Positions 1 through 64,000 of a stretch of 64,000 bases of DNA are shown one piece after another. The notes under the pieces are model-generated. The model made no database searches, had not been told where the DNA came from, and saw only the letters and a list, made by a program, of their open reading frames with translations. Position numbers and translations under genes: made by a program. The stretch spans positions 682,001 to 746,000 of the forward strand of contig NC_011295.1 in assembly GCF_000020945.1 (NCBI RefSeq). Direction: 5' to 3'. Positions within the stretch are counted from its first letter, which is position 1, and every line of letters begins with the position of its first letter. Source of the DNA: Coprothermobacter proteolyticus DSM 5265. GTDB taxonomy: Bacteria > Coprothermobacterota > Coprothermobacteria > Coprothermobacterales > Coprothermobacteraceae.

Positions 1-38
1 TTTCATACAACAAAAGTATACCATAAGTACTAACCTTC

Positions 39-67
39 TTTACAGCAGTATGGCTTTCGTGTATAAT
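39..67 (+). promoter_or_regulatory. Sigma-70-type promoter for tRNA-Leu
   Basis: TTTACA at 39-44 and TATAAT at 62-67 are separated by exactly 17 bases. The predicted start lies just before the tRNA at 81, so the tRNA and the gene fused behind it probably share this transcript. Confidence 0.8.
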
Positions 68-80
68 TAGTTTTGATTGT

Positions 81-166
<86 letters not shown>

Positions 167-1099
167 ATGGAAGGCAAAGTACCAGTTTCTTATATAGGCG
201 ATTTGGTAGAGCGGTTCTACGGAAAACGCCGTCAAGAAGTGTTGATCGATGCTAGCAATCTCACTGACAGTGCAGTGGTAGATTTAGATGCTCCCATGGT
301 GGTTAGTACTGACCCAATAACTGGTGCTGATAACCATGTGGTTACACAGCTAGCAGTCCACATAAATGCAAATGATGTAAGGGTTGCTGGCGGAGAGCCA
401 GTAGCTTTTTTGGCAGTTCTTCTTTTGCCCACCAATTTTCCACAAAAAGACATAGAAGGCATGTTTGAGCATCTTCATGAAGGGTTGGATTACGAGAATG
501 CTCAGTTAGTGGGAGGCCACAGCGAGTTTACATCAGCTGTGACGAAACCTGTAGTAGTTGGCACTATGTTTGGTAAAAGGATTAGAGTACTTGGTAAGGA
601 CCTTGTAAGACCTGGGCAGCACGTGTTTTTCGCAGGAACATTGGGCCGGGAGGCTATGATGATTTTAAGGGGTTCCTACGGAGACGACATACTCAAGGTT
701 TCTGTCAAGCCCATCATGGATGTCGCCTTAAATGTTCCCTCATTGGTCTTTGCCCATGATCTGACTGAGGGAGGGCTAGTGGCTGGTCTCTGGGAGCTGA
801 CACGGGGAACGTCCCTTGGCATTGAGGCTTCTTTTCCTGAGAGTTATCTGGACCAAGAACTGATTCAGCTTTCCCGCCGGTTCCAGTTTAACCCCTACAA
901 AATAATTTCTTCGGGTTCTGTGCTGCTGGTCTGCGAGAATGAACGTGAAATGAGAGAAAAACTCGAAGAAGAACATCTGCCTTTTGTCTATCTGGGGCAG
1001 TTACATAAAAACTCTGTTACGTCTTTGAATGGTGTGCCACTGGGGGATCTTGATCCTGAAGGCCCCGATGAGCTCTGGACTTTGCAGAAGAGAGTATAG
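167..1099 (+). CDS. AIR-synthase-related (PurM/HypE-like) protein
   Basis: A 310-residue member of the PurM/HypE/SelD superfamily of ATP-dependent enzymes. Early residues carry the metal/ATP-binding pattern STDPITGADNHV, followed by VHINANDVRVAGGEP and the glycine-rich VGGHSEFT segment; HDLTEGGL in the second half is the typical C-terminal AIRS-C motif. It lacks the PRIC C-terminal tail of HypE, the cysteine that carries the cyano ligand, and it ends in LQKRV, so a role in hydrogenase maturation is unlikely. It also lacks the N-terminal Cys/Sec loop of SelD. The chosen ATG directly follows the tRNA CCA, and no Shine-Dalgarno sequence can exist outside the tRNA itself. The substrate is unknown; family membership is confident, function is not. 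Confidence 0.75.
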   Translation: MEGKVPVSYIGDLVERFYGKRRQEVLIDASNLTDSAVVDLDAPMVVSTDPITGADNHVVTQLAVHINANDVRVAGGEPVAFLAVLLLPTNFPQKDIEGMFEHLHEGLDYENAQLVGGHSEFTSAVTKPVVVGTMFGKRIRVLGKDLVRPGQHVFFAGTLGREAMMILRGSYGDDILKVSVKPIMDVALNVPSLVFAHDLTEGGLVAGLWELTRGTSLGIEASFPESYLDQELIQLSRRFQFNPYKIISSGSVLLVCENEREMREKLEEEHLPFVYLGQLHKNSVTSLNGVPLGDLDPEGPDELWTLQKRV

Positions 1100-1184
1100 C
1101 TCCAATACTTCAACACTACACAGTAGCTAATAGCTTGCTTAGAGAAGAAAGCCATTTTAGTGAACGACATTGTATTCTTCCAAG

Positions 1185-1212
1185 TGTTCAAACGTTTACA
1201 AATGTGTATAAT
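1185..1212 (+). promoter_or_regulatory. Promoter of the first ferredoxin gene
   Basis: A perfect TATAAT lies at 1207-1212 with a weak -35 (TGTTCA, 1185-1190) 16 bases upstream. An 8-base palindrome, AAACGTTT (1190-1197), sits between the boxes and could be an operator, but this is only a suggestion. Confidence 0.6.
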
Positions 1213-1220
1213 TGTGTTAG

Positions 1221-1433
<213 letters not shown>

Positions 1434-1511
1434 TCTACGTATCCTAGTACACTGAGCTGTGGATCGGCTAGTTACTCTTTAAGTCATTGAAAATGTCTAT
1501 GCTGTGAAACG

Positions 1512-1539
1512 TTGACAATTTCAAATTTCTTGCTATACT
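1512..1539 (+). promoter_or_regulatory. Promoter of rpsT
   Basis: TTGACA at 1512-1517 and TATACT at 1534-1539 are 16 bases apart; the rpsT start codon follows about 40 bases downstream with a GAAAGGAG ribosome site. Confidence 0.8.
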
Positions 1540-1579
1540 TAAAATACAAGTCAAGAAATTTGTTGAAAGGAGTGAAGTT

Positions 1580-1846
1580 ATGGCTAACACAATTTCTGCA
1601 GAGCGACGCATTCGGCTTACGAAGAAAGAAACCGCATACAACAGATACTGGCGTACAACCATGAAGACGTATGTAAAGAGGGCTAAGAAAGCTATCGAAA
1701 GTGGTGATCGTGAAGCAGCTGAAGCAGCCGTGCTGAAAGCTCAGAGTGTCATTGACAAGGTGGCAGTAAAAGGCGTTATTCACAAGAACGAAGCTGCCAG
1801 GCGTAAATCTCGTCTGATGAAGCTATTCAATCAGAAGTTTCAGTAG
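1580..1846 (+). CDS. rpsT: 30S ribosomal protein S20
   Basis: This 88-residue basic helical protein binds 16S rRNA early in assembly of the small subunit. It begins MANTISAERRIR and contains the family's characteristic KTYVKRAKKAIESGD and the IDKVAVKGVIHKNEAARRKSRL segment near the end. Length is normal. It has its own consensus promoter and a strong ribosome binding site (GAAAGGAG). It lies alone between the two ferredoxin genes, so rpsT may have been caught inside a ferredoxin duplication. Confidence 0.96.
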   Translation: MANTISAERRIRLTKKETAYNRYWRTTMKTYVKRAKKAIESGDREAAEAAVLKAQSVIDKVAVKGVIHKNEAARRKSRLMKLFNQKFQ

Positions 1847-1867
1847 TGTTGGAAGCAGTATGTCTTG

Positions 1868-1873
1868 TATAAT
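1868..1873 (+). promoter_or_regulatory. -10 element of the second ferredoxin gene
   Basis: A perfect TATAAT overlaps the region just after the rpsT stop. No good -35 is seen at 17 bases. The ferredoxin ribosome site follows about 18 bases downstream. Confidence 0.5.
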
Positions 1874-1903
1874 GAAGACAGCCTGTAAAAAGGAGGGCTG
1901 AGC

Positions 1904-2086
1904 ATGGCTCTAAAAGTTGATAAAGAACTGTGCATAGCCTGCGGGGTATGCATGGCACTGTGCCCGGAAGTTTTCCAAGCAGATGCTGAGGGCAAGAGCG
2001 AAGTAATAGAGGGCGCTGATGAGACGCTGCCCTGCGTAGACGAAGCAATAGATTCGTGCCCTACGGGAGCAATTAGTCGGGAATGA
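1904..2086 (+). CDS. Ferredoxin, single [4Fe-4S] cluster, copy 2
   Basis: This 60-residue ferredoxin is 55/60 identical to copy 1, with cluster ligands Cys10, Cys13, Cys16 and Cys52 and the extra pair Cys20/Cys44. It keeps the canonical SCPTGAI ending. An AAAAGGAGG site lies a few bases before the ATG. The stop codon is inside the left arm of the terminator that follows. A plausible electron partner is the 2-oxoacid oxidoreductase encoded at 28349-30937, but the sequence does not show this. Confidence 0.94.
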   Translation: MALKVDKELCIACGVCMALCPEVFQADAEGKSEVIEGADETLPCVDEAIDSCPTGAISRE

Positions 2087-2107
2087 GGCTTCGGCCTCAT
2101 TCCTTTT
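2080..2107 (+). terminator. Intrinsic terminator with UUCG tetraloop
   Basis: A perfect 10-bp stem (2080-2089 with 2094-2103) is capped by TTCG and followed by TTTT. It overlaps the end of the second ferredoxin gene. Confidence 0.92.
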
Positions 2108-2112
2108 ACTTT

Positions 2113-2118
2113 TAGAAT
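2113..2118 (+). promoter_or_regulatory. Possible -10 element just before dcd
   Basis: TAGAAT ends 4 bases before the dcd ATG. Any promoter here must lie between the terminator and the gene, so the mRNA would have almost no leader. The -35 position falls on the terminator hairpin and is poor. The call is weak. Confidence 0.3.
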
Positions 2119-2122
2119 AAGG

Positions 2123-2683
2123 ATGATTCTATCCGATGGTCTAATCAAGGAGCTTATATCTTACAGGGCATTGGTAATAGAGCCTTTGAGTGAAACACAA
2201 ATACAACCTTCATCGGTGGATTTAACGCTGGGGAGTACATTTCTTGCCATTGACAATATTAACGTACCGTTCTTAGATCCAAAGAGAAAAGAAACAATTA
2301 AATATAGGGAGATTCACATAGAAAAGGGTGGCCAATTAATCCTTCAACCTGGCTTTTTTTTGCTAGGAACAACTACAGAGCGCCTCATGTTACCCAACTT
2401 TCTCGTAGCTCGAGTCGAAGGAAGATCCTCCTTGGGACGTATGGGCATTCTTATACATGCCACTGCTGGTTATGTTGACCCAGGATTTTGTGGTCAGATT
2501 ACGTTAGAAATATCAAATGTGAATAACATACCAGTAGCTCTTTATCCAGGAATGAGAATATGCCAAGTAAGTTTTGAGTTGCTTTTTGAGAACTGTGTGA
2601 TCCCATACGGGCTCAAAGGGAAGTATCAAGGACAAGAAGGTCCAGAAGGGACAAGAATTTTCTTGGATTTCTTAAAGGAGTGA
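2123..2683 (+). CDS. dcd: dCTP deaminase
   Basis: A 186-residue trimeric enzyme of the dCTP deaminase/dUTPase fold that converts dCTP to dUTP for thymidylate synthesis. It begins MILSDGLIKELI and has the QIQPSSVDLTLG segment, the nucleotide-binding RSSLGRMG and the catalytic-region HATAGYVDPGFCGQITLE. Length is normal. Only a weak AAGG directly touches the ATG, so initiation may be leaderless or rely on read-through. It heads the long co-directional series that continues into glmU 6 bases later. Whether it also hydrolyses dUTP, as some bifunctional relatives do, cannot be told. Confidence 0.93.
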   Translation: MILSDGLIKELISYRALVIEPLSETQIQPSSVDLTLGSTFLAIDNINVPFLDPKRKETIKYREIHIEKGGQLILQPGFFLLGTTTERLMLPNFLVARVEGRSSLGRMGILIHATAGYVDPGFCGQITLEISNVNNIPVALYPGMRICQVSFELLFENCVIPYGLKGKYQGQEGPEGTRIFLDFLKE

Positions 2684-2689
2684 TGTGTA

Positions 2690-4039
2690 GTGCATAGTGC
2701 TATTGTACTAGGGGGTGGAGTTGGAAAAAGGTTTAATTCCAAGGTGCCCAAGATAATGCATACACTAGGGGAAAAACCTATTATCTATCACCTTTGGGAC
2801 ACGCTGCAAACAGTAGATGGTATCGAAGAGGTTATATTGGTAACTTCTCCTCAAATTGCCGAGTTACTACCTGATAATGCAAATGTGGTGATCCAGGATG
2901 AGCCCTTAGGAACGGCGCATGCTGCGTTCTTGGGAGCCTCCGTTGCCAAGAATGAGAATGTCATTATTGTCAACGCAGACATCCCCCTTGTTAGAAAGGA
3001 AACATTTTCGACAATGGTGGAATCTTCTTATTCAAGATTGATAGCAGTTACTCGGTTTCCCTTTGAAAGCGATTTTGGAAGAGTTCGATTTGTAGACGGT
3101 CTTTTGCGTCAAATAGTAGAAGTATCTGATTTACGAGATCGGCGCGAAAAAGAAATACCTTTTGTCAATACGGGGGTCTATAAGGCAAGAAAAGAAGACA
3201 TAGTGAATGGTTTTCCGCTTCTTGGCAAGTCCAATGCAAAGAAAGAATATTACATCACGGATTTGTTCAATTTGTTAGCTGAGGATAAAGGAGTACATGT
3301 GCTTTTGTTTGAAGATTGGTCACAGTTCTTGGGTATCAATACTAGACAGGATTTGGCAAGAGTCTTGCATGTTTATAAGCAAAGGCTTCTGGAAAGAATT
3401 ATGGAAGCGGCCACTATTGTGGACCCTGAGAGCACCTATGTGGGTGAAAACGTAAAGGTAGGAAAAGATACAATTATCCTTCCGAATACCACATTACTTG
3501 GTTCGACTGAAATTGGCGAAGATTGTGTAATAGGGCCGAATGTGGAAATAAGAGACTGTGTGATTGGGAACAAATGTGAGATAAAGTTTTCCGTGCTAGA
3601 AGAAGCAACTTTAGAAGACTCAGTCGTTGTTGGACCGTTTGCTCGTATTAGACCGGGAACTTACTTAAAGTCGAGCGCGAGAATCGGTAACTTTGTGGAA
3701 ATCAAGAAAAGTGTTGTGGGTAGTAGGACAAAAATCAACCATCTTTCATACGTTGGGGATGCCGAAGTTGGCGAGGACACCAACATTGGAGCTGGTACGA
3801 TAACCTGCAATTATGATGGCTACAATAAAAACCCAACGATAATCGGAAACAGGGTTTTTATCGGTTCGGACACAATTTTAGTAGCACCTGTTGAACTTGA
3901 GGACGATTCTTTTACTGCTGCAGGTTCAGTTATCACTGAGAAGGTGCCGAAATACGCTTTAGGCATAGGTAGAGCCATGCAGGTTAATAAAGAAGGTTGG
4001 GTGCTTAAGTACAGGAAGAAAAAGGAGATGAACCAGTAA
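2690..4039 (+). CDS. glmU: Bifunctional UDP-GlcNAc pyrophosphorylase / glucosamine-1-P acetyltransferase
   Basis: This 449-residue cytoplasmic enzyme makes UDP-GlcNAc for peptidoglycan. The N-terminal nucleotidyltransferase (about 1-225) begins with the loop LGGGVGKRF, a variant of the usual LAAGxGTRM, and includes EPLGTAHAAF and YYITDLF. The C-terminal left-handed beta helix carries hexapeptide repeats, RIGNFVEIKKS, NHLSYVGDAEVG and the acetyl-CoA-site motif GAGTITCNYDG. The start is GTG, preceded by AAAGGAG at the end of dcd. Its stop overlaps the prs start (TAATG), implying translational coupling. Confidence 0.95.
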   Translation: MHSAIVLGGGVGKRFNSKVPKIMHTLGEKPIIYHLWDTLQTVDGIEEVILVTSPQIAELLPDNANVVIQDEPLGTAHAAFLGASVAKNENVIIVNADIPLVRKETFSTMVESSYSRLIAVTRFPFESDFGRVRFVDGLLRQIVEVSDLRDRREKEIPFVNTGVYKARKEDIVNGFPLLGKSNAKKEYYITDLFNLLAEDKGVHVLLFEDWSQFLGINTRQDLARVLHVYKQRLLERIMEAATIVDPESTYVGENVKVGKDTIILPNTTLLGSTEIGEDCVIGPNVEIRDCVIGNKCEIKFSVLEEATLEDSVVVGPFARIRPGTYLKSSARIGNFVEIKKSVVGSRTKINHLSYVGDAEVGEDTNIGAGTITCNYDGYNKNPTIIGNRVFIGSDTILVAPVELEDDSFTAAGSVITEKVPKYALGIGRAMQVNKEGWVLKYRKKKEMNQ

Positions 4040-4989
4040 TGGGCGTTGATGGCAGACCGATGGCGGTCATTTCGGGAACTGCCAATAGACCTTTGGCAGA
4101 AAAGATTGTGAGCGAGCTTGGAATGGATCTGTTACCAGTAGAAATTTACCACTTTAAGGATGGTGAGACTGGTATACGGATTAAAGAATCGGTCAGGGGA
4201 TACGAGGTTTTTCTCATACAGCCCACGTCTCCGCCTGTGAACGAGAACTTAATGCAACTATTAATAATGTTGGACGCTCTCCGGAGAGCCTCTGTTGCAG
4301 AAATCACTGTAATCATGCCTTACTACGGCTATGCACGCCAGGATAGAAAGAGCAAACCCAGGGAACCAATTTCGGCAAGACTAGTTGCTGAGCTCATAGA
4401 GGCTGCTGGAGCTGACAGAGTAGTGGCTGTAGATTTGCACGTTCCTCAGATACAAGGTTTCTTCAAAGTACCTGTGGATAACCTTACTGCCATGCCGCTT
4501 TTTGCTGATTACGTGAGAAGGGAAAAACCTTTGTTGCAAGATGTCGTAATTGCCTCACCTGATGTAGGTGGAGTAGTAAGAGCTAACGGGTTAGCATACC
4601 GTCTTGATAACAGGCCTTTGGTCATTTGTGACAAGAGAAGAACGGCAGCAAATGTGGCAGAAATTGTCCATGTCATAGGCGATGTTGTGGACAAAGACGT
4701 GCTCATTGTTGATGATATAATTGATACCGGCGGTTCTTTGATAAAGGCTGCTCAAGTCTTTAAGGATAGAGGGGCCCGTAGCATTTGGGCTTTCGCTACT
4801 CATGGCTTGTTTAGTGAAGGAGCAGTTGATGCCATTGAAAAATCAGTGATTGAGCGTGTTGTGGTTACGGACACTGTTCGAAGCGAATACTCAAGTGAAA
4901 AAGTGCAAGTGGTCAGTGTGGCGCGGCTAATCGCTGAGGCTATAAAACGTATAAGAACAAATCAAAGCATATCAGCATTATTTGATTAA
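4039..4989 (+). CDS. prs: Ribose-phosphate pyrophosphokinase
   Basis: A 316-residue class I PRPP synthase that transfers pyrophosphate from ATP to ribose-5-phosphate for nucleotide, histidine, tryptophan and NAD synthesis. Visible are the ATP/flexible-loop region PYYGYARQDRKSKPREPISA, the following AVDLHVPQIQGFF segment and the PRPP loop VLIVDDIIDTGGS at about residues 218-230. It overlaps glmU by one base; the glmU-prs-rplY-pth-mfd order is the common Firmicutes arrangement. Confidence 0.96.
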   Translation: MGVDGRPMAVISGTANRPLAEKIVSELGMDLLPVEIYHFKDGETGIRIKESVRGYEVFLIQPTSPPVNENLMQLLIMLDALRRASVAEITVIMPYYGYARQDRKSKPREPISARLVAELIEAAGADRVVAVDLHVPQIQGFFKVPVDNLTAMPLFADYVRREKPLLQDVVIASPDVGGVVRANGLAYRLDNRPLVICDKRRTAANVAEIVHVIGDVVDKDVLIVDDIIDTGGSLIKAAQVFKDRGARSIWAFATHGLFSEGAVDAIEKSVIERVVVTDTVRSEYSSEKVQVVSVARLIAEAIKRIRTNQSISALFD

Positions 4990-5012
4990 CTTAGATAAAA
5001 GGAGTGGTTAAA

Positions 5013-5648
5013 GTGGCTGTAAAAGTTATTAAGCGTACAGAAACGCAAACTGGAACAAGAAAGGTCAAGAAGATCAGAAAGAATGGTTACGTGCCAGCGG
5101 TTTTGTACGGGCAGGATATGGAAGCTACGCCCTTGTTGTTGGAGCGGAGCCAGGTTATAAGAGAACGTGTAACGTTAGGACGTTCATTGGAACTTGATGT
5201 GGATGGAAAGATTGTCAGGGTCATCGTTAAGGAAGAACAAGTGGATCCCATTTCACAGGAAGTGATTCACTTGGATTTCCAGGCATTGAGTGCTGGAAGC
5301 ACTGTAACTGTGTCCATACCCATAGTACTGGTAGGCGAACCCGTAGGTATCAAGAAAGGTGGCATATTGGAATTCCCAACTCGTGAAATAGAAGTGGAGT
5401 TACCTACTGAAAAGTTAGTTGAACAGGTCACTGTGGATGTTTCAAATATGGACATTGGAGATATCATACACATCGGTGAGCTCGACCTTCCACCCGAGGC
5501 TAAAATCTTCGCAGATTTGGAAGAAGTAGTAGTCGCAGTAACAGTTCCAGTGGAAGAAGAAGTAGAAGAGGTCGAGGAAGAAGCAGCAGTTGAAGGTGAA
5601 CCTGAAGTGATATCTAAGGGCAAGAAGGAAGAAGAGGAGGAAGAGTAA
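5013..5648 (+). CDS. rplY: 50S ribosomal protein L25 (Ctc/TL5 type)
   Basis: A 211-residue 5S-rRNA-binding protein of the long Ctc/TL5 form: an N-terminal L25 domain with GTRKVKKIRKNGYVPAVLYG, then a beta domain with the IEVELPTEKLVE and DIIHIGELDLP segments, and a very acidic tail rich in glutamate. AAAAGGAG at 4997-5004 favours GTG 5013 (MAVKVIK) over GTG 5004, which lies within the ribosome site. The acidic tail has a highly repetitive GAA/GAG composition and produces spurious serine-rich frames on the other strand. Confidence 0.93.
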   Translation: MAVKVIKRTETQTGTRKVKKIRKNGYVPAVLYGQDMEATPLLLERSQVIRERVTLGRSLELDVDGKIVRVIVKEEQVDPISQEVIHLDFQALSAGSTVTVSIPIVLVGEPVGIKKGGILEFPTREIEVELPTEKLVEQVTVDVSNMDIGDIIHIGELDLPPEAKIFADLEEVVVAVTVPVEEEVEEVEEEAAVEGEPEVISKGKKEEEEEE

Positions 5649-5663
5649 TAATATATCCTTTTC

Positions 5664-6242
5664 ATGCTACTAATTGTTGGACTGGGAAACCCGGGTATAG
5701 AATACGAGAAGACTAGGCACAACATAGGCTGGTGGGTTTTAGATCTTCTTAGGACTAAGCTCACCGGCCTTAATTTACGTTTACTGTGTTATAGCCGAGT
5801 TTATGAATTGAAACATGAATTAAAGAAAGAAGTAGATTTCATCGTTTATCCCCTAACATACATGAACAACAGTGGTAAGGCTGTGAAATGCCTTTACGAG
5901 CCTAGAATGGATCTAGTGGTAATTCATGATGATCTTGATTTGACAGTAGGAAAAACCAGAGTACGTTTTGGTGGATCAAGCGCTGGCCACAAAGGGGTAT
6001 CGTCCATTATTGATGCCTTGGGAACTGATTCATTTTGGCGTGTAAAGGTGGGCATTGGGCGCCCATTCTCAAAACAAGAGGTCATAAACTACGTATTAGG
6101 TGAACCCCAGAAGAATGAGAAAGAAGTACTTATCAGGGCAGCAGATTACATAGCTGACCAGTTATGTTTGCTGATCACTGATCGGAATTTTTCACGTTTT
6201 CAACAGAACATAAACAGTTTTAATTCCAATGAAAATAACTAG
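5664..6242 (+). CDS. pth: Peptidyl-tRNA hydrolase
   Basis: A 192-residue enzyme that releases peptides from prematurely dropped peptidyl-tRNA. It has the family signature GLGNPGIEYEKTRHNIGWW, with the catalytic His in the TRHNIG segment, plus PLTYMNNSGKAV, HDDLDLTVGK and GGSSAGHKGVSSI. No clear ribosome site stands before the ATG, but rplY ends 15 bases upstream. The 3' end overlaps mfd by 14 bases. Confidence 0.95.
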   Translation: MLLIVGLGNPGIEYEKTRHNIGWWVLDLLRTKLTGLNLRLLCYSRVYELKHELKKEVDFIVYPLTYMNNSGKAVKCLYEPRMDLVVIHDDLDLTVGKTRVRFGGSSAGHKGVSSIIDALGTDSFWRVKVGIGRPFSKQEVINYVLGEPQKNEKEVLIRAADYIADQLCLLITDRNFSRFQQNINSFNSNENN

Positions 6243-8922
6243 TCAAGATCCGCTGGTTTACTTCGCTGCTGAAGCGAAGGGCTTGGAAGAAAACTTTCCG
6301 ATTATTTTGCCAGAAGGCGAGAAGCAAGCTTTCTTGGATTACTACTCTGCTCTGGTTGGAGTTTCTCGAGCGATGGTTTACGATGCCAGAGACCTAGTGG
6401 AGGAAACCCTGCTACCAGAAGGCGATCCCTTGTTGATAACTAAAGGTACCCCAATGGATGTAGTTCTGAGTTTTCTTAAGTTGACAGGGTATACAAGAGT
6501 GGACTTTTGCTATGACAGCTTTCAGTGGGCGAAGCGAGGTTTTGTACTTGACATTTACTCTGACGAGCTCTATAGGTTGGATTTTGACGAGGAAGACCGA
6601 GTTGAAAGCATCCGCATAGTGGATTCAGAGACACAAATGTCCATAAGACGAACTGAATATGCCACGCTCTGGACAAGACAAATACCGGTGCGACCTATCG
6701 ACAGAATGACCCAAGCTGTCATATACGATTCTGAACGTACTTATAGGGAGCTTAGAGCAGTTGAGGTTGAACTGACGTTTCCTATTAGAAAGGTATCGCC
6801 AGTTAAAATAGACAAGTTCATATCGGTGCCCAGTTTCAGCATCGACGACTTAACAGCTTACAAGGGCAAGATGGTTCTGGTTACCCAATTTCCCGAGGTG
6901 TTTTCGCGCAAACTTGGTTGGCCTGTGTTTGATTCCATTTCGGCAGGGCTGGCTTCCGGGGAAAAAAGGTTTCTGGTTCATGGCAGGATTAGGATGCCCT
7001 TCAGCCTCGATGGTTTCGATATACACATTGATCGCGAAGGACTGGGATGGAAAGTTGGGCATCGCAGATCCCTGGAGTTGTCTTGGCACGGGTTGAAGGT
7101 TGGGGAACCAGTGCTTCATGTAGACCGAGGCGTCGGTGTTTACGATGGTATTGAGTATGTGGAAGGGAAACCATACTTTTCTATTTCGTACAAAGATGGA
7201 CATGTTTTGGTTCCTCTGGAGCGTAGTCAAAAGTTAGTTAGGGTTCCTTCGACCATGTCCATTGACAGTTTGGGACCAGCCAGATGGAGTAGAAAGAGTA
7301 GAGCTCTTCAGCAGCGAGCTCTGAAGATGAGATCTTTCCTTGAGAACAGGTTTAAGCAGAAGAAGAGCACTCAATCCTTCACTATAGAGCCTGATGAAGA
7401 AATTGAAAGCGCATTTGCACAGTCTTTTCAGTTTGAGGAAACTTCTGACCAAAAACAGGCTACTGAAGAACTCCACGCTTGGTTAGCAATCCCTCATCCT
7501 GAGGAAGCGTTGATCATAGGAGAATCTGGCGTGGGCAAGACCGAGGTACTTATGCGTGCGGCTGTCGCTGTGGCCTCCGCTGGCTATAAGGCTGTCATTG
7601 TGGTTCCTACTAGAGTGTTGGTGGATCAATATATGGCTGCCTATAGTGAACGCATCCAAAGCTGCGGTCTCCTATTGTCTGACGATCCTGCTTTGCCTTG
7701 GGACATATTGGTGGGGACTCACAGCCTTTTGAAAAAACAGCTTTATGATGACAAGCTAGCTCTGGTCATATTCGACGAGGAACAGAAGTTTGGAGTGACA
7801 CACAAAAACTGGTTTCAAGAACATTTCCCGTGGGTCAAAGTTATCTTCAGTAGTGCCACACCCATACCTCGAACGTTTTTCTTGGCACGTCGCGGGTATG
7901 TAAAGCTTATACGAATGCACGAGCTGCCTTATGGTAGGCAAAAAGTTACTGTTTTTGCCGATGAATACTCTCCTGATTTAGTAAGGAAAGTGCTATCTGA
8001 TGAACTAGATCGGGGTGGATTGGTCATTTACATTCACCCGACTATTGAAGGTATTGACCTTAGAGCTTTGGAACTTCAGCAGATGTTCTTGGACGCGGAA
8101 ATAGAGGTTCTCCATGCTCGGATGACCGATAAACGGATAAAGTCCATATTCAAAAAGCTGCAAGAGGGAAAAATAGATATTCTTGTTGCCACCACTATCA
8201 TGGAAGCAGGTGTGGATTTGCCTATTGCGAACACCATCGTCGTAGAAGACGCCACTCATTTGGGTGTATCGCAGATGTATCAACTTAAAGGTAGAGTGGG
8301 AAGAAACAGTGTCAAGGGCTATGCTTGGTTTCTTTATCCGCCGACGGCTTCCCCAGCTACGCGAAGTCGCATACACTCTACTGTGAAGTTGCTCAATTAT
8401 TCTGATAGTTATGCTCTTGCGGAATTGGATACACGTTACCGTGGGATTGGTGAGATTTTCGGTATACGGCAACATGGCTTGGTCAAACAAGAAGACGTGT
8501 TTGCTGTGGATGCACTGCTGGAGCAAACGTATAGGGAAGAAGAAACTGAAATTGTGTCTTGGCCAATTAAGATGAACATACCTGAATGGATCTTGCCTGA
8601 GCCTGAAAGAAGTAATTTACTCAAGGACATTCTGGACGCTGATACAGAACGGGAGCTTATGCAACTGTTCTTGATGTTCAAAGATCTTGTGGGGCACATT
8701 CCTGAGGAGAGTAAAGCTCTGTTTGCTTATTCTTTGCTTAAGGTTTTAGGTAATAAAAGAGGTATCACAATGATAAAATTCAATTCAAGAGGGTTTCAGC
8801 TGGTTAGGGAGAATGAGATCCAAGATTTTAAAACTGGTTCAGTCTCTTCATGGGATGCGATTTTTGCCGCGGTAGAGTGTTTAGGAGGTGCCAAAGAATG
8901 GTTCGAAATCCTAAAGGCATGA
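6229..8922 (+). CDS. mfd: Transcription-repair coupling factor, short form
   Basis: An SF2 translocase that removes stalled RNA polymerase and recruits UvrA. It has 897 residues, against about 1150 in E. coli. The RNA-polymerase-interacting domain is seen around residues 285-335 (VGEPVLHVDRGVGVYDGIEY), roughly 190 residues earlier than in the long forms, so the UvrB-like N-terminal region is reduced. The helicase core has GESGVGKTEV (about 426), FDEEQKFGV, SSATPIPRT, TTIMEAGVDLPIANT and QLKGRVGRN. The C-terminal domain is also compact. The open frame is intact, so this looks like a natural short form. Confidence 0.92.
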   Translation: MKITSQDPLVYFAAEAKGLEENFPIILPEGEKQAFLDYYSALVGVSRAMVYDARDLVEETLLPEGDPLLITKGTPMDVVLSFLKLTGYTRVDFCYDSFQWAKRGFVLDIYSDELYRLDFDEEDRVESIRIVDSETQMSIRRTEYATLWTRQIPVRPIDRMTQAVIYDSERTYRELRAVEVELTFPIRKVSPVKIDKFISVPSFSIDDLTAYKGKMVLVTQFPEVFSRKLGWPVFDSISAGLASGEKRFLVHGRIRMPFSLDGFDIHIDREGLGWKVGHRRSLELSWHGLKVGEPVLHVDRGVGVYDGIEYVEGKPYFSISYKDGHVLVPLERSQKLVRVPSTMSIDSLGPARWSRKSRALQQRALKMRSFLENRFKQKKSTQSFTIEPDEEIESAFAQSFQFEETSDQKQATEELHAWLAIPHPEEALIIGESGVGKTEVLMRAAVAVASAGYKAVIVVPTRVLVDQYMAAYSERIQSCGLLLSDDPALPWDILVGTHSLLKKQLYDDKLALVIFDEEQKFGVTHKNWFQEHFPWVKVIFSSATPIPRTFFLARRGYVKLIRMHELPYGRQKVTVFADEYSPDLVRKVLSDELDRGGLVIYIHPTIEGIDLRALELQQMFLDAEIEVLHARMTDKRIKSIFKKLQEGKIDILVATTIMEAGVDLPIANTIVVEDATHLGVSQMYQLKGRVGRNSVKGYAWFLYPPTASPATRSRIHSTVKLLNYSDSYALAELDTRYRGIGEIFGIRQHGLVKQEDVFAVDALLEQTYREEETEIVSWPIKMNIPEWILPEPERSNLLKDILDADTERELMQLFLMFKDLVGHIPEESKALFAYSLLKVLGNKRGITMIKFNSRGFQLVRENEIQDFKTGSVSSWDAIFAAVECLGGAKEWFEILKA

Positions 8923-10118
8923 GAGACATTTTGCCTCCCGAAACCTTTAAATGGCGAAGGTTGGAGATTCTGTTGTCTAAAGCCGCTTTACTTTATGGCT
9001 ATGGTGAAATAAGAACACCCATTTTAGAATTTTCTGAGCTTTTTAGAAAAGGTTTGGGAGACGAAAGCGATGTGGCACTCAAGGAAATGTATGAGTTTGA
9101 GGATAAGAATGGAGATGTGTTGTCCCTACGGCCAGAAGGAACAGCTCCTGTGGCTAGAGCGGTAATTCAACATCACCTCTATGATATCCCCGTACTTAGG
9201 CTCTTTTACACGGGGCCTATGTTTAGGAGAGAAAGGCCTCAAGCTGGGCGATACCGCCAGTTTCATCAATTTGGTATAGAAGCCTTTGGCGTATCCCAAC
9301 CTTACATGGATATCGAAGTACTGCTTGTTGTGAAGAGGATATTCAGTCTTCTCAATTTGCCATTAACCATACATATTAATAGTTTGGGCTGTGATGAATG
9401 CAGACCAATTTACATGGAACAGCTCAGAAATTTCGTACTTTCAGCAATACCTGAAGATGAAGAAATTGAGCGGTTTAAAAAGAACCCTTTAAAACTGTTC
9501 GACTCCAAAAGACCTGAGCACGCTGAAGTAAAGGCTGAGGCACCGAAAATCTCAGAATATCTTTGCCCGGCATGTAAGGATCACTATGCGCACGTTATAC
9601 GAGCAGCGAAGTTGTTCGGAGTCCCCATCGTTGAAGATCCTCAGCTAGCAAGAGGCTTTGACTACTACACTAGAACTGTTTTTGAGGGGTATGTAGGCGA
9701 ATTCAATCTTGCTGTAGTTGGTGGTGGACGATACGACCATTTGGTTTCTTTCTACGGAGGGCCTGACGTACCAGGCATTGGGTTTGCTATTGGTCTAGAA
9801 AGATTGATTACATCCTTAGAAAAAGTGCCAATAATAGACCCAGAGCCGAAGAAAACTTACTTTTTGGCCACTACTGGCGAAGATATGATTGAACCTGCTT
9901 TCCAGTTAGCGGAAAAACTTAGAGATCATGGTATTGGGATAATAATGGATTTACGGCAAGGAAAACTGCAAAAGCAGTTAAAATTAGCTAATAAAGTGGA
10001 AGTTCGGTATGTACTCATACTGGGTGAAGAGGAACAAAGGAACCATGTTATCACATTACGGGATATGGTGACTGGTGAACAGCGCATAGTTGCTCAGGAG
10101 GCGGTTTTAGGTGAATAG
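8898..10118 (+). CDS. hisS: Histidyl-tRNA synthetase
   Basis: A 406-residue class II synthetase charging tRNA-His. It starts MVRNPKGMRDILPPE after an AGGAGGT site at 8883-8889, which sets the start at ATG 8898 inside the mfd end. Motif 2 appears as FYTGPMFRRERPQAGRYRQF, the histidine-specific loop as ARGFDYYTRT, and motif 3 as GIGFAIGLERL. Two cysteine pairs (LGCDECR and CPACKDH) resemble a knuckle found in clostridial HisRS. It overlaps aspS by 8 bases; hisS-aspS is a conserved pair. Confidence 0.96.
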   Translation: MVRNPKGMRDILPPETFKWRRLEILLSKAALLYGYGEIRTPILEFSELFRKGLGDESDVALKEMYEFEDKNGDVLSLRPEGTAPVARAVIQHHLYDIPVLRLFYTGPMFRRERPQAGRYRQFHQFGIEAFGVSQPYMDIEVLLVVKRIFSLLNLPLTIHINSLGCDECRPIYMEQLRNFVLSAIPEDEEIERFKKNPLKLFDSKRPEHAEVKAEAPKISEYLCPACKDHYAHVIRAAKLFGVPIVEDPQLARGFDYYTRTVFEGYVGEFNLAVVGGGRYDHLVSFYGGPDVPGIGFAIGLERLITSLEKVPIIDPEPKKTYFLATTGEDMIEPAFQLAEKLRDHGIGIIMDLRQGKLQKQLKLANKVEVRYVLILGEEEQRNHVITLRDMVTGEQRIVAQEAVLGE

Positions 10119-11838
10119 AATCTACATCGGCGATGTGAAAAATGTGAAATTGGATTCAGTTGTAGAATTGTGCGGTTGGGTACAGTATGTTAGGGATTTC
10201 GGTAAGGTTGTATTTTTTGTCATAAAAGATAGGACAGGCATTATTCAGTGCTACACAAGTACACAAAGTGAAGAACTCCTGGAGCTAGTCAAAAAACTGT
10301 CCATAGACGACGTGGTCCGCGTCCGAGGCACGGTAAAACGGCGTCCAGAAGATCAGATTAATCCAAATATGGAAAACGGCGATATTGAAATCGAAGTAGA
10401 GGATTTCGAAGTTTTGAATCCATGTGCGCCTTTGCCTTATGATGTTAACGGAGAGCCCAGTGAATTTACTAAACTCAAGTACAGATATGTGGACATAAGG
10501 CATGGGGAGTTGCTAGCGAACCTAAAGACTAGGAGTGTTGTATCTTCAGTTATCAGAAATTATCTCTCGCGAAAGGGCTTTTGGGAAATAGAAACGCCTT
10601 ATTTGACCAAGTACACACCAGGAGGAGCACGAAATTTCGTGGTACCAGTGAGACAGCAACCTGGTTATTTTTACGCTTTGGCTGAAAGCCCGCAAATATT
10701 CAAGCAAATGCTTATGATAAGTGGTGTAGATAGGTACTTTCAGTTTGCTCGCTGCTTTCGTGATGAAGATCTTCGCGCTGATAGGCAACCTGAATTCACT
10801 CAGGTAGATATAGAAGCTTCTTTTGTCACAGAAGAGGACATATATGATCTAGTTGAAGGCATGATGCAAGAGTTATTCAGGGAAGTCTTGGGAGTACAAG
10901 TGGAGACGCCTTTTCCTAGGATGACCTACGATGAAGCCATGTCTTTGTACGGTTCTGACAAACCTGATCTGCGTTTCCAAATGACTATAGACGATTACAC
11001 AAACAGTTTCTCAACCAGCAAGTTTAATGCATTTAGAAATGTCATTGAACGTGGCGGTGTAGTAAAAGGTTTGTACTGGAATAAGCCCTTAGATCGATCT
11101 GCGCTGAAGGTGTTGGATCAAGCTGCATCTGGTAGCGGGAATAAGTTTTTGTTTGTGAGTAAATCAGCCAATGGTTTGCTAACCAACGGACCAAAATCTG
11201 TATTGACTGAGGAAACTTGGCTCGAAGACGGAACATATGTTTTTGCCGCAGGGGACGAATGGGATGTGCTGCCGTTCTTGGGAGAGTTAAGACTGGCTTT
11301 AGGCGAGTACTTAGGCTTGTTAGACGATAACGAATATAAGTTTGTCTGGGTGACCAGTAGACCCATGTTCGAAATAGCTGAGGATGGATCGCTACAGGCT
11401 GCCCATCATCCGTTCACTATGCCTGATGTCACCTCTATCGATGAAATTAGGAAAGATCCATTAAAGGTAAGGGCGAGAGCATACGACATTGTTCTAAATG
11501 GCGTTGAAATAGGTGGAGGAAGCATAAGGATACATAAAGCTGACCTTCAAAGGGTGGTTTTCGAAATTCTTGGTTTGAGTAGTGAGCAAATAGAGGAAAG
11601 ATTTGGGTTCTTCCTGGATGCTCTGTCATGTGGTGCTCCACCTCACGGAGGCATTGCTCTAGGGTTTGACCGGCTTGTTATGCTCCTTTGCGGAGCAGAT
11701 AGCTTAAGGCAAGTTATTGCTTTTCCAAAGACCAAATCGGGGACATGTCCACTCACAGGTGCCCCTGCAAGATTGTTCGCTAGTCAACGTCAGGAACTGT
11801 TACCTATATTCAAACAAGTTGTTGAGGAGGGTGGTTAG
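10111..11838 (+). CDS. aspS: Aspartyl-tRNA synthetase
   Basis: A 575-residue bacterial-type class II synthetase. The N-terminal OB-fold anticodon domain covers about 1-105; motif 2 is FRDEDLRADRQPEFTQ; a GAD insertion spans roughly 290-400; motif 3 is GIALGFDRLVML. GTG 10111 is the start, with CAGGAGG just upstream in hisS. Whether it is strictly specific for tRNA-Asp or also charges tRNA-Asn cannot be decided here. The stop is adjacent to the small RsbW-like gene. Confidence 0.95.
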   Translation: MNRIYIGDVKNVKLDSVVELCGWVQYVRDFGKVVFFVIKDRTGIIQCYTSTQSEELLELVKKLSIDDVVRVRGTVKRRPEDQINPNMENGDIEIEVEDFEVLNPCAPLPYDVNGEPSEFTKLKYRYVDIRHGELLANLKTRSVVSSVIRNYLSRKGFWEIETPYLTKYTPGGARNFVVPVRQQPGYFYALAESPQIFKQMLMISGVDRYFQFARCFRDEDLRADRQPEFTQVDIEASFVTEEDIYDLVEGMMQELFREVLGVQVETPFPRMTYDEAMSLYGSDKPDLRFQMTIDDYTNSFSTSKFNAFRNVIERGGVVKGLYWNKPLDRSALKVLDQAASGSGNKFLFVSKSANGLLTNGPKSVLTEETWLEDGTYVFAAGDEWDVLPFLGELRLALGEYLGLLDDNEYKFVWVTSRPMFEIAEDGSLQAAHHPFTMPDVTSIDEIRKDPLKVRARAYDIVLNGVEIGGGSIRIHKADLQRVVFEILGLSSEQIEERFGFFLDALSCGAPPHGGIALGFDRLVMLLCGADSLRQVIAFPKTKSGTCPLTGAPARLFASQRQELLPIFKQVVEEGG

Positions 11839-11842
11839 TGGG

Positions 11843-12166
11843 TTGATAATAGAGCTCTGTATTCCGTGTTTAGAGGAATATAGCTTACTCTTGCAGAAGG
11901 TTGTTGCTGGAGTAGGCCAGATATGGAATTTGGATTTAGATAAGTTTTTTGAACTAAGCTTGGTCGTTATGAAGGCCTTTGAAGGCACTACGAAAAGCGC
12001 TGGTTCAGGCAACTTTCGTCTCAGATTGTCCCGTTTAGACGAGGATACGATGCAGGTTGACATTGAAAGCGACAAGACAATTGACATGGAGACCTATAGA
12101 TTGTTTTTACTACCTTACATTACTCAGGAACTTGAGAGATATAGGAAGGTCATCTTGCACTTATGA
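11843..12166 (+). CDS. Degenerate RsbW-like (anti-sigma) protein
   Basis: A 107-residue protein immediately before a SigB-type sigma factor, overlapping it by 4 bases (ATGA). Its layout resembles the first two thirds of the RsbW/SpoIIAB GHKL fold: an opening IIELCIPCLEEYSLLLQKVV, a helix DLDKFFELSLVVMKAFEG, then strands NFRLRLSRLDEDTMQVDIESD. The expected N box (E-x-x-x-N) reads K-A-F-E-G, so the catalytic Glu and Mg-binding Asn are absent, and no G boxes follow. It is probably a non-catalytic partner of the sigma factor. The start is TTG 11843, placed by GAGGAGGG at 11824-11831; the GTG at 11831 is too close to that site. The function is an inference from position and shape. Confidence 0.55.
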   Translation: MIIELCIPCLEEYSLLLQKVVAGVGQIWNLDLDKFFELSLVVMKAFEGTTKSAGSGNFRLRLSRLDEDTMQVDIESDKTIDMETYRLFLLPYITQELERYRKVILHL

Positions 12167-12894
12167 CAGAGAAGGAGAAAAAACTAGCGTGGGAGCTTCT
12201 TGAACGGTATGCGGAAACAAGGGATCCTCGCATACGTGACACGCTTTTTTTAATGTATAAGCCGCTTGCAGATTCTGTGGTAAATAGATTTGCTCCTTAT
12301 CAGATAGATAAGGATGACTTGCGACAGGAAGCATACCGTGCATTGGTTGATGCAATTGATCGATTCAACCCGTCGTATGGGAACTTGTTTGAGACTTTTG
12401 CTATTCCGACCATAGTGGGTAATCTTAAGCGCTATCTGAGAGACTATGGGTGGGCGATTAGCGTGCCTAGGAGTATGGTTGATATGGCCTATAGCATCCA
12501 GAAAAAGCTTCCTGAGATAGCCGAAAAATTGGGTCATGAACCCACCATAAAAGAAATAGCTGAAGAACTTGAGTTGGACGAAGAGCAGGTTAGTGAAGTA
12601 CTTGCAATAATGGCAGTTAAGAATACGTCTAGCATAGATTCTAAAATTACCGATGAGAGTGACACCACAGGTGAAGAACTATTGGGACTCCTGAGTGATC
12701 GAGATTTGGAAGATGAAGCTCTGTTGGAGATAGCAGTGTCAGAACTACCTGAACCTGAACGTTTTATAATTGAAAAACGCTTAGAAGGTCTCTCTCAAAG
12801 TGAAATTGCAAAGCTTTTGAATATTTCGCAAGCTCAAGTCTCACGTTTCGAAAGAAAGGCAATTACTAAGTTAAAAGAGGCCATACATGGATAG
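12163..12894 (+). CDS. RNA polymerase sigma factor, SigB/SigF/SigG group
   Basis: A 243-residue group 3 sigma-70 factor. Region 2 includes DKDDLRQEAYRALVDAIDRF and the DNA-melting FETFAIPTIVGNLKRYLRDY, followed by a typical SVPRSM linker. Region 3 contains EKLGHEPTIKEIAEEL, and region 4 ends in the helix-turn-helix GLSQSEIAKLLNISQAQVSR. The preceding RsbW-like gene is translationally coupled, matching the rsbW-sigB/spoIIAB-sigF arrangement. Whether it directs a stress response or another programme cannot be seen. No alternative promoters could be assigned to it within the window. Confidence 0.88.
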   Translation: MTEKEKKLAWELLERYAETRDPRIRDTLFLMYKPLADSVVNRFAPYQIDKDDLRQEAYRALVDAIDRFNPSYGNLFETFAIPTIVGNLKRYLRDYGWAISVPRSMVDMAYSIQKKLPEIAEKLGHEPTIKEIAEELELDEEQVSEVLAIMAVKNTSSIDSKITDESDTTGEELLGLLSDRDLEDEALLEIAVSELPEPERFIIEKRLEGLSQSEIAKLLNISQAQVSRFERKAITKLKEAIHG

Positions 12895-13912
12895 GAAAAA
12901 CCTGATGAAGGTCATTCTTCAAGGCGAAGCTGCTTTTTTGCTCATGGCTTTCGCCTTCTATCTTGTAGTTCGAAACCTGTCAACTATTTACGGGTGGATT
13001 GTTTTCTTAGCGTGGCTTACGTTTGCAATGTATGTCGTTGAAGCAGCAGCAAGGTTATTCAAGGTGCAAAAAAGGTTTGCTGCTTTGGTCGGGGTGATAA
13101 CTGCTATCCTGTTGCTTATAGGATTGGGGATATCCATTTTTTATCTAATTCAGAGTATTATTCCACCGTTAACGAAAAGTATTGAGAACCTCGTAGCGTA
13201 CTTACCGAAGCTTCAAGAAACGGTTGGGGAATGGGCGCAGAGAAGCGATGTTCTAACAAGGGTTTTAGACGAGATCTCAAGTGAGCTTCAGTCGTTGGTA
13301 GGTGCCGAAACAGTGAAAAACGTGCTTTTGACTGTTGGTAGATTCGTCACTTCATCTGGTGGCAGCCTTTTTCAAATTACACTAGCTGTGTTAGTTTCAG
13401 GTCTTCTTATACCTTACAAGGACAAACTTGTCAATTTCGCTGACCGTAAGCTGCCTGCTGCAAAATTCAAGCAGCTTGATGTAATGCTTGGGCAATACGC
13501 TCTACAGCGTTTGGTTAGTGGTTTTGCGCTCGGTGTAGTTCTCTTCATTGGCAATATCATAATCCTGAGGAATGGTGGCATGGCTTTGGGAATAGCAAGC
13601 CTGGCCTTTGTCTTGGATTTTATTCCTTATGTGGGGCCCTTTTTTGCTTTTATCATCAATGCCATTGTTGTTTTAGTTGTTTCGCCTAAGTGGCTGAGTT
13701 TACTCCTTAGCTTGATTATCTTTTTGACTGGGCAAGGTGTAGAACAGTTAGTAGCAGCTACCATGGCGAGTGTGCAGTTCTCCATTCCGTTTATCGTGGC
13801 CATTGCGTTAGTGATTTTTGGTGGTGTGGTAGCTGGCGTTCCGGGGCTCATACTCGGAGTACCTATTGGTGCCTATCTTATCAATCTGTGGAGTAAGCCG
13901 AAAGAGATATGA
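12887..13912 (+). CDS. AI-2E family (PerM-like) membrane permease
   Basis: A 341-residue polytopic inner-membrane protein with hydrophobic segments at about 10-50, 65-90, 150-175, 205-240, 245-275 and 285-330, the usual AI-2E topology, with a soluble region between. Conserved features include the SSGGSLFQITLAV segment and the FIPYVGPFFAF turn. Members export diverse substrates; the substrate here is unknown. It overlaps the sigma gene by 8 bases and ruvX by 4. Confidence 0.82.
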   Translation: MDRKNLMKVILQGEAAFLLMAFAFYLVVRNLSTIYGWIVFLAWLTFAMYVVEAAARLFKVQKRFAALVGVITAILLLIGLGISIFYLIQSIIPPLTKSIENLVAYLPKLQETVGEWAQRSDVLTRVLDEISSELQSLVGAETVKNVLLTVGRFVTSSGGSLFQITLAVLVSGLLIPYKDKLVNFADRKLPAAKFKQLDVMLGQYALQRLVSGFALGVVLFIGNIIILRNGGMALGIASLAFVLDFIPYVGPFFAFIINAIVVLVVSPKWLSLLLSLIIFLTGQGVEQLVAATMASVQFSIPFIVAIALVIFGGVVAGVPGLILGVPIGAYLINLWSKPKEI

Positions 13913-14322
13913 TTGTCGCTGTGGATTTTGGGCTAAAGAGAATTGGTATGGCACGGAGTGATGATAGTGAGACATGGGCTTTTCCACATAAAACACTGGA
14001 AGGGAACGATTTGGAAACGAAACTCATTATCGAGCTGAAGAAAATCGGACCGAGGGTGGTAGTTTTGGGACTTCCCAGAAACATGGACGGGACTGAAGGG
14101 GAGATGGCTGTAGCAGTTCGAGCTTTAGGTCAGCGTTTGGAGGATGTTGGATTCACTGTGGATTTTTGGGACGAGAGGCTTACGTCTAGGTTGGTTTCTC
14201 GTCAAGACCCGCGAAGCTTGAAAAAAGCGATAAAAGATAAGGGTAAGGTTGATTTGATGTCAGCTGTGCTAATATTACAGGAGTATATTAATGCGAGGAG
14301 GAGAACAAATGAACCACAATGA
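13909..14322 (+). CDS. ruvX: Pre-16S rRNA nuclease / RuvX (YqgF)
   Basis: A 137-residue RNase H-fold protein. It begins IVAVDFGLKRIGMARSD, carrying the first catalytic Asp, then has VVVLGLPRNMDGTEG and FWDERLTSRLV with the conserved acidic residue, and a late DLMSAVLILQEYI. YqgF proteins mature the 16S rRNA 5' end; the Holliday-junction name is historical. The start overlaps the previous stop (ATGA). The DUF1292 gene follows, as in Firmicutes. Confidence 0.92.
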   Translation: MIVAVDFGLKRIGMARSDDSETWAFPHKTLEGNDLETKLIIELKKIGPRVVVLGLPRNMDGTEGEMAVAVRALGQRLEDVGFTVDFWDERLTSRLVSRQDPRSLKKAIKDKGKVDLMSAVLILQEYINARRRTNEPQ

Positions 14323-14599
14323 AGAACACGAGCATAATCACGAGGAAATGGAAGAAGTCATCATATCCTTTACAGACGAAAATGATGTGGAGCATCAATA
14401 TGCCCTTATTGAGGAACTATCCGTAGGCGAAGCTCTGTACGGAGTTTTTGCTCCTGTTGAAGAAGAAGGCGACCTGTTGGTATTTCGTATAGAAGACGAC
14501 CAGCTAGTGGAGATTGAGTCTGATGAAGAATTCGAGAAAGTAAAAGAGGCTTGGGAAGCTCTGTTGGAAGCTGAAGACGAAGAAGAAGAGGAAGAGTAG
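14309..14599 (+). CDS. DUF1292 family acidic protein
   Basis: A 96-residue, strongly acidic protein with a His/Glu-rich N terminus, the core IISFTDENDVEHQYALIEELSV... pattern typical of the YrzB/DUF1292 family, and a poly-glutamate tail. Function is unknown in the family. A GAGGAGGAG site inside the ruvX end favours ATG 14309 over ATG 14291. Conserved linkage with ruvX supports the call. Confidence 0.8.
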   Translation: MNHNEEHEHNHEEMEEVIISFTDENDVEHQYALIEELSVGEALYGVFAPVEEEGDLLVFRIEDDQLVEIESDEEFEKVKEAWEALLEAEDEEEEEE

Positions 14600-14636
14600 T
14601 AGTTTATTAGACACATAGCTTTAAAATTGACTTGAC

Positions 14637-14870
14637 GTGTTCAAGATTGAACTGATTTTAGGAAAAGCTGATGTAGGCGTTGTACAGACTTTGATTGAAG
14701 GGCTGGACAACGCCTATTCTATGATGGGGACTAGCCGTATCTCGGATGACAACTACAGAATGACTCTTCAAGCTACTAGCTTTTGCCTAAAAGAACTTAT
14801 TTCAGTTATTCTCAGCTGCATGCTGCAGGGAAATGTGAAGTCCTTCTTAGTTACCACTTGGGAAGACTGA
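14637..14870 (+). CDS. Small hypothetical protein before the pilus ATPase
   Basis: An open frame of 77 codons from GTG 14637, ending 2 bases before the TTG of the PilB-like gene. The product starts MFKIELILGKADVGVV and has a cysteine-containing helix CLKELISVILSCML. I do not recognise a family. There is no good ribosome site before the GTG. It fills the only gap between DUF1292 and pilB on the coding strand, so a real gene is likely but its start is uncertain. Confidence 0.45.
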   Translation: MFKIELILGKADVGVVQTLIEGLDNAYSMMGTSRISDDNYRMTLQATSFCLKELISVILSCMLQGNVKSFLVTTWED

Positions 14871-14872
14871 CG

Positions 14873-15916
14873 TTGGACAACAATACCTTTAACACAAGCC
14901 TCTACGGCGGTATAAATGATTACGTAGCTGCAGCCCACGAATTGGCGGCTTCTGATCTTCACTTTGTTCCAGCCGCTGATCGTGTAAATGTTTTCACTCG
15001 CACTAACGGTGATATGCACTTTCAAGGTGCCATTAACCACAGCGAATACGATCGATTGCTTAATGCTTTCAAGTTCTCGAGTGGGTTAGACGTTGCTGAC
15101 AGCAGAGTTCCACAAGATGCACGATTATCTATGCCTACCAGAGATGGCACGTTATTCCTGCGCGTTTGTATCTTACCTACAGTTCATGGAGAATCCTTAA
15201 CATTGAGGTTACCAACTAAGGACCAGTATGCTTCCTTTGTCGATCTGGGCATGGATTCCAAGCAGGCTGCTTCGTTCGAGGAAGCGATCAAGTATGGTAA
15301 GGGAATTGTGTTAATAACTGGACTGACAGGCTCAGGCAAGACTTCTACGTACTATACAACATTGAGGTTCTTGCAGAACGATGGCATGAAGATCATTAGC
15401 CTCGAAGATCCTGTGGAACAGTTCTTAGATGGTGTAGTGCAAGTGGAGGTGGGGGAAGAGGTTGGATTTGGATACAAAGAAATAATTAGATCGGCGCTAA
15501 GGAGTGACCCTGATGTCATAGCAATTGGAGAAATAAGGGACGAAGAAACAGCCAGGGCGGTTATCAACGCGGCTTTTTCGTCACGTCTAGTCATTGCCAC
15601 TATGCACAGTCGTGACCTATCTCATGCACTCAGGAGGCTCTTGTACTTTGGAGTTTTGGCCCAAGACATAGAAGCCACTATTTCTTTTTTGATTCATCAG
15701 CGGCTGATCACCTTACGAAGCAATGAAAAGATGTACCGGACAGCTGTTTTTGCAGTAAAAGATGGTGCTATTAGCTGCTCACAGCCTTTTCTGGGAGAGC
15801 TCACAAGTCTCACCTACGATTGCATCTGCCGTCGGCTGGGGAATTATTCACACTTTGGTCAAGAAATTGTTAAAATTGATAGTGATTTGGAGGGGATAGC
15901 CTTTGGACATTTTTGA
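14873..15916 (+). CDS. Compact PilB/GspE-like secretion ATPase
   Basis: A 347-residue ring ATPase of the type II secretion/type IV pilus superfamily. It has the Walker A GLTGSGKTSTY, the Asp box ISLEDPVEQFLDG, Walker B DPDVIAIGEIRDEETA, and the His box ATMHSRDLSHA. It lacks the large N-terminal domain and the tetracysteine zinc motif of full PilB (about 560 residues). It is more PilB-like than PilT-like because of its Asp box and its place beside a separate pilT, so it may be the extension motor. The TTG start at 14873 has a GGGAAG site ahead; a longer frame exists upstream but overlaps the small gene. Confidence 0.78.
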   Translation: MDNNTFNTSLYGGINDYVAAAHELAASDLHFVPAADRVNVFTRTNGDMHFQGAINHSEYDRLLNAFKFSSGLDVADSRVPQDARLSMPTRDGTLFLRVCILPTVHGESLTLRLPTKDQYASFVDLGMDSKQAASFEEAIKYGKGIVLITGLTGSGKTSTYYTTLRFLQNDGMKIISLEDPVEQFLDGVVQVEVGEEVGFGYKEIIRSALRSDPDVIAIGEIRDEETARAVINAAFSSRLVIATMHSRDLSHALRRLLYFGVLAQDIEATISFLIHQRLITLRSNEKMYRTAVFAVKDGAISCSQPFLGELTSLTYDCICRRLGNYSHFGQEIVKIDSDLEGIAFGHF

Positions 15917-16964
15917 GCTCCTTAGGAAAACAACGGATTTAAAGGGTACCGATTTACATTTGACGGTTAATTTACCACCCATGATTCGCATTGATTCGGT
16001 TCTTCACCCTTTGGGAGATCAGATCTTAACTCCTGAGGATACCGCTGCTATGGCTGCGCAGATCCTACCCAAAACGCAGGAAACTATTTTCAAGTCCCAG
16101 CTAAATGCCGATTTCTCGTTTGGTGTTACTGGCCTTGGTAGATTCAGGGCAAATGTGTACCTGCAGCGGGGAAGTGTTGCATTAGCCATAAGACGGTTAC
16201 CTTTTGACGTTCCTTCTTCTGAAGAGCTTGGGCTACCAAAAATTGTCACTGATTTGGCGAAGAAGAAGATGGGTATGGTCATCGTTACAGGTCCTACAGG
16301 ATCTGGGAAGTCAACTACCTTAGCGTCCATTATAAAGACCATAAATGACTCTTTCCGATATCACATCATTACACTTGAAGACCCTATTGAATACACTTTC
16401 AGACACAACCTCTCAATTGTTAACCAGCGTGAGGTGGGAAATGACGTGCTTTCATTTGCCGAAGGTCTTCGGGCTGCCTTAAGAGAAGACCCTGATGTGG
16501 TTATGTTAGGAGAGATGCGTGACTTAGCTTCAATTTCAGCAGCGCTAACCTTGGCCGAAACGGGGCATTTGGTTCTAACGACTTTGCATACGAAGTCAGC
16601 AGCAGAAACCGTGGACAGAATTGTGGACGTATTTCCTCCGAACCAACAGCAGCAGGTCAGAACTCAGCTTTCTAGTGTGCTGGAGGGAATAGTTTCTCAG
16701 CGCCTTTTGCCCAAAAAGGGTGGGGGATTGATTTTGGCGTATGAGGTTCTTATAGCAACTCCTGCCGTGCGTTCGCTTATCAGAGAAGGGAAAACTCATC
16801 AAATACCGTCTTCCATTCAGACGGGTTCATCTTTTGGCATGGTTACCATGGAAAACAGGTTATTCGAACTTCTGCAAAAGGGTTTCATTGATGAAGATCA
16901 AGCCATGGAAACGGCGAATTATCCTGATGTATTAAAAAGATTGATAGATGCTCAGAAAAAGTAA
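15903..16964 (+). CDS. pilT: Twitching motility ATPase PilT
   Basis: A 353-residue pilus retraction ATPase. N-terminal GTDLHLTVNLPPMIRI is the typical PilT PAS-like start; Walker A is GPTGSGKSTTLAS; the Asp box is ITLEDPIEYTF; Walker B is DPDVVMLGEMRD; the His box is LTTLHTKSAAETVDRI; and the C-terminal region resembles the AIRNLIRE part of the family. It starts at TTG 15903, overlapping the PilB-like gene by 14 bases, and overlaps the next gene by 17. Confidence 0.9.
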   Translation: MDIFELLRKTTDLKGTDLHLTVNLPPMIRIDSVLHPLGDQILTPEDTAAMAAQILPKTQETIFKSQLNADFSFGVTGLGRFRANVYLQRGSVALAIRRLPFDVPSSEELGLPKIVTDLAKKKMGMVIVTGPTGSGKSTTLASIIKTINDSFRYHIITLEDPIEYTFRHNLSIVNQREVGNDVLSFAEGLRAALREDPDVVMLGEMRDLASISAALTLAETGHLVLTTLHTKSAAETVDRIVDVFPPNQQQQVRTQLSSVLEGIVSQRLLPKKGGGLILAYEVLIATPAVRSLIREGKTHQIPSSIQTGSSFGMVTMENRLFELLQKGFIDEDQAMETANYPDVLKRLIDAQKK

Positions 16965-17964
16965 TAGTAGTGGCAGGAAAGGTTCACAGGCCGCAGAGGA
17001 TTTTCTGATCGATGTGGCACAACTGATGGCTGGAGGATATAGCATGTCCGATAGCGTCGTTATATTAAGTCAGGAGTCCAGATACGGCTTGGTGCCTGCA
17101 TTGCTCAAAGACTCACTTGCTGAAGGCCTTGCGTTCTCTGAGGCTCTGGAAAGAATCCCTACCATCATAGATCCGGTGATAAGTATGTACATACGATCTG
17201 CAGAGGAGACAGGAAATCTGACACATGCCATGCAGGAAGTTTCTACAAGAATATTAGCTGGTAGAAAGTGGGATCAGATGGTGTCAGAAATACTCTTTTA
17301 CCCACGTCTGGTACTTGTTGCAGTCACGCTGATTTTGGACGCATTTTGGTTGTTTTTCTTACCATTCATTGAGAGTTTCCTTTATTCTATGGGAATGGAG
17401 GCAGTGTTTTGGACAGAATTGGTGAGCCTGTCCAAGTCTTTTATGTGGGCACTTCCCCTTATAAACATTGGAAGCGCTTGGGTAGCATTTAGTGATGGAC
17501 TGGTTTCTATGCTGGTGCCAAGAAGTGTAAAAACTTTGAGTAAGGATGTTTGGTTATTCAGCTCATTGGAATCAATGCTACAGGCTGGTTTGCCAATGGG
17601 AACTGCCATATTGACTCTTTCTCATATAAGTACCAATATTAAAGGTGAGCAACAAACCTTGATGAGGTTATATGAGCGATTAAAGTCAGGAGAAAGGTTA
17701 AGTATGGCCATGAGTATGGAGGAAGGACGTTGGGATTCCACTGTAATTTCACGCGTTGCTATCGCTGAGAAAAATGGGGTCCTGAACCAAGCTTTGAGTT
17801 CGATTACTTCGCAGCTAGAACACAGAAGGCAGATGACCATGGCACACTATGTTCAGGCGCTAAAATCTTTCTCGGTTTTAATGGCGGGCTTGGCTGTTTT
17901 TGGAATTACCTACTCGGTTTACAAACCTATGGTTCAAATGTTGATAGATCTAAGTGGTATTTAA
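16948..17964 (+). CDS. PilC/GspF-like pilus platform protein
   Basis: A 338-residue inner-membrane protein with two T2SF domains (about 15-130 and 190-310). Typical features are FLIDVAQLMAGGYSMSDSV, the AEETGNLTHAMQEV signature in domain 1, and AEKNGVLNQALSSI in domain 2. Hydrophobic segments near 115-145, 150-175 and the C-terminal 310-330 match the platform topology. It is shorter than full PilC (about 400) because the N terminus is trimmed. It completes a three-gene motor unit; no pilins or prepilin peptidase are seen nearby. Confidence 0.85.
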   Translation: MLRKSNSSGRKGSQAAEDFLIDVAQLMAGGYSMSDSVVILSQESRYGLVPALLKDSLAEGLAFSEALERIPTIIDPVISMYIRSAEETGNLTHAMQEVSTRILAGRKWDQMVSEILFYPRLVLVAVTLILDAFWLFFLPFIESFLYSMGMEAVFWTELVSLSKSFMWALPLINIGSAWVAFSDGLVSMLVPRSVKTLSKDVWLFSSLESMLQAGLPMGTAILTLSHISTNIKGEQQTLMRLYERLKSGERLSMAMSMEEGRWDSTVISRVAIAEKNGVLNQALSSITSQLEHRRQMTMAHYVQALKSFSVLMAGLAVFGITYSVYKPMVQMLIDLSGI

Positions 17965-17977
17965 GGAGGTGTTGTTT

Positions 17978-19006
17978 TTGAACATAGAAAGTCTGCTGCA
18001 AGGAGCAGATGCCCTTTTTATTAACGACCGTCCCACCCTGCGCTGGTTGAGTGGATTCACTGGCGACGAAGGTTATGCTTTAGTTACTAATGACGTCAAG
18101 TTGCTTCTGGTGGATTCTCGTTTTACTGAACAAGCTCTTTTAGAAACCAAAGGCTTCGAGGTTATTGAATACAGGCCACCGTTAGTCGATTTCCTTAGTG
18201 AACAAGGTTTCCTAAAGGGTACCATAGCCATTAATGGTGACTACATCAGTTACAGGCTATCCTCTAAGTTGGCTGAGAATGGAGTTAAGCTAATGGACGT
18301 AGGGGAGGAGATACTCCTTCAACGTGCAGTAAAGACGCCAGAGGAGATTGACTACATTAAACAAGCTATCTTCATAGCAGAGGAGGCTTTTAGGAGATCC
18401 TTAGGCAGCATTAAACCTGGAGTAAGCGAGAAGGAATTTGTAGCTGAACTAGAGTACCAAGCGCGCAAGTTAGGCAGTGAGGGGATGGCTTTTGATACCA
18501 TTGTGGGCAGCGGGTGGAGGGGTGCATTGCCACATGGTGTAGCCAGTGACAAGAGAATTGAAGACGGTGACTTGGTTGTAGTGGACTGGGGCTGTGTTTA
18601 CAAGGGCTACTGCAGTGATTTAACACGCACAATCATTGTCGGTAATGCTGACGCGAAGGCCATGGAGGTTTTGAATGTTGTACTGGAAGCTCACCGCTTG
18701 GCAGCTGAAGCAGAAGAATTCACTTTTGGTTCTGATCTGGATGCCATCGCTAGGGATTACATAACTAGTAAGGGTTTTGGTAAATACTTTGGTCATGGGT
18801 TGGGCCATGGTATTGGACTTCAGATCCATGAGTACCCTTCACTTTCTGCCAGGACACAGCATCAGCTCATAGATGGTCATGTCTTTACCATTGAACCTGG
18901 CATTTATCTACCTGGAGAATTTGGTGTGAGAATTGAAGATGACTACGCCATATTAGGGGGTAAAATTAATAAGCTAAGCAACTTAGAACAGGTCATAATG
19001 GTATAA
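17978..19006 (+). CDS. Xaa-Pro aminopeptidase (M24 family)
   Basis: A 342-residue pita-bread metallopeptidase that removes N-terminal residues before proline. The creatinase-like N domain includes LRWLSGFTGDEGY. The five metal ligands are visible: Asp in VVVDWG, Asp in SDLTRT, His in GHGLGHGIG, Glu in IEPGIYLPGE and Glu in RIEDDYA. The start is TTG 17978 after TAAGGAGGTG. It lies directly before efp, as in many Firmicutes, and fits a proteolytic lifestyle. Confidence 0.92.
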   Translation: MNIESLLQGADALFINDRPTLRWLSGFTGDEGYALVTNDVKLLLVDSRFTEQALLETKGFEVIEYRPPLVDFLSEQGFLKGTIAINGDYISYRLSSKLAENGVKLMDVGEEILLQRAVKTPEEIDYIKQAIFIAEEAFRRSLGSIKPGVSEKEFVAELEYQARKLGSEGMAFDTIVGSGWRGALPHGVASDKRIEDGDLVVVDWGCVYKGYCSDLTRTIIVGNADAKAMEVLNVVLEAHRLAAEAEEFTFGSDLDAIARDYITSKGFGKYFGHGLGHGIGLQIHEYPSLSARTQHQLIDGHVFTIEPGIYLPGEFGVRIEDDYAILGGKINKLSNLEQVIMV

Positions 19007-19032
19007 TTATGGGAAGCGAGAGGTGATGAGAT

Positions 19033-19593
19033 TTGATTTCAACTAACGACTTAAGACCGGGCATCATAGTTGATTTGGATGGTACATTGTACCTAATCGT
19101 TACTGCTCAACATGTAAAACCAGGAAAAGGTTCTGCTTTTGTTCGCGTGAAAATGAAAAAATTATCGGATGGGTCTACTATTGAGCAGACGTTCAGAGCT
19201 GGAGAAAAAGTTCAAAGGGCTTATTTGGAAACAAAGCAAATGCAGTATTTATATTCTGACGGCGAGCATTTTGTTTTCATGGATACGGATACTTATGAGC
19301 AAGTCACGCTCTCGGGTGACATAATGAGTGATGTACAGCAGTGGTTAAAAGAAGGCATGATGGTTAATGTCCAGTTTTATCAAGGAAAAGCGGTAGGCAT
19401 AGAAGTACCAACTTTTGTTGAATTAGAGGTTGTTGAAACTGAACCAGGAGTTAGGGGTGATACCGCCCAAGGAGGCTCAAAACCTGCTAAGTTGGAAACT
19501 GGAGCTGTTGTGCAGGTTCCCTTGTTCATAACGGAAGGTGACATTATTAGAGTCGACACTCGAACTGGGGAATACGTAGAAAGGGTTGGTTAA
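19033..19593 (+). CDS. efp: Translation elongation factor P
   Basis: A 186-residue three-domain tRNA mimic that rescues ribosomes at polyproline stretches. It starts at TTG 19033 with MISTNDLRPGIIVDLDG. The tip loop is KPGKGSAFVRV, with Lys32 at the position modified or exposed in the family. The C-terminal OB domain ends GDIIRVDTRTGEYVERVG. No lysine-modification enzyme is encoded nearby. Confidence 0.95.
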   Translation: MISTNDLRPGIIVDLDGTLYLIVTAQHVKPGKGSAFVRVKMKKLSDGSTIEQTFRAGEKVQRAYLETKQMQYLYSDGEHFVFMDTDTYEQVTLSGDIMSDVQQWLKEGMMVNVQFYQGKAVGIEVPTFVELEVVETEPGVRGDTAQGGSKPAKLETGAVVQVPLFITEGDIIRVDTRTGEYVERVG

Positions 19594-19595
19594 TT

Positions 19596-19889
19596 GTGCA
19601 TTTAAGGTCTGAAGACATAGTTGTTCTAAGGGCGGCTCTTGCTCTAAGCTTAATGGAGGTACCTGGGGTAGCTAAGATGTCTCCTAAAGAGGCTATTAAC
19701 AGGGTTCAGCTTTCTAGAGCCGCTGATGAGAAACTTTTGATTTCCATAAATGTGGACTTGGAAACAAATGCTGATCTGGGTGAAGTAAAAAACAGAATAA
19801 AGGATTTTGTCAGAAGGGTTCTATTGGCATATTTTGACAAAGAGCTGGACTACGACATTATTTTGGAAATCGAAAATGTCAAAGAGTAG
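19596..19889 (+). CDS. Asp23/Gls24 (YqhY) family protein
   Basis: A 97-residue protein starting at GTG 19596, two bases after efp. It resembles the Asp23/Gls24 fold: ALALSLMEVPGVAKMS, then alternating beta strands (LLISINVDLETNADLGEV). Its place between efp and nusB matches YqhY, associated with fatty-acid synthesis control and envelope homeostasis in Bacillus. The exact function here is inferred from position. Confidence 0.72.
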   Translation: MHLRSEDIVVLRAALALSLMEVPGVAKMSPKEAINRVQLSRAADEKLLISINVDLETNADLGEVKNRIKDFVRRVLLAYFDKELDYDIILEIENVKE

Positions 19890-20322
19890 AGGAAAACTTT
19901 TTGAAACAGGGCGAGAACTTTTGCTTCAGGAACTGCTCGGTTATGAGTTGGGTTTGACCAGCCAAGAAGATCTTTGGCCCAGGCTAAAGGTTGCCTTGCC
20001 AAAATCTGACAGAGTCAAACGTCATATAAAACGTCTGCTAAATGCTTATCTGGAAAACCGCGAAGAGATTGATATATGGATTGACCACAGTTTGAAGTCT
20101 AAGTCTTTTGCAGCTTACAGTGATTTAGAAAAAATGATAATGAGACTGGCTGTCGTAGAAACTCGGTTTTTTGGTGACGAAAAGATGATGCCGATTATTG
20201 TGAGCACTTGGGTAGATATTGCTAGGCGTTATGTTGACGAAAGTTTTGCTAAAGCAATACATGCCATCATGGGCACGTGCTATGAGGAACAAAATGCAGA
20301 TACAGGATTATCAAAACCTTAA
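19876..20322 (+). CDS. nusB: Transcription antitermination factor NusB
   Basis: A 148-residue helical protein that binds boxA RNA with S10 in rRNA antitermination. It begins SKSRGKLFETGRELLLQELLGYE and contains DLEKMIMRLAVVETRFF and ARRYVDESFAKAIHAIMG, typical of NusB ends. ATG 19876 overlaps the previous gene by 14 bases; an upstream in-frame start would extend far into it and is unlikely. dxs begins within its 3' end. Confidence 0.88.
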   Translation: MSKSRGKLFETGRELLLQELLGYELGLTSQEDLWPRLKVALPKSDRVKRHIKRLLNAYLENREEIDIWIDHSLKSKSFAAYSDLEKMIMRLAVVETRFFGDEKMMPIIVSTWVDIARRYVDESFAKAIHAIMGTCYEEQNADTGLSKP

Positions 20323-22183
20323 ACAATGTGATTTGAAATCACTTAAGAATTTGGCTCAGGAAATTAGATCATTCATATTAGAATCAGTCCACAAGCAAGG
20401 TGGACACGTAGCGTCTAATCTGGGTATGGTGGAGATAACTTTGGGCATAGCCCAAGTTTTTGACCTTGATCAAGATGCTGTTATTTTTGATACCTCTCAC
20501 CAAAGCTATACGTATAAACTACTGACACGAAGATCCGAAGATCTGCCTACTATTCGGACGTTGGGCGGATTATCGGGATTTACAGATCCAGTTGAGTCAA
20601 CTTATGATAAGTACTATGCTGGTCACGCTGGTACAGGCTTAAGCCTTGCTTACGGTGAGGCAATGGCTAGAAAACTAAAAGGGGTGCCCGGGCGTGTGCT
20701 CGTAGTGGTAGGCGACGGTGCTCTGACCAACGGCATTAGTTATGAAGGATTAAACAACATAGGTGCCAGTGGGCTGCCCATAGTGATCATTCTCAATGAC
20801 AATGAACACAGCATTTCTAAAAATGTGGGAGCTATGGCTGCATATTTGGCCAAACTAAGATCTTCAGGTACCTACAAGAGCATGAAAAACTTCGTTACAA
20901 GCACTCTGAGAAAGGCTGGGGCTAAGAACATTGAAGAAGCTCTTGAAAAAGCGAAGTTGGCACTCAAGGAAGCGTTTCAGTTAGATACGTTCTTCGAGAA
21001 GCTTGGAATTGTGTATTTAGGGCCCTTTGATGGGAACGACTTGGAGTCTGTGCTTATAGCTCTGGAAATAGCTCAGAGTTTTGATAAGCCAACGGTGGTT
21101 CACTTCTTGACAAGAAAGGGCGCAGGCTATGAGCCCGCAGAAAAGTCTCCGGTGGCATTCCATAGTGCGGCTCCGTTCAATATTAGAACGGGCGAAATGA
21201 AACCTGAAACTTCGAGAACCTTTACAAAGGCATTTGGGGACTTTATGGCTGAGATTGGCAAAGACACTGATGTGGTTGCACTCACAGCTGCCATGACTGA
21301 CGGTACTGGGCTCAGTCAATTTGCAGAGAGATATCCAGACCGTTTTATTGATGTAGGTATTGCAGAAGAACACGTGGTACTAACTGCTAGTGCAATGTCG
21401 TCTCATAGTCTTAAGCCTGTTGTGGCAGTTTATTCCACCTTTTTGCAGCGCTCCTATGATCAACTCTTACATGACATAGCACTACCAAAAAAGCACGTGG
21501 TGTTTGCTTTAGATAGGGCCGGGCTTGTTCCGTCGGATGGCCCAACCCATCAAGGTCTATGGGATATTGCCTATGCTTTGCACGTACCAAACAGCCGAAT
21601 TTATACTCCTTTTGATGAAGAGTCCCTCGTACGGTCATTACGGGAGGCTCTGGAATGCGATGTTCCTTGTTTTGTGCGCTACCCTAAAGCAGTACTGACA
21701 CAGGTGGAGCTCGAAAACCATGGCAGCTTTGTCTATGCAGGCTTTGGACAAGATGTCACATTGGTCGCTTATGGCCCTATGGTAATTCAGGCAGCTGATG
21801 CTCTAAACCATTTGAAGAACTATGGCATTATGGGGGAGGTTTTTGGTCTTTGGCAGGTTCGTCCCCTGCCCGATGGATTATGGGAGCATCTTCAGGGGAA
21901 AAGAAGCATTTATGTAGTGGAGGAAGGTATTAAAGACTATGGCGCTGCAGCTTTTCTGAGAAGTTTGGGACTGGAAGTGTACTCCTTGGGTGTTGCAGAT
22001 CCATTTGTTCCTGCTGGAACCAGAGAGCAACTTCTTCAACTGTGCCATTTGGATGCTGAGGGCATAGCAAAAAGAATAACAAGGCGTGAACTGTTGCGTC
22101 GCCCGCTGAAGCAGGCGAAAACGGGCTTTTCGCCATCAGAACCTTCTGTAGTACCATCATTAGTTAGAAAAAGACCAAGCTAG
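20294..22183 (+). CDS. dxs: 1-deoxy-D-xylulose-5-phosphate synthase
   Basis: A 629-residue TPP-dependent enzyme making DXP, the first step of the MEP isoprenoid route. It includes GGHVASNLGMVE, FDTSHQSYTYKLL, the TPP motif GDGALTNGISYEGLNN, the catalytic Glu in GIAEEHVVLTA and LDRAGLVPSDGPTHQG. The GAGG at 20284-20287 supports ATG 20294, with a 29-base overlap with nusB. The coding end contains an inverted repeat at 22114-22134. The partner ispH lies at 40928. Confidence 0.95.
   Translation: MQIQDYQNLKQCDLKSLKNLAQEIRSFILESVHKQGGHVASNLGMVEITLGIAQVFDLDQDAVIFDTSHQSYTYKLLTRRSEDLPTIRTLGGLSGFTDPVESTYDKYYAGHAGTGLSLAYGEAMARKLKGVPGRVLVVVGDGALTNGISYEGLNNIGASGLPIVIILNDNEHSISKNVGAMAAYLAKLRSSGTYKSMKNFVTSTLRKAGAKNIEEALEKAKLALKEAFQLDTFFEKLGIVYLGPFDGNDLESVLIALEIAQSFDKPTVVHFLTRKGAGYEPAEKSPVAFHSAAPFNIRTGEMKPETSRTFTKAFGDFMAEIGKDTDVVALTAAMTDGTGLSQFAERYPDRFIDVGIAEEHVVLTASAMSSHSLKPVVAVYSTFLQRSYDQLLHDIALPKKHVVFALDRAGLVPSDGPTHQGLWDIAYALHVPNSRIYTPFDEESLVRSLREALECDVPCFVRYPKAVLTQVELENHGSFVYAGFGQDVTLVAYGPMVIQAADALNHLKNYGIMGEVFGLWQVRPLPDGLWEHLQGKRSIYVVEEGIKDYGAAAFLRSLGLEVYSLGVADPFVPAGTREQLLQLCHLDAEGIAKRITRRELLRRPLKQAKTGFSPSEPSVVPSLVRKRPS
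22114..22134 (+). repeat. Inverted repeat inside the dxs 3' end
   Basis: GGCGAAAA and TTTTCGCC form a perfect 8-bp stem around CGGGC. A competing stem, GCCCG at 22101-22105 with CGGGC at 22122-22126, is followed by TTTT. This could be a terminator or attenuator embedded in the coding end, or simply sequence for a basic tail. Confidence 0.35.
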
Positions 22184-22258
22184 GTAGATCCTTTTTCATT
22201 TATCACAACGTGCATGAGTGAGAATGTTTTTTGTTTTCCTTTCTTTTTGAATTAAACT

Positions 22259-22264
22259 TATAAT
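22259..22264 (+). promoter_or_regulatory. TATAAT overlapping the nadK start
   Basis: A perfect TATAAT overlaps the first ATG of nadK. A transcript from it would begin downstream of both candidate ATG codons, so it either serves a shorter product or is fortuitous. No convincing -35 is seen. Confidence 0.3.
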
Positions 22265-23081
22265 GATGGGTGGTACAGTACGTTTTAAAAGTTTTCATAT
22301 CGAATCGCATCTGTGGAAAACTTCGGCTTTTGAGGTTGTAGAGCTTTTTAGACAAACGGCTCGAACTAGGGGTCTTGAAGAAACAACGTGTCAAGATGCC
22401 GATGTCTTAGTAGCAATTGGTGGTGATGGAACATTTTTGCGCACGGCGCAAATGGCTTTCACATTCAAGAAACCTTTTTGGAGTCTTGGAACCGGGAGGC
22501 TGAACTTTCTTCCAAACAATGTTCCTGACATTCACAAAGCCATGGCAGATTTTTTCGAGGGTGACTTAGAAGTAGAGTATTTACCTGTTTACAGGTGGTT
22601 ACTCGGAGAAAAAGATGTGTCTTCTCGATCTGGTTTTTTTATAAACGATTTGGTAGTAGCAAAACCGGGTTACGACACTACCATAACCCTTAGGGTCCTC
22701 GTAGACGGGAGGGACATCATATCTGCGGTTGGGGACGGAGTTATTATAAGTACGCCTTTGGGTTCTACTGCTTATAACCTTTCGGCTGGTGGGCCGGTGA
22801 TGGACAGAGGAGTAAGAGGATTTTGCGTAACACCGCTAAACGCCCACCAAACTAACCTTAGGCCCCTCATAGTACCTGAAGAGCGAGAAATCGGCGTGCA
22901 AGTCATTGAAGCATACAAAGGGGCTGTAGCGGTGGCTGATGGAAGCACCAGTTGCCAGCTCCCGGTGTCAAAGATGATCAGAATCTGGAGTTCAGGGGAA
23001 GTTGTAAAACATCTTATAAACCGAGATGCTATGACTTTCTACGAGAGAGTCATTAGAAAGTTCGGTTGGTTAGGTTCATGA
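22263..23081 (+). CDS. nadK: NAD kinase
   Basis: A 272-residue enzyme that phosphorylates NAD to NADP. It has the diagnostic GGDGTFLRTAQ, the NDLVVAKPG region, and GSTAYNLSAGGPVMD with the conserved Gly/Ser substrate loop, then TPLNAHQTNLRPLIVP. There is no Shine-Dalgarno before the two adjacent ATGs (22263 and 22266). It is separated from dxs by about 80 AT-rich bases and overlaps recN by 4. Confidence 0.93.
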   Translation: MMGGTVRFKSFHIESHLWKTSAFEVVELFRQTARTRGLEETTCQDADVLVAIGGDGTFLRTAQMAFTFKKPFWSLGTGRLNFLPNNVPDIHKAMADFFEGDLEVEYLPVYRWLLGEKDVSSRSGFFINDLVVAKPGYDTTITLRVLVDGRDIISAVGDGVIISTPLGSTAYNLSAGGPVMDRGVRGFCVTPLNAHQTNLRPLIVPEEREIGVQVIEAYKGAVAVADGSTSCQLPVSKMIRIWSSGEVVKHLINRDAMTFYERVIRKFGWLGS

Positions 23082-24679
23082 TTTCGAGTGTAAAATTCAG
23101 TGGTTCCGATGTCATTGAAGATGTTTGCCTTCCTTTTTCAGAAGGTTTGAATGTTATAACAGGCGAAACGGGTACAGGCAAGACAGTACTCATAAACTTG
23201 CTTGGCTATACGCTGGGCTTTCCATTACAGATCCCGTTCTTTCTGAAGAAGGGACAGGTAGAAGTTCGCTTCTCACAAGGACAAGAAGAGTACGTTGTGA
23301 AGCTACAGTTGGGTGGTAGTAGGCGAACGTTGGAATTAAACAGCCAGCGGGTTGGCAAGAAACAACTTAGAACGCTGTTTCAAAACCGTGTTATTTTATC
23401 TTCACAATTTGACTCTAAGATATTAGAATCTTCTGAGCAAATTCTTAGTGTGCTTGATTCATTTGCCGGTTTAGGAGACCTTCATAATACCTACATTTCG
23501 GTTTTTGGCAAACTAAGTGAAGTAGACAGCTCTCTGAGACGGTTAACAGAGCAGCTTTCTCAGTCAGCAAAAGTGAGGGAAAGTCTACAGTCAGAGCTTG
23601 AAGAACTAAGAGCCTTCGGTCCCAAAGAGGGGGAGTATGAGGAGCTAAAGAGCTTGCTACTGAAAATCAGTGAAAAGGAGCATATAACTGAGGCTAGACG
23701 GCAAGTAGTTGAAATCCTTCAGGAAGAATCACCGTTTTATGAAGGTTTAAAAAGCTTACGTGCGGCACTTTCATCTCTGAGTACGTTCTATGAGGACGCT
23801 TCTACTACTCTAAGACTTGTTGACGAACTTCGCCGCGGCTTAGAAACATTGAAATCGGGGTCGGAGGAGCTTGAAGTTAATCAGTCTAACGTTGACGAGA
23901 TCAACGAACGATTGTTCAAGTATGAGAAGTACTTTCGTCGATACGGATTTGGAGAGTCTTCGATTATTGGCAGAATTCATCAGCTCGAAGCGGAACTTCA
24001 GCAAATTGATAACCTGCCCGACAGATTGGAGGAACTTAGCAAAAGCAGAGAGATGCTAAAAAGCCAGCTTATTGCAGCTGGCCTAGAGTTAGCTAAAAGA
24101 CGCAGAAGTGCCGTTGAACGGGCTTTATCAGACATGCAGATGTTCCTTCGTGAGACCAATGTGGAAGGCGATTTTTCGTGGCAATGGGTACCAACAGAGA
24201 ACAGCTCGTTGGGCTTGGAAATTCCGCAAATTGGCATGGTAAGATCTGGACAGTTTGTTCCTGCTTCTGCTCTTTCTGGCGGAGAAAAGAATCGACTTTT
24301 ACTCGCTTTTAGAGTAGTATTTAGTTTCCCCAATTCAGTTCTCATATTTGACGAGCCTGATGCTGGTCTTGGGGGCGAAACGCTTTCGAGACTAGTAAAC
24401 CTTCTTAAACGGGTGTCAGAGAATAGGCAGATCATATTAATTACTCACAATCCGCAAGTGGCAGCTGCTGCCAAGAGTCACTTCTTGGTGGAGAGAATAT
24501 TAAACGATGATAAAATGCGTGTTAAAATAAACTTGTTGCAAGGTCAAAGGAGGATCCACGAAGTAGCAAAGATGATAGCTGGACAGTACGTTACTGCCAC
24601 AACGCTGGAATTAGCCAGCGAGCTGGTTAACCGACTCTCAGGAGGTGAACCGTTTGGAGAAGTTTATACTGGTGATTAA
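23078..24679 (+). CDS. recN: DNA repair protein RecN
   Basis: A 533-residue SMC-like ATPase acting at double-strand breaks. It has the N-terminal Walker A GETGTGKTV, a central coiled-coil arm (about 150-340) rich in Glu/Leu/Arg, the ABC signature LSGGEKNRLLLAF and Walker B VLIFDEPDAGLGG, followed by the His switch LITHNPQVAA. ATG 23078 overlaps the nadK stop; a TTG at 23066 would add four residues. nadK-recN linkage is conserved. Confidence 0.93.
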   Translation: MISSVKFSGSDVIEDVCLPFSEGLNVITGETGTGKTVLINLLGYTLGFPLQIPFFLKKGQVEVRFSQGQEEYVVKLQLGGSRRTLELNSQRVGKKQLRTLFQNRVILSSQFDSKILESSEQILSVLDSFAGLGDLHNTYISVFGKLSEVDSSLRRLTEQLSQSAKVRESLQSELEELRAFGPKEGEYEELKSLLLKISEKEHITEARRQVVEILQEESPFYEGLKSLRAALSSLSTFYEDASTTLRLVDELRRGLETLKSGSEELEVNQSNVDEINERLFKYEKYFRRYGFGESSIIGRIHQLEAELQQIDNLPDRLEELSKSREMLKSQLIAAGLELAKRRRSAVERALSDMQMFLRETNVEGDFSWQWVPTENSSLGLEIPQIGMVRSGQFVPASALSGGEKNRLLLAFRVVFSFPNSVLIFDEPDAGLGGETLSRLVNLLKRVSENRQIILITHNPQVAAAAKSHFLVERILNDDKMRVKINLLQGQRRIHEVAKMIAGQYVTATTLELASELVNRLSGGEPFGEVYTGD

Positions 24680-25745
24680 TCCTGGGTCTACTTCTACGAA
24701 ATTAGCACTGTTTCGAGCTTTGGAGAATGAAGTTGAAGTTGCAGTTGAAGAAAATGTTTCGGTGCCCGTAGACCTATTAGAGCAGAAGCCTCACTACGTC
24801 GATCAAATTGACTTCAGACTACAGCAGGTATTGGAGTTCATTGACAAACACGGTGTTAGATCTGACCAAATACTTTGCATCGCATCCCGTGGTGGTCCCA
24901 TAAAACCATTGCCTGCTGGAACCTATCAAATCACCAAAGAAATAGAACAGGACATAATGCAGGAGCGCATATTAAGCCCTCACAGCTCACTCATAGGACC
25001 TGTTGTGGCCTTTAGGCTTTCTCAGGAGTGGGGTGTTCCCGCTTATTTCACTGATCCAGTATCGGTGGACGAATTCATACCTGAGGCTAAGATCAGTGGA
25101 TTGCCCGAGATTCCACGCTACAGTGCGCTTCATGCTCTCAATTTAAGAGCTGTGGCAAGAAAGTACGCTGAATCCAAAGGAAAATCAATAGATGAACTTA
25201 CGGCAGTGATAGCCCATTTGGGTGGCGGTTTTAGCATTGCTGCCCTAGAAAAGGGAAAGCTCATCGACTCAACTAACCCCAATGAAGAGGGCCCTTTTCA
25301 GCTAGAAAGGGCAGGTTCTTTGCCAGTCTCGGACTTCGTAAATTACATCTACGAGAATTGGCCTGATCAAAAGAATTTACGAAGACGTATATCTGGGAAA
25401 GGCGGGTTAGTAGCCTATTTTGGCACAAACGATTTTAGAGAAATACTAAAGCTTGCAAAAGAGGATAAAGACAAAGCTTTGGTGCTTGAGAGCATGTATT
25501 ACCAGGTTGCAAAGTACATAGCTGCCATGAACGCAGTGCTTCGGAATGAGGCTGAAGTTATCATCTTCACCGGAGGTATTGTCTACAATGACGAGGCTGT
25601 GGATGGAATAAAGCGGTACAGCAGTTGGCTTAAAAAACCTTATGCCATTTACCCTGGTGGGTACGAGATGGAAGCTTTGGCGACCGGTGCGTTTAGAGCT
25701 TTTAAGGGTATTGAACCTTTACGTGTTTATGGGGGTACCGACTAA
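24654..25745 (+). CDS. buk: Butyrate kinase, first copy
   Basis: A 363-residue acid kinase of the ASKHA superfamily converting acyl-phosphate plus ADP to carboxylic acid and ATP. It begins with VINPGSTSTKLALF and has the IASRGGPIKPLPAGTY, HALNLRAVARKY, AHLGGGFSIAA and IFTGGIVYN motifs. The AGGAGGTG at 24640-24647 fixes TTG 24654. It overlaps recN by 26 bases. With ptb and a second buk downstream, it probably makes ATP from branched- or short-chain acyl-CoA. Confidence 0.92.
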   Translation: MEKFILVINPGSTSTKLALFRALENEVEVAVEENVSVPVDLLEQKPHYVDQIDFRLQQVLEFIDKHGVRSDQILCIASRGGPIKPLPAGTYQITKEIEQDIMQERILSPHSSLIGPVVAFRLSQEWGVPAYFTDPVSVDEFIPEAKISGLPEIPRYSALHALNLRAVARKYAESKGKSIDELTAVIAHLGGGFSIAALEKGKLIDSTNPNEEGPFQLERAGSLPVSDFVNYIYENWPDQKNLRRRISGKGGLVAYFGTNDFREILKLAKEDKDKALVLESMYYQVAKYIAAMNAVLRNEAEVIIFTGGIVYNDEAVDGIKRYSSWLKKPYAIYPGGYEMEALATGAFRAFKGIEPLRVYGGTD

Positions 25746-25746
25746 T

Positions 25747-26640
25747 ATGGCTATAAACAGTTTACAGAGCTTGCTGGACATGGCAAAGAAAAGTAAAAAT
25801 CAGAGAGTAGCTGTTGCAGGCTTTGACGAGGAATCAAAGCAAGCCATAGAAATAGCTGCAAATGAGCTAGGCTTGGCATTTACGGTATTTGATTGGCGCT
25901 TCCATGGAGAAATGGGACTGCCGTCGCAGGTGGAGTTTGTGAATTGTTCATCTCCTGAGGAAAGTGCGTTTCAAGCAGCAAAAGCAGTTTCCAATGGACA
26001 TTGTTCCATAGTTATGAAAGGGTTTGTAAGCACTTCAACCTTTTTAAAGGCCATATTGGATAAGAGTTTATCGTTGAGGGGCAAGGGGCTTATGTCTCAT
26101 TTGGCCCTTTTCGAGGTCCCCACATATCACAAAATCATTGGTGTGACTGATGGTGGCATGATAATAGCTCCCGATTTAGAGCAGAAGGTTCAAATAATTG
26201 AAAATGCTGTGTCGTTTTTTGATGCGATGCATTACGAGCAAATCAAGGTTGCTGTTCTCTGCGCTGAAGAAAGGCCGAATCCCAACATGCCCTGCACCTT
26301 GGATGCTGCAGTTTTGAGAACGATGAGTGAGCGTGGTGAGTTTGGCAAGAACGTACTAGTAGACGGACCATTGGCTTTTGACTTGGCTTTTAGCGCTAGA
26401 GCTGCTCAAGTAAAAGGTGTGAGCTCACCAGTAGCAGGCGATGCGGACGTGCTGCTTGTTCCTGATATTGAAGCTGGTAATCTGCTGGGCAAAAGTTTTT
26501 CTTTCCTCTGTGGAGGTAAAATGGCGGGGTTGGTGTTAGGTGCAAATTGTCCTGTAATTTTGCCGTCGCGTTCTGACAGCGACGAGAACAAGTTTTATTC
26601 AATCGTGGCAGCTGTTGCCTTCACAGGAGGTGCTCAGTAA
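25747..26640 (+). CDS. ptb: Phosphate butyryltransferase (phosphate acyltransferase)
   Basis: A 297-residue member of the phosphate acetyl/butyryltransferase family exchanging CoA for phosphate on short acyl-CoA. Family features include IVMKGFVSTSTFLKAIL, the conserved TDGGMIIAPDLEQK, NPNMPCTLDAA, DGPLAFDLA and the VLLVPDIEAGNLLGKSF end. ATG 25747 follows the buk stop closely; its stop overlaps the second buk start (TAATG). Substrate preference (butyryl, isobutyryl or isovaleryl) is not visible. Confidence 0.92.
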   Translation: MAINSLQSLLDMAKKSKNQRVAVAGFDEESKQAIEIAANELGLAFTVFDWRFHGEMGLPSQVEFVNCSSPEESAFQAAKAVSNGHCSIVMKGFVSTSTFLKAILDKSLSLRGKGLMSHLALFEVPTYHKIIGVTDGGMIIAPDLEQKVQIIENAVSFFDAMHYEQIKVAVLCAEERPNPNMPCTLDAAVLRTMSERGEFGKNVLVDGPLAFDLAFSARAAQVKGVSSPVAGDADVLLVPDIEAGNLLGKSFSFLCGGKMAGLVLGANCPVILPSRSDSDENKFYSIVAAVAFTGGAQ

Positions 26641-27710
26641 TGGGATTTCAAATATTAACCATAAACCCGGGTTCTACAAGTACGAAAGTTGCCTGGTTTG
26701 ATGATGATAAGTTGGTTTGGAAGGATTCAGTGGAGCACGATGCTGTAACGCTGTCACAGTTTCCTAGTATTGCTGCTCAGTTTGAACTGAGAGCTTCAGA
26801 AGTGGAAAAAGCCGTAGAAAAGCACGGCAGTGATTTGAATACCCTCGATGCTGTTGTGGGACGTGGCGGTTTGCTTCGCCCCATCTCCAGTGGTGTGTAT
26901 AGTGTGAATGAGACCATGCTTAAAGAGCTTATCGATGCACGCTATGGTGAGCATGCATCAAACTTAGGCGCTCCCATTGCCCATGCTATAGCATCAAAAG
27001 TCGGGTGTCCTGCTTTCATTGTTGACCCGGTAGTAGTTGACGAAATGGATGACATTTCCAGGCTTAGCGGTTGGCCTGAACTTCCTCGAAAGAGTATTTT
27101 TCATGCTCTAAATCAGAAAGCAGTTGCTCGTCGCGTGGCAAGGGATTTTTTCTCAGTACCTTATGAACAGCTCAATCTCATAGTAGCTCACCTAGGTGGT
27201 GGCATTAGCATTGGCGCTCACAAAAAGGGACGCGTTGTGGATGTGAATAACGCTCTTGGTGGAGAAGGACCTATGAGCCCTGAAAGAGCAGGGACCCTGC
27301 CCATCATGAAACTGGCAGATTATCTGTACGAGCACAAACCTGATAGAAAAGAGTTTTCTAAGAAGCTCGTTGGTAAAGGTGGATGGGTAGCCCACCTAGG
27401 AACAAATAGTGGTAAAGATCTAGAGGAACGTGTAAAAAATGGAGATGAACATGCAATACTTATCCTAAAAGCCACCGGTTATCAAATTAGTAAGTGGATA
27501 GCTCAGATGGCTGTGGCGCTAGCAGGGGAAGTAGACGGAATAATCATAACAGGCGGGCTGGCATATATCCCTGAGTTAGTTGACTTTATTCAGGAAAGAG
27601 TCCTCTGGATCGCTCCTGTTTTTGTTGTGCCTGGAGAGGATGAAATGCTGGCTTTAGCAGAAGGCGCTCTTAGAGTGCTACGAGGACAGGAGGAAGCGAA
27701 GACATACTAG
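26640..27710 (+). CDS. buk: Butyrate kinase, second copy
   Basis: A 356-residue paralogue of the kinase at 24654. It shows TINPGSTSTKVAWF, GRGGLLRPISSGVY, HALNQKAVARR, AHLGGGISIGAHKKG and IIITGGLAYIPE. The two copies flank ptb and differ widely in sequence, so they are old duplicates or separate acquisitions that may take different chain lengths. One-base overlap with ptb indicates coupled translation. Confidence 0.92.
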   Translation: MGFQILTINPGSTSTKVAWFDDDKLVWKDSVEHDAVTLSQFPSIAAQFELRASEVEKAVEKHGSDLNTLDAVVGRGGLLRPISSGVYSVNETMLKELIDARYGEHASNLGAPIAHAIASKVGCPAFIVDPVVVDEMDDISRLSGWPELPRKSIFHALNQKAVARRVARDFFSVPYEQLNLIVAHLGGGISIGAHKKGRVVDVNNALGGEGPMSPERAGTLPIMKLADYLYEHKPDRKEFSKKLVGKGGWVAHLGTNSGKDLEERVKNGDEHAILILKATGYQISKWIAQMAVALAGEVDGIIITGGLAYIPELVDFIQERVLWIAPVFVVPGEDEMLALAEGALRVLRGQEEAKTY

Positions 27711-27711
27711 C

Positions 27712-28344
27712 ATGATTGCTCAATTAAGCACGTTTTTCGATGAGGAGAGTTTGATTGCGCTAACAGGACCTCGTGGTTCAGGTAAGACAGAAATTGCAAT
27801 TAACTTGATGGCGAATTTCGACAATGTTCAGGTTTACGACGCTGACATGTACAAACCTTTGATGAGAGCTCGAGATGTCGCAATGGGCGACCGAAGGGAA
27901 GGAAGTATAAACCCTCAGTGGAAATACATGGATACACCTGTTATTGAATATACTCCTGAAGTATGGTTGAAACAAGGACTTAAAGTAGTTCTGGACATGG
28001 GTGGTGGCGAACTTGGACTGGTTCCCTTAACCACCATGAAGAACTTGCTGCGGGATAGGAACATATTGTTTTACGTAGTGGTTAATCCTTATAGGCCGCA
28101 AGCAGAGTTTTTGGTAAGACGTGTTCTGTCCATGCTTCCTGAACCACCGAATTTTATTCTGAATCCACATCTATTGGATGAAACGGATGCGGATGTGGTT
28201 CTCCATGGTTTGGAACTTTATAAGGAAATGCACTTGCCTGAGCCAAGCATTTTGGTACTGTTGGAACAAGTGGCTAAAGAGGTCGAGAAGGTGGTAGATT
28301 TACCACTTTTCCCAATAAGAAGATATTTGCAAATGGAGGTGTAA
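27712..28344 (+). CDS. P-loop ATPase of unknown function in the Vor operon
   Basis: A 210-residue protein starting one base after the second buk. It has a clean Walker A (GPRGSGKTE, about residues 19-27), an acidic strand VVLDMGGGELGLVP in the Walker-B-like position, and FYVVVNPYRP, recalling the MinD/CobQ class of SIMIBI ATPases. No membrane or metal motifs are seen. Its position between the kinases and the 2-oxoacid oxidoreductase suggests a role in assembly, activation or sensing for that system, but this is inference. Confidence 0.6.
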   Translation: MIAQLSTFFDEESLIALTGPRGSGKTEIAINLMANFDNVQVYDADMYKPLMRARDVAMGDRREGSINPQWKYMDTPVIEYTPEVWLKQGLKVVLDMGGGELGLVPLTTMKNLLRDRNILFYVVVNPYRPQAEFLVRRVLSMLPEPPNFILNPHLLDETDADVVLHGLELYKEMHLPEPSILVLLEQVAKEVEKVVDLPLFPIRRYLQMEV

Positions 28345-28348
28345 GAGC

Positions 28349-28582
28349 ATGAGTGAACAGGCTCTGAAAGTTGTCATCGATGAAGAGCTATGCAAGCAAT
28401 GCGAGCTCTGTGTCGCAATTTGTCCCATGCATGTGCTGAGGATTTCTAGCAAAATAAACAGCAAAGGTTTCCACCCTGCAGAGCTTTTTGACAATGACAA
28501 ATGCATAAGCTGTGGATTTTGTGCTATGACATGCCCTGAAAGGGCTATCGCTGTTTACAAGCCGGAGGTGGAAAAAGCATGA
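28349..28582 (+). CDS. 2-oxoacid:ferredoxin oxidoreductase delta (2x[4Fe-4S]) subunit
   Basis: A 77-residue polyferredoxin subunit with two CxxCxxCxxxCP motifs (CKQCELCVAICP and CISCGFCAMTCP). It passes electrons from the TPP centre to free ferredoxin. It opens the delta-alpha-beta-gamma order; a GGAGG site precedes ATG 28349, and its stop overlaps the alpha start. Confidence 0.9.
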   Translation: MSEQALKVVIDEELCKQCELCVAICPMHVLRISSKINSKGFHPAELFDNDKCISCGFCAMTCPERAIAVYKPEVEKA

Positions 28583-29634
28583 GTGAACGCATATTGATGA
28601 AGGGTAATGAGGCTGTTGGCGAAGCAGCAGTGAGAGCCGGTTGTAGATTGTATTTCGGGTACCCCATAACACCTGCTAGTGAAATTGCAGAGTACATGGC
28701 ATACCGCTTACCACAGGTGGGAGGAATATTCATCCAAGCCGAGTCTGAGCTCGCTGCGTCGAACATGGTCTATGGTGCGGCAGCAGCGGGAAAGTATGCC
28801 ATGACGGCCTCAAGTAGTCCTGGTATATCCCTTATGCAGGAAGCGCTTTCTTATATGGCAGGAGCGGAAGTTCCAGGTTTATTTGTGGATGCTGTACGCG
28901 GCGGTCCAGGACTGGGTGATATTCAGGCTGCTCAGAGCGATTATTTCCAATTGACCAAAGGCGGTGGCCATGGCGACTATCATTTAATTGTGTTCGCACC
29001 ATACACCATACAAGAGGTCATAAACATTATGCCCGTCGCATTTGAGACTGCTTTTAAGTATAGAAACCCTGTTGTGATTGCCATAGATGGTCTAATCGGC
29101 CAAATGATGGAAGCCGTGGAATTTCCATACTTTGTTAACCCAGATGAGATCGCGTTGCCAGATTGGGCACTGAGCGGTAAATTCCGTCATGGGAATAAGA
29201 AGAACGTAAATACTTCGCTGGAATTGGATCCAGAAAAACTTGAAGTCATTAACTGGCGTTTGCAAGCAAAATATCGTGAAATAGAAGAAAAAGAATCGAG
29301 ATACGATTACGTAGGTGTGGACAATCCTGAGACACTGGTGGTTGCATATGGTACAGTAGCCAGGGTCACTATGTCGGCGCTTAAGAAGATGCTTGGTGAA
29401 GGTAAGAGTATAGGGCTATTTAGGCCAATAACCATATGGCCGTTCCCAGGTAAGGCGTTAGCTCAAAAGGCTGCCAATGCAAAACGTATTGTGGCACTGG
29501 AAATGTCTGCTGGCCAAATGATTGAGGATGTGAAGTTAAGCGTGTTCGATCCCAATAAGGAATATGAGTTCCATGGACATCCAGGCGGAACAACATTTAC
29601 GCCTTCCGAAATAGAGCAAATACTAAGAGGGTGA
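28579..29634 (+). CDS. vorB: 2-oxoacid:ferredoxin oxidoreductase alpha subunit (VorB-like)
   Basis: A 351-residue pyrimidine-binding subunit. It includes GNEAVGEAAVRAGCRLYFGYPITPASEI in the start region, the TASSSPGISLMQEALSYM segment and the RGGPGLGDIQAAQSD motif. It is similar to the branched-chain 3-methyl-2-oxobutanoate (VorB) group; the phosphate butyryltransferase and kinases next to it support that over pyruvate. Substrate assignment remains an inference. Confidence 0.88.
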   Translation: MSERILMKGNEAVGEAAVRAGCRLYFGYPITPASEIAEYMAYRLPQVGGIFIQAESELAASNMVYGAAAAGKYAMTASSSPGISLMQEALSYMAGAEVPGLFVDAVRGGPGLGDIQAAQSDYFQLTKGGGHGDYHLIVFAPYTIQEVINIMPVAFETAFKYRNPVVIAIDGLIGQMMEAVEFPYFVNPDEIALPDWALSGKFRHGNKKNVNTSLELDPEKLEVINWRLQAKYREIEEKESRYDYVGVDNPETLVVAYGTVARVTMSALKKMLGEGKSIGLFRPITIWPFPGKALAQKAANAKRIVALEMSAGQMIEDVKLSVFDPNKEYEFHGHPGGTTFTPSEIEQILRG

Positions 29635-29639
29635 TGTGC

Positions 29640-30392
29640 ATGAAGATAGTTTATGAGAGACCAAAAACATTGGAAAAGGTGGTGAACCACTATTGCCCTG
29701 GTTGTCACCATGGCATATTGCACGCTCTCATCGCTGAAGTCTTGGATGAAATGAATCTGGCTGACAAGACTGTTGGCGTGGCCCCGGTAGGATGCGCTGT
29801 CATGGCATACAACTACCTAGACATTGACTGGATAGAGGCACCGCATGGACGCGCAGTAGCCATAGCTACGGGTATAAAACTAGCTCATCCAGACATTTTG
29901 GTGTTTACCTATCAAGGAGACGGTGATGCGGCATCGATTGGCCTAGCTGAGACGCTTTATGGCGCCATTAGAGGAATAAATGTGACCACGTTCATGTACA
30001 ACAACGCAATTTACGGCATGACAGGCGGACAGATGGCTCCTACCACACTCATAGGCATGAAAACTACTACATCTCCCTATGGAAGAGATCCTAGACGCGA
30101 AGGTTATCCAGTGAAAATGGCAGAAACTATTGCTTTGCAAGATGGTACGGCTTTTTCAGTCCGGAGTGCGCTTTTTAATCCGAAAGCTATCACTGAAACT
30201 AAAAACCACATTAGGCACGCTTTTGAGCTTCAAATGAATGGTGAAGGATTTACATTCCTTGAAGTAGTTGGCACTTGCCCAACTAACTGGGGAATGACTC
30301 CTGTAGAAGCCAGCGAATTTGCAAAGAATGAAATGGTGAAGACATATCCGCTTGGGATTAAGAAAGATGTAAAAAGGAGTGAGACAAGATGA
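29640..30392 (+). CDS. vorA: 2-oxoacid:ferredoxin oxidoreductase beta (TPP) subunit
   Basis: A 250-residue TPP-binding subunit with CPGCHHGI near the N terminus, VGVAPVGCAV, the TPP/Mg motif YQGDGDAASIGLAE, and the conserved NNAIYGMTGGQMAPTT loop. A GAGGGTG ribosome site favours ATG 29640 over GTG 29631. It carries two-electron chemistry on the TPP adduct. It overlaps the gamma start by 4 bases. Confidence 0.9.
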   Translation: MKIVYERPKTLEKVVNHYCPGCHHGILHALIAEVLDEMNLADKTVGVAPVGCAVMAYNYLDIDWIEAPHGRAVAIATGIKLAHPDILVFTYQGDGDAASIGLAETLYGAIRGINVTTFMYNNAIYGMTGGQMAPTTLIGMKTTTSPYGRDPRREGYPVKMAETIALQDGTAFSVRSALFNPKAITETKNHIRHAFELQMNGEGFTFLEVVGTCPTNWGMTPVEASEFAKNEMVKTYPLGIKKDVKRSETR

Positions 30393-30937
30393 CGCGCAAC
30401 GTAGTCGCAGCTGGTTTTGGGGGCCAAGGCGTCATGCTGCTAGGGCAAATCTTGGCACTGGCAGCAACTCAGAAGCAGCTAAACGCCACCTGGTTACCTT
30501 CATATGGTCCTGAGCAACGTGGGGGAACAGCAAACTGTACGGTTGTGGTTTCTGACGAAGAAATTGGATCTCCTGTGGTGGATAAACCCATGTATGTGGT
30601 CATTATGAACAACCCGTCCATGGAAAAGTTTGAAAAGATGGTGGAACCAAATGGCACTGTTATTTTGAACAGCACTCTTATAACATTGGAGCCCAAGCGT
30701 ACTGATGTAAATTACCTTAAAGTTCCAGCCAATGAATTGGCAGAGCAGGCTGGTTCACAGAGAAGTGCAAACATGGTTATGCTCGGAGTCATCGGTTGGC
30801 TCTGGAAAGACATTTTCACATTGGAAGAGTTGGAGCAGGCTATGGTCGAAAAAGTTGGCGACAAGCGTCCACAGCTGGTTGAAACCAATAAAAAGGCCAT
30901 AGAACTTGGATATGAATTCGCCAAAAACCTTGTTTAA
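30389..30937 (+). CDS. vorC: 2-oxoacid:ferredoxin oxidoreductase gamma subunit
   Basis: A 182-residue CoA-binding-side subunit. It starts MTRNVVAAGFGGQGVMLLGQIL, a family hallmark, and contains PSYGPEQRGGTANCTVVVS. An AAAAGGAGTG site precedes ATG 30389. Together with the three upstream genes it forms a complete four-subunit enzyme; the Nudix gene begins inside its 3' end. Confidence 0.9.
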   Translation: MTRNVVAAGFGGQGVMLLGQILALAATQKQLNATWLPSYGPEQRGGTANCTVVVSDEEIGSPVVDKPMYVVIMNNPSMEKFEKMVEPNGTVILNSTLITLEPKRTDVNYLKVPANELAEQAGSQRSANMVMLGVIGWLWKDIFTLEELEQAMVEKVGDKRPQLVETNKKAIELGYEFAKNLV

Positions 30938-31415
30938 GGGAAAATTCCTTGAGCTTGAACTGATACAGGAGAAATATGAAGTTGTAAGGCGCCCAGCAGC
31001 TGTGGGCGCCTTGGTTTATTGGTGTAGCCAGGAAAAAATAGTTATGGTAAAACACAAGCGGCCCGCTGTAAACGACTGGGTGTGGGAAATAGTGGCTGGC
31101 ATTGTTGAACCTGGTGAAAGTTTGATAAATGCTGTAGAAAGAGAAGTTATGGAGGAAGTCGGGCTCACTGTTAAAAGTGTTGTGGGCCTTGGATCTTTCT
31201 ATCCTACTCCTGGCTACAGCGATGAAGTTATCCATCTCTTTTACGTAGAGGCTGACAACAGCAAACTTAATAGGAACGACACTGATGAAGATTTAGAGCC
31301 TTTTGCGCTTAAAATTGAAGATGTATGGAAGCTGGAGCACAAGGACATGAAAACATTACTCTCACTTTACTTAAGCAAAGCAAAAGGCTTGTTGAAGAAT
31401 ATGAACAATGGCTAG
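30912..31415 (+). CDS. Nudix hydrolase, ADP-ribose pyrophosphatase type
   Basis: A 167-residue hydrolase of the NudF/ADP-ribose diphosphatase kind. The full Nudix box is present (G-IVEPG-E-SLINAVE-RE-VMEE-VGL), followed by YPTPGYSDEVIHLF, typical of ADP-ribose pyrophosphatases. ATG 30912 is preferred over TTG 30906, which adds two residues. It overlaps vorC by 26 bases and the recombinase frame by about 90. Linkage to xerD and deoB resembles Bacillus. Confidence 0.85.
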   Translation: MNSPKTLFKGKFLELELIQEKYEVVRRPAAVGALVYWCSQEKIVMVKHKRPAVNDWVWEIVAGIVEPGESLINAVEREVMEEVGLTVKSVVGLGSFYPTPGYSDEVIHLFYVEADNSKLNRNDTDEDLEPFALKIEDVWKLEHKDMKTLLSLYLSKAKGLLKNMNNG

Positions 31416-32194
31416 TCCTAAGAAAACAAGCTTCACCTAGGACTGTACGTTCTTACCTAAAGGATGTTGACGATTTCTTAGCTTTTGTGGAACAGGAGCG
31501 TTCCACCGACATTGAGTTGTTTAAACAGTTCCTTCACGATAAGGGACTTTCTCCTTCAACCGTAGCGAGAAAACTTTCAGCTGTTTCTTCTTTTTCTGCT
31601 TTCCTTAGAAGACAGGGTATAGCACTTGAATTTGAAAGGCCAAAGGTAAAAATACCTCAAAAGCTCATGCAAGTGCCTAACTGGAATGATCTTGACCAGC
31701 TTGTAGACGAAGTACAAGATCACGAGGTGAGATTGGCGCTAAGAATGATGCTCCATTGTGGTTTACGAGCTTCTGAAGTACTTGAACTTCGATGGTCAGA
31801 CATAGGCGACGATTATATGCTGGTTAGAGGGAAGGGTGGAAAACAGCGCATGCTACCCGTATCTGAAGCCATCAGAACAGATATTGAGTCAATCAAGAGA
31901 AAGGGTTCTTATGTGTTTTGCGACAAAAAAGGAAAGAAAAGGTCTAGAGTCTGGCTGTGGCGAAAGACCCGAGCTTTTCTAGGTACACATCCTCACATTC
32001 TCAGACACGCTTTTGCCACTGAACTTACTAATTATGCTGACATCAGGGTTGTACAAGAATCTCTCGGACACAGTGATATAACAACAACCCAACGTTACAC
32101 CCATGTTTACCGCGAAGCTCTCAAGGAGCTCGTGGAAGGAAAGAGTTTATTAGGAGGCGAAACCATAGATGACGATGAAAGAGAAGGTATTTAA
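31325..32194 (+). CDS. xerD: Tyrosine recombinase XerD-like
   Basis: A 289-residue site-specific recombinase. It has a SAM-like N-terminal domain (SPRTVRSYLKDVDDFLAFV) and the catalytic Arg in HCGLRASEVLELRW, Lys in RGKGGKQRMLPV, His-x-x-Arg in HILRHAFATEL, the LGHSDITTT box and Tyr in TQRYTHV. Position between nudix and deoB matches chromosomal XerD (ripX) rather than a mobile integrase. The N-terminal 25 residues overlap the Nudix gene; no other in-frame start exists until the core, so ATG 31325 is kept. Confidence 0.86.
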   Translation: MEAGAQGHENITLTLLKQSKRLVEEYEQWLVLRKQASPRTVRSYLKDVDDFLAFVEQERSTDIELFKQFLHDKGLSPSTVARKLSAVSSFSAFLRRQGIALEFERPKVKIPQKLMQVPNWNDLDQLVDEVQDHEVRLALRMMLHCGLRASEVLELRWSDIGDDYMLVRGKGGKQRMLPVSEAIRTDIESIKRKGSYVFCDKKGKKRSRVWLWRKTRAFLGTHPHILRHAFATELTNYADIRVVQESLGHSDITTTQRYTHVYREALKELVEGKSLLGGETIDDDEREGI

Positions 32195-33350
32195 ACGTGT
32201 TTTCTTAGTTGTCATTGACAGCTTTGGCGTTGGAGCAGAGCCTGATTGGGCAGAATATGGGGATGACCCAAGTTTGAACACAGCGCTTCACGTCATCGAC
32301 GACAGACCTGCTCCGTCTTTTTTGTGGAGCAGAGGACTTGGTTACTTGCTTAAGGAAGAACCAATAAAACAGCCCAGCGTTGTGGCAAAACTGCAGGAAC
32401 TCTCTAAAGGGAAAGACTCTACTACTGGGCACTGGGAAATTGCAGGATTAGTTATGACTACACCTTTTCCAACCTATCCCCATGGTTTTCCTCCAGAGGT
32501 TATGGAGGAATTTGAACGTAGAATTGGCACGAAAACACTGGGAAACTTTCCAGCTTCAGGAACTGAAATAATCAAACAATTAGGGGAAGAACATATGCGC
32601 ACTGGTTATCCCATTGTTTACACTTCGGCAGATTCAGTTTTCCAAATAGCTGCTCACGAAGACGTCATACCAGTGGAAGACTTGTATCGGATGTGCGAGA
32701 TCGCTCGAGAACTTCTTACTGGCGACCATGCCGTTGCAAGGGTCATAGCTAGACCTTTTGCGGGGAAGCCAGGTGAATTCTACCGTACGCCCAGAAGACG
32801 TGATTTTTCTCTTCCTCCGCTGGGGCATACCATACTCGATGAACTTGTGGAGAAGGGAATACCTGTAGTTGCCGTAGGAAAAATCCATGATCTTTTCGCG
32901 GGTAGAGGAATCTCTCAGAGTGTGCACACAGAAAATGACGCTGAGGGAATTAAGGCTTTGCAGGAGTTATCGAAAACTTTCCAACAGCGAGGACTAGTTT
33001 TTGCTAACTTGGTAGATTCTGATATGATTTATGGGCACAGAAGAAACGTAGAAGGCTATTATCAAAACATAATGATGATCGATGAAGGACTGAGCTTGCT
33101 CTATGATAATCTAACAAACGAAGATTTGCTTATCGTTACTGCAGATCATGGTAACGACCCCACATTCCCTAAACATACTGACCATACTCGAGAATACGTG
33201 TCCTTTATAGCCTGCTCACCGAGTTTTACTGAAGGCTCTTTTCTGGGAACGCTTCGTGGATACGTGCACATAGCACAGACAGTGATTGAAGCATTAGGAG
33301 TAGAAAGTGCAAGAAAGTGGGGAAGAACTCTTTTGAAGGAGGATGTATAA
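32169..33350 (+). CDS. deoB: Phosphopentomutase
   Basis: A 393-residue alkaline-phosphatase-superfamily mutase interconverting (deoxy)ribose 1- and 5-phosphate. Metal-binding motifs are visible: VVIDSFGVGAEPD, the catalytic Thr in KDSTTGHWEIAG, the ligands NLVDSDMIYGHRR and TADHGNDPTFPKHTDHTRE. An AGGAGGCG site favours ATG 32169. It feeds sugar from the two phosphorylases downstream into central metabolism. Confidence 0.94.
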   Translation: MTMKEKVFKRVFLVVIDSFGVGAEPDWAEYGDDPSLNTALHVIDDRPAPSFLWSRGLGYLLKEEPIKQPSVVAKLQELSKGKDSTTGHWEIAGLVMTTPFPTYPHGFPPEVMEEFERRIGTKTLGNFPASGTEIIKQLGEEHMRTGYPIVYTSADSVFQIAAHEDVIPVEDLYRMCEIARELLTGDHAVARVIARPFAGKPGEFYRTPRRRDFSLPPLGHTILDELVEKGIPVVAVGKIHDLFAGRGISQSVHTENDAEGIKALQELSKTFQQRGLVFANLVDSDMIYGHRRNVEGYYQNIMMIDEGLSLLYDNLTNEDLLIVTADHGNDPTFPKHTDHTREYVSFIACSPSFTEGSFLGTLRGYVHIAQTVIEALGVESARKWGRTLLKEDV

Positions 33351-33352
33351 AA

Positions 33353-34174
33353 GTGGACATCAGAGACATGGTGACTGAAACTATTCAATTCTTAGAAAAG
33401 AAGATGGACAGACCTGATGTTGCTATAATCATCGGTTCTGGTCTGGGTAACTTAGTTAAGAGAATGGACGTTAAAGTTCGAATACCTTACCACGATATAC
33501 CTCATTTCCCAAAGAGTACCGTGAAAGGTCATGCTGGCGAAATCCTTTCAGGGGTCATAGGTAAGAACAAGGTTATGGCTTTTAGTGGCAGATTTCACTA
33601 CTATGAAGGCTACAGCATGGCAGAAGTTACCTACCCTGTCAGGGTAGCCAAACTATTGGGAGCCAAATTGCTCATTGTAACTAATGCGGCAGGAGGATTA
33701 AACCCTAAGTTCCATGTAGGTGATTTGATGCTCATAACCGACCATATCAACTTCATGGGCGTGAATCCCTTAATAGGTCCAAATGTGGAAGAATGGGGTC
33801 CCCGCTTTGTTGACCTTTATCACGTTTACAGCGAGCAGCACATGAATAAGCTACGTGAAATAGCAGTCAGGAAAGGTTTAACTCTGCGTGAGGGTGTGTA
33901 CTTAGCTGTTTCCGGTCCTACGTACGAAACTCATGCTGAGTTGAAAATGATGCAAGGATTCGGAGCAGATGCAGTGGGCATGAGCACAGTTCCAGAATGC
34001 ATTGTAGCTGCACACATGAGCCTACCCGTATTGGGTGTATCTGTGATAACGGATATGGCTCTCCCATATATCATTCAGGACATCAGTCATGAGATGGTAT
34101 TAGCGGCGGCGGAAGAAGCCAGTGAAAGATTAAGTGATCTGATTTGGGAATTTCTTCAGGAGGTGACCTTGTAG
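33353..34174 (+). CDS. punA: Purine nucleoside phosphorylase
   Basis: A 273-residue trimeric-type (PNP class) enzyme splitting purine nucleosides with phosphate. It has IIIGSGLGNLV, the GRFHYYEGYSM segment, TNAAGGLNPKFHVGDLM, the AVSGPTYET motif and MSTVPECIVA. AAGGAGG (33336-) supports GTG 33353. One-base overlap with pdp shows the pair is coupled. Confidence 0.93.
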   Translation: MDIRDMVTETIQFLEKKMDRPDVAIIIGSGLGNLVKRMDVKVRIPYHDIPHFPKSTVKGHAGEILSGVIGKNKVMAFSGRFHYYEGYSMAEVTYPVRVAKLLGAKLLIVTNAAGGLNPKFHVGDLMLITDHINFMGVNPLIGPNVEEWGPRFVDLYHVYSEQHMNKLREIAVRKGLTLREGVYLAVSGPTYETHAELKMMQGFGADAVGMSTVPECIVAAHMSLPVLGVSVITDMALPYIIQDISHEMVLAAAEEASERLSDLIWEFLQEVTL

Positions 34175-35463
34175 TGTTACCTCAGGAGTTCATAAGAGTA
34201 AAGCGAGACGGTGAAAAACATACCAGGGATTCTATGAAAGAATTCTTTTCACAGTACCTCAATGGTAATGTAGCTGATTACCAAATTTCAGCTTGGTTAA
34301 TGGCAGCGTTCTTAAAAGGTTTGGACGATGAAGAAACATTTTGGTTAACTGAGCAAATTGTTAGTAGTGGCGAAAAGCTGGATCTCAGCGACATAGATGG
34401 AATAAAAGTGGACAAACACTCTTCTGGCGGTGTGGGTGACAAAGTCTCCTTGGCCATAGTGCCACTTTTAGCGTCAACGGGCTTAGTAGTTTCTAAAATG
34501 AGTGGCCGTGGTTTAGGACACACAGGAGGAACCATCGACAAGCTGGAATCCATTCCTGGGCTGCGAACCGAGTTCTCTACAGAGGAGTTCAAGGCACTCT
34601 TGAGACGTGCGGGTTTAGCCATCGTCTCTCAGTCCGAAAGCCTAGCACCTTTAGATAAGAAGCTCTACAGTTTGAGAGATGTAACTGCAACTGTGGAATC
34701 TTTACCTTTGATTGCTTCCAGCATAATGTCAAAGAAGATTGCCGTAGGCAGCGACCTGGTAAGTTTGGATGTAAAACTAGGTAATGGGGCATTCATAACT
34801 AGCCTGGAAGATGCCAAAGAGCTTTGCAGAATCATGATGAGCTTAGCTGAACAATTTGGTAGAAAGGTGGAAATTCATGTCACCGACATGAATGAACCAC
34901 TGGGATGCAGTGTTGGCAACTCTCTTGAAGTAATCGAAGCTTTGGAATTCCTCAAAGGCAAGGTAGAAAACAGGTTCGCTACACTGGTAAAGGAACTGTA
35001 CAAAGATACTGTGAACAGTACAGGTGTAGAAGCTCCTGACGTAGATCAACTTATCGCTTCAGGTAAGCCCCTGGAGAAGTTTGCACAAATGATAGAGGCT
35101 CAGAGTGGAGATCCTAAAGTGGTAGAAGATTATTCCTTACTTCCCATGGCCAAAAGCGTTCATGAACTCAGAGCACAGCAGTCAGGCTATTTGACGTTCG
35201 TAGATACAAAGGAAGTGGGCATGGCAGTAGTTGAGCTGGGTGGCGGACGAAAGAAAAAAGAAGACAACATTGATCATGGCGTTGGTATAAAGTTCCTTGT
35301 TGAAGGTGGTAGCAAAGTCGATGCTGGTGATATCGTGGCGCTTGTGTATTTCAATAATGAAAATACCCTAAATAGTGCACTAAAGAGGCTTGAGCATGCT
35401 TTTACTATAACGGAGACAGAACCCCAGGAGCGGCCACTTATTTGGTGGAGTAGTTACCAATAA
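34174..35463 (+). CDS. pdp: Pyrimidine-nucleoside phosphorylase
   Basis: A 429-residue enzyme of the thymidine/pyrimidine phosphorylase family. It shows KVDKHSSGGVGDKVSLAI, MSGRGLGHTGGTIDKLESI, SIMSKKIAVGSD and the C-terminal ELGGGRKKKEDNIDHGVGI. GTG 34174 follows CAGGAGGTG in punA. With deoB and punA it completes nucleoside breakdown. Confidence 0.93.
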   Translation: MLPQEFIRVKRDGEKHTRDSMKEFFSQYLNGNVADYQISAWLMAAFLKGLDDEETFWLTEQIVSSGEKLDLSDIDGIKVDKHSSGGVGDKVSLAIVPLLASTGLVVSKMSGRGLGHTGGTIDKLESIPGLRTEFSTEEFKALLRRAGLAIVSQSESLAPLDKKLYSLRDVTATVESLPLIASSIMSKKIAVGSDLVSLDVKLGNGAFITSLEDAKELCRIMMSLAEQFGRKVEIHVTDMNEPLGCSVGNSLEVIEALEFLKGKVENRFATLVKELYKDTVNSTGVEAPDVDQLIASGKPLEKFAQMIEAQSGDPKVVEDYSLLPMAKSVHELRAQQSGYLTFVDTKEVGMAVVELGGGRKKKEDNIDHGVGIKFLVEGGSKVDAGDIVALVYFNNENTLNSALKRLEHAFTITETEPQERPLIWWSSYQ

Positions 35464-35470
35464 TTGAGTC

Positions 35471-37588
35471 ATGACTATCGTAGTACATAAAGGAGTCGAT
35501 CTTGACGCTTTCGGTTCTGCTTTAGCACTTGCACATGTGTTCGGTGGAAAAATGTTCTTGCCAGAACCCAAAAACAGAAATGTTGCTCGTCTTTCACATG
35601 CTGTACAAGAATGGGTAACGGATAGCGTTGAGGGTAACGTGATCTTTTGTGACACAGACAGCCTAGGAAACTGGAAAGCAGAGTTCATCTTTGACCACCA
35701 TGGCACAGTATACGGCGCAAACAGCAGTGCGGTAGCCATATGGCTTGAAGACTGCGGATATCTGCAGAAGATGTCTGAGAATGTTTTGGAACTACTCATG
35801 TCAGGCATATATGAAGATACTGGTTTTCTTCGATATCACTCAGCTAAGCCTTGGGACTTTGCAGCTGTAAGCTCCCTTAGGCGCCTAATGAAAAGGCCCT
35901 TCGAGTTGGATATTCACGTGAGTCCGCCTCTTAGTGAGTCACACTTCAAAGCCATGTTCAAAATACTTGAACGGCAGCATGAAATCAGACTACTGAGCAA
36001 GATCATAGATATCTCATATATCTATGAGAAGGAAAGTGAAGGGGAAATTTCTTCAGTGGTACAGCTACTACAATCCATGCAGGATATAAATGCTTACGTA
36101 CTTCTTGTGGGAAGCAAGAGTAGGATACTTGGCATATGTCGCAGTGACGAGACCGTGCCACTGTGGGATCTCTTGCAAGACCTTAATCCGAGTGGCCACA
36201 AGTATGCTTTTGTGTTCAGAAAGAGAGGCAATTTAATAAGCTTTTACGAGACCCTGCCCGATTTGCTTAGGTCAAAGATGTTAGCTCAAACGTTGGTGAC
36301 GGAAGTTAGCTTGTCAAAGATGGTTTTGTTGAAACCATGCAGCGTAAAAGAGGCGTTACGTTATTCTCGCGACTACGGTTTGGCTGTGGTATGTTTACAG
36401 GAGGAGCGTGGGCTCTATTTTATAACTAGGCACGACTTAGAAAGATTGGAAAGGTTAGGACTTGGAGAGAGTGATGTCCTCGGTTTTTCAAGGGTGTTAC
36501 CATGTTTTGAGCAGCAAGACGATTTGGCAAAGGCTTACCCCATTCTCAGACAGCGTATTCCTCTAGTTGTTAAAAAAGATGATGAGTTTTACATTGCAAC
36601 CACAGATGACTTGTTAAGGCAAGGTGTGGTTCAGTTTTATGAAAACCGCAGTGAAGTTATCAGGGTAGGAGAAACACTGTATGACCAAATTGGCTCTTTG
36701 CTTGAGCATCTTTCGAAAAAAGGGCTAAACGTGTATTTGGTTGGTGGCGCCATCAGAGATTACCTCTTAGGCAAGACACCTGACGATATTGATTTGTGCT
36801 TTGAGGGCGATATCGAGAAAATTTGCTTGGCTTTAGATGAGCTAGGTGTGGGCTATGATATGTTCGGTAAGACTTTATCAGTGAAATGTGAATGGAACGG
36901 AACTAAGGTTGAATTCACAAGAGCTCGCAAAGACTTGTACAAGAGCCCTGGGGTGTTAGCAGAAGTAGAGCCTGCTACCATATTGGAGGATTTGGAGAGA
37001 AGAGATTTTACCATAAACGCCATAGCTTTGCAGCTTACACCTGGTGTAAGTATTCTGGACCCATTCCAAGGGTTGGACGATCTAAAAGACAGAGTTATAA
37101 GACTTATAAAACCTTGGTCACTCAGAGAGGACCCTTCCAGAGCTTTTAGAGCTATAAACTACAAGAACAGGCTGAATTTTTCGCTGGATTCTCAGCTCAG
37201 ACAGGAACTTACAGCGGTCCAGGTGCAAGGCAAACCAGCGCCACGAGTGCTCATGGAACTTCGAAGCTTGCTTAGATCCTCTCAAGTGTTCGAAAACGTA
37301 AGAGATGTCATAAACTTCGATCTTATGAGGTTCTTTGGTAGGTCTTTTGTGTTTGATGAAAGGCTAATGTCCATGCTTGAGGAATTTCAGCAGGAGCAAC
37401 AAGTACGGACCATGGAAGTTAGAAGGATCTATGAACTGGTCACAGTAATCCTGGGTCTGGGCTTTAAGGATAGAGCAGAAAGAGAACGTTTTTTTAGGCT
37501 CCTCGGCGGTGCTGGCAGGCTTAAAGCTTTATCTGAAAAGTTGGAAGAGGAAGGGACCATAGGTAATCTACTTACGGATTGGCAGTAG
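35471..37588 (+). CDS. DHH phosphoesterase fused to a CCA/poly(A) nucleotidyltransferase
   Basis: A 705-residue fusion. The N-terminal DHH part (about 1-245) has VHKGVDLDAFGSALA, CDTDSL and IFDHHGTV, expected of a nanoRNase/phosphoesterase. A linker region (about 265-400) with repeated hydrophobic units may hold degenerate CBS domains. The C-terminal class II polymerase (about 415-700) shows VYLVGGAIRDYLLGKTPDDIDLCF, RRDFTINAIAL and the tRNA-binding part SLREDPSRAFRAINYK. All eight tRNAs here encode CCA, so it is more likely an end-repair, A-adding or poly(A) enzyme than an essential CCA builder. Related fusions are known in thermophiles. It has no obvious ribosome site. Confidence 0.85.
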   Translation: MTIVVHKGVDLDAFGSALALAHVFGGKMFLPEPKNRNVARLSHAVQEWVTDSVEGNVIFCDTDSLGNWKAEFIFDHHGTVYGANSSAVAIWLEDCGYLQKMSENVLELLMSGIYEDTGFLRYHSAKPWDFAAVSSLRRLMKRPFELDIHVSPPLSESHFKAMFKILERQHEIRLLSKIIDISYIYEKESEGEISSVVQLLQSMQDINAYVLLVGSKSRILGICRSDETVPLWDLLQDLNPSGHKYAFVFRKRGNLISFYETLPDLLRSKMLAQTLVTEVSLSKMVLLKPCSVKEALRYSRDYGLAVVCLQEERGLYFITRHDLERLERLGLGESDVLGFSRVLPCFEQQDDLAKAYPILRQRIPLVVKKDDEFYIATTDDLLRQGVVQFYENRSEVIRVGETLYDQIGSLLEHLSKKGLNVYLVGGAIRDYLLGKTPDDIDLCFEGDIEKICLALDELGVGYDMFGKTLSVKCEWNGTKVEFTRARKDLYKSPGVLAEVEPATILEDLERRDFTINAIALQLTPGVSILDPFQGLDDLKDRVIRLIKPWSLREDPSRAFRAINYKNRLNFSLDSQLRQELTAVQVQGKPAPRVLMELRSLLRSSQVFENVRDVINFDLMRFFGRSFVFDERLMSMLEEFQQEQQVRTMEVRRIYELVTVILGLGFKDRAERERFFRLLGGAGRLKALSEKLEEEGTIGNLLTDWQ

Positions 37589-37634
37589 CGATAATGCATG
37601 TAGACTGTGAAAAAGCTTTGTTGGAGGTGAAAAT

Positions 37635-38615
37635 GTGGCAAATAACGATGTAGTTGTAAGCGGTATAAGACCAACCGGTGTACCGCACCTCGGAAATCTA
37701 CGTGGTGCACTGCAGCAATGGGTTGATCTGCAGGAAAAATATCCGTGTTTTTACTTTATTGCCGATTGGCATGCGTTGTTCGGTCTTGAAGAACGTAGCA
37801 GAGAAATAAAAGAAAATACAAAGAAAGTACTTGCCACACTACTTGCAGTGGGACTTGATCCAGAAAAGAGCACCATCTTTATTCAATCGCAGGTGCCAGA
37901 GCACCTAACGCTTTTTACCATTTTTTCTGCCATAACGCCTGTGGGATGGTTAGAGCGTAATCCTACATTAAAGGACATGGTCAGAGCAGAAGAGCCTCTA
38001 CCTTATGGGTTGTTGGGGTATCCAGTATTGCAGGCTGCAGATATCTTGCTTTACAAAGGTACCATGGTTCCAGTGGGAAAAGACCAGCAGCCTCACTTAG
38101 AGATTTCACGTGAGATCGCAAGGCGGTTCAACAGTCTATTCGGTGTGGAGTTCTTCCCTGAACCTCAGGCTGTGCTAAATGAGTATCCCGTACTTCCTGG
38201 TACAGACGGAAGAAAGATGAGCAAGTCATATTCAAATGTGATCAGCATTGAAGACGACCATGAAACCGTAAGATTCAAGGTCAGACAAATGATAACAGAT
38301 CCTCAGAAGATAAGAAAGTCCGATCCCGGTCATCCAGATATTTGCTCAGTATTTCAGTTGGAGAAAGGCTTTGTGGACAGTGCTTATTCTAAAGACATTT
38401 ACGATCGTTGTGTTCAGGGGCTTTTGGGATGCGTTGAACACAAGAATATGCTGGCTGACATCATTTGGCAGTATCTTGAGCCCATACGGGAGAAGTATTT
38501 CTACTATTTAGAGCATGAAGAAGAACTCTGGAAAATAGCGTCCTACGGCAACGAAAAAGCTGAGAAGGTGGCAAAAGAGACCATGAGAGAGGTGCTGGAT
38601 ATTATAGGCTTATGA
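37635..38615 (+). CDS. trpS: Tryptophanyl-tRNA synthetase
   Basis: A 326-residue class I synthetase. HIGH appears as VPHLGN within SGIRPTGVPHLGNLRGA, and KMSKS as GRKMSKSYSNV. GTG 37635 follows TTGGAGGTG. Other family signs are GYPVLQAADILLYKG and PVGKDQQPHLEI. It precedes the two cmk-plsC genes and overlaps the first by 4 bases. Confidence 0.96.
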   Translation: MANNDVVVSGIRPTGVPHLGNLRGALQQWVDLQEKYPCFYFIADWHALFGLEERSREIKENTKKVLATLLAVGLDPEKSTIFIQSQVPEHLTLFTIFSAITPVGWLERNPTLKDMVRAEEPLPYGLLGYPVLQAADILLYKGTMVPVGKDQQPHLEISREIARRFNSLFGVEFFPEPQAVLNEYPVLPGTDGRKMSKSYSNVISIEDDHETVRFKVRQMITDPQKIRKSDPGHPDICSVFQLEKGFVDSAYSKDIYDRCVQGLLGCVEHKNMLADIIWQYLEPIREKYFYYLEHEEELWKIASYGNEKAEKVAKETMREVLDIIGL

Positions 38616-39316
38616 TCATAGCCATAGATGGACTAGCAGGTAGTGGGAAGACCACAGCTGGCAAAGGATTAGCCAAAGCCATTGGATTTCGGTTCATCAG
38701 TTCTGGGCAGTTATACCGATTCAAGGCATTAGAGCCTGATGTGGACCTTTTAGAAGCTATAAAGGAGCACAAGCTGAAAATTGAGTGGGACATAGAATGG
38801 GAAGGTAAAGGCATATCGGCGGAGCTACAGCGAGAAGAGATAGGCAGCAGAGCATCAGAAATAGCGTTATTGAGAGAGGTTAGGGATGAAGTAAACAACG
38901 TACTAAGGTTTGTAGCCGAAGGCGGGAACTATGTCATAGAAGGCAGAGACATAGGCACAGTAGTATTTCCCGAAGCTGGAGTGAAGTTTTTCCTAACAGC
39001 AGAAGAAGGGGTTAGGGCGAGGCGTAGAGCAGAGCAAGTAGGAGAAGAAGTAAACATAGCAGAGAGGGACGAAAGGGACAAGAAGAGGGAGATAGCGCCA
39101 GCCAAGGCAGCTGAGGATGCCATAATCATTGATAACAGTTATCAGAGTGTAGAAGAGACGATAAAGGAGATGGAGGGGCGCTTACCTAAGGACGAATTCG
39201 ACTTTCAACGTTTTTTGCAATACGTACTAGGTCCACCGGTAAGAGGGCTATTTCGTATAGAGGTAGTAAAAAGTCATCCTTTGAAGTATGGTCGCTGGAT
39301 ACTCACACCTAATCAT
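38608..39316 (+). repeat. Direct repeat of 709 bp, copy A
   Basis: This block is identical base for base, as far as I could align it by eye, to 39771-40479. It begins four bases before the first cmk-plsC ATG and ends right after the NH of the acyltransferase NHxxxxD motif. The offset between copies is 1163 bp. Confidence 0.93.
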
Positions 39317-39778
39317 GTTAGTGGGTGGGATCCTATCTGCTTAGCAGCAAAAGTACCTCGGCCTCTGCATTTCATGGCAAAAGCCGAGCTCAAGCACTCC
39401 TTAGGACCTCTTCTTTCGCTATTGGATATAAGCCCCATTGCTAGGAACAAACCTGACGTCAGAGCCATAAGAACTGTTCGGCATTTCTTATACGGCGAAA
39501 AGCTGGTAGTTATGTACCCTGAAGGTCATCGCCACCGAGACGGAACTGTGGGCGAGTTTAGGAATGGAGCTTTCTACTTCGTTCGCAAGAAAATGGCACC
39601 CGTGATTCCCGTTGTCATTAAAGGGTTGGAAAACCTCAGTTTCAATACCTTTTGGAACCGCCATGTAAGAATAGCTTTCTTGGATCCCATTTACCCTGTG
39701 GATGTAATCGGCATGAAAGAAGAGGAAATAGCCAGAATGGTGCGCGAACAGATTTCGGAGTGCTACAACAGCTTATGA
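38612..39778 (+). CDS. Cytidylate kinase - acyltransferase fusion, copy 1
   Basis: A 388-residue two-domain protein. The N-terminal CMP kinase (about 1-200) has the Walker A GLAGSGKTTAG, SSGQLYRF, EGRDIGTVVFPEA and the DERDKKREIAPAKAAED lid. The C-terminal PlsC-type 1-acylglycerol-phosphate acyltransferase (about 210-388) has TPNHVSGWD (NHxxxxD) and YPEGHRHRDG, the usual EG-containing second motif. Fusions of cmk and plsC exist in other bacteria. It overlaps trpS by 4 bases and the second copy by 4. Residues 1-235 match copy 2 exactly, the rest about half. Confidence 0.92.
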   Translation: MIIAIDGLAGSGKTTAGKGLAKAIGFRFISSGQLYRFKALEPDVDLLEAIKEHKLKIEWDIEWEGKGISAELQREEIGSRASEIALLREVRDEVNNVLRFVAEGGNYVIEGRDIGTVVFPEAGVKFFLTAEEGVRARRRAEQVGEEVNIAERDERDKKREIAPAKAAEDAIIIDNSYQSVEETIKEMEGRLPKDEFDFQRFLQYVLGPPVRGLFRIEVVKSHPLKYGRWILTPNHVSGWDPICLAAKVPRPLHFMAKAELKHSLGPLLSLLDISPIARNKPDVRAIRTVRHFLYGEKLVVMYPEGHRHRDGTVGEFRNGAFYFVRKKMAPVIPVVIKGLENLSFNTFWNRHVRIAFLDPIYPVDVIGMKEEEIARMVREQISECYNSL

Positions 39779-40479
39779 TCATAGCCATAGATGGACTAGC
39801 AGGTAGTGGGAAGACCACAGCTGGCAAAGGATTAGCCAAAGCCATTGGATTTCGGTTCATCAGTTCTGGGCAGTTATACCGATTCAAGGCATTAGAGCCT
39901 GATGTGGACCTTTTAGAAGCTATAAAGGAGCACAAGCTGAAAATTGAGTGGGACATAGAATGGGAAGGTAAAGGCATATCGGCGGAGCTACAGCGAGAAG
40001 AGATAGGCAGCAGAGCATCAGAAATAGCGTTATTGAGAGAGGTTAGGGATGAAGTAAACAACGTACTAAGGTTTGTAGCCGAAGGCGGGAACTATGTCAT
40101 AGAAGGCAGAGACATAGGCACAGTAGTATTTCCCGAAGCTGGAGTGAAGTTTTTCCTAACAGCAGAAGAAGGGGTTAGGGCGAGGCGTAGAGCAGAGCAA
40201 GTAGGAGAAGAAGTAAACATAGCAGAGAGGGACGAAAGGGACAAGAAGAGGGAGATAGCGCCAGCCAAGGCAGCTGAGGATGCCATAATCATTGATAACA
40301 GTTATCAGAGTGTAGAAGAGACGATAAAGGAGATGGAGGGGCGCTTACCTAAGGACGAATTCGACTTTCAACGTTTTTTGCAATACGTACTAGGTCCACC
40401 GGTAAGAGGGCTATTTCGTATAGAGGTAGTAAAAAGTCATCCTTTGAAGTATGGTCGCTGGATACTCACACCTAATCAT
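39771..40479 (+). repeat. Direct repeat of 709 bp, copy B
   Basis: This copy matches 38608-39316 exactly. The flanks diverge at once at both edges (position 39770 against 38607, and 40480 against 39317), a sharp boundary unlike gradual decay. Confidence 0.93.
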
Positions 40480-40941
40480 ACAAGCGCTTGGGATGGAGTG
40501 TGCCTTGCAGCAGTCTTGCAAAGGTCGGCTTACTACGTAGCAAAAGTGGAGCTTCGGCGCATACTTGGGCCTTTGCTCTCTATTTTGAATGCTGTTACCA
40601 TTGTCAGGGATACTCCAGACCTTAAGGCTATAAAGGCCATCCGTGCGTTGCTGACCAAAGAGAAGATCGTCGTTATTTACCCGGAGTCAAAGATTTTCAC
40701 TGATGGTATTATGGGGCCTTTCAAAGAAGGTGCTTTTTATTTTCTTCGAAAAAGAATGGCGCCTGTCGTCCCTGTGGTCATAAAAGGCTTAGAGAGAATA
40801 ACGGTGAATACATTTTTTACTCGGCATGTAAGAATAGCTTTCCTTGACCCCGTATACCCTATTGACGTATTTGGCCTTCGAGAAAATGACATATCTGATA
40901 AAGTTAAAAAGCTTATGGTGAACGCTTATGAAAGTATGTAA
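39775..40941 (+). CDS. Cytidylate kinase - acyltransferase fusion, copy 2
   Basis: Also 388 residues, with the same CMP kinase domain as copy 1. The acyltransferase part diverges after residue 235 without any gap in the alignment. It keeps NHTSAWD (NHxxxxD), but the second motif reads YPESKIFTDG instead of YPEGHRHRDG, losing the glycine and arginine expected for lysophosphatidate binding; it may use another acceptor or be weakly active. A longer open frame upstream (to 39652) only reads the end of copy 1 in another frame. It overlaps ispH by 14 bases. Confidence 0.9.
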   Translation: MIIAIDGLAGSGKTTAGKGLAKAIGFRFISSGQLYRFKALEPDVDLLEAIKEHKLKIEWDIEWEGKGISAELQREEIGSRASEIALLREVRDEVNNVLRFVAEGGNYVIEGRDIGTVVFPEAGVKFFLTAEEGVRARRRAEQVGEEVNIAERDERDKKREIAPAKAAEDAIIIDNSYQSVEETIKEMEGRLPKDEFDFQRFLQYVLGPPVRGLFRIEVVKSHPLKYGRWILTPNHTSAWDGVCLAAVLQRSAYYVAKVELRRILGPLLSILNAVTIVRDTPDLKAIKAIRALLTKEKIVVIYPESKIFTDGIMGPFKEGAFYFLRKRMAPVVPVVIKGLERITVNTFFTRHVRIAFLDPVYPIDVFGLRENDISDKVKKLMVNAYESM

Positions 40942-41776
40942 AAAGGAACTTCATTTGGCTTTCCCGCAAGGTCCCTGTTTCGGAGTAAAAAGGAGCATCG
41001 AGCTTTGTCGCAAGATCTTGGAAAAGCACGGAACTGTTTTTGCTGTTCACCCTTTGGTTCACAACGAAATTGTCATGGCTGACCTTGCAAAGCATGGGTT
41101 GATTCTGGAGGAAGACGTAGAGAAGATTCCTTCTAATTCCTGGGTAGTGCTATCAGCCCATGGTACGCCAAAGGATGTTTTGGAACGTCTGAAGGAGAAG
41201 AACTGTAAAGTAGTAGATGCCGTTTGCCCTTTGGTTCTTTTTGTGCACAAGAAAGCGTTGGAAGCAGTTAAGAACTTCGGTAAGGTCAACATAGTTGGTG
41301 ATTCACAGCATCAGGAGATAAGAGCATTGACTTCGGAGCTTCCGGAAGGCTCGTATGTACTTTGCGGACCAGAAGGTAAGCTGGCGGACAAGCGTTTCCC
41401 TGTAGTGTTTCAAAGCACCACAGATCCAATTATTTTGCACGAGTTAGACGCTGAAGGTTACCGCATTATGGACACCATTTGTACTGCTACCAAGGGACGT
41501 CAACAAGCAAATGCTCAGCTTATTGAAAATTGTGATGCTCTGATAATCCTGGGTTCTTCTACTAGTGCCAACAGCAGGCACCTGGCTGCAAAAGCCTCAG
41601 CATCTGGTAAGCCAGTACTCCTCACGCTTGATCTAGATGAGGCAGCGTCTTTTGCCCTGAACTATGATATCGTTGGGATCATAGCAGGGGCTTCAACACC
41701 ACTAGATCTGGTCTACCAAGCCTATGATAGAATAATTACCGCATATGAAAAGGTTTGTAATAATTGGAGCTCCTAA
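40928..41776 (+). CDS. ispH: 4-hydroxy-3-methylbut-2-enyl diphosphate reductase
   Basis: A 282-residue Fe-S enzyme, the last MEP step giving IPP and DMAPP. The three cluster cysteines are in GPCFGVKRS, DAVCPLV and DTICTATKGRQ. The conserved HPLVHNEIV and SSTSANSRHLA segments are present. The cmk-plsC-ispH-der arrangement resembles several Firmicutes. It overlaps der by 32 bases. Confidence 0.94.
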   Translation: MKVCKKELHLAFPQGPCFGVKRSIELCRKILEKHGTVFAVHPLVHNEIVMADLAKHGLILEEDVEKIPSNSWVVLSAHGTPKDVLERLKEKNCKVVDAVCPLVLFVHKKALEAVKNFGKVNIVGDSQHQEIRALTSELPEGSYVLCGPEGKLADKRFPVVFQSTTDPIILHELDAEGYRIMDTICTATKGRQQANAQLIENCDALIILGSSTSANSRHLAAKASASGKPVLLTLDLDEAASFALNYDIVGIIAGASTPLDLVYQAYDRIITAYEKVCNNWSS

Positions 41777-43022
41777 TGTGGGAAAATCTTCTCTTTTCAA
41801 TCGCCTAGTGGGAGGGCGTAAAGCACTAACCTATGATCAGCCAGGTGTAACACGCGATTATCTTTCCCACATTTGTGAGTGGCGAGGCCGTTATTTTGAG
41901 CTTGTTGATACAGGCGGACTGTATCGAGGTGAGCAGGATTTAGAATCATTTTGGAAACGTTCCCTGGAAATAGCGCAGGATGCTGACGTAGTTTTGTTTG
42001 TTGTAGATGCTAGCGAGCACCTTAGCTCTGTGGAATACGACATTGCACAAGATCTAAGGAAAATGGGGAAAGAGGTCATAGTAGTAGGTAACAAAATGGA
42101 CCTGTTGCCTGAAGGTTTTAATCCTGACCTTTATAATCTGGGTTTTGATAAAGTCCAATTTGTATCTGCTACAACTGGCCGCAACAGCGGGGACTTATTG
42201 GACCTAATGTGGAAATATCTAGGTGAGGAAGATCAAGACATAACTAAAGAAGATGTTGAGTTTAGAGTTTCGGTCATAGGTCGCACAAATGCAGGCAAAT
42301 CGACGCTTATGAACAGACTCTTAGGCAAAGAACGCGTGCTAGTATCTGAAATGCCTGGTACAACCTTGGATTTCATCACAGAAACCATAAATGTGAAGGA
42401 CATGGTTGTGGAAGTAACTGATACTCCGGGACTAAGAAAAGGAGACCTAAGACGGCTTTCTGTTCCAGAAATGCTGGCAGTGAAAAGATTGGAAAATCGA
42501 TTACGCAAACAGCAGGTACTAATTCATGTTATAGACGCTTCTGTTGGACTCACATCTTTGGACGAAAGTGTCATAAGAATAGCAGAGGAAGAAGGAATTG
42601 GTTACATTGCAGTTCTGAACAAAATCGATCTTGCGGAAGATCCACGCAAAGCTGAGAGCATTCTCACCGAAGCATTCTTAGACAAGTTCCCGTGGGTTGA
42701 TCGAAAAGCGGTGATCGCAGCATCGGCAGAAGAGAACTACAATGTGGATAAGGTGACTGATGCTTTGCATCTGGCAAGACAAGACCTCGGCATTACTTTT
42801 AAGCCTCGCGAGCTCACTGAGCTCATAAAGCCTTTGGAAGAAATCATTACCGGTTATCGTTTCTACTTTGCGCTGCAAGTATCCACTTTGCCTTCGGTGG
42901 TAAAAGTCTTTGCTAACAAAGCGGAAATGCCATCGAATATAATGACTTATTTTAGAAGACAGCTCAAGAAATCCATGGGGATAAAGACGGCTTTGCCAAA
43001 AGTTATATTGGAGAAATCCTAA
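41745..43022 (+). CDS. der: Ribosome-associated GTPase Der (EngA)
   Basis: A 425-residue protein with two tandem GTPase domains needed for 50S assembly. G1 motifs are GAPNVGKSS and GRTNAGKSTL; G3 appears as DTGGL and DTPGL; G4 as NKMDL and NKID. A KH-like C-terminal domain completes it. ATG 41745 starts well inside ispH. Length is typical. Confidence 0.95.
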   Translation: MKRFVIIGAPNVGKSSLFNRLVGGRKALTYDQPGVTRDYLSHICEWRGRYFELVDTGGLYRGEQDLESFWKRSLEIAQDADVVLFVVDASEHLSSVEYDIAQDLRKMGKEVIVVGNKMDLLPEGFNPDLYNLGFDKVQFVSATTGRNSGDLLDLMWKYLGEEDQDITKEDVEFRVSVIGRTNAGKSTLMNRLLGKERVLVSEMPGTTLDFITETINVKDMVVEVTDTPGLRKGDLRRLSVPEMLAVKRLENRLRKQQVLIHVIDASVGLTSLDESVIRIAEEEGIGYIAVLNKIDLAEDPRKAESILTEAFLDKFPWVDRKAVIAASAEENYNVDKVTDALHLARQDLGITFKPRELTELIKPLEEIITGYRFYFALQVSTLPSVVKVFANKAEMPSNIMTYFRRQLKKSMGIKTALPKVILEKS

Positions 43023-43023
43023 A

Positions 43024-44379
43024 ATGGTACAGTGGCAGGGAAGATATCACTTCATGGCTGTAGGGGGCATGGGCATGAGTGCCCTTGCTAAAATCTTAGC
43101 TCAAAGAGGCATTTCTGTTTCGGGCTGCGACGTGCAACCTCACTTTATGACAAAAGCAGATTTATCAGCGTGTGGTGTAACTTTGTTTACAGGACATGAC
43201 CCAAAGCATCTTCAAGATGCAGATTTTGTTGTCTATTCCTCAGCTATTAAACCGGACAATGAGGAGTTTAGAGCTGCTTTGGATGAACACATTCCTGTTC
43301 TGCACCGCTCAGAGATTCTAGCAGATCTTCTGGACGAAGGTTTATCGGTAGCAGTAACAGGTACTCACGGTAAATCGTCGACTACGGGATTCATAGCGCA
43401 GGGGCTGGAACTTTTGGGTTTTGATCCAACTTTCATAGGAGGCGCCGTGGTAAACCCTTTAGGTGGAAATGCAAAACTGGGGAGCGGACCTGTCATAGGA
43501 GAAGTAGACGAAAGTGATGGTAGCCTAGTAAGGATTCCTGCATCGGTGAAAGTCGTTCTAAACTTGGATGACGATCACCTACCTTTCTATGGAACGATGG
43601 AGAACTTGGCTGCTACGGTGCACCGCTTCATATTGGGTCGCCCTCACAACAGTATTGCTGTGTTGAACTACAACGATCCCTTGCTCAGGGGAATGGATTA
43701 CTCTTCAAGGCGTGTGCACTGGTGTGGTTTTGGTTCGCCGGATATACGCATTGATGCGCTTGAGCTTGAAGGCGTGAACCCTAAGATAAGTGTTTGTTAT
43801 GAAGGGAAGCAATTCACTATTTTAAACGATGAAATTTTCGGTAAACATAATGGATTGAATTTAGCCATGGCTTTCTCTGTGCTTGTTGCCATGGGGATAA
43901 ATCCAAACTCCGCCGCGAAGGTTTTGGAGGAAGTTCAAACTCCGCGCAGAAGACAGCAGATTCTGGGCAGCGTAAATGGAACATCGGTTATGGTGGACAT
44001 TGCTTTGCATCCAACAGAACTAAAAGCTCTTCGTGAAGTGTTTGAATCGAGTAAGCGGCGGGTTCTACTTATTTTTCAGCCTCACCGTTATAGTAGATAC
44101 AAGCTCCTGTTTAAGGACTTTGTGGAAGAGCTTTCCCTGTGGAGCGATGTGGTTATCACAGAAATATATCCATCAGATGAACCTGTTGAAGACACCAGTA
44201 GTTATCCGTTATATGAAGAAATAGGTAGTAGGAACAAGTTCTTCTATTCAGACAAAGAGAAGTTATTCCAAGATCTGCCTAACATCATGAACGGCTATGA
44301 TATTGTGCTCTTTGCCGGTTTGGGAAGTATCGGTAATTGGGCGGAAGAGTTCTATACAGAAAACTCCACAAAAAGCTAG
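43024..44379 (+). CDS. murC: UDP-N-acetylmuramate-alanine ligase
   Basis: A 451-residue Mur ligase that adds L-Ala to UDP-MurNAc. The N-terminal domain begins HFMAVGGMGMSALAKI; the ATP loop is GTHGKSST; EVDESDGS, LNLDDDHLPFYG and FQPHRYSRYK are Mur-type motifs. It ends before the AT-rich promoter region of the nucleotidase. The DDH loop is shorter than usual but clearly MurC. Confidence 0.93.
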   Translation: MVQWQGRYHFMAVGGMGMSALAKILAQRGISVSGCDVQPHFMTKADLSACGVTLFTGHDPKHLQDADFVVYSSAIKPDNEEFRAALDEHIPVLHRSEILADLLDEGLSVAVTGTHGKSSTTGFIAQGLELLGFDPTFIGGAVVNPLGGNAKLGSGPVIGEVDESDGSLVRIPASVKVVLNLDDDHLPFYGTMENLAATVHRFILGRPHNSIAVLNYNDPLLRGMDYSSRRVHWCGFGSPDIRIDALELEGVNPKISVCYEGKQFTILNDEIFGKHNGLNLAMAFSVLVAMGINPNSAAKVLEEVQTPRRRQQILGSVNGTSVMVDIALHPTELKALREVFESSKRRVLLIFQPHRYSRYKLLFKDFVEELSLWSDVVITEIYPSDEPVEDTSSYPLYEEIGSRNKFFYSDKEKLFQDLPNIMNGYDIVLFAGLGSIGNWAEEFYTENSTKS

Positions 44380-44407
44380 TCAACCAATTCTTCAAAAAGC
44401 TTTTTCG

Positions 44408-44438
44408 TTAACTAACTCTTAATTTTCCAACGTATAAT
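44408..44438 (+). promoter_or_regulatory. Promoter of the nucleotidase gene
   Basis: TATAAT lies at 44433-44438 with TTAACT at 44408-44413 (19-base spacer, long). The leader of about 45 bases ends in AGGAGGAGG. It is the only promoter-like site between murC and this exported protein. Confidence 0.55.
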
Positions 44439-44487
44439 ATTTATAGTAACTATTCATGTTCAACCTGCAAAGGAGGAGGTGTTAGAC

Positions 44488-47400
44488 TTGGATGGAAAGC
44501 TTCTAAAAAGGTATTTGTCCCTAGTTTTAGTCCTCGCTATGGTAGTTGGTTTTGCTCTTCCAGTAAATGTCGGTGCACAGGAGACAGTAAAAATCACAGT
44601 ACTAGAGACTTCAGATGTCCACGGTCATATTCTGGCTTATGACTACGGTAAGGACAAAGAGGATCAAAGTTTTGGTCTATCTAAGGTTGCCACTTATGTT
44701 AATAAAGTGCGCACGGAAAACCCCAACACGATTCTTGTAGACAACGGTGATTATTTACAGGGCACACCGCTAGTTGAAAACTATCTTACAGCTACTCTAA
44801 ATCCCATGGCTGCAGCTATGAATTACCTGAAGTACGACGCAGTGGTTTTAGGAAATCACGAGTTTAATTTTGGTATGGAGGCTCTAAAGAAGTTTGTAGA
44901 ATCTCTTTCCGTACCAGTCATTTCTGCGAACGTGGTAAAAGCTGGAACTGAGGAGCCATATTTCAAACCGTATGTGGTCATTGAACGTTCCGGTGTAAAG
45001 ATCGGAATTCTTGGTCTTACCAGCTTAGTGGTTAAGAAGGTGGAAAAACCAGCGAACTTGGAAGGTGTGGATCTAATTGATCCCGTTGAGACGGCTAAGA
45101 AGTACGTAAACATCCTCAAAAATGAAGAAAAGGTAGATGTAGTGATTTTAGCCGGTCACTCCGGACTGGAATACGATCCAGAGACCAAGACCTACAGCAC
45201 TCGCGAGTACCCTGAGAACTTCATTTTCAACGTTGTAGACAAGGTTCCAGGTATTGATGCTGTTCTTTCAGGACACGATCACAATGAATTTGCGAAAGTA
45301 ATTACCACATCTTCTGGAGCAAAAATCCCTGTTGTTCAGCCAAGCTCTTGGGCGAAAGCTGTTGGTCGAATTGACCTTACCTTAGTTAAGGAAAACGGTG
45401 CATGGAAAGTTTCCGAGGCAGTTCCCACAACAGTTAAGATGAAGGATTATGAAGAAGACAAAGAACTTGTTGCTCTGATGCAAAAGGAGCACGAAGAAGT
45501 TCTCCAATTCATTCGGACTCCCATCGGAGAATTTAGTGAAGATTTCCCTGTCTTAGATCCGTTGACAGCTCGTATGTCTGATAATGCATACTTTGATATC
45601 CAGCTAAAAGCCATGGAATGGGCTGCCGGTACTGACATTGCCGTACAGGCCATACTCCCTACAACGCCGCCTACATTTACTAAGGGCCCCATCACAATCA
45701 AAGATGTAAACGCATTGTACATTTATGCCAACACGCTTTACAAGGTAAAAGTAACAGGTCAAATGATTAAAGATTTATTGGAGAATTCAGCAAAGTATTT
45801 TGTTTATGGCTATGATCCGTTAAACGGTGCAACCTTAAGCTCTGATCCGAATTTCCGTGCCTACAATTTTGATGGTGTATCGGGCGTCAGTTACCAAATA
45901 GATGTAACGAAACCTGTGGGAGAAAGAGTGGTTAACCTGACTTACAAGGGAGAACCACTGAAAATGGACGATTGGTATGTGATCGCCATTAACAACCACA
46001 GGTTTGAATCGCTACGCGACACTGTATTCAAAGGTGCCGAAAAGCTTTGGGAAAGTGACATTGATATTGCTGAGTACATCGTAAACTATATAAAAGAACA
46101 GAAGACCATTGCCCCTGAGACCGATCACAACTGGTCTATAACCCCAACTTATCTCTTATACAATGCTCCTGCTTTGGTAAACGATTATGCTACCTTGGAC
46201 GAAACTAAGACTCTGTATGCAGGATATCAAGGGCCTTCTGTTAGCCTGACCAGAGGAAGCGCTGCTTGCTTCTTCACACCCGTTTACATTACCGCAACCC
46301 CTAGCGGGGAGATACCAGAGTTTAAGGATCTTGACCCTAATGCAAACAGCTGCGTGAAGCCTTTGTTGCAGACGGGACTTTACGTTGGATATGGTGATGA
46401 CACTGTAAGATTAGAAGAAGGTTTGACCAGAGAACAGTCCGTTGTGGTTGCATTAAGAGGAATGAAAGCAGCAGAAACACTGCCAAATGCTGATGAGGCC
46501 AACAGCATTCTAGCCAACTATCCAGACGCTGAGGAGGTCTCCTCTTGGGCACGACCCTATGTAGCGGCTGCGTTGAAGTACGGTTGGCTCAAGACAAGGG
46601 ATGGCAAAATTGCTCCCAAGGACAGAATTACTGAAAGCGAACTTGTTTACATGCTTCACTGGAGCCGCTTCCCCAATGTGCGCATGCTCAGTATCAACGA
46701 TTTCCACGGCAACATAAGCACTTTCTATAATGACAGCAACCTGAAAGCTACGGTGGGCGGATACGAGACCATTGCTTGGTATGTGAACAAGTACAGGGCA
46801 GAGAACCCTCTTTATACATACTTCTTTGATGCTGGAGATTTGATGCAGGGTACTCCTACGTCAACCATACTTCACGGTGAGCCATTGATTGCACTGCACA
46901 ACGCTATTGGCGCCGATGCTATGACCATTGGAAACCACGAGTTTGACTGGGGTCTGGATGTGCTAAAGGAACGCATAGAACAGGCTAAGTTCCCCATAGT
47001 TTCTGGAAACATTTTTGATAAAGAGACAGGAGAACCGGTGGACTTTGCAAAACCCTATGCAGTGCTTGAAAAAGGCTTTCTTAGTGTGGGCGTTGTTGGC
47101 TTCACTACACCGGAATCTTCCATAACAGCTCATCCGTCTATTGTGGGCGGGTTGGAATTTAAGAGCGCCAGCTCCATACAGCCCTACATAACCGAGCTGA
47201 AAGATAAAACTGATCTTGTTGTTGTTCTCGCTCACGATAGTGCCTATCAAGATTCCAAGACAGGTTCCATAACAGGCCCATCTGTTGTGGATATTGCAAG
47301 CTATAAACCAGATGCACTGATTACGGGACACAGCCATACCCAGGTTGCTGGATTCATTGATGGAGTACCCACGGTGCAAGCTTGGTACAATGGGCGTCGA

Positions 47401-48174
47401 ATCGGCGGTATAGGGCTTCTTTACGATGCGCTGGAAGGCGAAACTCTGATGAAGACAGCAACTTTGATTGCTCCTAAGGTTACTTCAGAAACAACCGTTC
47501 CAGCCGTGGCAGAAATCATTGCAACATATGACGAAAAAGTAGGTCCAGTATTCAGCACTGAGATTGGGTACACTGAGAAGGGATTAACAAGGAACTACTA
47601 CGGCGAATCCAATTTAGGTGACTTCACTTCCGACATCATACTGCAGGCTGCAAGCAAAGCCATCGATGCTGTTGTGGATGCAGCTTTCCAGAATGCAGGT
47701 GGTATTCGCATCGACATTCCAACAGGCACAATAACTGTGGGCACCATTTGGCAGCTGATGCCATTTGACAACACGGTTGTTGTGATGGATCTTAAAGGCG
47801 CAGACATTAAAGCTCTGCTCGAGAGATCTTGCCTGAAGGAAGGCGAATCTGATGCAAATGGAGCTAGCAAGGGTCAACTACAACCTTCCGGGATCAGGTG
47901 GACTTGTGACATGAGCAAGCCCATAGGCGAAAGAGTTACTGCGGTCTCCTTTGAAAATGGTAAAGAGTTTAGCTTGGATGCAACTTACAAAGTCGCAACG
48001 AATGATTTCTTGGCAACTGGTGGAGACGGGTTCGCGGCGTTTAAGAACGGTACAAACGTTACCAACACCTTTGTTCTAGTGCGTGATGCAATCATTGAAG
48101 CCATAAAGCAGATGACTGAAGAAGGAAAGACTATTGACTACGAAGTAGTCGGCAGAATAACAATAATTCCGTAA
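44488..48174 (+). CDS. Exported double 5'-nucleotidase with internal SLH repeats
   Basis: A 1228-residue surface protein. The signal peptide (about 1-30) is KLLKR, a hydrophobic core and a VGA-QE cleavage site. Unit 1 (about 35-590) has metallophosphatase motifs SDVHGH, DNGDYLQGTP, LGNHEFNFG, LAGHSGLE and SGHDHN, then a 5_nucleotid_C domain. A spacer (about 605-730) has two S-layer homology-like repeats (FKDLDPNANS... and YPDAEEVSSWARPYV...). Unit 2 (about 730-1228) has INDFHGN, DAGDLMQGTP, IGNHEFDWG, LAHDSAYQ and TGHSHTQV, then a second C domain with NAGGIRID. It would hydrolyse nucleotides or cyclic nucleotides at the wall. TTG 44488 is set by AGGAGGAGG; the GTG at 44479 lies inside that site. 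Confidence 0.88.
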   Translation: MDGKLLKRYLSLVLVLAMVVGFALPVNVGAQETVKITVLETSDVHGHILAYDYGKDKEDQSFGLSKVATYVNKVRTENPNTILVDNGDYLQGTPLVENYLTATLNPMAAAMNYLKYDAVVLGNHEFNFGMEALKKFVESLSVPVISANVVKAGTEEPYFKPYVVIERSGVKIGILGLTSLVVKKVEKPANLEGVDLIDPVETAKKYVNILKNEEKVDVVILAGHSGLEYDPETKTYSTREYPENFIFNVVDKVPGIDAVLSGHDHNEFAKVITTSSGAKIPVVQPSSWAKAVGRIDLTLVKENGAWKVSEAVPTTVKMKDYEEDKELVALMQKEHEEVLQFIRTPIGEFSEDFPVLDPLTARMSDNAYFDIQLKAMEWAAGTDIAVQAILPTTPPTFTKGPITIKDVNALYIYANTLYKVKVTGQMIKDLLENSAKYFVYGYDPLNGATLSSDPNFRAYNFDGVSGVSYQIDVTKPVGERVVNLTYKGEPLKMDDWYVIAINNHRFESLRDTVFKGAEKLWESDIDIAEYIVNYIKEQKTIAPETDHNWSITPTYLLYNAPALVNDYATLDETKTLYAGYQGPSVSLTRGSAACFFTPVYITATPSGEIPEFKDLDPNANSCVKPLLQTGLYVGYGDDTVRLEEGLTREQSVVVALRGMKAAETLPNADEANSILANYPDAEEVSSWARPYVAAALKYGWLKTRDGKIAPKDRITESELVYMLHWSRFPNVRMLSINDFHGNISTFYNDSNLKATVGGYETIAWYVNKYRAENPLYTYFFDAGDLMQGTPTSTILHGEPLIALHNAIGADAMTIGNHEFDWGLDVLKERIEQAKFPIVSGNIFDKETGEPVDFAKPYAVLEKGFLSVGVVGFTTPESSITAHPSIVGGLEFKSASSIQPYITELKDKTDLVVVLAHDSAYQDSKTGSITGPSVVDIASYKPDALITGHSHTQVAGFIDGVPTVQAWYNGRRIGGIGLLYDALEGETLMKTATLIAPKVTSETTVPAVAEIIATYDEKVGPVFSTEIGYTEKGLTRNYYGESNLGDFTSDIILQAASKAIDAVVDAAFQNAGGIRIDIPTGTITVGTIWQLMPFDNTVVVMDLKGADIKALLERSCLKEGESDANGASKGQLQPSGIRWTCDMSKPIGERVTAVSFENGKEFSLDATYKVATNDFLATGGDGFAAFKNGTNVTNTFVLVRDAIIEAIKQMTEEGKTIDYEVVGRITIIP

Positions 48175-48196
48175 GCAGTAGCTACGCACGCTGAAG

Positions 48197-48225
48197 AAGG
48201 GGAGCCAGCCGGCTCCCCTTTCTGT
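48197..48225 (+). terminator. Intrinsic terminator after the nucleotidase
   Basis: A 10-bp stem (core GGGGAGCC / GGCTCCCC, 48199-48206 with 48211-48218, extended by two A-T pairs) with loop AGCC is followed by TTTCTGTT. Confidence 0.88.
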
Positions 48226-48227
48226 TA

Positions 48228-48233
48228 TATAAT
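48228..48233 (+). promoter_or_regulatory. -10 element giving a likely leaderless nadE transcript
   Basis: A perfect TATAAT ends 7 bases before ATG 48241, with the terminator just upstream. A start 7 bases after the box would put the first base at the ATG. No Shine-Dalgarno is present. No good -35 is seen. Confidence 0.6.
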
Positions 48234-48240
48234 CATCTTT

Positions 48241-49953
48241 ATGAAAATAGGATTAGCTCAAATAAACCCAAAAGTCGGTGACTTTAATGGTAATAAACAG
48301 AAAATTCTTCATGCTCTCGATGCGCTAAAAGAAGCGGAAATTGTTGTGTTTCCTGAACTTGCTTTAACCGGGTACCCTCCAGAAGATCTTTTGTTTAACA
48401 GAGATTTTCTACAACAAAGCCAGCAGGCTCTACGTGAAATAGCACGGTCAGTTCCGCGTAATCAAGTGGTTATTCTGGGAGCACCCGAGAAGGAAGGCAC
48501 AGACCTCTACAATAGTGCATTCCTTATCAATGGGGGAGAGATTGTCGGCAGTCACAGAAAAGTACTTCTGCCGAACTATGATGTTTTCGACGAAATGCGC
48601 TACTTCAAAGCTGGGACTACTGGTACTGTTTTGAGGTTTTCCAATACATCAGTAGGGGTAGTGGTATGTGAAGATCTTTGGCACCCAGATGGACCTGCGC
48701 AGTGGGCTGCAGCTAGCGGCTTGTCCACTTTAATAAGCATAAACGCGTCACCTTACGAACACAAAAAGCTGAACAACCGTTTAAACTTGCTCAAGCATTT
48801 AGCTAAGTCCCTTAATGTAAACATTGTTTACGTAAACATGGTTGGGGGCGAAGACGAGCTATTGTTTGATGGAGCAAGCTTGGTAGTTCTGAATAATGGC
48901 GATCTCATTTGTTCACTACCTTTTTTTGAAGAAAGCCTTTGTGTGGCTGATTTGCCTGTAACCCTAAAAGAGAACGTAACTGCGGTTTTATCTAGCAAGT
49001 TAGAAGAAGAAGAAACAAAGGTGAAGACCATCTCCATAGATGCAGTAGTCTCTGACTCAACACAGGTAGCGCAGAAAGTAATGATACCTGAAGATGATAT
49101 CGCTAACCTTTACAAGGGGTTAGTTTTTGCTATAAGTGATTATGTGCATAAACAGGGTTTCAAAGGTGTGATTGTGCCAGTGTCGGGTGGAATTGATAGT
49201 GCATTGGTTGCTACCTTGAGCGTGGATGCTTTGGGCCCTGATAAAGTGAAGCTTATTTATCTGCCTACACGATTCAATCGCCCAGAATCTTTTGAAGATG
49301 CCAATTTGCTGGCCACTAACCTTGGGTGCACACTTTCAGTAATTGAGATCGACCATATTCTCCAAACCTATGAAGAGGTGTTAAGGGAAAAGTTTCAAAA
49401 ACAAACGTTCGATGTCGCCGACGAAAACCTTCAGGCAAGGATAAGAGCCAATATAGCTTTTTACCTTTCAAATATGACAGGGTATTTGGTTATGTCCTGC
49501 TCCAATAAGAGTGAATCGGCTGTTGGCTACGGAACCATTTACGGCGATATGGCTGGTGGGTTTGCTCCTATCAGGGATGTGTTTAAAACTCAGGTGTATG
49601 CGCTTGCTCGGTACAGGAATTCCATGAAACCTGTAATTCCAGAGCGCACATTGATGCGCGAACCTTCAGCTGAGCTCAACGTAAACCAAAAGGATCAGGA
49701 TGTTCTGCCACCATATGAAGTGCTCGATCCTCTGTTAGAGGATTATGTGGTTGATAACCTGCCTTTTGCTGAGCTTGCCCGCAAGTATGGAGAAGAAATC
49801 ACAAGCAAGGTTCTGCGTATGGTCAAAAGTAGCGAGTTTAAGAGAAAACAAACTCCAGTAGCTCCTAAAGTATCCAGGCGTAACTTCGGAAAAGGTTGGA
49901 GAATGCCCATCGTTAATGGATTCAACCCAGACCGTGACACTGGCAGGGAATAA
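48241..49953 (+). CDS. nadE: NAD synthetase, glutamine-dependent
   Basis: A 570-residue two-domain enzyme making NAD from deamido-NAD. The N-terminal nitrilase-type amidase shows Glu in FPELALTGYPPEDLL, Lys in HRKVLLPNYDVFDE and Cys in VVVCEDLWHP. The C-terminal synthetase has PVSGGIDSALVA, the P-loop, and SNKSESAVGYGTIYGD. Length matches the QNS type. The gene follows a terminator with TATAAT 7 bases upstream. A second, smaller NAD synthetase lies at 51095-51985 on the other strand. Confidence 0.95.
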   Translation: MKIGLAQINPKVGDFNGNKQKILHALDALKEAEIVVFPELALTGYPPEDLLFNRDFLQQSQQALREIARSVPRNQVVILGAPEKEGTDLYNSAFLINGGEIVGSHRKVLLPNYDVFDEMRYFKAGTTGTVLRFSNTSVGVVVCEDLWHPDGPAQWAAASGLSTLISINASPYEHKKLNNRLNLLKHLAKSLNVNIVYVNMVGGEDELLFDGASLVVLNNGDLICSLPFFEESLCVADLPVTLKENVTAVLSSKLEEEETKVKTISIDAVVSDSTQVAQKVMIPEDDIANLYKGLVFAISDYVHKQGFKGVIVPVSGGIDSALVATLSVDALGPDKVKLIYLPTRFNRPESFEDANLLATNLGCTLSVIEIDHILQTYEEVLREKFQKQTFDVADENLQARIRANIAFYLSNMTGYLVMSCSNKSESAVGYGTIYGDMAGGFAPIRDVFKTQVYALARYRNSMKPVIPERTLMREPSAELNVNQKDQDVLPPYEVLDPLLEDYVVDNLPFAELARKYGEEITSKVLRMVKSSEFKRKQTPVAPKVSRRNFGKGWRMPIVNGFNPDRDTGRE

Positions 49954-49962
49954 TGGTATAAT
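49934..49962 (+). promoter_or_regulatory. Promoter of the five-tRNA cluster
   Basis: GTGACA (49934-49939) and TATAAT (49957-49962) have a 17-base spacer. It sits in the last codons of nadE and drives the tRNAs from about 49970. Confidence 0.82.
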
Positions 49963-49971
49963 AAATTTCTG

Positions 49972-50049
49972 CGGGGCGTAGCGCAGCTTGGTTAGCGCGC
50001 TTGCCTTGGGAGCAAGAGGTCGGCGGTTCGAATCCGCCCGCCCCGACCA
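49972..50049 (+). tRNA. tRNA-Pro (anticodon TGG)
   Basis: Acceptor CGGGGCG pairs with CGCCCCG, followed by A and encoded CCA. The anticodon stem CTTGC/GCAAG encloses TGG. The T arm is GGCGG-TTCGAAT-CCGCC. Confidence 0.95.
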
Positions 50050-50053
50050 GGAT

Positions 50054-50130
50054 GGGCCCGTAGCTCAACTGGACAGAGCATCGGCCTTCTAAGCCGAGGG
50101 CTGCAGGTTCGAGTCCTGCCGGGCTCACCA
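50054..50130 (+). tRNA. tRNA-Arg (anticodon TCT)
   Basis: The acceptor GGGCCCG pairs with CGGGCTC, then A-CCA is encoded. The anticodon loop CTTCTAA carries TCT for AGA codons. The acceptor and T arm closely match the tRNA-Lys(TTT) at 52096. Confidence 0.95.
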
Positions 50131-50134
50131 AGAT

Positions 50135-50212
50135 GGTGAGCGTAGCTCAACTGGTCAGAGCACCAGACTGTGGATCTGGGGGCTGGGGGTTCGAGTCCCC
50201 TCGCTCACCCCA
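50135..50212 (+). tRNA. tRNA-His (anticodon GTG)
   Basis: The anticodon loop CTGTGGA carries GTG. Acceptor GTGAGCG pairs with CGCTCAC; an extra 5' G (50135) faces discriminator C (50209), the hallmark G-1 of tRNA-His. CCA is encoded. Confidence 0.95.
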
Positions 50213-50220
50213 TACGTAAT

Positions 50221-50297
50221 GGGCCCGTAGCTCAGGTGGATAGAGCGACAGCCTCCTAAGCTGTAGGCCGCAGGTTCGAGTCCTGCCGGGCTCACCA
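50221..50297 (+). tRNA. tRNA-Arg (anticodon CCT)
   Basis: The anticodon stem ACAGC/GCTGT encloses CTCCTAA, reading AGG codons. Acceptor GGGCCCG/CGGGCTC and encoded CCA match those of tRNA-Arg(TCT). Confidence 0.95.
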
Positions 50298-50303
50298 CTA
50301 GCC

Positions 50304-50380
50304 GCGCCTGTGGCTCAATTGGATAGAGCAGCGGACTTCGGATCCGCAGGCTGGGGGTTCGAGTCCCTCCAGGCGCGCCA
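50304..50380 (+). tRNA. tRNA-Arg (anticodon TCG)
   Basis: The anticodon loop CTTCGGA gives TCG, for CGA and related codons. Acceptor GCGCCTG pairs with CAGGCGC, then G-CCA. It is the last of the cluster and faces a reverse-strand gene end. Confidence 0.95.
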
Positions 50381-50407
50381 GCAGATGCTCAGCGATAACT
50401 GTGCGTC

Positions 50408-50611
50408 TTACTCTTCAAAGATGAATATCTCTTCTAGGGGTGCGTTTACAGCTTTTGCAATGTCCATGGCAAGCTTTAGGGAAGGGTTGTACTTACCAGC
50501 TTCTAAACGCACTATGGTTTCCCTGCGCACATGCACCATGTTTGCTAATTCTTCTTGGGTTAACCCAGCTAATTGTCTGTATTTCTTAAGGTTACATATG
50601 AACTTTGCCAT
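50408..50611 (-). CDS. Xre-family transcriptional regulator
   Basis: A 67-residue helix-turn-helix protein: [37 protein letters not shown], then a short C-terminal helix. This is the small YozG/YgzD-like Xre type. It follows the membrane gene on the same strand by 12 bases; the pair is probably an operon. The palindrome overlapping the promoter at 51038-51053 is a likely target for this regulator. Confidence 0.88.
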
Positions 50612-50623
50612 AGGAAAGCCTAC

Positions 50624-50998
50624 TCAACGCTTCTCCAAATTGTAGAGTTTTATTCCATAGGTAGTGATCAATGATGCGTAGCATATAGCCACAAGCCCAA
50701 CGGAAATGTGTCCCAGAATCGCTGCTGGGAAATACAATGACATTATCAAGTTTATGAGGAAGAAGATCGTTACTTCAACTATTGCCACATCGAAGGCAAA
50801 CGCTTTTGCCGCTCTTACGTCTTCATAATAACGTTCATCGAGGACACTGGTGTCTATTCGTGCAACGAAGAAGTTAGCCAAGAAAGCAAAAAATGCAAAA
50901 TAGCTAAGATACGACGGATCATGGGTTGAGAAGTAGTTTAAACCAATTAGACCAAACAAACTGAAAAACCCAAAAAGGAAATTCACACGTTTTGACAT
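50624..50998 (-). CDS. Small membrane protein paired with an Xre regulator
   Basis: A 124-residue protein with four hydrophobic segments (about 5-22, 28-46, 70-90 and 95-115) and a charged loop RIDTSVLDERYYEDVR between the middle ones. Such DUF2178/DUF3796-like proteins commonly sit upstream of tiny Xre regulators; function is unknown. AAAGGAGGAAAAC precedes its ATG on the reverse strand. It does not look like a toxin, though this was not tested. Confidence 0.7.
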   Translation of the reverse strand: MSKRVNFLFGFFSLFGLIGLNYFSTHDPSYLSYFAFFAFLANFFVARIDTSVLDERYYEDVRAAKAFAFDVAIVEVTIFFLINLIMSLYFPAAILGHISVGLVAICYASLITTYGIKLYNLEKR

Positions 50999-51037
50999 AG
51001 TTTTCCTCCTTTAGAAAGTGCAGTGGCCGTCTACTTA

Positions 51038-51053
51038 GTGATAATTATATCAC
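51038..51053 (-). promoter_or_regulatory. Promoter with overlapping palindromic operator
   Basis: On the reverse strand GTGAT-ATAATT-ATCAC forms a 5-bp inverted repeat enclosing TATAAT (51049-51044), and a further GTGAT lies next to it. This is a good candidate binding site for the Xre protein, giving autoregulation. The -35 region is weak. Confidence 0.65.
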
Positions 51054-51094
51054 ATCACATAGGAGATACTGTAGAAGTAACAAATCATTTTTCT

Positions 51095-51985
51095 TTAAGC
51101 TCTTTTAAGCATGTAAGGTTTGCCTTCAAGTTTTTGAGTAAACTTTACCTGGTTAATGACAAGTTCCACGATATCAGCGGGGAATAGCTGCTTTAAGTCT
51201 TCAGCTGTTTTGCCTTCCTCCAAGCCCGCAAGTATTTGATCCAAAGTTTCATAGTTGATTCCGAGAGAATACTCGTCGGTTATGCCCGGAATGAGATCGG
51301 GGCTGGGTGGTCTATTCCTTATGTCTTCTGGCACTGAAAGGTATTCGCTCAGCTGCCTTACTTCGGTCTTGTAGAGGTGGGCGATGGGCGCCACGTCACA
51401 CACGTCGTCACCGTACTTAACGTAGAAGCCGATTAGTCTTTCGGACAAGTTTGTGCACCCCACTAATAAGTAATCATTCTTCTCAGCGTAATAGTACAAG
51501 GTTGCCATTCTTACTCTGTGTTTTATCCTGTAATAGGCAATTCCTTCATAGAAATAGGGTAGCTGTGTGGGCGGTTCTTCCCACTGTGCAAAGAAAACCG
51601 GTTTGTTAAGTTTTTTTGTGTAGTCGTTGTAAAAACGTCTTACGATGGATTCTTTAAGCCCTCTGGTAGGCAACAGAAACAATGGCATGTCCTTGTAGAC
51701 TCCGAGATGCCTTAGCAGTGGGGTCATGGATATGACTTTATAAGGTACCTTCTCTTGCTCCAGAAGCGAGCGGGCCAAAGTAGTTGACTTCTTCTCTGTA
51801 TCTCTGTCTGGTAGTATCAAGCCAAGGACATTTTCTTTGCCAACAGCTTGCACTAGAAGCTTAAGTACCACTGCGGAGTCCAAACCTCCGCTTACTCCGA
51901 TGAGGTAACCGTGCTTCCTCTCACTCACCAGCGCTTTACGGAGAAACTGTTCAATTCTCTGCGTTTCTTCCATGGCTGTGTTCAT
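51095..51985 (-). CDS. NAD synthetase, ammonia-type (second copy)
   Basis: A 296-residue single-domain NAD synthetase. It has IGVSGGLDSAVVLKLL (PP-loop), NLSERLIGFYVKYGDDVCDVAP and LYKTEVRQLSEYL with ELINQ-like end. It lacks the glutaminase domain, so it needs free ammonia or a partner. Its start is the ATG at 51985 (reverse), with TATAAT exactly 6 bases upstream and no Shine-Dalgarno: a likely leaderless message. It may act with an N-acyl or related substrate; a different amide-forming use is possible. Confidence 0.85.
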   Translation of the reverse strand: MNTAMEETQRIEQFLRKALVSERKHGYLIGVSGGLDSAVVLKLLVQAVGKENVLGLILPDRDTEKKSTTLARSLLEQEKVPYKVISMTPLLRHLGVYKDMPLFLLPTRGLKESIVRRFYNDYTKKLNKPVFFAQWEEPPTQLPYFYEGIAYYRIKHRVRMATLYYYAEKNDYLLVGCTNLSERLIGFYVKYGDDVCDVAPIAHLYKTEVRQLSEYLSVPEDIRNRPPSPDLIPGITDEYSLGINYETLDQILAGLEEGKTAEDLKQLFPADIVELVINQVKFTQKLEGKPYMLKRA

Positions 51986-51991
51986 AACACA

Positions 51992-51997
51992 ATTATA
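51992..51997 (-). promoter_or_regulatory. -10 element giving a leaderless second NAD synthetase
   Basis: TATAAT on the reverse strand ends 6 bases before the ATG (TGTGTT between). No consensus -35 was found. Confidence 0.6.
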
Positions 51998-52055
51998 GTT
52001 ATACCGTGGTCTATTTGAGTAGTAATTCAGCTTTGCTTATGAGTTCTTAGGTTTG

Positions 52056-52084
52056 TTGACAGCTGATTTAACATGTGATACTAT
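52056..52084 (+). promoter_or_regulatory. Promoter of the three-tRNA cluster
   Basis: TTGACA (52056-52061) is followed after 17 bases by TACTAT (52079-52084) with an extended TG at 52076-52077. Transcription would begin at about 52091 and may continue into tig. Confidence 0.72.
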
Positions 52085-52095
52085 TTAAATGTTCG

Positions 52096-52171
52096 GGGCC
52101 CGTAGCTCAGGAGGCAGAGCACCGGCCTTTTAAGCCGGGAGTCGCAGGTTCGAATCCTGCCGGGCTCACCA
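52096..52171 (+). tRNA. tRNA-Lys (anticodon TTT)
   Basis: Acceptor GGGCCCG/CGGGCTC with A-CCA; the anticodon stem CCGGC/GCCGG encloses CTTTTAA. It differs by one base from tRNA-Arg(TCT) in the anticodon loop and is near-identical in the acceptor and T arm. Confidence 0.95.
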
Positions 52172-52173
52172 GT

Positions 52174-52249
52174 GGGCCGTTAGCTCAACAGGTAGAGCAA
52201 CGGACTCTTAATCCGTGGGTTGCAGGTTCGAGTCCTGTACGGCCCACCA
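52174..52249 (+). tRNA. tRNA-Lys (anticodon CTT)
   Basis: Acceptor GGGCCGT pairs with ACGGCCC, then A-CCA. The anticodon stem ACGGA/TCCGT encloses CTCTTAA. It has a different acceptor from the TTT species. Confidence 0.95.
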
Positions 52250-52257
52250 AAATGGGT

Positions 52258-52343
52258 GCGAAGGTGGCGGAACTGGCAGACGCGCTGGACTTAGGATCCA
52301 GTGGGCTAAACCCGTGCGGGTTCAAATCCCGCCCTTCGCACCA
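52258..52343 (+). tRNA. tRNA-Leu (anticodon TAG)
   Basis: Acceptor GCGAAGG pairs with CCTTCGC, then A-CCA. The anticodon loop CTTAGGA gives TAG, and a long variable arm marks class II. It ends with a T-run that could be a weak terminator before tig. Confidence 0.95.
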
Positions 52344-52399
52344 TTTTTTATTAGTGGTAGCGAAATACTAGACAGTAATCAAGTTGAGGAGGTCTGACG

Positions 52400-53599
52400 A
52401 TGAATTTGAACAAAATCTCTTCTGTGGAAGTGTCTGTTGAGGAAACATACGAGGGAGAGCAGTTTCAGAACATTGAGAATAAAACACTAGAAAAACTTGC
52501 GCGTAGTGTTCAAATCCCTGGTTTTAGAAAAGGGAAAGCACCAGTTAACTTGGTAAGAAATTATGTAAACCAAAGTTACCTCCAAGAAATGCTAGTGGAT
52601 GAAATCGTAGACGATGTACTTCGCAGCGTAGCTTCAGAGTTAGAAGCGCCCGTGTACAAGGTTCACGTAAAAGAATCAAGTATTGAAGAACAAAAAGCTT
52701 ACATCAAAATGGTGATTGAGTTGCTACCACAACCAAGGTTTGATGACATTGACTTTTCTAAGCTTCCTCCTTACGAAGAACCAAAGGTAACTGAGGAAGA
52801 AATAGAAGATGTAGTAGACCATTTACTGGAAGATCAGTCCGTAATAAGAAGCGTTGAAGTGGAGAAGCCTGAAGACGGCTATCTTGCCGAGATTGAATGG
52901 GCTCTTTTGGATGAACAGGGCAATCCCTTGAAACCTAGAAGAACCACTATTGAGATTGGTAAAGAAGAGTTCTTAGAAGGAACTGATGATTTGCTAAAGA
53001 GCATGACTGTGGGGGAAGAGAAAACCATGGCAACCCCTGATGGGGAATCCCAAATACGTATAAAGCTGCTTGATATAAAGGGAAAAGTAAAACCTGAACT
53101 AACTGACGAACTGGCAGCTGATTTGGGCTTCGAAAATGTAGAGAACTTAAGAAAAGCTGCTGAAGAAGAGATTAGAAGATATAAACTGGATCAGTACGTA
53201 GATGAGTGGCTGAATAATGTTTTAGATGACATTGCGGAGCAGCTGGAGATTCAGCTTCCACCATCCATGATAGAAGATGAGTATGAGCATCGCTATGAAG
53301 AGTTTATTAACATGCTTGAAAACAGTGGTTTGAACTTAGAATCTTATGCTTCACAAGTGCAGAAAACCCCTGATGAGGTCTTAACAGAAATCCGCGAGAA
53401 TGTAACTAAGTCTCTGAAACGTTATTTCGTACTAGAGTTCTTAAAGAGTGCTTTAGGCATAGAGGCGGATGAAGCTGAGGTTAATGAATACTTGAAAACT
53501 CGTCAGGGTATAAATAGACAAGAAGCTCGTTACAATGTAGAGCTGGAGAAACTTATTGAAGTATTGAAGGAGAAAGTTTCGGCAAACAAGGAGGTTTGA
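52400..53599 (+). CDS. tig: Trigger factor
   Basis: A 399-residue ribosome-bound chaperone/PPIase. It has the ribosome-binding signature PGFRKGKAPVNLV, a short FKBP domain around 150-230, and a C-terminal chaperone arm. It is slightly shorter than the E. coli protein (432). AGGAGGTCTGACG precedes ATG 52400. It heads the tig-clpP-clpX-lon quality-control group and may share the tRNA cluster promoter. Confidence 0.93.
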   Translation: MNLNKISSVEVSVEETYEGEQFQNIENKTLEKLARSVQIPGFRKGKAPVNLVRNYVNQSYLQEMLVDEIVDDVLRSVASELEAPVYKVHVKESSIEEQKAYIKMVIELLPQPRFDDIDFSKLPPYEEPKVTEEEIEDVVDHLLEDQSVIRSVEVEKPEDGYLAEIEWALLDEQGNPLKPRRTTIEIGKEEFLEGTDDLLKSMTVGEEKTMATPDGESQIRIKLLDIKGKVKPELTDELAADLGFENVENLRKAAEEEIRRYKLDQYVDEWLNNVLDDIAEQLEIQLPPSMIEDEYEHRYEEFINMLENSGLNLESYASQVQKTPDEVLTEIRENVTKSLKRYFVLEFLKSALGIEADEAEVNEYLKTRQGINRQEARYNVELEKLIEVLKEKVSANKEV

Positions 53600-53602
53600 T
53601 TA

Positions 53603-54202
53603 ATGAGTCCACTCATACCCTATGTTATTGAGCAAACGCCACGTGGTGAGCGTGGTTACGATATATACTCAAGGCTACTAAGAGACAGAATTGTGTTCAT
53701 AAACGGTGAAATTGAGCCAGAAATGGCAGGAGTTGTCATAGCACAGCTACTATTCTTGGAAGCAGAAGACCCAAAAAGAGATATATATGTGTACATTAAT
53801 TCACCTGGCGGCATTGTCACCGATGGTTTAGCTATTTATGACACCATGCAGTATATCGAGCCCGATGTGGTAACCATGTGTATTGGACAGGCAGCAAGCA
53901 TGGCTGCAATCCTTTTAGCTGCCGGTACGAAAGGTAAAAGGTTCGCACTTCCGAATTCTCGGATTCTCTTGCACCAACCCATGGGAGGAGTGCAAGGGCA
54001 AGTGACTGATGTGGAAATACAGGCAAAGGAATTAGTAAGGATTAAGCAAAGGATAAATGAGATTCTAAGTGTACATACAGGTCAACCAATTGACAGAATA
54101 TTGCAGGATACGGATAGAGATTTCATACTGACTCCGGATGAAGCCGTTCAATATGGTGTCATAGATCAAGTTATAACTAAGCGTATTAGGAAAGAGGATT
54201 AG
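53603..54202 (+). CDS. clpP: ATP-dependent Clp protease proteolytic subunit
   Basis: A 199-residue serine protease. The catalytic triad is visible as Ser99 (GQAASMAAI), His124 (LLHQPMGG) and Asp173 (DTDRDF). [14 protein letters not shown] is also typical. An AAGGAGG precedes the ATG. Together with clpX it forms the ClpXP machine. Confidence 0.97.
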
Positions 54203-54207
54203 TAACT

Positions 54208-58369
<4,162 letters not shown>

Positions 58370-58370
<1 letters not shown>

Positions 58371-59644
58371 TGAAGAGAACAAAGATCTACGTGGAGACTT
58401 TAGGCTGTCCTAAAAACCTTGTTAGAACACAAGATTTTTACAGGCAACTAGACTATAGTAATTACGAAGTTGTTTACTCACCTGAAGAAGCTGACGTGAT
58501 TGTGGTCAATACCTGCGGTTTCATTGCAGATGCCGTAGAAGAATCGCTGACTGTGGCATTACAACTTAAAGAGGAGTATCCGGACAGCGTTTTGGTGTTT
58601 GCAGGATGCGTTCCTTTGCGGTTTGGGACAGAGCTGGTTCAAAGCGAATTGCCGGAATTTGATTATGTTGTTCCAGGATTTAACATGCCAAGTGCTTTTT
58701 CTGAATATCAAGGGCCGCTACAGACTTCTGTTCTGACGTATCCTTATGCGTACGTTTCCATAGCTGAAGGGTGCAACGGTAGATGCAGCTACTGCACAAT
58801 ACCGAAGTTCTGGGGAAGTCTAAAGTCACGGCCGGCTGTTGAGATTGTTGATGAAATCAATGAGCTTTACGAAATAGGTATCAGAGAAGTAATCCTTGTC
58901 TCACAAGATACTGGTGCTTGGGGCACAGATCTTTATGGTAGACCTTCATTGGAGCTTTTGCTAAGGGCTCTGCGAGATACACAAATTCCTTGGATTCGTC
59001 TTATGTACGTCAATCCTACGTTCATAACCGAAAAACTACTTTTAGCTTGGAAAGACACTGGCAGGGTTCTACCTTACTTTGACATACCTGTGCAGTCAGG
59101 TTCGGACAAGGTGCTAAGGCAGATGCGTCGAGGCTACGACAGAAATCAGATTCTACAAGCTTTAAAATTGATTGACGGTGTCTTTGCTGAGAATACAAAA
59201 AGAACATCAATAATGGTTGGATTTCCAGGCGAAACTGAAGACGATGTACAGGCTACCTTGGACCTGCTGATTCAAGGGGAGTTTCATCACGTAGGAGTAT
59301 TTGGCTACTGCGACGAGGAAGAAGCTGATTCTCATAAACTGGTGCCCAAAGTTGATCCTGAGATCATTAATACTAGAAAGACAGCTACAGAAGCTGTAGC
59401 TCTTGAGTTGCATCGTCTTTGGGAGGAGAAGTGTGTGGGGAAAACATACCAGTGTCTGGTAGAAGCATCAAGCGGGAGCGAATTCATAGGTAGAATTTGG
59501 GGACAAGCACCAGAAATTGACGGAATGTTCTTGGGAAAAGGGGAAGTTGAACCGGGGGAGATGGTAGAAATTGTTGTGGAAAAAACAAAACCTGGCCAGC
59601 TCATTGGCCGTAAAAAAGTGCAAAAAGCTACTTCGAACACATAA
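58370..59644 (+). CDS. rimO: Ribosomal protein S12 methylthiotransferase
   Basis: A 424-residue radical-SAM enzyme. The N-terminal MTTase cysteines are in ETLGCPKN, NTCGF and AGCVPL; the radical-SAM motif is CNGRCSYCTIP; a TRAM domain lies at the C terminus. It methylthiolates Asp of S12. ATG 58370 is used; a TTG three bases earlier adds one residue. AAAGGTGAC precedes it. Confidence 0.93.
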
Positions 59645-60038
59645 AACATTTGTTACTGTGGAATCATGTACCGGTGGTCAGCTGGCCAGTTGGCTAAGCA
59701 TGTTACCTGGTTCTTCAAAAAGTTTCTTTGGCGGGTACGTTGTGTACACCAGTGAGGCGAAGGCGGGCTTTTTGGGAGTTCAGACTTCGCAGCCAACGTC
59801 GGCGGACACTGCTATTCGGTTGGCCCGAGCGCTACCGAGAAAGGATGTTAGAGTGTCTGTGGTGGGAAATCTCGGACCTTCATGCGAACCTGGTAGTCCA
59901 AAAGGCTCAGTTACAGTTTGTTTGATAACCGAAAAGGCAGAGAAACTACTGGTCAAAAAGTTAAATCATGGTCGAATTAGAAACCGCTGGATCAGTGGTT
60001 ACTGGGTCTTGAATGTTTTGGCGAGGGAGGTACAATGA
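59571..60038 (+). CDS. Stand-alone CinA C-terminal (PncC-like) domain
   Basis: A 155-residue protein matching the amidase domain of CinA/PncC, which deamidates NMN. ESCTGGQLASWLSML and YTSEAKAGFLGV hold the presumed catalytic Ser and Lys. The segment normally reading TGIAGPGG is altered to GNLGPSCEPGS, so activity may be changed. There is no COG1058 partner domain here. TTG 59571 with GGGGGAG upstream gives the full length; another TTG at 59604 would shorten it. Confidence 0.7.
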   Translation: MLWKKQNLASSLAVKKCKKLLRTHKTFVTVESCTGGQLASWLSMLPGSSKSFFGGYVVYTSEAKAGFLGVQTSQPTSADTAIRLARALPRKDVRVSVVGNLGPSCEPGSPKGSVTVCLITEKAEKLLVKKLNHGRIRNRWISGYWVLNVLAREVQ

Positions 60039-60559
60039 GACTCTTTTTTGGAATACCAGTTTCCGAAGAGGTTAGAGCGTTTTACATAGAAACCTTAAAA
60101 CCTCAACTGGAGGCAGAATTTATCGGGAAATTTGTTGAAACAGAGAATTTGCATATCACCATGTTATTCTTGGGGGAAGTTGAAAAGGTAGACTTCCTAA
60201 ATGAAGTTAAGGAAAATCTGAAAGCTATTACTCATTTCCAAGTTACTGTTGGCGGTTACGGGTATTTTGGACGGCCACCACGCGTTTTGTTTATGGATGT
60301 GACTCGCGGCATAGATGACTTAACTGTTGTTCATGATGCTATATGCCGTAGCATGAAGATAAGAGATACAAGATTTGCTCCGCATGTGACTTTGGCAAGA
60401 ATAAAAAAATCGCCGAGAGACATTGATGCAGTACTTGAGCTCATGCCACATAAAGAGTTTTCCTGGCTTGTACCAAGTGTAGTGCTATATGAATCAAAAT
60501 TGACAAGTAAAGGCCCGATTTATACGGTTTTCGAAGAAATTCGGCTCAAGGCCTTATAA
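60035..60559 (+). CDS. thpR: RNA 2',3'-cyclic phosphodiesterase (LigT/ThpR)
   Basis: A 174-residue 2H phosphoesterase with the two His motifs NLHITMLFLG and FAPHVTLARI. Members hydrolyse 2',3'-cyclic phosphate RNA ends. It overlaps the CinA-like gene by 4 bases; a GGGAGG lies ahead. It sits before recA, an arrangement seen in Firmicutes with cinA. Confidence 0.9.
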   Translation: MRLFFGIPVSEEVRAFYIETLKPQLEAEFIGKFVETENLHITMLFLGEVEKVDFLNEVKENLKAITHFQVTVGGYGYFGRPPRVLFMDVTRGIDDLTVVHDAICRSMKIRDTRFAPHVTLARIKKSPRDIDAVLELMPHKEFSWLVPSVVLYESKLTSKGPIYTVFEEIRLKAL

Positions 60560-60582
60560 TCTAACTAAGGAGGAAATGCTCT

Positions 60583-61617
60583 ATGGAAACAACTGATAGA
60601 CAAAATCAAGACGATAAACAAAAAGCATTGGACATGACTGTCCAATATGTGGAAAAACGGTTTGGAAAAGGTTCTTTAATGCGTTTGGGTGAGACTGGAA
60701 GCAGGATGCAGGTGGAAACTATATCCACTGGCGCTCTGACTTTGGACTTGGCTTTAGGTATTGGTGGAATTCCCAGAGGCAGAATTGTGGAGATTTACGG
60801 ACCAGAAGGGTCTGGTAAAACAACGCTGGCTCTGCATATTATCGCCAATGCGCAGAAGAATGGAGGAACAGCAGTCTTCATTGATGCTGAGCACGCGCTT
60901 GACCCGGTCTATGCAAGGAAACTTGGGGTAGATGTGGAAAACCTTTACATTTCTCAACCTGACTACGGTGAGCAAGCGCTAGAAATTGCTGAAGAACTTA
61001 GTAAAAGCGGCGCAGTAGACGTCATCGTTATTGACTCCGTTGCTGCCTTGGTACCGAAAGCCGAACTCGACGGTGAGATTGGCGACTCTTTTATGGGGTT
61101 GCAGGCTCGATTGATGTCACAAGCGTTACGGAAACTCACTGGTATAGCCTCAAAAACAGGGACAGCCATAGTGTTCTTGAATCAACTGCGTGAAAAGGTT
61201 GGTATTACTTTTGGAAACCCCGAAGTTACCCCGGGAGGCCGTGCACTGAAGTTTTTCGCTTCAGCAAGGATCGAACTAAGGAAGTCTGAGAACATTGGCG
61301 GAAGCGGGGATGCAAGTGAGGGAGCAGTTATCAAAGCTAAAATTGTGAAGAATAAGTTAGCTCCGCCTTTTAGAACGGCTACCTTTGATCTTTATTTTGG
61401 TAAAGGCATATCTTGGACAGCTTCAGTAGTTGATGCAGCATTGATCGCAGGTGTTATACAGAAAAGCGGAAGTTGGTATTCCTACAACGACATAAGACTA
61501 GGACAGGGTAAGGAAAACGCTGTGAGCTTCTTGGAGGAGCATCCAGAAACTCTGGCTGAGATAGAAAGTGCCGTTAGGGGAACCCTGCAAGAGCTTCCAG
61601 TGGAGATCGAAGAGTAG
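60583..61617 (+). CDS. recA: Recombinase RecA
   Basis: A 344-residue recombinase. Walker A is [11 protein letters not shown]; other hallmarks are [36 protein letters not shown] and [20 protein letters not shown] at 60568-60577 precedes ATG 60583. A TATAAT at 60555-60560 overlaps the thpR stop and could be its own promoter, with a very short leader; no LexA-type operator was recognised. RecX follows. Confidence 0.97.
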
Positions 61618-61621
61618 ATGC

Positions 61622-62032
61622 ATGAATTCTTGCGAAAAATTCTGGGCGGAAGCCTTGAGGCGGCTTTCTCGAAAGGACTATTCTGTAGAGGAAATACTTT
61701 CTAAGGTTTCGCCTGATTGTAGGAATTTTGTCTTAGAAAGAATTAATTCATACTTTCCTGATTTAGATGAAAGGGTTTATCAGAGCGAACTTAGGCGAAC
61801 TGTGAATCATGGTAAAGGTCCTTTGTACTTGAGAAACCGTTTACGAGAAAGAAAATTATCCACTGATGAAGTCCGTGAAGTGGACTACGAGGTTTGGCTA
61901 GATAGCCTACAAAAAGCAATGGAAAAAGCAAGAAGGAAGTATTCTGACAAAGAGAAAGTATTTCAATTTCTACTCAGACAAGGGTTTACTTATGAGATGG
62001 TTTCACGATTCATGAAGGAGGTAGAGATGTGA
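61622..62032 (+). CDS. recX: Regulatory protein RecX
   Basis: A 136-residue helical protein that modulates RecA filaments. The repeat-like helices with LRRLSRKDYSVEEIL, ELRRTVNHGKGPLYLRNRL and FLLRQGFTYEMVSRF fit the RecX family. ATG 61622 begins just after the recA stop. The order recA-recX-rny is conserved. Confidence 0.8.
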   Translation: MNSCEKFWAEALRRLSRKDYSVEEILSKVSPDCRNFVLERINSYFPDLDERVYQSELRRTVNHGKGPLYLRNRLRERKLSTDEVREVDYEVWLDSLQKAMEKARRKYSDKEKVFQFLLRQGFTYEMVSRFMKEVEM

Positions 62033-63597
62033 TGCAATTGATTATAAGGATAATTCTAGGTTTTGTAGTTGGTGCCGCAGCTGGCGGTTTGATTACCTAT
62101 CTTTACGTAACGACTTCTGCAAAATCTAAGATACAAGAAATGCTGGATAATGCCGAAAAGGAAGCTTCTTCAATCATAAAGTCAGCTCGTGAAGAGGAGA
62201 AGAAAGCGCAAGAGCGCTCTGAGGCATTGCTGAAACAGGCTCAAGAGCAGGTTTCTTCGATGCTTTCTGAAGCAGGTAAAGAGCTAAAGTCCAGGCGTGA
62301 GCAGCTTGAAAAGTTGGAACAACGTTTATCTCAAAGAGAACAACAGCTTGATCGACGTCTTGACTCGGTAGAGGCAAAAGAAAGAAAAGCAGAACAGAAG
62401 CTACAGCTTGCTGAGGAGAAATTAAGGTCAGCAGAGGCCTTTGAGCAGGAAGCTGTAAAAAAGCTTCAGGAAATCGCTGCCATGAGCACCGAGGAAGCAA
62501 AACAATTTCTGTTCTCGAGATTGGAAGAGGAACTAAGAGAAGAATTCGGTGAAAGGATTAGACGTTTCGAGGAGAATTTCAAGGAAGAAGCAGATAGAAA
62601 AGCGTCAGAGATGATTGTCGCGGCTATGCAACGTGTCATAATGGAAAAACCTGAAGATCCTGTGATTTCGGTAGTGGAATTGCCATCTGAGGAGATAAAA
62701 GGGAGAATCATAGGTAGAGAAGGAAGAAACATTAGGACCTTTGAACGAATAACGGGAGTTGACCTAATCGTGGACGACACTCCTGAGGTAGTGGTGTTGT
62801 CCTCTTTTGATCCAGTGCGCAGAGAAATCGCAAGAAGAACACTTGAAAAGCTCATCCTTGATGGACGTATACAACCTGCTCGTATTGAAGAAATCTTCAC
62901 GAAAGAGAAAGAAGCCATTGAGCAAGAAATCATTGAAGCTGGCGATAAAGCTGTTCGTGACTTAGGCATACGTGAAATGCATCCTGATTTGAAGCACTTA
63001 GTGGGACAGTTGAAATTCCGCTCGTCCTACGGCCAAAATGTATTGCACCACTCCATAGAGGTTGGTTTTATAGCGGGTATGTTAGCTAGTGAGCTTCATT
63101 TGGATACTCAATTAGCAAAAAGGGCTGGCCTTTTGCACGATATCGGTAAAGCTCTAGATCATAATGTGGAAGGCAGTCATGCTTTGATAGGGGCTGAGGT
63201 GGCTAGGAAATACAGAGAGAATCCATTGGTAGTAAACGCTATAGCTTCGCATCACAATGAAGTGGCACAAGAAAGCATATACGCTGTCATAACACAGGTA
63301 GCTGATGCTATAAGTGCTTCTAGGCCCGGAGCTCGTCGAGAAAACTATGCTGCATATATCAAGAGAGTTCAGCAACTAGAGGAGATAGCAAAGGGTTTTG
63401 ATGGTGTTGAATCAGCATTTGCCATACAAGCTGGTAGGGAGATCAGAGTCATAGTTCACCCAGAGGTAATCGGTGACAATGAGGCTTTCGCTTTAGCTCG
63501 TGACATAGCTAAGAAAATTGAAGAGGAATTGATTTATCCTGGTCAAATAAAGGTTACAGTGGTTCGCGAGACTAGGGTGGCCGAATACGCAAAATGA
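62032..63597 (+). CDS. rny: Ribonuclease Y
   Basis: A 521-residue membrane-anchored endoribonuclease that starts mRNA decay. N-terminal transmembrane helix about 2-25; long coiled coil about 30-195; KH domain about 205-270 (GRIIGREGRNIRTFE); HD domain with LLHDIGKALDH. AAGGAGG (62015-62021) suits either GTG 62029 or ATG 62032; the ATG is taken. Confidence 0.95.
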   Translation: MQLIIRIILGFVVGAAAGGLITYLYVTTSAKSKIQEMLDNAEKEASSIIKSAREEEKKAQERSEALLKQAQEQVSSMLSEAGKELKSRREQLEKLEQRLSQREQQLDRRLDSVEAKERKAEQKLQLAEEKLRSAEAFEQEAVKKLQEIAAMSTEEAKQFLFSRLEEELREEFGERIRRFEENFKEEADRKASEMIVAAMQRVIMEKPEDPVISVVELPSEEIKGRIIGREGRNIRTFERITGVDLIVDDTPEVVVLSSFDPVRREIARRTLEKLILDGRIQPARIEEIFTKEKEAIEQEIIEAGDKAVRDLGIREMHPDLKHLVGQLKFRSSYGQNVLHHSIEVGFIAGMLASELHLDTQLAKRAGLLHDIGKALDHNVEGSHALIGAEVARKYRENPLVVNAIASHHNEVAQESIYAVITQVADAISASRPGARRENYAAYIKRVQQLEEIAKGFDGVESAFAIQAGREIRVIVHPEVIGDNEAFALARDIAKKIEEELIYPGQIKVTVVRETRVAEYAK

Positions 63598-64000
63598 GGA
63601 TACTGTTTTTTGGGGACGTCGTAGGCAAAAGCGGTCGCCAAGCTATTCAAAAGTATTTGAAGAAGTTGAGAGATGAACTAAGCGCTGACGTAGTGGTCGT
63701 CAATGGAGAGAACTCAGCTGGAGGATTGGGTATAAACCGTAAATCCATAGAGGAGCTTCTTGACGCTGGAGCGAACGTTATAACCACTGGAAACCATGCG
63801 TTTCACTGGAAGGAATGGAAAGAGGTTTTTGATAACTACCCCATGGTGCTCTTTCCTGCAAATTATCCTGGGCTCTTGGAGCGATCGCATTACACCACAA
63901 GTAGCGGTCTCACAGTTATGAACATACAAGGGCGAGTTTTTATGGAATGCATTGACAATCCTTTCTTAGCAGCTGACAGGCTTCTAGAGGTTGTACCAAA
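63594..64000 (+). CDS. ymdB: YmdB-family metallophosphoesterase (partial, runs off the window)
   Basis: The first 135 codons of a calcineurin-like phosphoesterase of the TIGR00282/YmdB family, which hydrolyses 2',3'-cyclic nucleotides. The metal motifs FFGDVVG, NGENSAGGLG and TGNHAFHW are visible. The start overlaps the rny stop (ATGA). The rny-ymdB pair is conserved. The gene is cut by the window edge, not broken. Confidence 0.9.
   Translation, partial: MRILFFGDVVGKSGRQAIQKYLKKLRDELSADVVVVNGENSAGGLGINRKSIEELLDAGANVITTGNHAFHWKEWKEVFDNYPMVLFPANYPGLLERSHYTTSSGLTVMNIQGRVFMECIDNPFLAADRLLEVVP

Follow-up and report, generated by a model that had tools for sequence, protein, structure and literature searches.

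An RsbW-like protein without kinase motifs precedes a SigB-type sigma factor in Coprothermobacter proteolyticus, in a phylum with no detectable STAS antagonist

Introduction

In the textbook scheme, SigB-type sigma factors are controlled by ATP-driven partner switching. In Coprothermobacter proteolyticus DSM 5265, a SigB/SigF-type sigma gene is directly preceded, as would be expected of RsbW or SpoIIAB, by a gene for a small protein in which the kinase parts seem to be missing. This locus raises two testable questions: whether ATP is dispensable for an RsbW fold to hold a sigma factor, and what would open that hold. As the sigma factor and its RsbW-fold neighbour outlast both the kinase chemistry and a detectable antagonist, the minimal part of the switch becomes open to test. 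The stretch analyzed, called the window below, is 64 kb long and corresponds to bases 682001–746000 of a genome that is 99.5% complete and assembled in one contig of 1,424,912 bases.

Results and discussion

A conserved gene pair

The features of the locus are collected in Table 1.

Table 1 The RsbW-like/sigma gene pair and its neighbours, in window coordinates.
Feature	Coordinates	Strand	Remarks
aspS, 5′ neighbour of the pair	10111..11838	+	
G-box-less RsbW-like gene, 107 aa	11843..12166	+	TTG11843 start, TGA12166 stop
Helix 2 stretch at the RsbW N-box position, residues 42–56	11966..12010	+	Alignment to RsbW
SigB/SigF/SigG-type sigma factor gene, 243 aa	12163..12894	+	ATG12163 start
AI-2E family transporter, 3′ neighbour of the pair	12887..13912	+	PF01594 E 1.6e-20
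Neighbour, presumably ruvX-like	13909..14322	+	Similar ORFs matched in related loci

Translation of the RsbW-like gene could also begin at an in-frame GTG at 11831, and the sigma start lies inside its stop codon, giving a four-base ATGA overlap. The small gene adjoins the sigma gene in all five Coprothermobacteraceae genomes, with the same four-base overlap in each, and the other four copies are 94, 82, 59, and 48% identical to the window copy. Its dN/dS was 0.073 and 0.085 in the two computable pairs, a third pair being saturated. Because it stands beside the sigma gene throughout the family and shows dN/dS values of 0.07–0.09, this ORF is a real gene under purifying selection.

The best NCBIfam match of the sigma factor was SigBFG (TIGR02980, E 3e-56, 190.6 bits, under the cut-off of 234), and its nearest named relatives among the matches listed were Coprothermobacter records (97% and 89% identity). 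The Sigma70 region 2 model exceeded its cut-off at seven places in the genome. The sole other genomic match to this sigma factor at 1e-10 was G000:635168, taken as the primary sigma factor, judged by its 385-aa frame. No SigF-like promoter pattern was found directly 5′ of the pair; in the whole window this pattern had 6 matches (3.1 expected; at least as many in 6 of 100 shuffles), and consensus promoter sites around the pair were near chance (15 versus 11.8).

Shortly 3′ of this neighbourhood lies a type II/IV secretion ATPase gene with a TTG start (14783–15916; PF00437, E 1e-67), followed by more genes on the plus strand.

The window protein is predicted to have the RsbW fold

AlphaFold2 modelling of the window protein with 55 sequences gave a pLDDT of 89.7 and a pTM of 0.84, and modelling with only the five Coprothermobacteraceae sequences gave the same elements (pLDDT 87.3, pTM 0.81), in order a strand, two long helices, two strands, a helix, and strands. 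RsbW was the top PDB match of both models in Foldseek (E 3e-6). In VIA-align, the 55-sequence model matched RsbW best (Z 13.5, 100 residues, 2.2 Å), then UsfX (Z 13.1, 105 residues, 2.2 Å) and SpoIIAB (Z 12.7, 104 residues, 2.5 Å), ahead of SiaB (Z 9.9), LvrC (Z 9.8), and histidine kinases (Z ~6); the top order was the same for the five-sequence model. The protein is thus predicted to have the Bergerat/GHKL alpha-beta fold of RsbW minus the ATP-lid region. An earlier note on this DNA, made from the sequence alone, had seen in it the front of the RsbW fold and had proposed structure prediction against SpoIIAB/RsbW as a check. The models bear out the GHKL fold, with RsbW, UsfX, and SpoIIAB as the best PDB matches, but not the restriction to its front: the C-terminal helix and strands are present, and it is the lid region that is missing.

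The resemblance to RsbW was not apparent in single-sequence searches, in which the window protein alone had no useful match in Pfam, NCBIfam, or the PDB. A GlcV_C_terminal match (E 0.2) was taken as noise. It did emerge from profile comparisons. A profile of 51 RsbW-like sequences, built without Coprothermobacteraceae since an earlier iteration had absorbed their sequences, scored the window protein at 12.8 bits (E 0.019 in a set of 3,440 ORFs and the test sequences), where the best of 5,000 shuffles reached 10.0. Likewise, hhalign of the family against the RsbW-like class gave 92.9% over 94 columns, the best of 200 column shuffles giving 47%; against two Lithacetigena-type sequences alone it gave no match. 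Identity to class members outside the family, drawn from the best 80 of 508 loci described below, is 12–22%. Judged by these comparisons, the window protein is a very diverged member of the G-box-less RsbW-like class.

Elsewhere in the phylum, the syntenic ORF of two more distant genomes resembles B. subtilis RsbW (6m36) over the N-box helix (E 0.0021) and the NCBIfam RsbW model (E 3.5e-7, under cut-off). Within the same order, two genomes, G005 and G006, carry a different ORF, of 125 aa, immediately 5′ of the syntenic sigma gene (L019 2231–2608, minus strand; L020 1056–1433, plus strand), and no sequence relation of this ORF to RsbW or to the G-box-less class was found. The phylum's nine small ORFs aligned poorly in MAFFT, and no claim is based on that alignment.

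A class of G-box-less RsbW-like proteins with a shared neighbourhood

A profile scan with an alignment of the nine syntenic sigma factors gave 80 loci, the best 80 of 508 confirmed, and the fractions below therefore describe near relatives of this sigma factor only. In 55 of these best 80 of 508 loci, the end of an RsbW-like ORF falls within a span from 250 bases ahead of the sigma match start to 10 bases past it, and in 54 the ORF directly 5′ of the sigma gene is G-box-less. The sole intact RsbW among the 55, at L082 (Caldalkalibacillus), was excluded from the motif counts. The class found in this way spans Actinobacteria, Chloroflexi, Tissierellia, and Coprothermobacterota. The other 25 of the best 80 have no RsbW-like ORF at this place; a STAS-like ORF was seen by eye at L075 and L109.

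The two sets of loci, again from the best 80 of 508, also differ in their surroundings. An aspS gene lies 5′ of the pair in 19 of the 55 loci with an RsbW-like ORF versus 0 of the 25 without, an AI-2E transporter gene 3′ of it in 27/55 versus 0/25, and an alaS-like gene within 3.3 kb 3′ in 27/55 versus 0/25, all of these counts being lower bounds owing to contig ends. This aspS/AI-2E/alaS neighbourhood, shared by many of the class loci, points to a common ancestry of the entire pair in Coriobacteriia-type Actinobacteria and Coprothermobacterota, although transfer may also account for it.

Searched against the PDB, the class profile matched RsbW 6m36 (E 2.5e-25), Mycobacterium tuberculosis UsfX 8jzt (E 2e-14), and SpoIIAB (E 2e-7), and the UsfX chain has neither the Asn nor the G boxes in the part aligned to the profile. 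The class is therefore broad and has a relative whose function is known, and it ties mycobacterial UsfX to an old-looking neighbourhood common to Actinobacteria and Coprothermobacterota.

In four Tissierellia loci (L095, L128, L134, and L135, ~3290–3985), from Anaerococcus and a Peptoniphilaceae MAG, a STAS gene directly precedes a G-box-less RsbW-like gene, which is followed by a SigB-type sigma gene, a partner-switching arrangement that includes a kinase-free RsbW and lies outside the Actinobacteria.

Loss of the kinase motifs

Residues are given in RsbW numbering, which by our own count is the residue number in the 6m36 chain plus 4. At the N-box, RsbW Glu49 is replaced by Lys (Lys44 in the window protein) and Asn53 by Gly (Gly48 in the window protein) in all five family sequences. 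In the same sequences the alignment has gaps across G1, another sequence takes the place of G2, and the ATP-lid region is absent from the predicted model of the window protein. The loss of the N-box Glu and Asn and of the G boxes, already read from the single sequence in the earlier note, thus holds across the family. Asn53 is kept in none of the 50 other class members (from the best 80 of 508 loci). To judge from these motifs, the window protein should have no capacity to phosphorylate anything.

No detectable STAS antagonist and no docking residues

The absence of an rsbV-like gene next to the sigma gene, also remarked on earlier, extends to the whole genome as searched with the STAS models. 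Neither STAS (PF01740) nor STAS_2 (PF13466) had a match over cut-off in any of the nine phylum genomes, while each exceeded it in 11 of the 14 control genomes. Four of the nine genomes are less than 90% complete, the window genome being at 99.5% in one contig. Three weak matches under the cut-off occurred in the phylum (E 0.049, 0.06, and 0.42), the first of them inside an ABC-transporter ATPase-like ORF. The SpoIIE-type phosphatase was over cut-off in 0/9 phylum genomes. STAS was over cut-off in 46 of 49 other class genomes (best 80 of 508 loci), the three without being those of L073, L076, and L097.

The RsbV–RsbW crystal shows bonds to RsbV from RsbW Arg23, Asp42, Lys44/Ser48, Glu49, and Tyr118, of which Arg23 and Glu49 hydrogen-bond RsbV and Glu49 contacts the phosphorylated serine; in the model of its authors, RsbV and SigB occupy separate surfaces of RsbW (PMC7340262). 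Class members from the best 80 of 508 loci keep four of these contacts almost without exception (Arg23 and Glu49 in 50/50, Asp42 in 49/50, and a basic residue at Lys44 in 47/50). The five Coprothermobacteraceae sequences have Gln or Glu for Arg23, Lys for Glu49, Glu for Asp42, and Ser or Thr for Lys44, so that Arg23 and Glu49 are kept in 0/5. As the five sequences are one lineage, this loss counts as one event. Two MAGs, Lithacetigena (G008) and Psychracetigena (G007), have no STAS match over cut-off yet keep Arg23 and Glu49, and the loss of STAS and that of the contacts are therefore not always joined. In Coprothermobacteraceae, as far as these models and alignments reach, a detectable STAS antagonist and its docking residues are both gone.

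A proposed kinase-free lock and its alternatives

We consider it likely that the window protein acts as an ATP-independent anti-sigma factor for the downstream SigB-type sigma factor, released by something other than RsbV. Translational coupling through the four-base overlap would supply the two proteins in near-equal amounts. The protein, folding like RsbW without an ATP lid and presumably dimerising like it, would sit on the sigma factor and keep it from RNA polymerase. The sigma factor would probably be held by a simpler, kinase-free lock. With the detectable STAS genes and the docking residues gone, it would have to be freed in another way, and an RsbV-type release in Coprothermobacteraceae appears unlikely. 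Release might come from proteolysis, a non-STAS partner, a ligand, or heat. That the whole phylum pairs a SigB-type sigma factor with an RsbW-fold anti-sigma factor without ATP, kinase, or STAS antagonist, as a two-protein lock answering to a signal other than phosphorylation, is an extension that we entertain but would lean slightly against. If true, partner switching would here be reduced to that lock.

The protein could instead be an anti-sigma factor of the UsfX/RsbW1 type that still switches partners, its STAS-like antagonist having diverged beyond the reach of the Pfam models. The mycobacterial relatives of tested function do use STAS antagonists (PMC7693655), STAS is over cut-off in 46/49 class genomes, and a STAS gene stands directly 5′ in the four Tissierellia loci (best 80 of 508). 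However, the phylum-wide lack of matches over cut-off, against the detection rate in the controls, and the loss of the RsbV contacts Arg23 and Glu49 make this reading unlikely.

A second alternative is that inhibition has been lost and the protein now stabilises or helps the sigma factor, as a chaperone-like protein or constant buffer acting on folding or stoichiometry. Six of the eight class-conserved charged positions are changed (18, 27, 36, 39, 44, and 95), the charge type being kept at 33 and 37; as these changes go beyond the RsbV contacts, the sigma-facing surface may also differ. No antagonist that would free the sigma factor was found with the STAS models, and purifying selection and the overlap show that the protein matters, which would suit a helper too. 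Against this, the protein has the fold and gene order typical of anti-sigma factors, and we know of no RsbW homologue of such kind that activates its own sigma factor. We regard this alternative as improbable, and keep to an inhibitory partner as the preferred reading.

A full RsbW homologue serving this sigma factor from elsewhere would, according to the earlier note, tell against a kinase-free control. None stands next to the sigma gene, but the genome does hold an intact RsbW/SpoIIAB-like GHKL ATPase (G000:175432–175884; L001 1426–1878), with N and G boxes recognisable by eye. HATPase_c_2 exceeds its cut-off once in the genome, in this protein (match at 175507), with a second, weaker match at 178926. 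The protein at 175507 also matches SpoIIAB TIGR01925 (E 6e-11, under cut-off), so it might be the true kinase or anti-sigma factor, with the small protein an accessory. However, it lies ~518 kb from the sigma pair and adjoins an iron-sulfur hydrogenase-like gene; a similar GHKL protein in G007 has an extra N-terminal part and a like setting; and a genome of the sister genus (G004, 95% complete) keeps the pair, while only frames of 357 and 532 aa match the domain there. Because of the hydrogenase-like neighbour and the lack of a protein of such size in the sister genus, the homologue is not clearly one for this sigma factor; that it is its kinase seems very unlikely, and the proteins at 175507 and 178926 are taken as belonging to another system. 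The presence of a full RsbW/SpoIIAB-like ATPase in a genome without detectable STAS makes its substrate puzzling.

Finally, a decaying, functionless rsbW remnant would fit the lost motifs and the low identity to the class outside the family, but is hardly conceivable with such low dN/dS values, the same overlap in five genomes, and a pLDDT near 90.

Relation to known systems

A kinase-free RsbW is already known: M. smegmatis RsbW1, the closest UsfX homologue, binds and inhibits SigF and lacks kinase activity, the kinase there being RsbW2, which carries N, G1, and G2 motifs (PMC7693655). With this precedent, freedom from kinase activity does not in itself make a new kind of RsbW. The Coprothermobacter protein is like mycobacterial RsbW1/UsfX (PDB 8jzt, 8ih8) in having the RsbW fold, with no G boxes in the aligned chain, and in being encoded in one operon with the SigB-type sigma gene that follows it (PMC7693655 and PMC10950880 for RsbW1/UsfX). 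It differs in that RsbW1/UsfX retains the Arg and the Glu and is released by RsfA/RsfB, which are STAS antagonists, whereas in Coprothermobacteraceae no STAS match was found over cut-off and both residues are lost.

With Bacillus RsbW (for SigB) and SpoIIAB (for SigF), the protein shares the fold, the gene order before the sigma gene, and the sigma class. Unlike it, those two bind ATP, act as serine kinases, carry N, G1, and G2 boxes, and have a partner (RsbV or SpoIIAA); none of these features was found in the Coprothermobacter case. SpoIIAB also has an arginine, Arg20, with a role in sigma binding, on which nothing here is based. Also close in setting is the class of Coriobacteriia and allied Actinobacteria, whose members also lie 5′ of a sigma gene (34–40% identical), in the same aspS/AI-2E/alaS neighbourhood, and without G boxes; Coprothermobacteraceae differ from it in the docking residues (Arg23 and Glu49, 50/50 in that class) and in STAS (46/49 genomes there, both counts from the best 80 of 508 loci). 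The new part is a kinase-free RsbW without any detectable STAS antagonist, across a whole phylum. A literature search found no work on the Coprothermobacter pair or on a STAS-less RsbW; one article, PMC6198496, contains both Coprothermobacter and RsbW.

In the Lithacetigena/Psychracetigena MAGs, two small ORFs precede the RsbW-like gene (L018 2599–3160, minus strand, and L081), which we take to be YtxH-like and DUF948-like.

Follow-up and report, generated by a model that had tools for sequence, protein, structure and literature searches.

The window, i.e., the whole stretch of DNA that was analyzed, has a length of 64 kb and comprises bases 682001-746000 of the genome of the thermophilic bacterium Coprothermobacter proteolyticus DSM 5265, which consists of a single contig of 1,424,912 bases. 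It contains two adjacent genes of 388 codons each, which lie between trpS and ispH and encode fusions of a (d)CMP kinase and a PlsC-type acyltransferase (cmk-plsC). The acyltransferase domains are called AT1 and AT2 below. The features of the locus are (positions in the window):

37635..38615, + strand: trpS, upstream neighbour; stop codon overlapping with the start of gene 1 (ATGA)
38608..39316, + strand: repeat copy 1, an exact repeat that consists of 4 bp, the kinase half, the linker and the start of the acyltransferase up to the catalytic His
38612..39778, + strand: gene 1, (d)CMP kinase fused to the PlsC-type acyltransferase AT1 (NHVSGWD, EGHR); 388 codons; TIGR00017 over the cut-off, PF01553 72.7 bits
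39317..39775, + strand: remainder of AT1 behind the catalytic His, diverged; contains motif III EGHR (about 39521-39532)
39771..40479, + strand: repeat copy 2, exact repeat of 38608-39316
39775..40941, + strand: gene 2, identical kinase fused to the diverged acyltransferase AT2 (NHTSAWD, ESKI); 388 codons; PF01553 66.9 bits
40480..40938, + strand: diverged part of AT2, including the altered motif III ESKI; orthologous to the AT2 of the congener G001 (67%)
40928..41776, + strand: ispH, downstream; 14-bp overlap with gene 2

The kinase reaches 150 bits with TIGR00017 (cut-off 135.55) and 158.6 bits with PF02224 (cut-off 26), and thus it belongs to the (d)CMP kinases. Both acyltransferases are well above the PF01553 cut-off of 23 bits and contain the NHxxxxD motif, which places them in this family; the TIGR00530 cut-off of 102.95 is reached neither by AT1 (70.5 bits) nor by AT2 (53.6 bits). 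No PF01553 acyltransferase other than AT1 and AT2 was found genome-wide, and a protein search of the genome did not retrieve a further copy of the kinase. The gene order trpS - cmk-plsC - ispH - der - murC is also present in G001, which is probably C. platensis, and in G004, a member of the sister genus, which has a single fused gene with the motif EGHR. Many distant genomes have adjacent but separate matches to cmk and plsC, a few have frames of fusion length, and a literature search for papers on a cmk-plsC fusion found none. The formation of phospholipids from phosphatidate uses CTP and sets CMP free, which can be recycled by a kinase. The fusion of a kinase with an acyltransferase makes sense because the kinase recycles CMP from phospholipid synthesis, and both fusion proteins may act in this way on the CMP that is released.

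Two further proteins encoded in the window were noted. The gene at 44479-48174 encodes a protein of 1231 residues with two apparent 5'-nucleotidase-type halves (two DVHG/DFHG motifs), i.e., an internal domain duplication. The gene at 35471-37588 encodes a protein of 705 residues, of which residues 421-544 form a poly(A) polymerase/CCA-adding head domain; the long N-terminal part has no Pfam match above the cut-off, and in the relatives the length stays at 705-724 residues.

The repeat block and its edges

Sequence comparison revealed that 38608-39316 and 39771-40479 form a maximal exact repeat of 709 bp with 0 mismatches and a spacing of 1163. The first-pass annotation had described this direct repeat and the lack of any base difference over residues 1-235, and all its numbers hold. 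A perfect block of this length is far beyond chance. The identity opens with GCTT ahead of the ATG and closes after CAT, the codon for the His of NHxxxxD (residue 235); recomputation of the edges led to the same positions as reported before, four bases in front of the ATG and directly behind this His. Past the block, the two genes can be aligned without a gap, but only 80 of 152 amino acids (53%) and 260 of 459 nucleotides (57%) are identical, in agreement with the abrupt, gapless drop to about half identity that had been described. An odd base composition was sought in the block and was not seen, its GC content is 0.46 compared to 0.43-0.47 nearby.

The two edges have a different meaning. At the left edge the homology ends, with the tail of trpS in front of copy 1 and the tail of copy 1 in front of copy 2, and therefore this edge marks only the duplication unit. 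Both tails finish in GCTTATGA, in which the upstream stop overlaps the next start, and the start of gene 2 thus overlaps the stop of gene 1 in the same manner (ATGA). The position that had been given for the left edge is correct, but this edge is less notable than it may seem. The right edge, which is located inside the acyltransferase directly after the catalytic His, is the conversion boundary and the informative one.

An exact repeat of this length, assembled from reads of about 1 kb, might raise the suspicion that a read stack was duplicated or mis-joined. However, according to the genome paper of C. proteolyticus DSM 5265 this is a finished Sanger genome (10x), in which every repeat was confirmed by a PCR that spanned it, and thus an assembly error is unlikely. 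In addition, the two copies are followed by two distinct acyltransferases, and the second one is also found independently in front of ispH in G001. An assembly artefact, which the first-pass annotation had named as one of two cases that would overturn its reading, is therefore extremely improbable.

Age of the duplication and age of the identity

In the tree of the acyltransferases, AT1 pairs with copy 1 of the congener G002 (94%), and AT2 pairs with copy 2 of G001 (67%), with a support of 99.4/97. Forcing AT1 and AT2 together costs 72 lnL, and the AU test rejects this grouping (p=0.0002). These results point to an old duplication, as the acyltransferase halves group with those of the congeners and not with the paralogue. 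In conflict with this, the kinase tree unites the two C. proteolyticus copies to the exclusion of G002 (aLRT/UFBoot 84.6/90). Raw nucleotide difference counts were used to compare paralogues and orthologues of the kinase: The two kinase halves of C. proteolyticus have 0 differences at 705 positions, whereas copy 1 and its G002 counterpart have 37. For the latter comparison dS is 0.153 and dN is 0.029, the dS of the adjacent trpS is 0.184, and the kinase dS to a further congener, G003, is about 1.1. Had the two C. proteolyticus copies not exchanged sequence after the separation from G002, about 37 differences between them would be expected, while 0 were observed (95% upper bound about 3). A rough calculation under the assumption of equal rates would place the last homogenization in roughly the latest 8% of the time since that split.

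Therefore, the kinase half exhibits the characteristics of concerted evolution: The paralogues are closer to one another than the between-species orthologues are, the likeness extends to the synonymous sites (no base differs, compared to a dS of 0.153), and the acyltransferase tree places the duplication before the divergence of the compared species. The conflict between the two trees and the paralogue dS of 0 versus 0.15 support recent gene conversion of old duplicates that is confined to one domain. The first-pass annotation had proposed recent gene conversion or selection on the kinase half, and these results speak for the former and against the latter. The CMP kinase has a housekeeping role and a low dN, as would be expected if purifying selection alone held the two halves identical, but the synonymous sites of the paralogues are identical as well, in spite of the dS of 0.15 to G002 and of about 1.1 to G003. 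Because selection at the protein level leaves silent sites free, it is insufficient; as a sufficient cause it is refuted, and its probability is practically nil.

In G001, the acyltransferase in front of ispH is orthologous to AT2 (67%), and a run of 1725 N spans the interval between codon 25 in the first copy and approximately codon 204 in the second. Based on the layout in C. proteolyticus, a run of about 1700 N would be expected for two copies and of about 540 N for one copy. The main contig of G001 contains six N-runs, and in addition to that in cmk-plsC four others are found at places of C. proteolyticus repeats, namely a tandem 2.5-kb pair (twice), a 3.5-kb repeat, and a 0.7-kb tandem repeat. 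Some caution is warranted that the N-run might represent masked sequence rather than an assembly gap, as the second contig of G001 (1-1104) consists entirely of N. However, the location of five of the six main-contig runs at places of C. proteolyticus repeats fits assembly gaps, although it does not prove them. The two-copy layout appears to be kept also in this distant congener. As an indirect indication, the gap suggests that its kinase halves were probably also too alike to assemble, and homogenization may recur there. The congener contigs do not contain both kinase copies in fully readable form: G001 has the gap at the block, and the contigs of G002 and G003 end inside copy 1. The search for ispH in the G002 and G003 bins was negative, and searches for der yielded only weak, paralogue-like GTPase matches. 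In the best tree the acyltransferase of G004 is nearer to AT2, but this position lacks significance (AU values of the alternatives 0.11-0.84). The duplication may thus be confined to the genus (AU p=0.11), or it may be older and the second copy may have been lost in G004, and the trees are compatible with both.

We regard it as very probable that the locus is explained by an old tandem duplication, conversion of the kinase halves, retention of AT1 as an ordinary PlsC, and neofunctionalization of AT2. An ancestral cmk-plsC fusion between trpS and ispH would have been tandemly duplicated before the split of C. proteolyticus and G001. Subsequently, the kinase halves would have been overwritten by homologous recombination, i.e., by non-reciprocal gene conversion and possibly by unequal exchange between sisters, the last time so recently that no base differs between them. 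The tracts might begin in the well-matched kinase half and halt where the acyltransferases are too different to recombine. Alternatively, tracts that moved the active site of one acyltransferase into the other might have been selected against. Either limit would place the boundary exactly at the catalytic His.

A single recent event, without conversion between old full-length duplicates, would likewise produce an identical block and an old split of the acyltransferases, if the kinase part alone was duplicated ahead of a second acyltransferase that already existed on its own. On its left side the block indeed has a clean duplication edge. However, the spacing in G001 fits a full second kinase that was already there (1725 N versus about 1700), and the sequenced part of the AT2 frame of G001 begins within the linker between kinase and acyltransferase. 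Moreover, AT1 and AT2 resemble the single fused gene of G004 to nearly the same degree (60% and 59%), and therefore both probably stem from a fused ancestor. Taken together, a single event is improbable. Even less probable is a regulatory switch between one and two copies by crossover between the repeats. Direct repeats of such a size and spacing, here 709 bp at a distance of 1163 bp, are a plausible substrate for RecA-dependent deletion, and the earlier proposal that a crossover would delete 1163 bp and leave one kinase fused to AT2 is correct. The possible copy-number switching that had been suggested on this basis is without support. The deletion would be one-way and would lose AT1, one of the sole two PF01553 domains found in the genome, and the switch is disfavored because the only canonical-looking lysophosphatidate (LPA) acyltransferase would be removed. 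In addition, the two-copy layout appears to be retained in G001, and the features seen at the locus give no hint of regulation by rearrangement.

Motif III and the putative functions of the two acyltransferases

Motif III is YPEGHRHRDG in AT1, which keeps the Gly and the Arg, and YPESKIFTDG in AT2, which is devoid of both, confirming that AT1 has EG-H-R and AT2 ES-K, as had been read at first pass; the AT2 of G001 has EAKI. AT2 retains motif I (NHxxxxD), the Arg of motif II, and the Pro of motif IV. Both acyltransferases match PlsC of Thermotoga maritima (PDB 5KYM; PF01553) by sequence and share NHxxxxD with it, but AT2 differs by the loss of the Gly and the Arg of EGTR, and AT1 and AT2 each have a CMP kinase as fusion partner. 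For the EGTR Arg of the T. maritima enzyme, a role in binding the lysophosphatidate phosphate has been proposed, and the mammalian LPAAT-alpha is strongly inhibited by mutations of the Gly or the Arg of motif III (PMC6688108). This Arg, which characterizes LPA acyltransferases, is present in AT1 and absent from AT2. Because the Gly and the Arg are lost, AT2 is filed as a protein of the acyltransferase family and not as an LPA acyltransferase.

AT1 is likely the ordinary lysophosphatidate acyltransferase (PlsC) of the cell, being LPA-acyltransferase-like by motif only. Retention of the catalytic dyad together with loss of the phosphate-binding Arg suggests that AT2 is a neofunctionalized acyltransferase with a different acceptor, which is a guess from the motifs. 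The AT2 orthologues of C. proteolyticus and G001 have 50, 32, and 116 differences at the first, second, and third codon positions, respectively, and the excess at third positions indicates that AT2 is constrained and not decaying. A more far-reaching and rather doubtful possibility is that the two proteins form a two-armed bifunctional set, in which one kinase module, kept uniform by ongoing conversion, presents two acyltransferases with different acceptors. AT2 would then represent a new class with E[SA]KI in place of EGTR, the balance of conversion and selection would set the boundary at the His, and domain-limited conversion would be general for the tandem genes of this genome.

Similar gene pairs and known cases of concerted evolution

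A survey with a simple gene caller yielded 40 tandem paralogous pairs in the genome, and among them only the cmk-plsC pair combines a perfect block of such length with saturated divergence next to it. Two other pairs, one of secreted proteins and one of GT4 glycosyltransferases, mix near-identical and clearly diverged stretches. The GT4 genes (genome coordinates 389874-390992 and 391060-392193) have no difference at the aligned codons 140-180, while nearly half of the bases differ in the N-terminal 140 codons. Like cmk-plsC, they are in tandem and have one half that is nearly identical, with runs of zero difference, and another half that is about 50% different. In contrast to cmk-plsC, the conversion is patchier, the homogenized half is C-terminal, and the diverged half is N-terminal. 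Thus, domain-limited conversion seems to be recurrent in the genome of C. proteolyticus.

Long-lasting concerted evolution has been described for prokaryotic paralogues of 26 genes, including the tandem genes mtrA-1 and mtrA-2 of methanogens, and recurrent gene conversion was named as its cause (Wang and Chen, 2018; PMC6053082). As in these cases, the kinase halves belong to genes of a core pathway, and the paralogues surpass the orthologues in likeness at synonymous and non-synonymous sites. However, that survey treated conversion of whole genes and named cases of partial genes as future work, whereas in cmk-plsC one domain has been homogenized and the second, fused domain has diverged. The main text of that article does not include cytidylate kinase, acyltransferases, or Coprothermobacter. 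The mechanism is therefore already known, and the cmk-plsC pair is a good new example of domain-limited concerted evolution. Conversion and divergence have here worked naturally and cleanly on two domains of a single gene, and they are separated with base precision at an active-site residue, so that the balance of recombination and functional divergence can be tested. The locus also draws attention to AT2, a relative of PlsC whose acceptor motif has been rewritten. In addition, such blocks may break short-read assemblies, as one congener has a gap here and the contigs of two incomplete genomes end in this gene.

The pair of secreted proteins is encoded in tandem at 123586-126018 and 126135-128558 (genome coordinates). 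The two proteins have 807-810 residues, are patchily 62-100% identical, and by eye resemble substrate-binding proteins with SLH-type repeats. The flanks of two of the assembly gaps of G001 match this pair.
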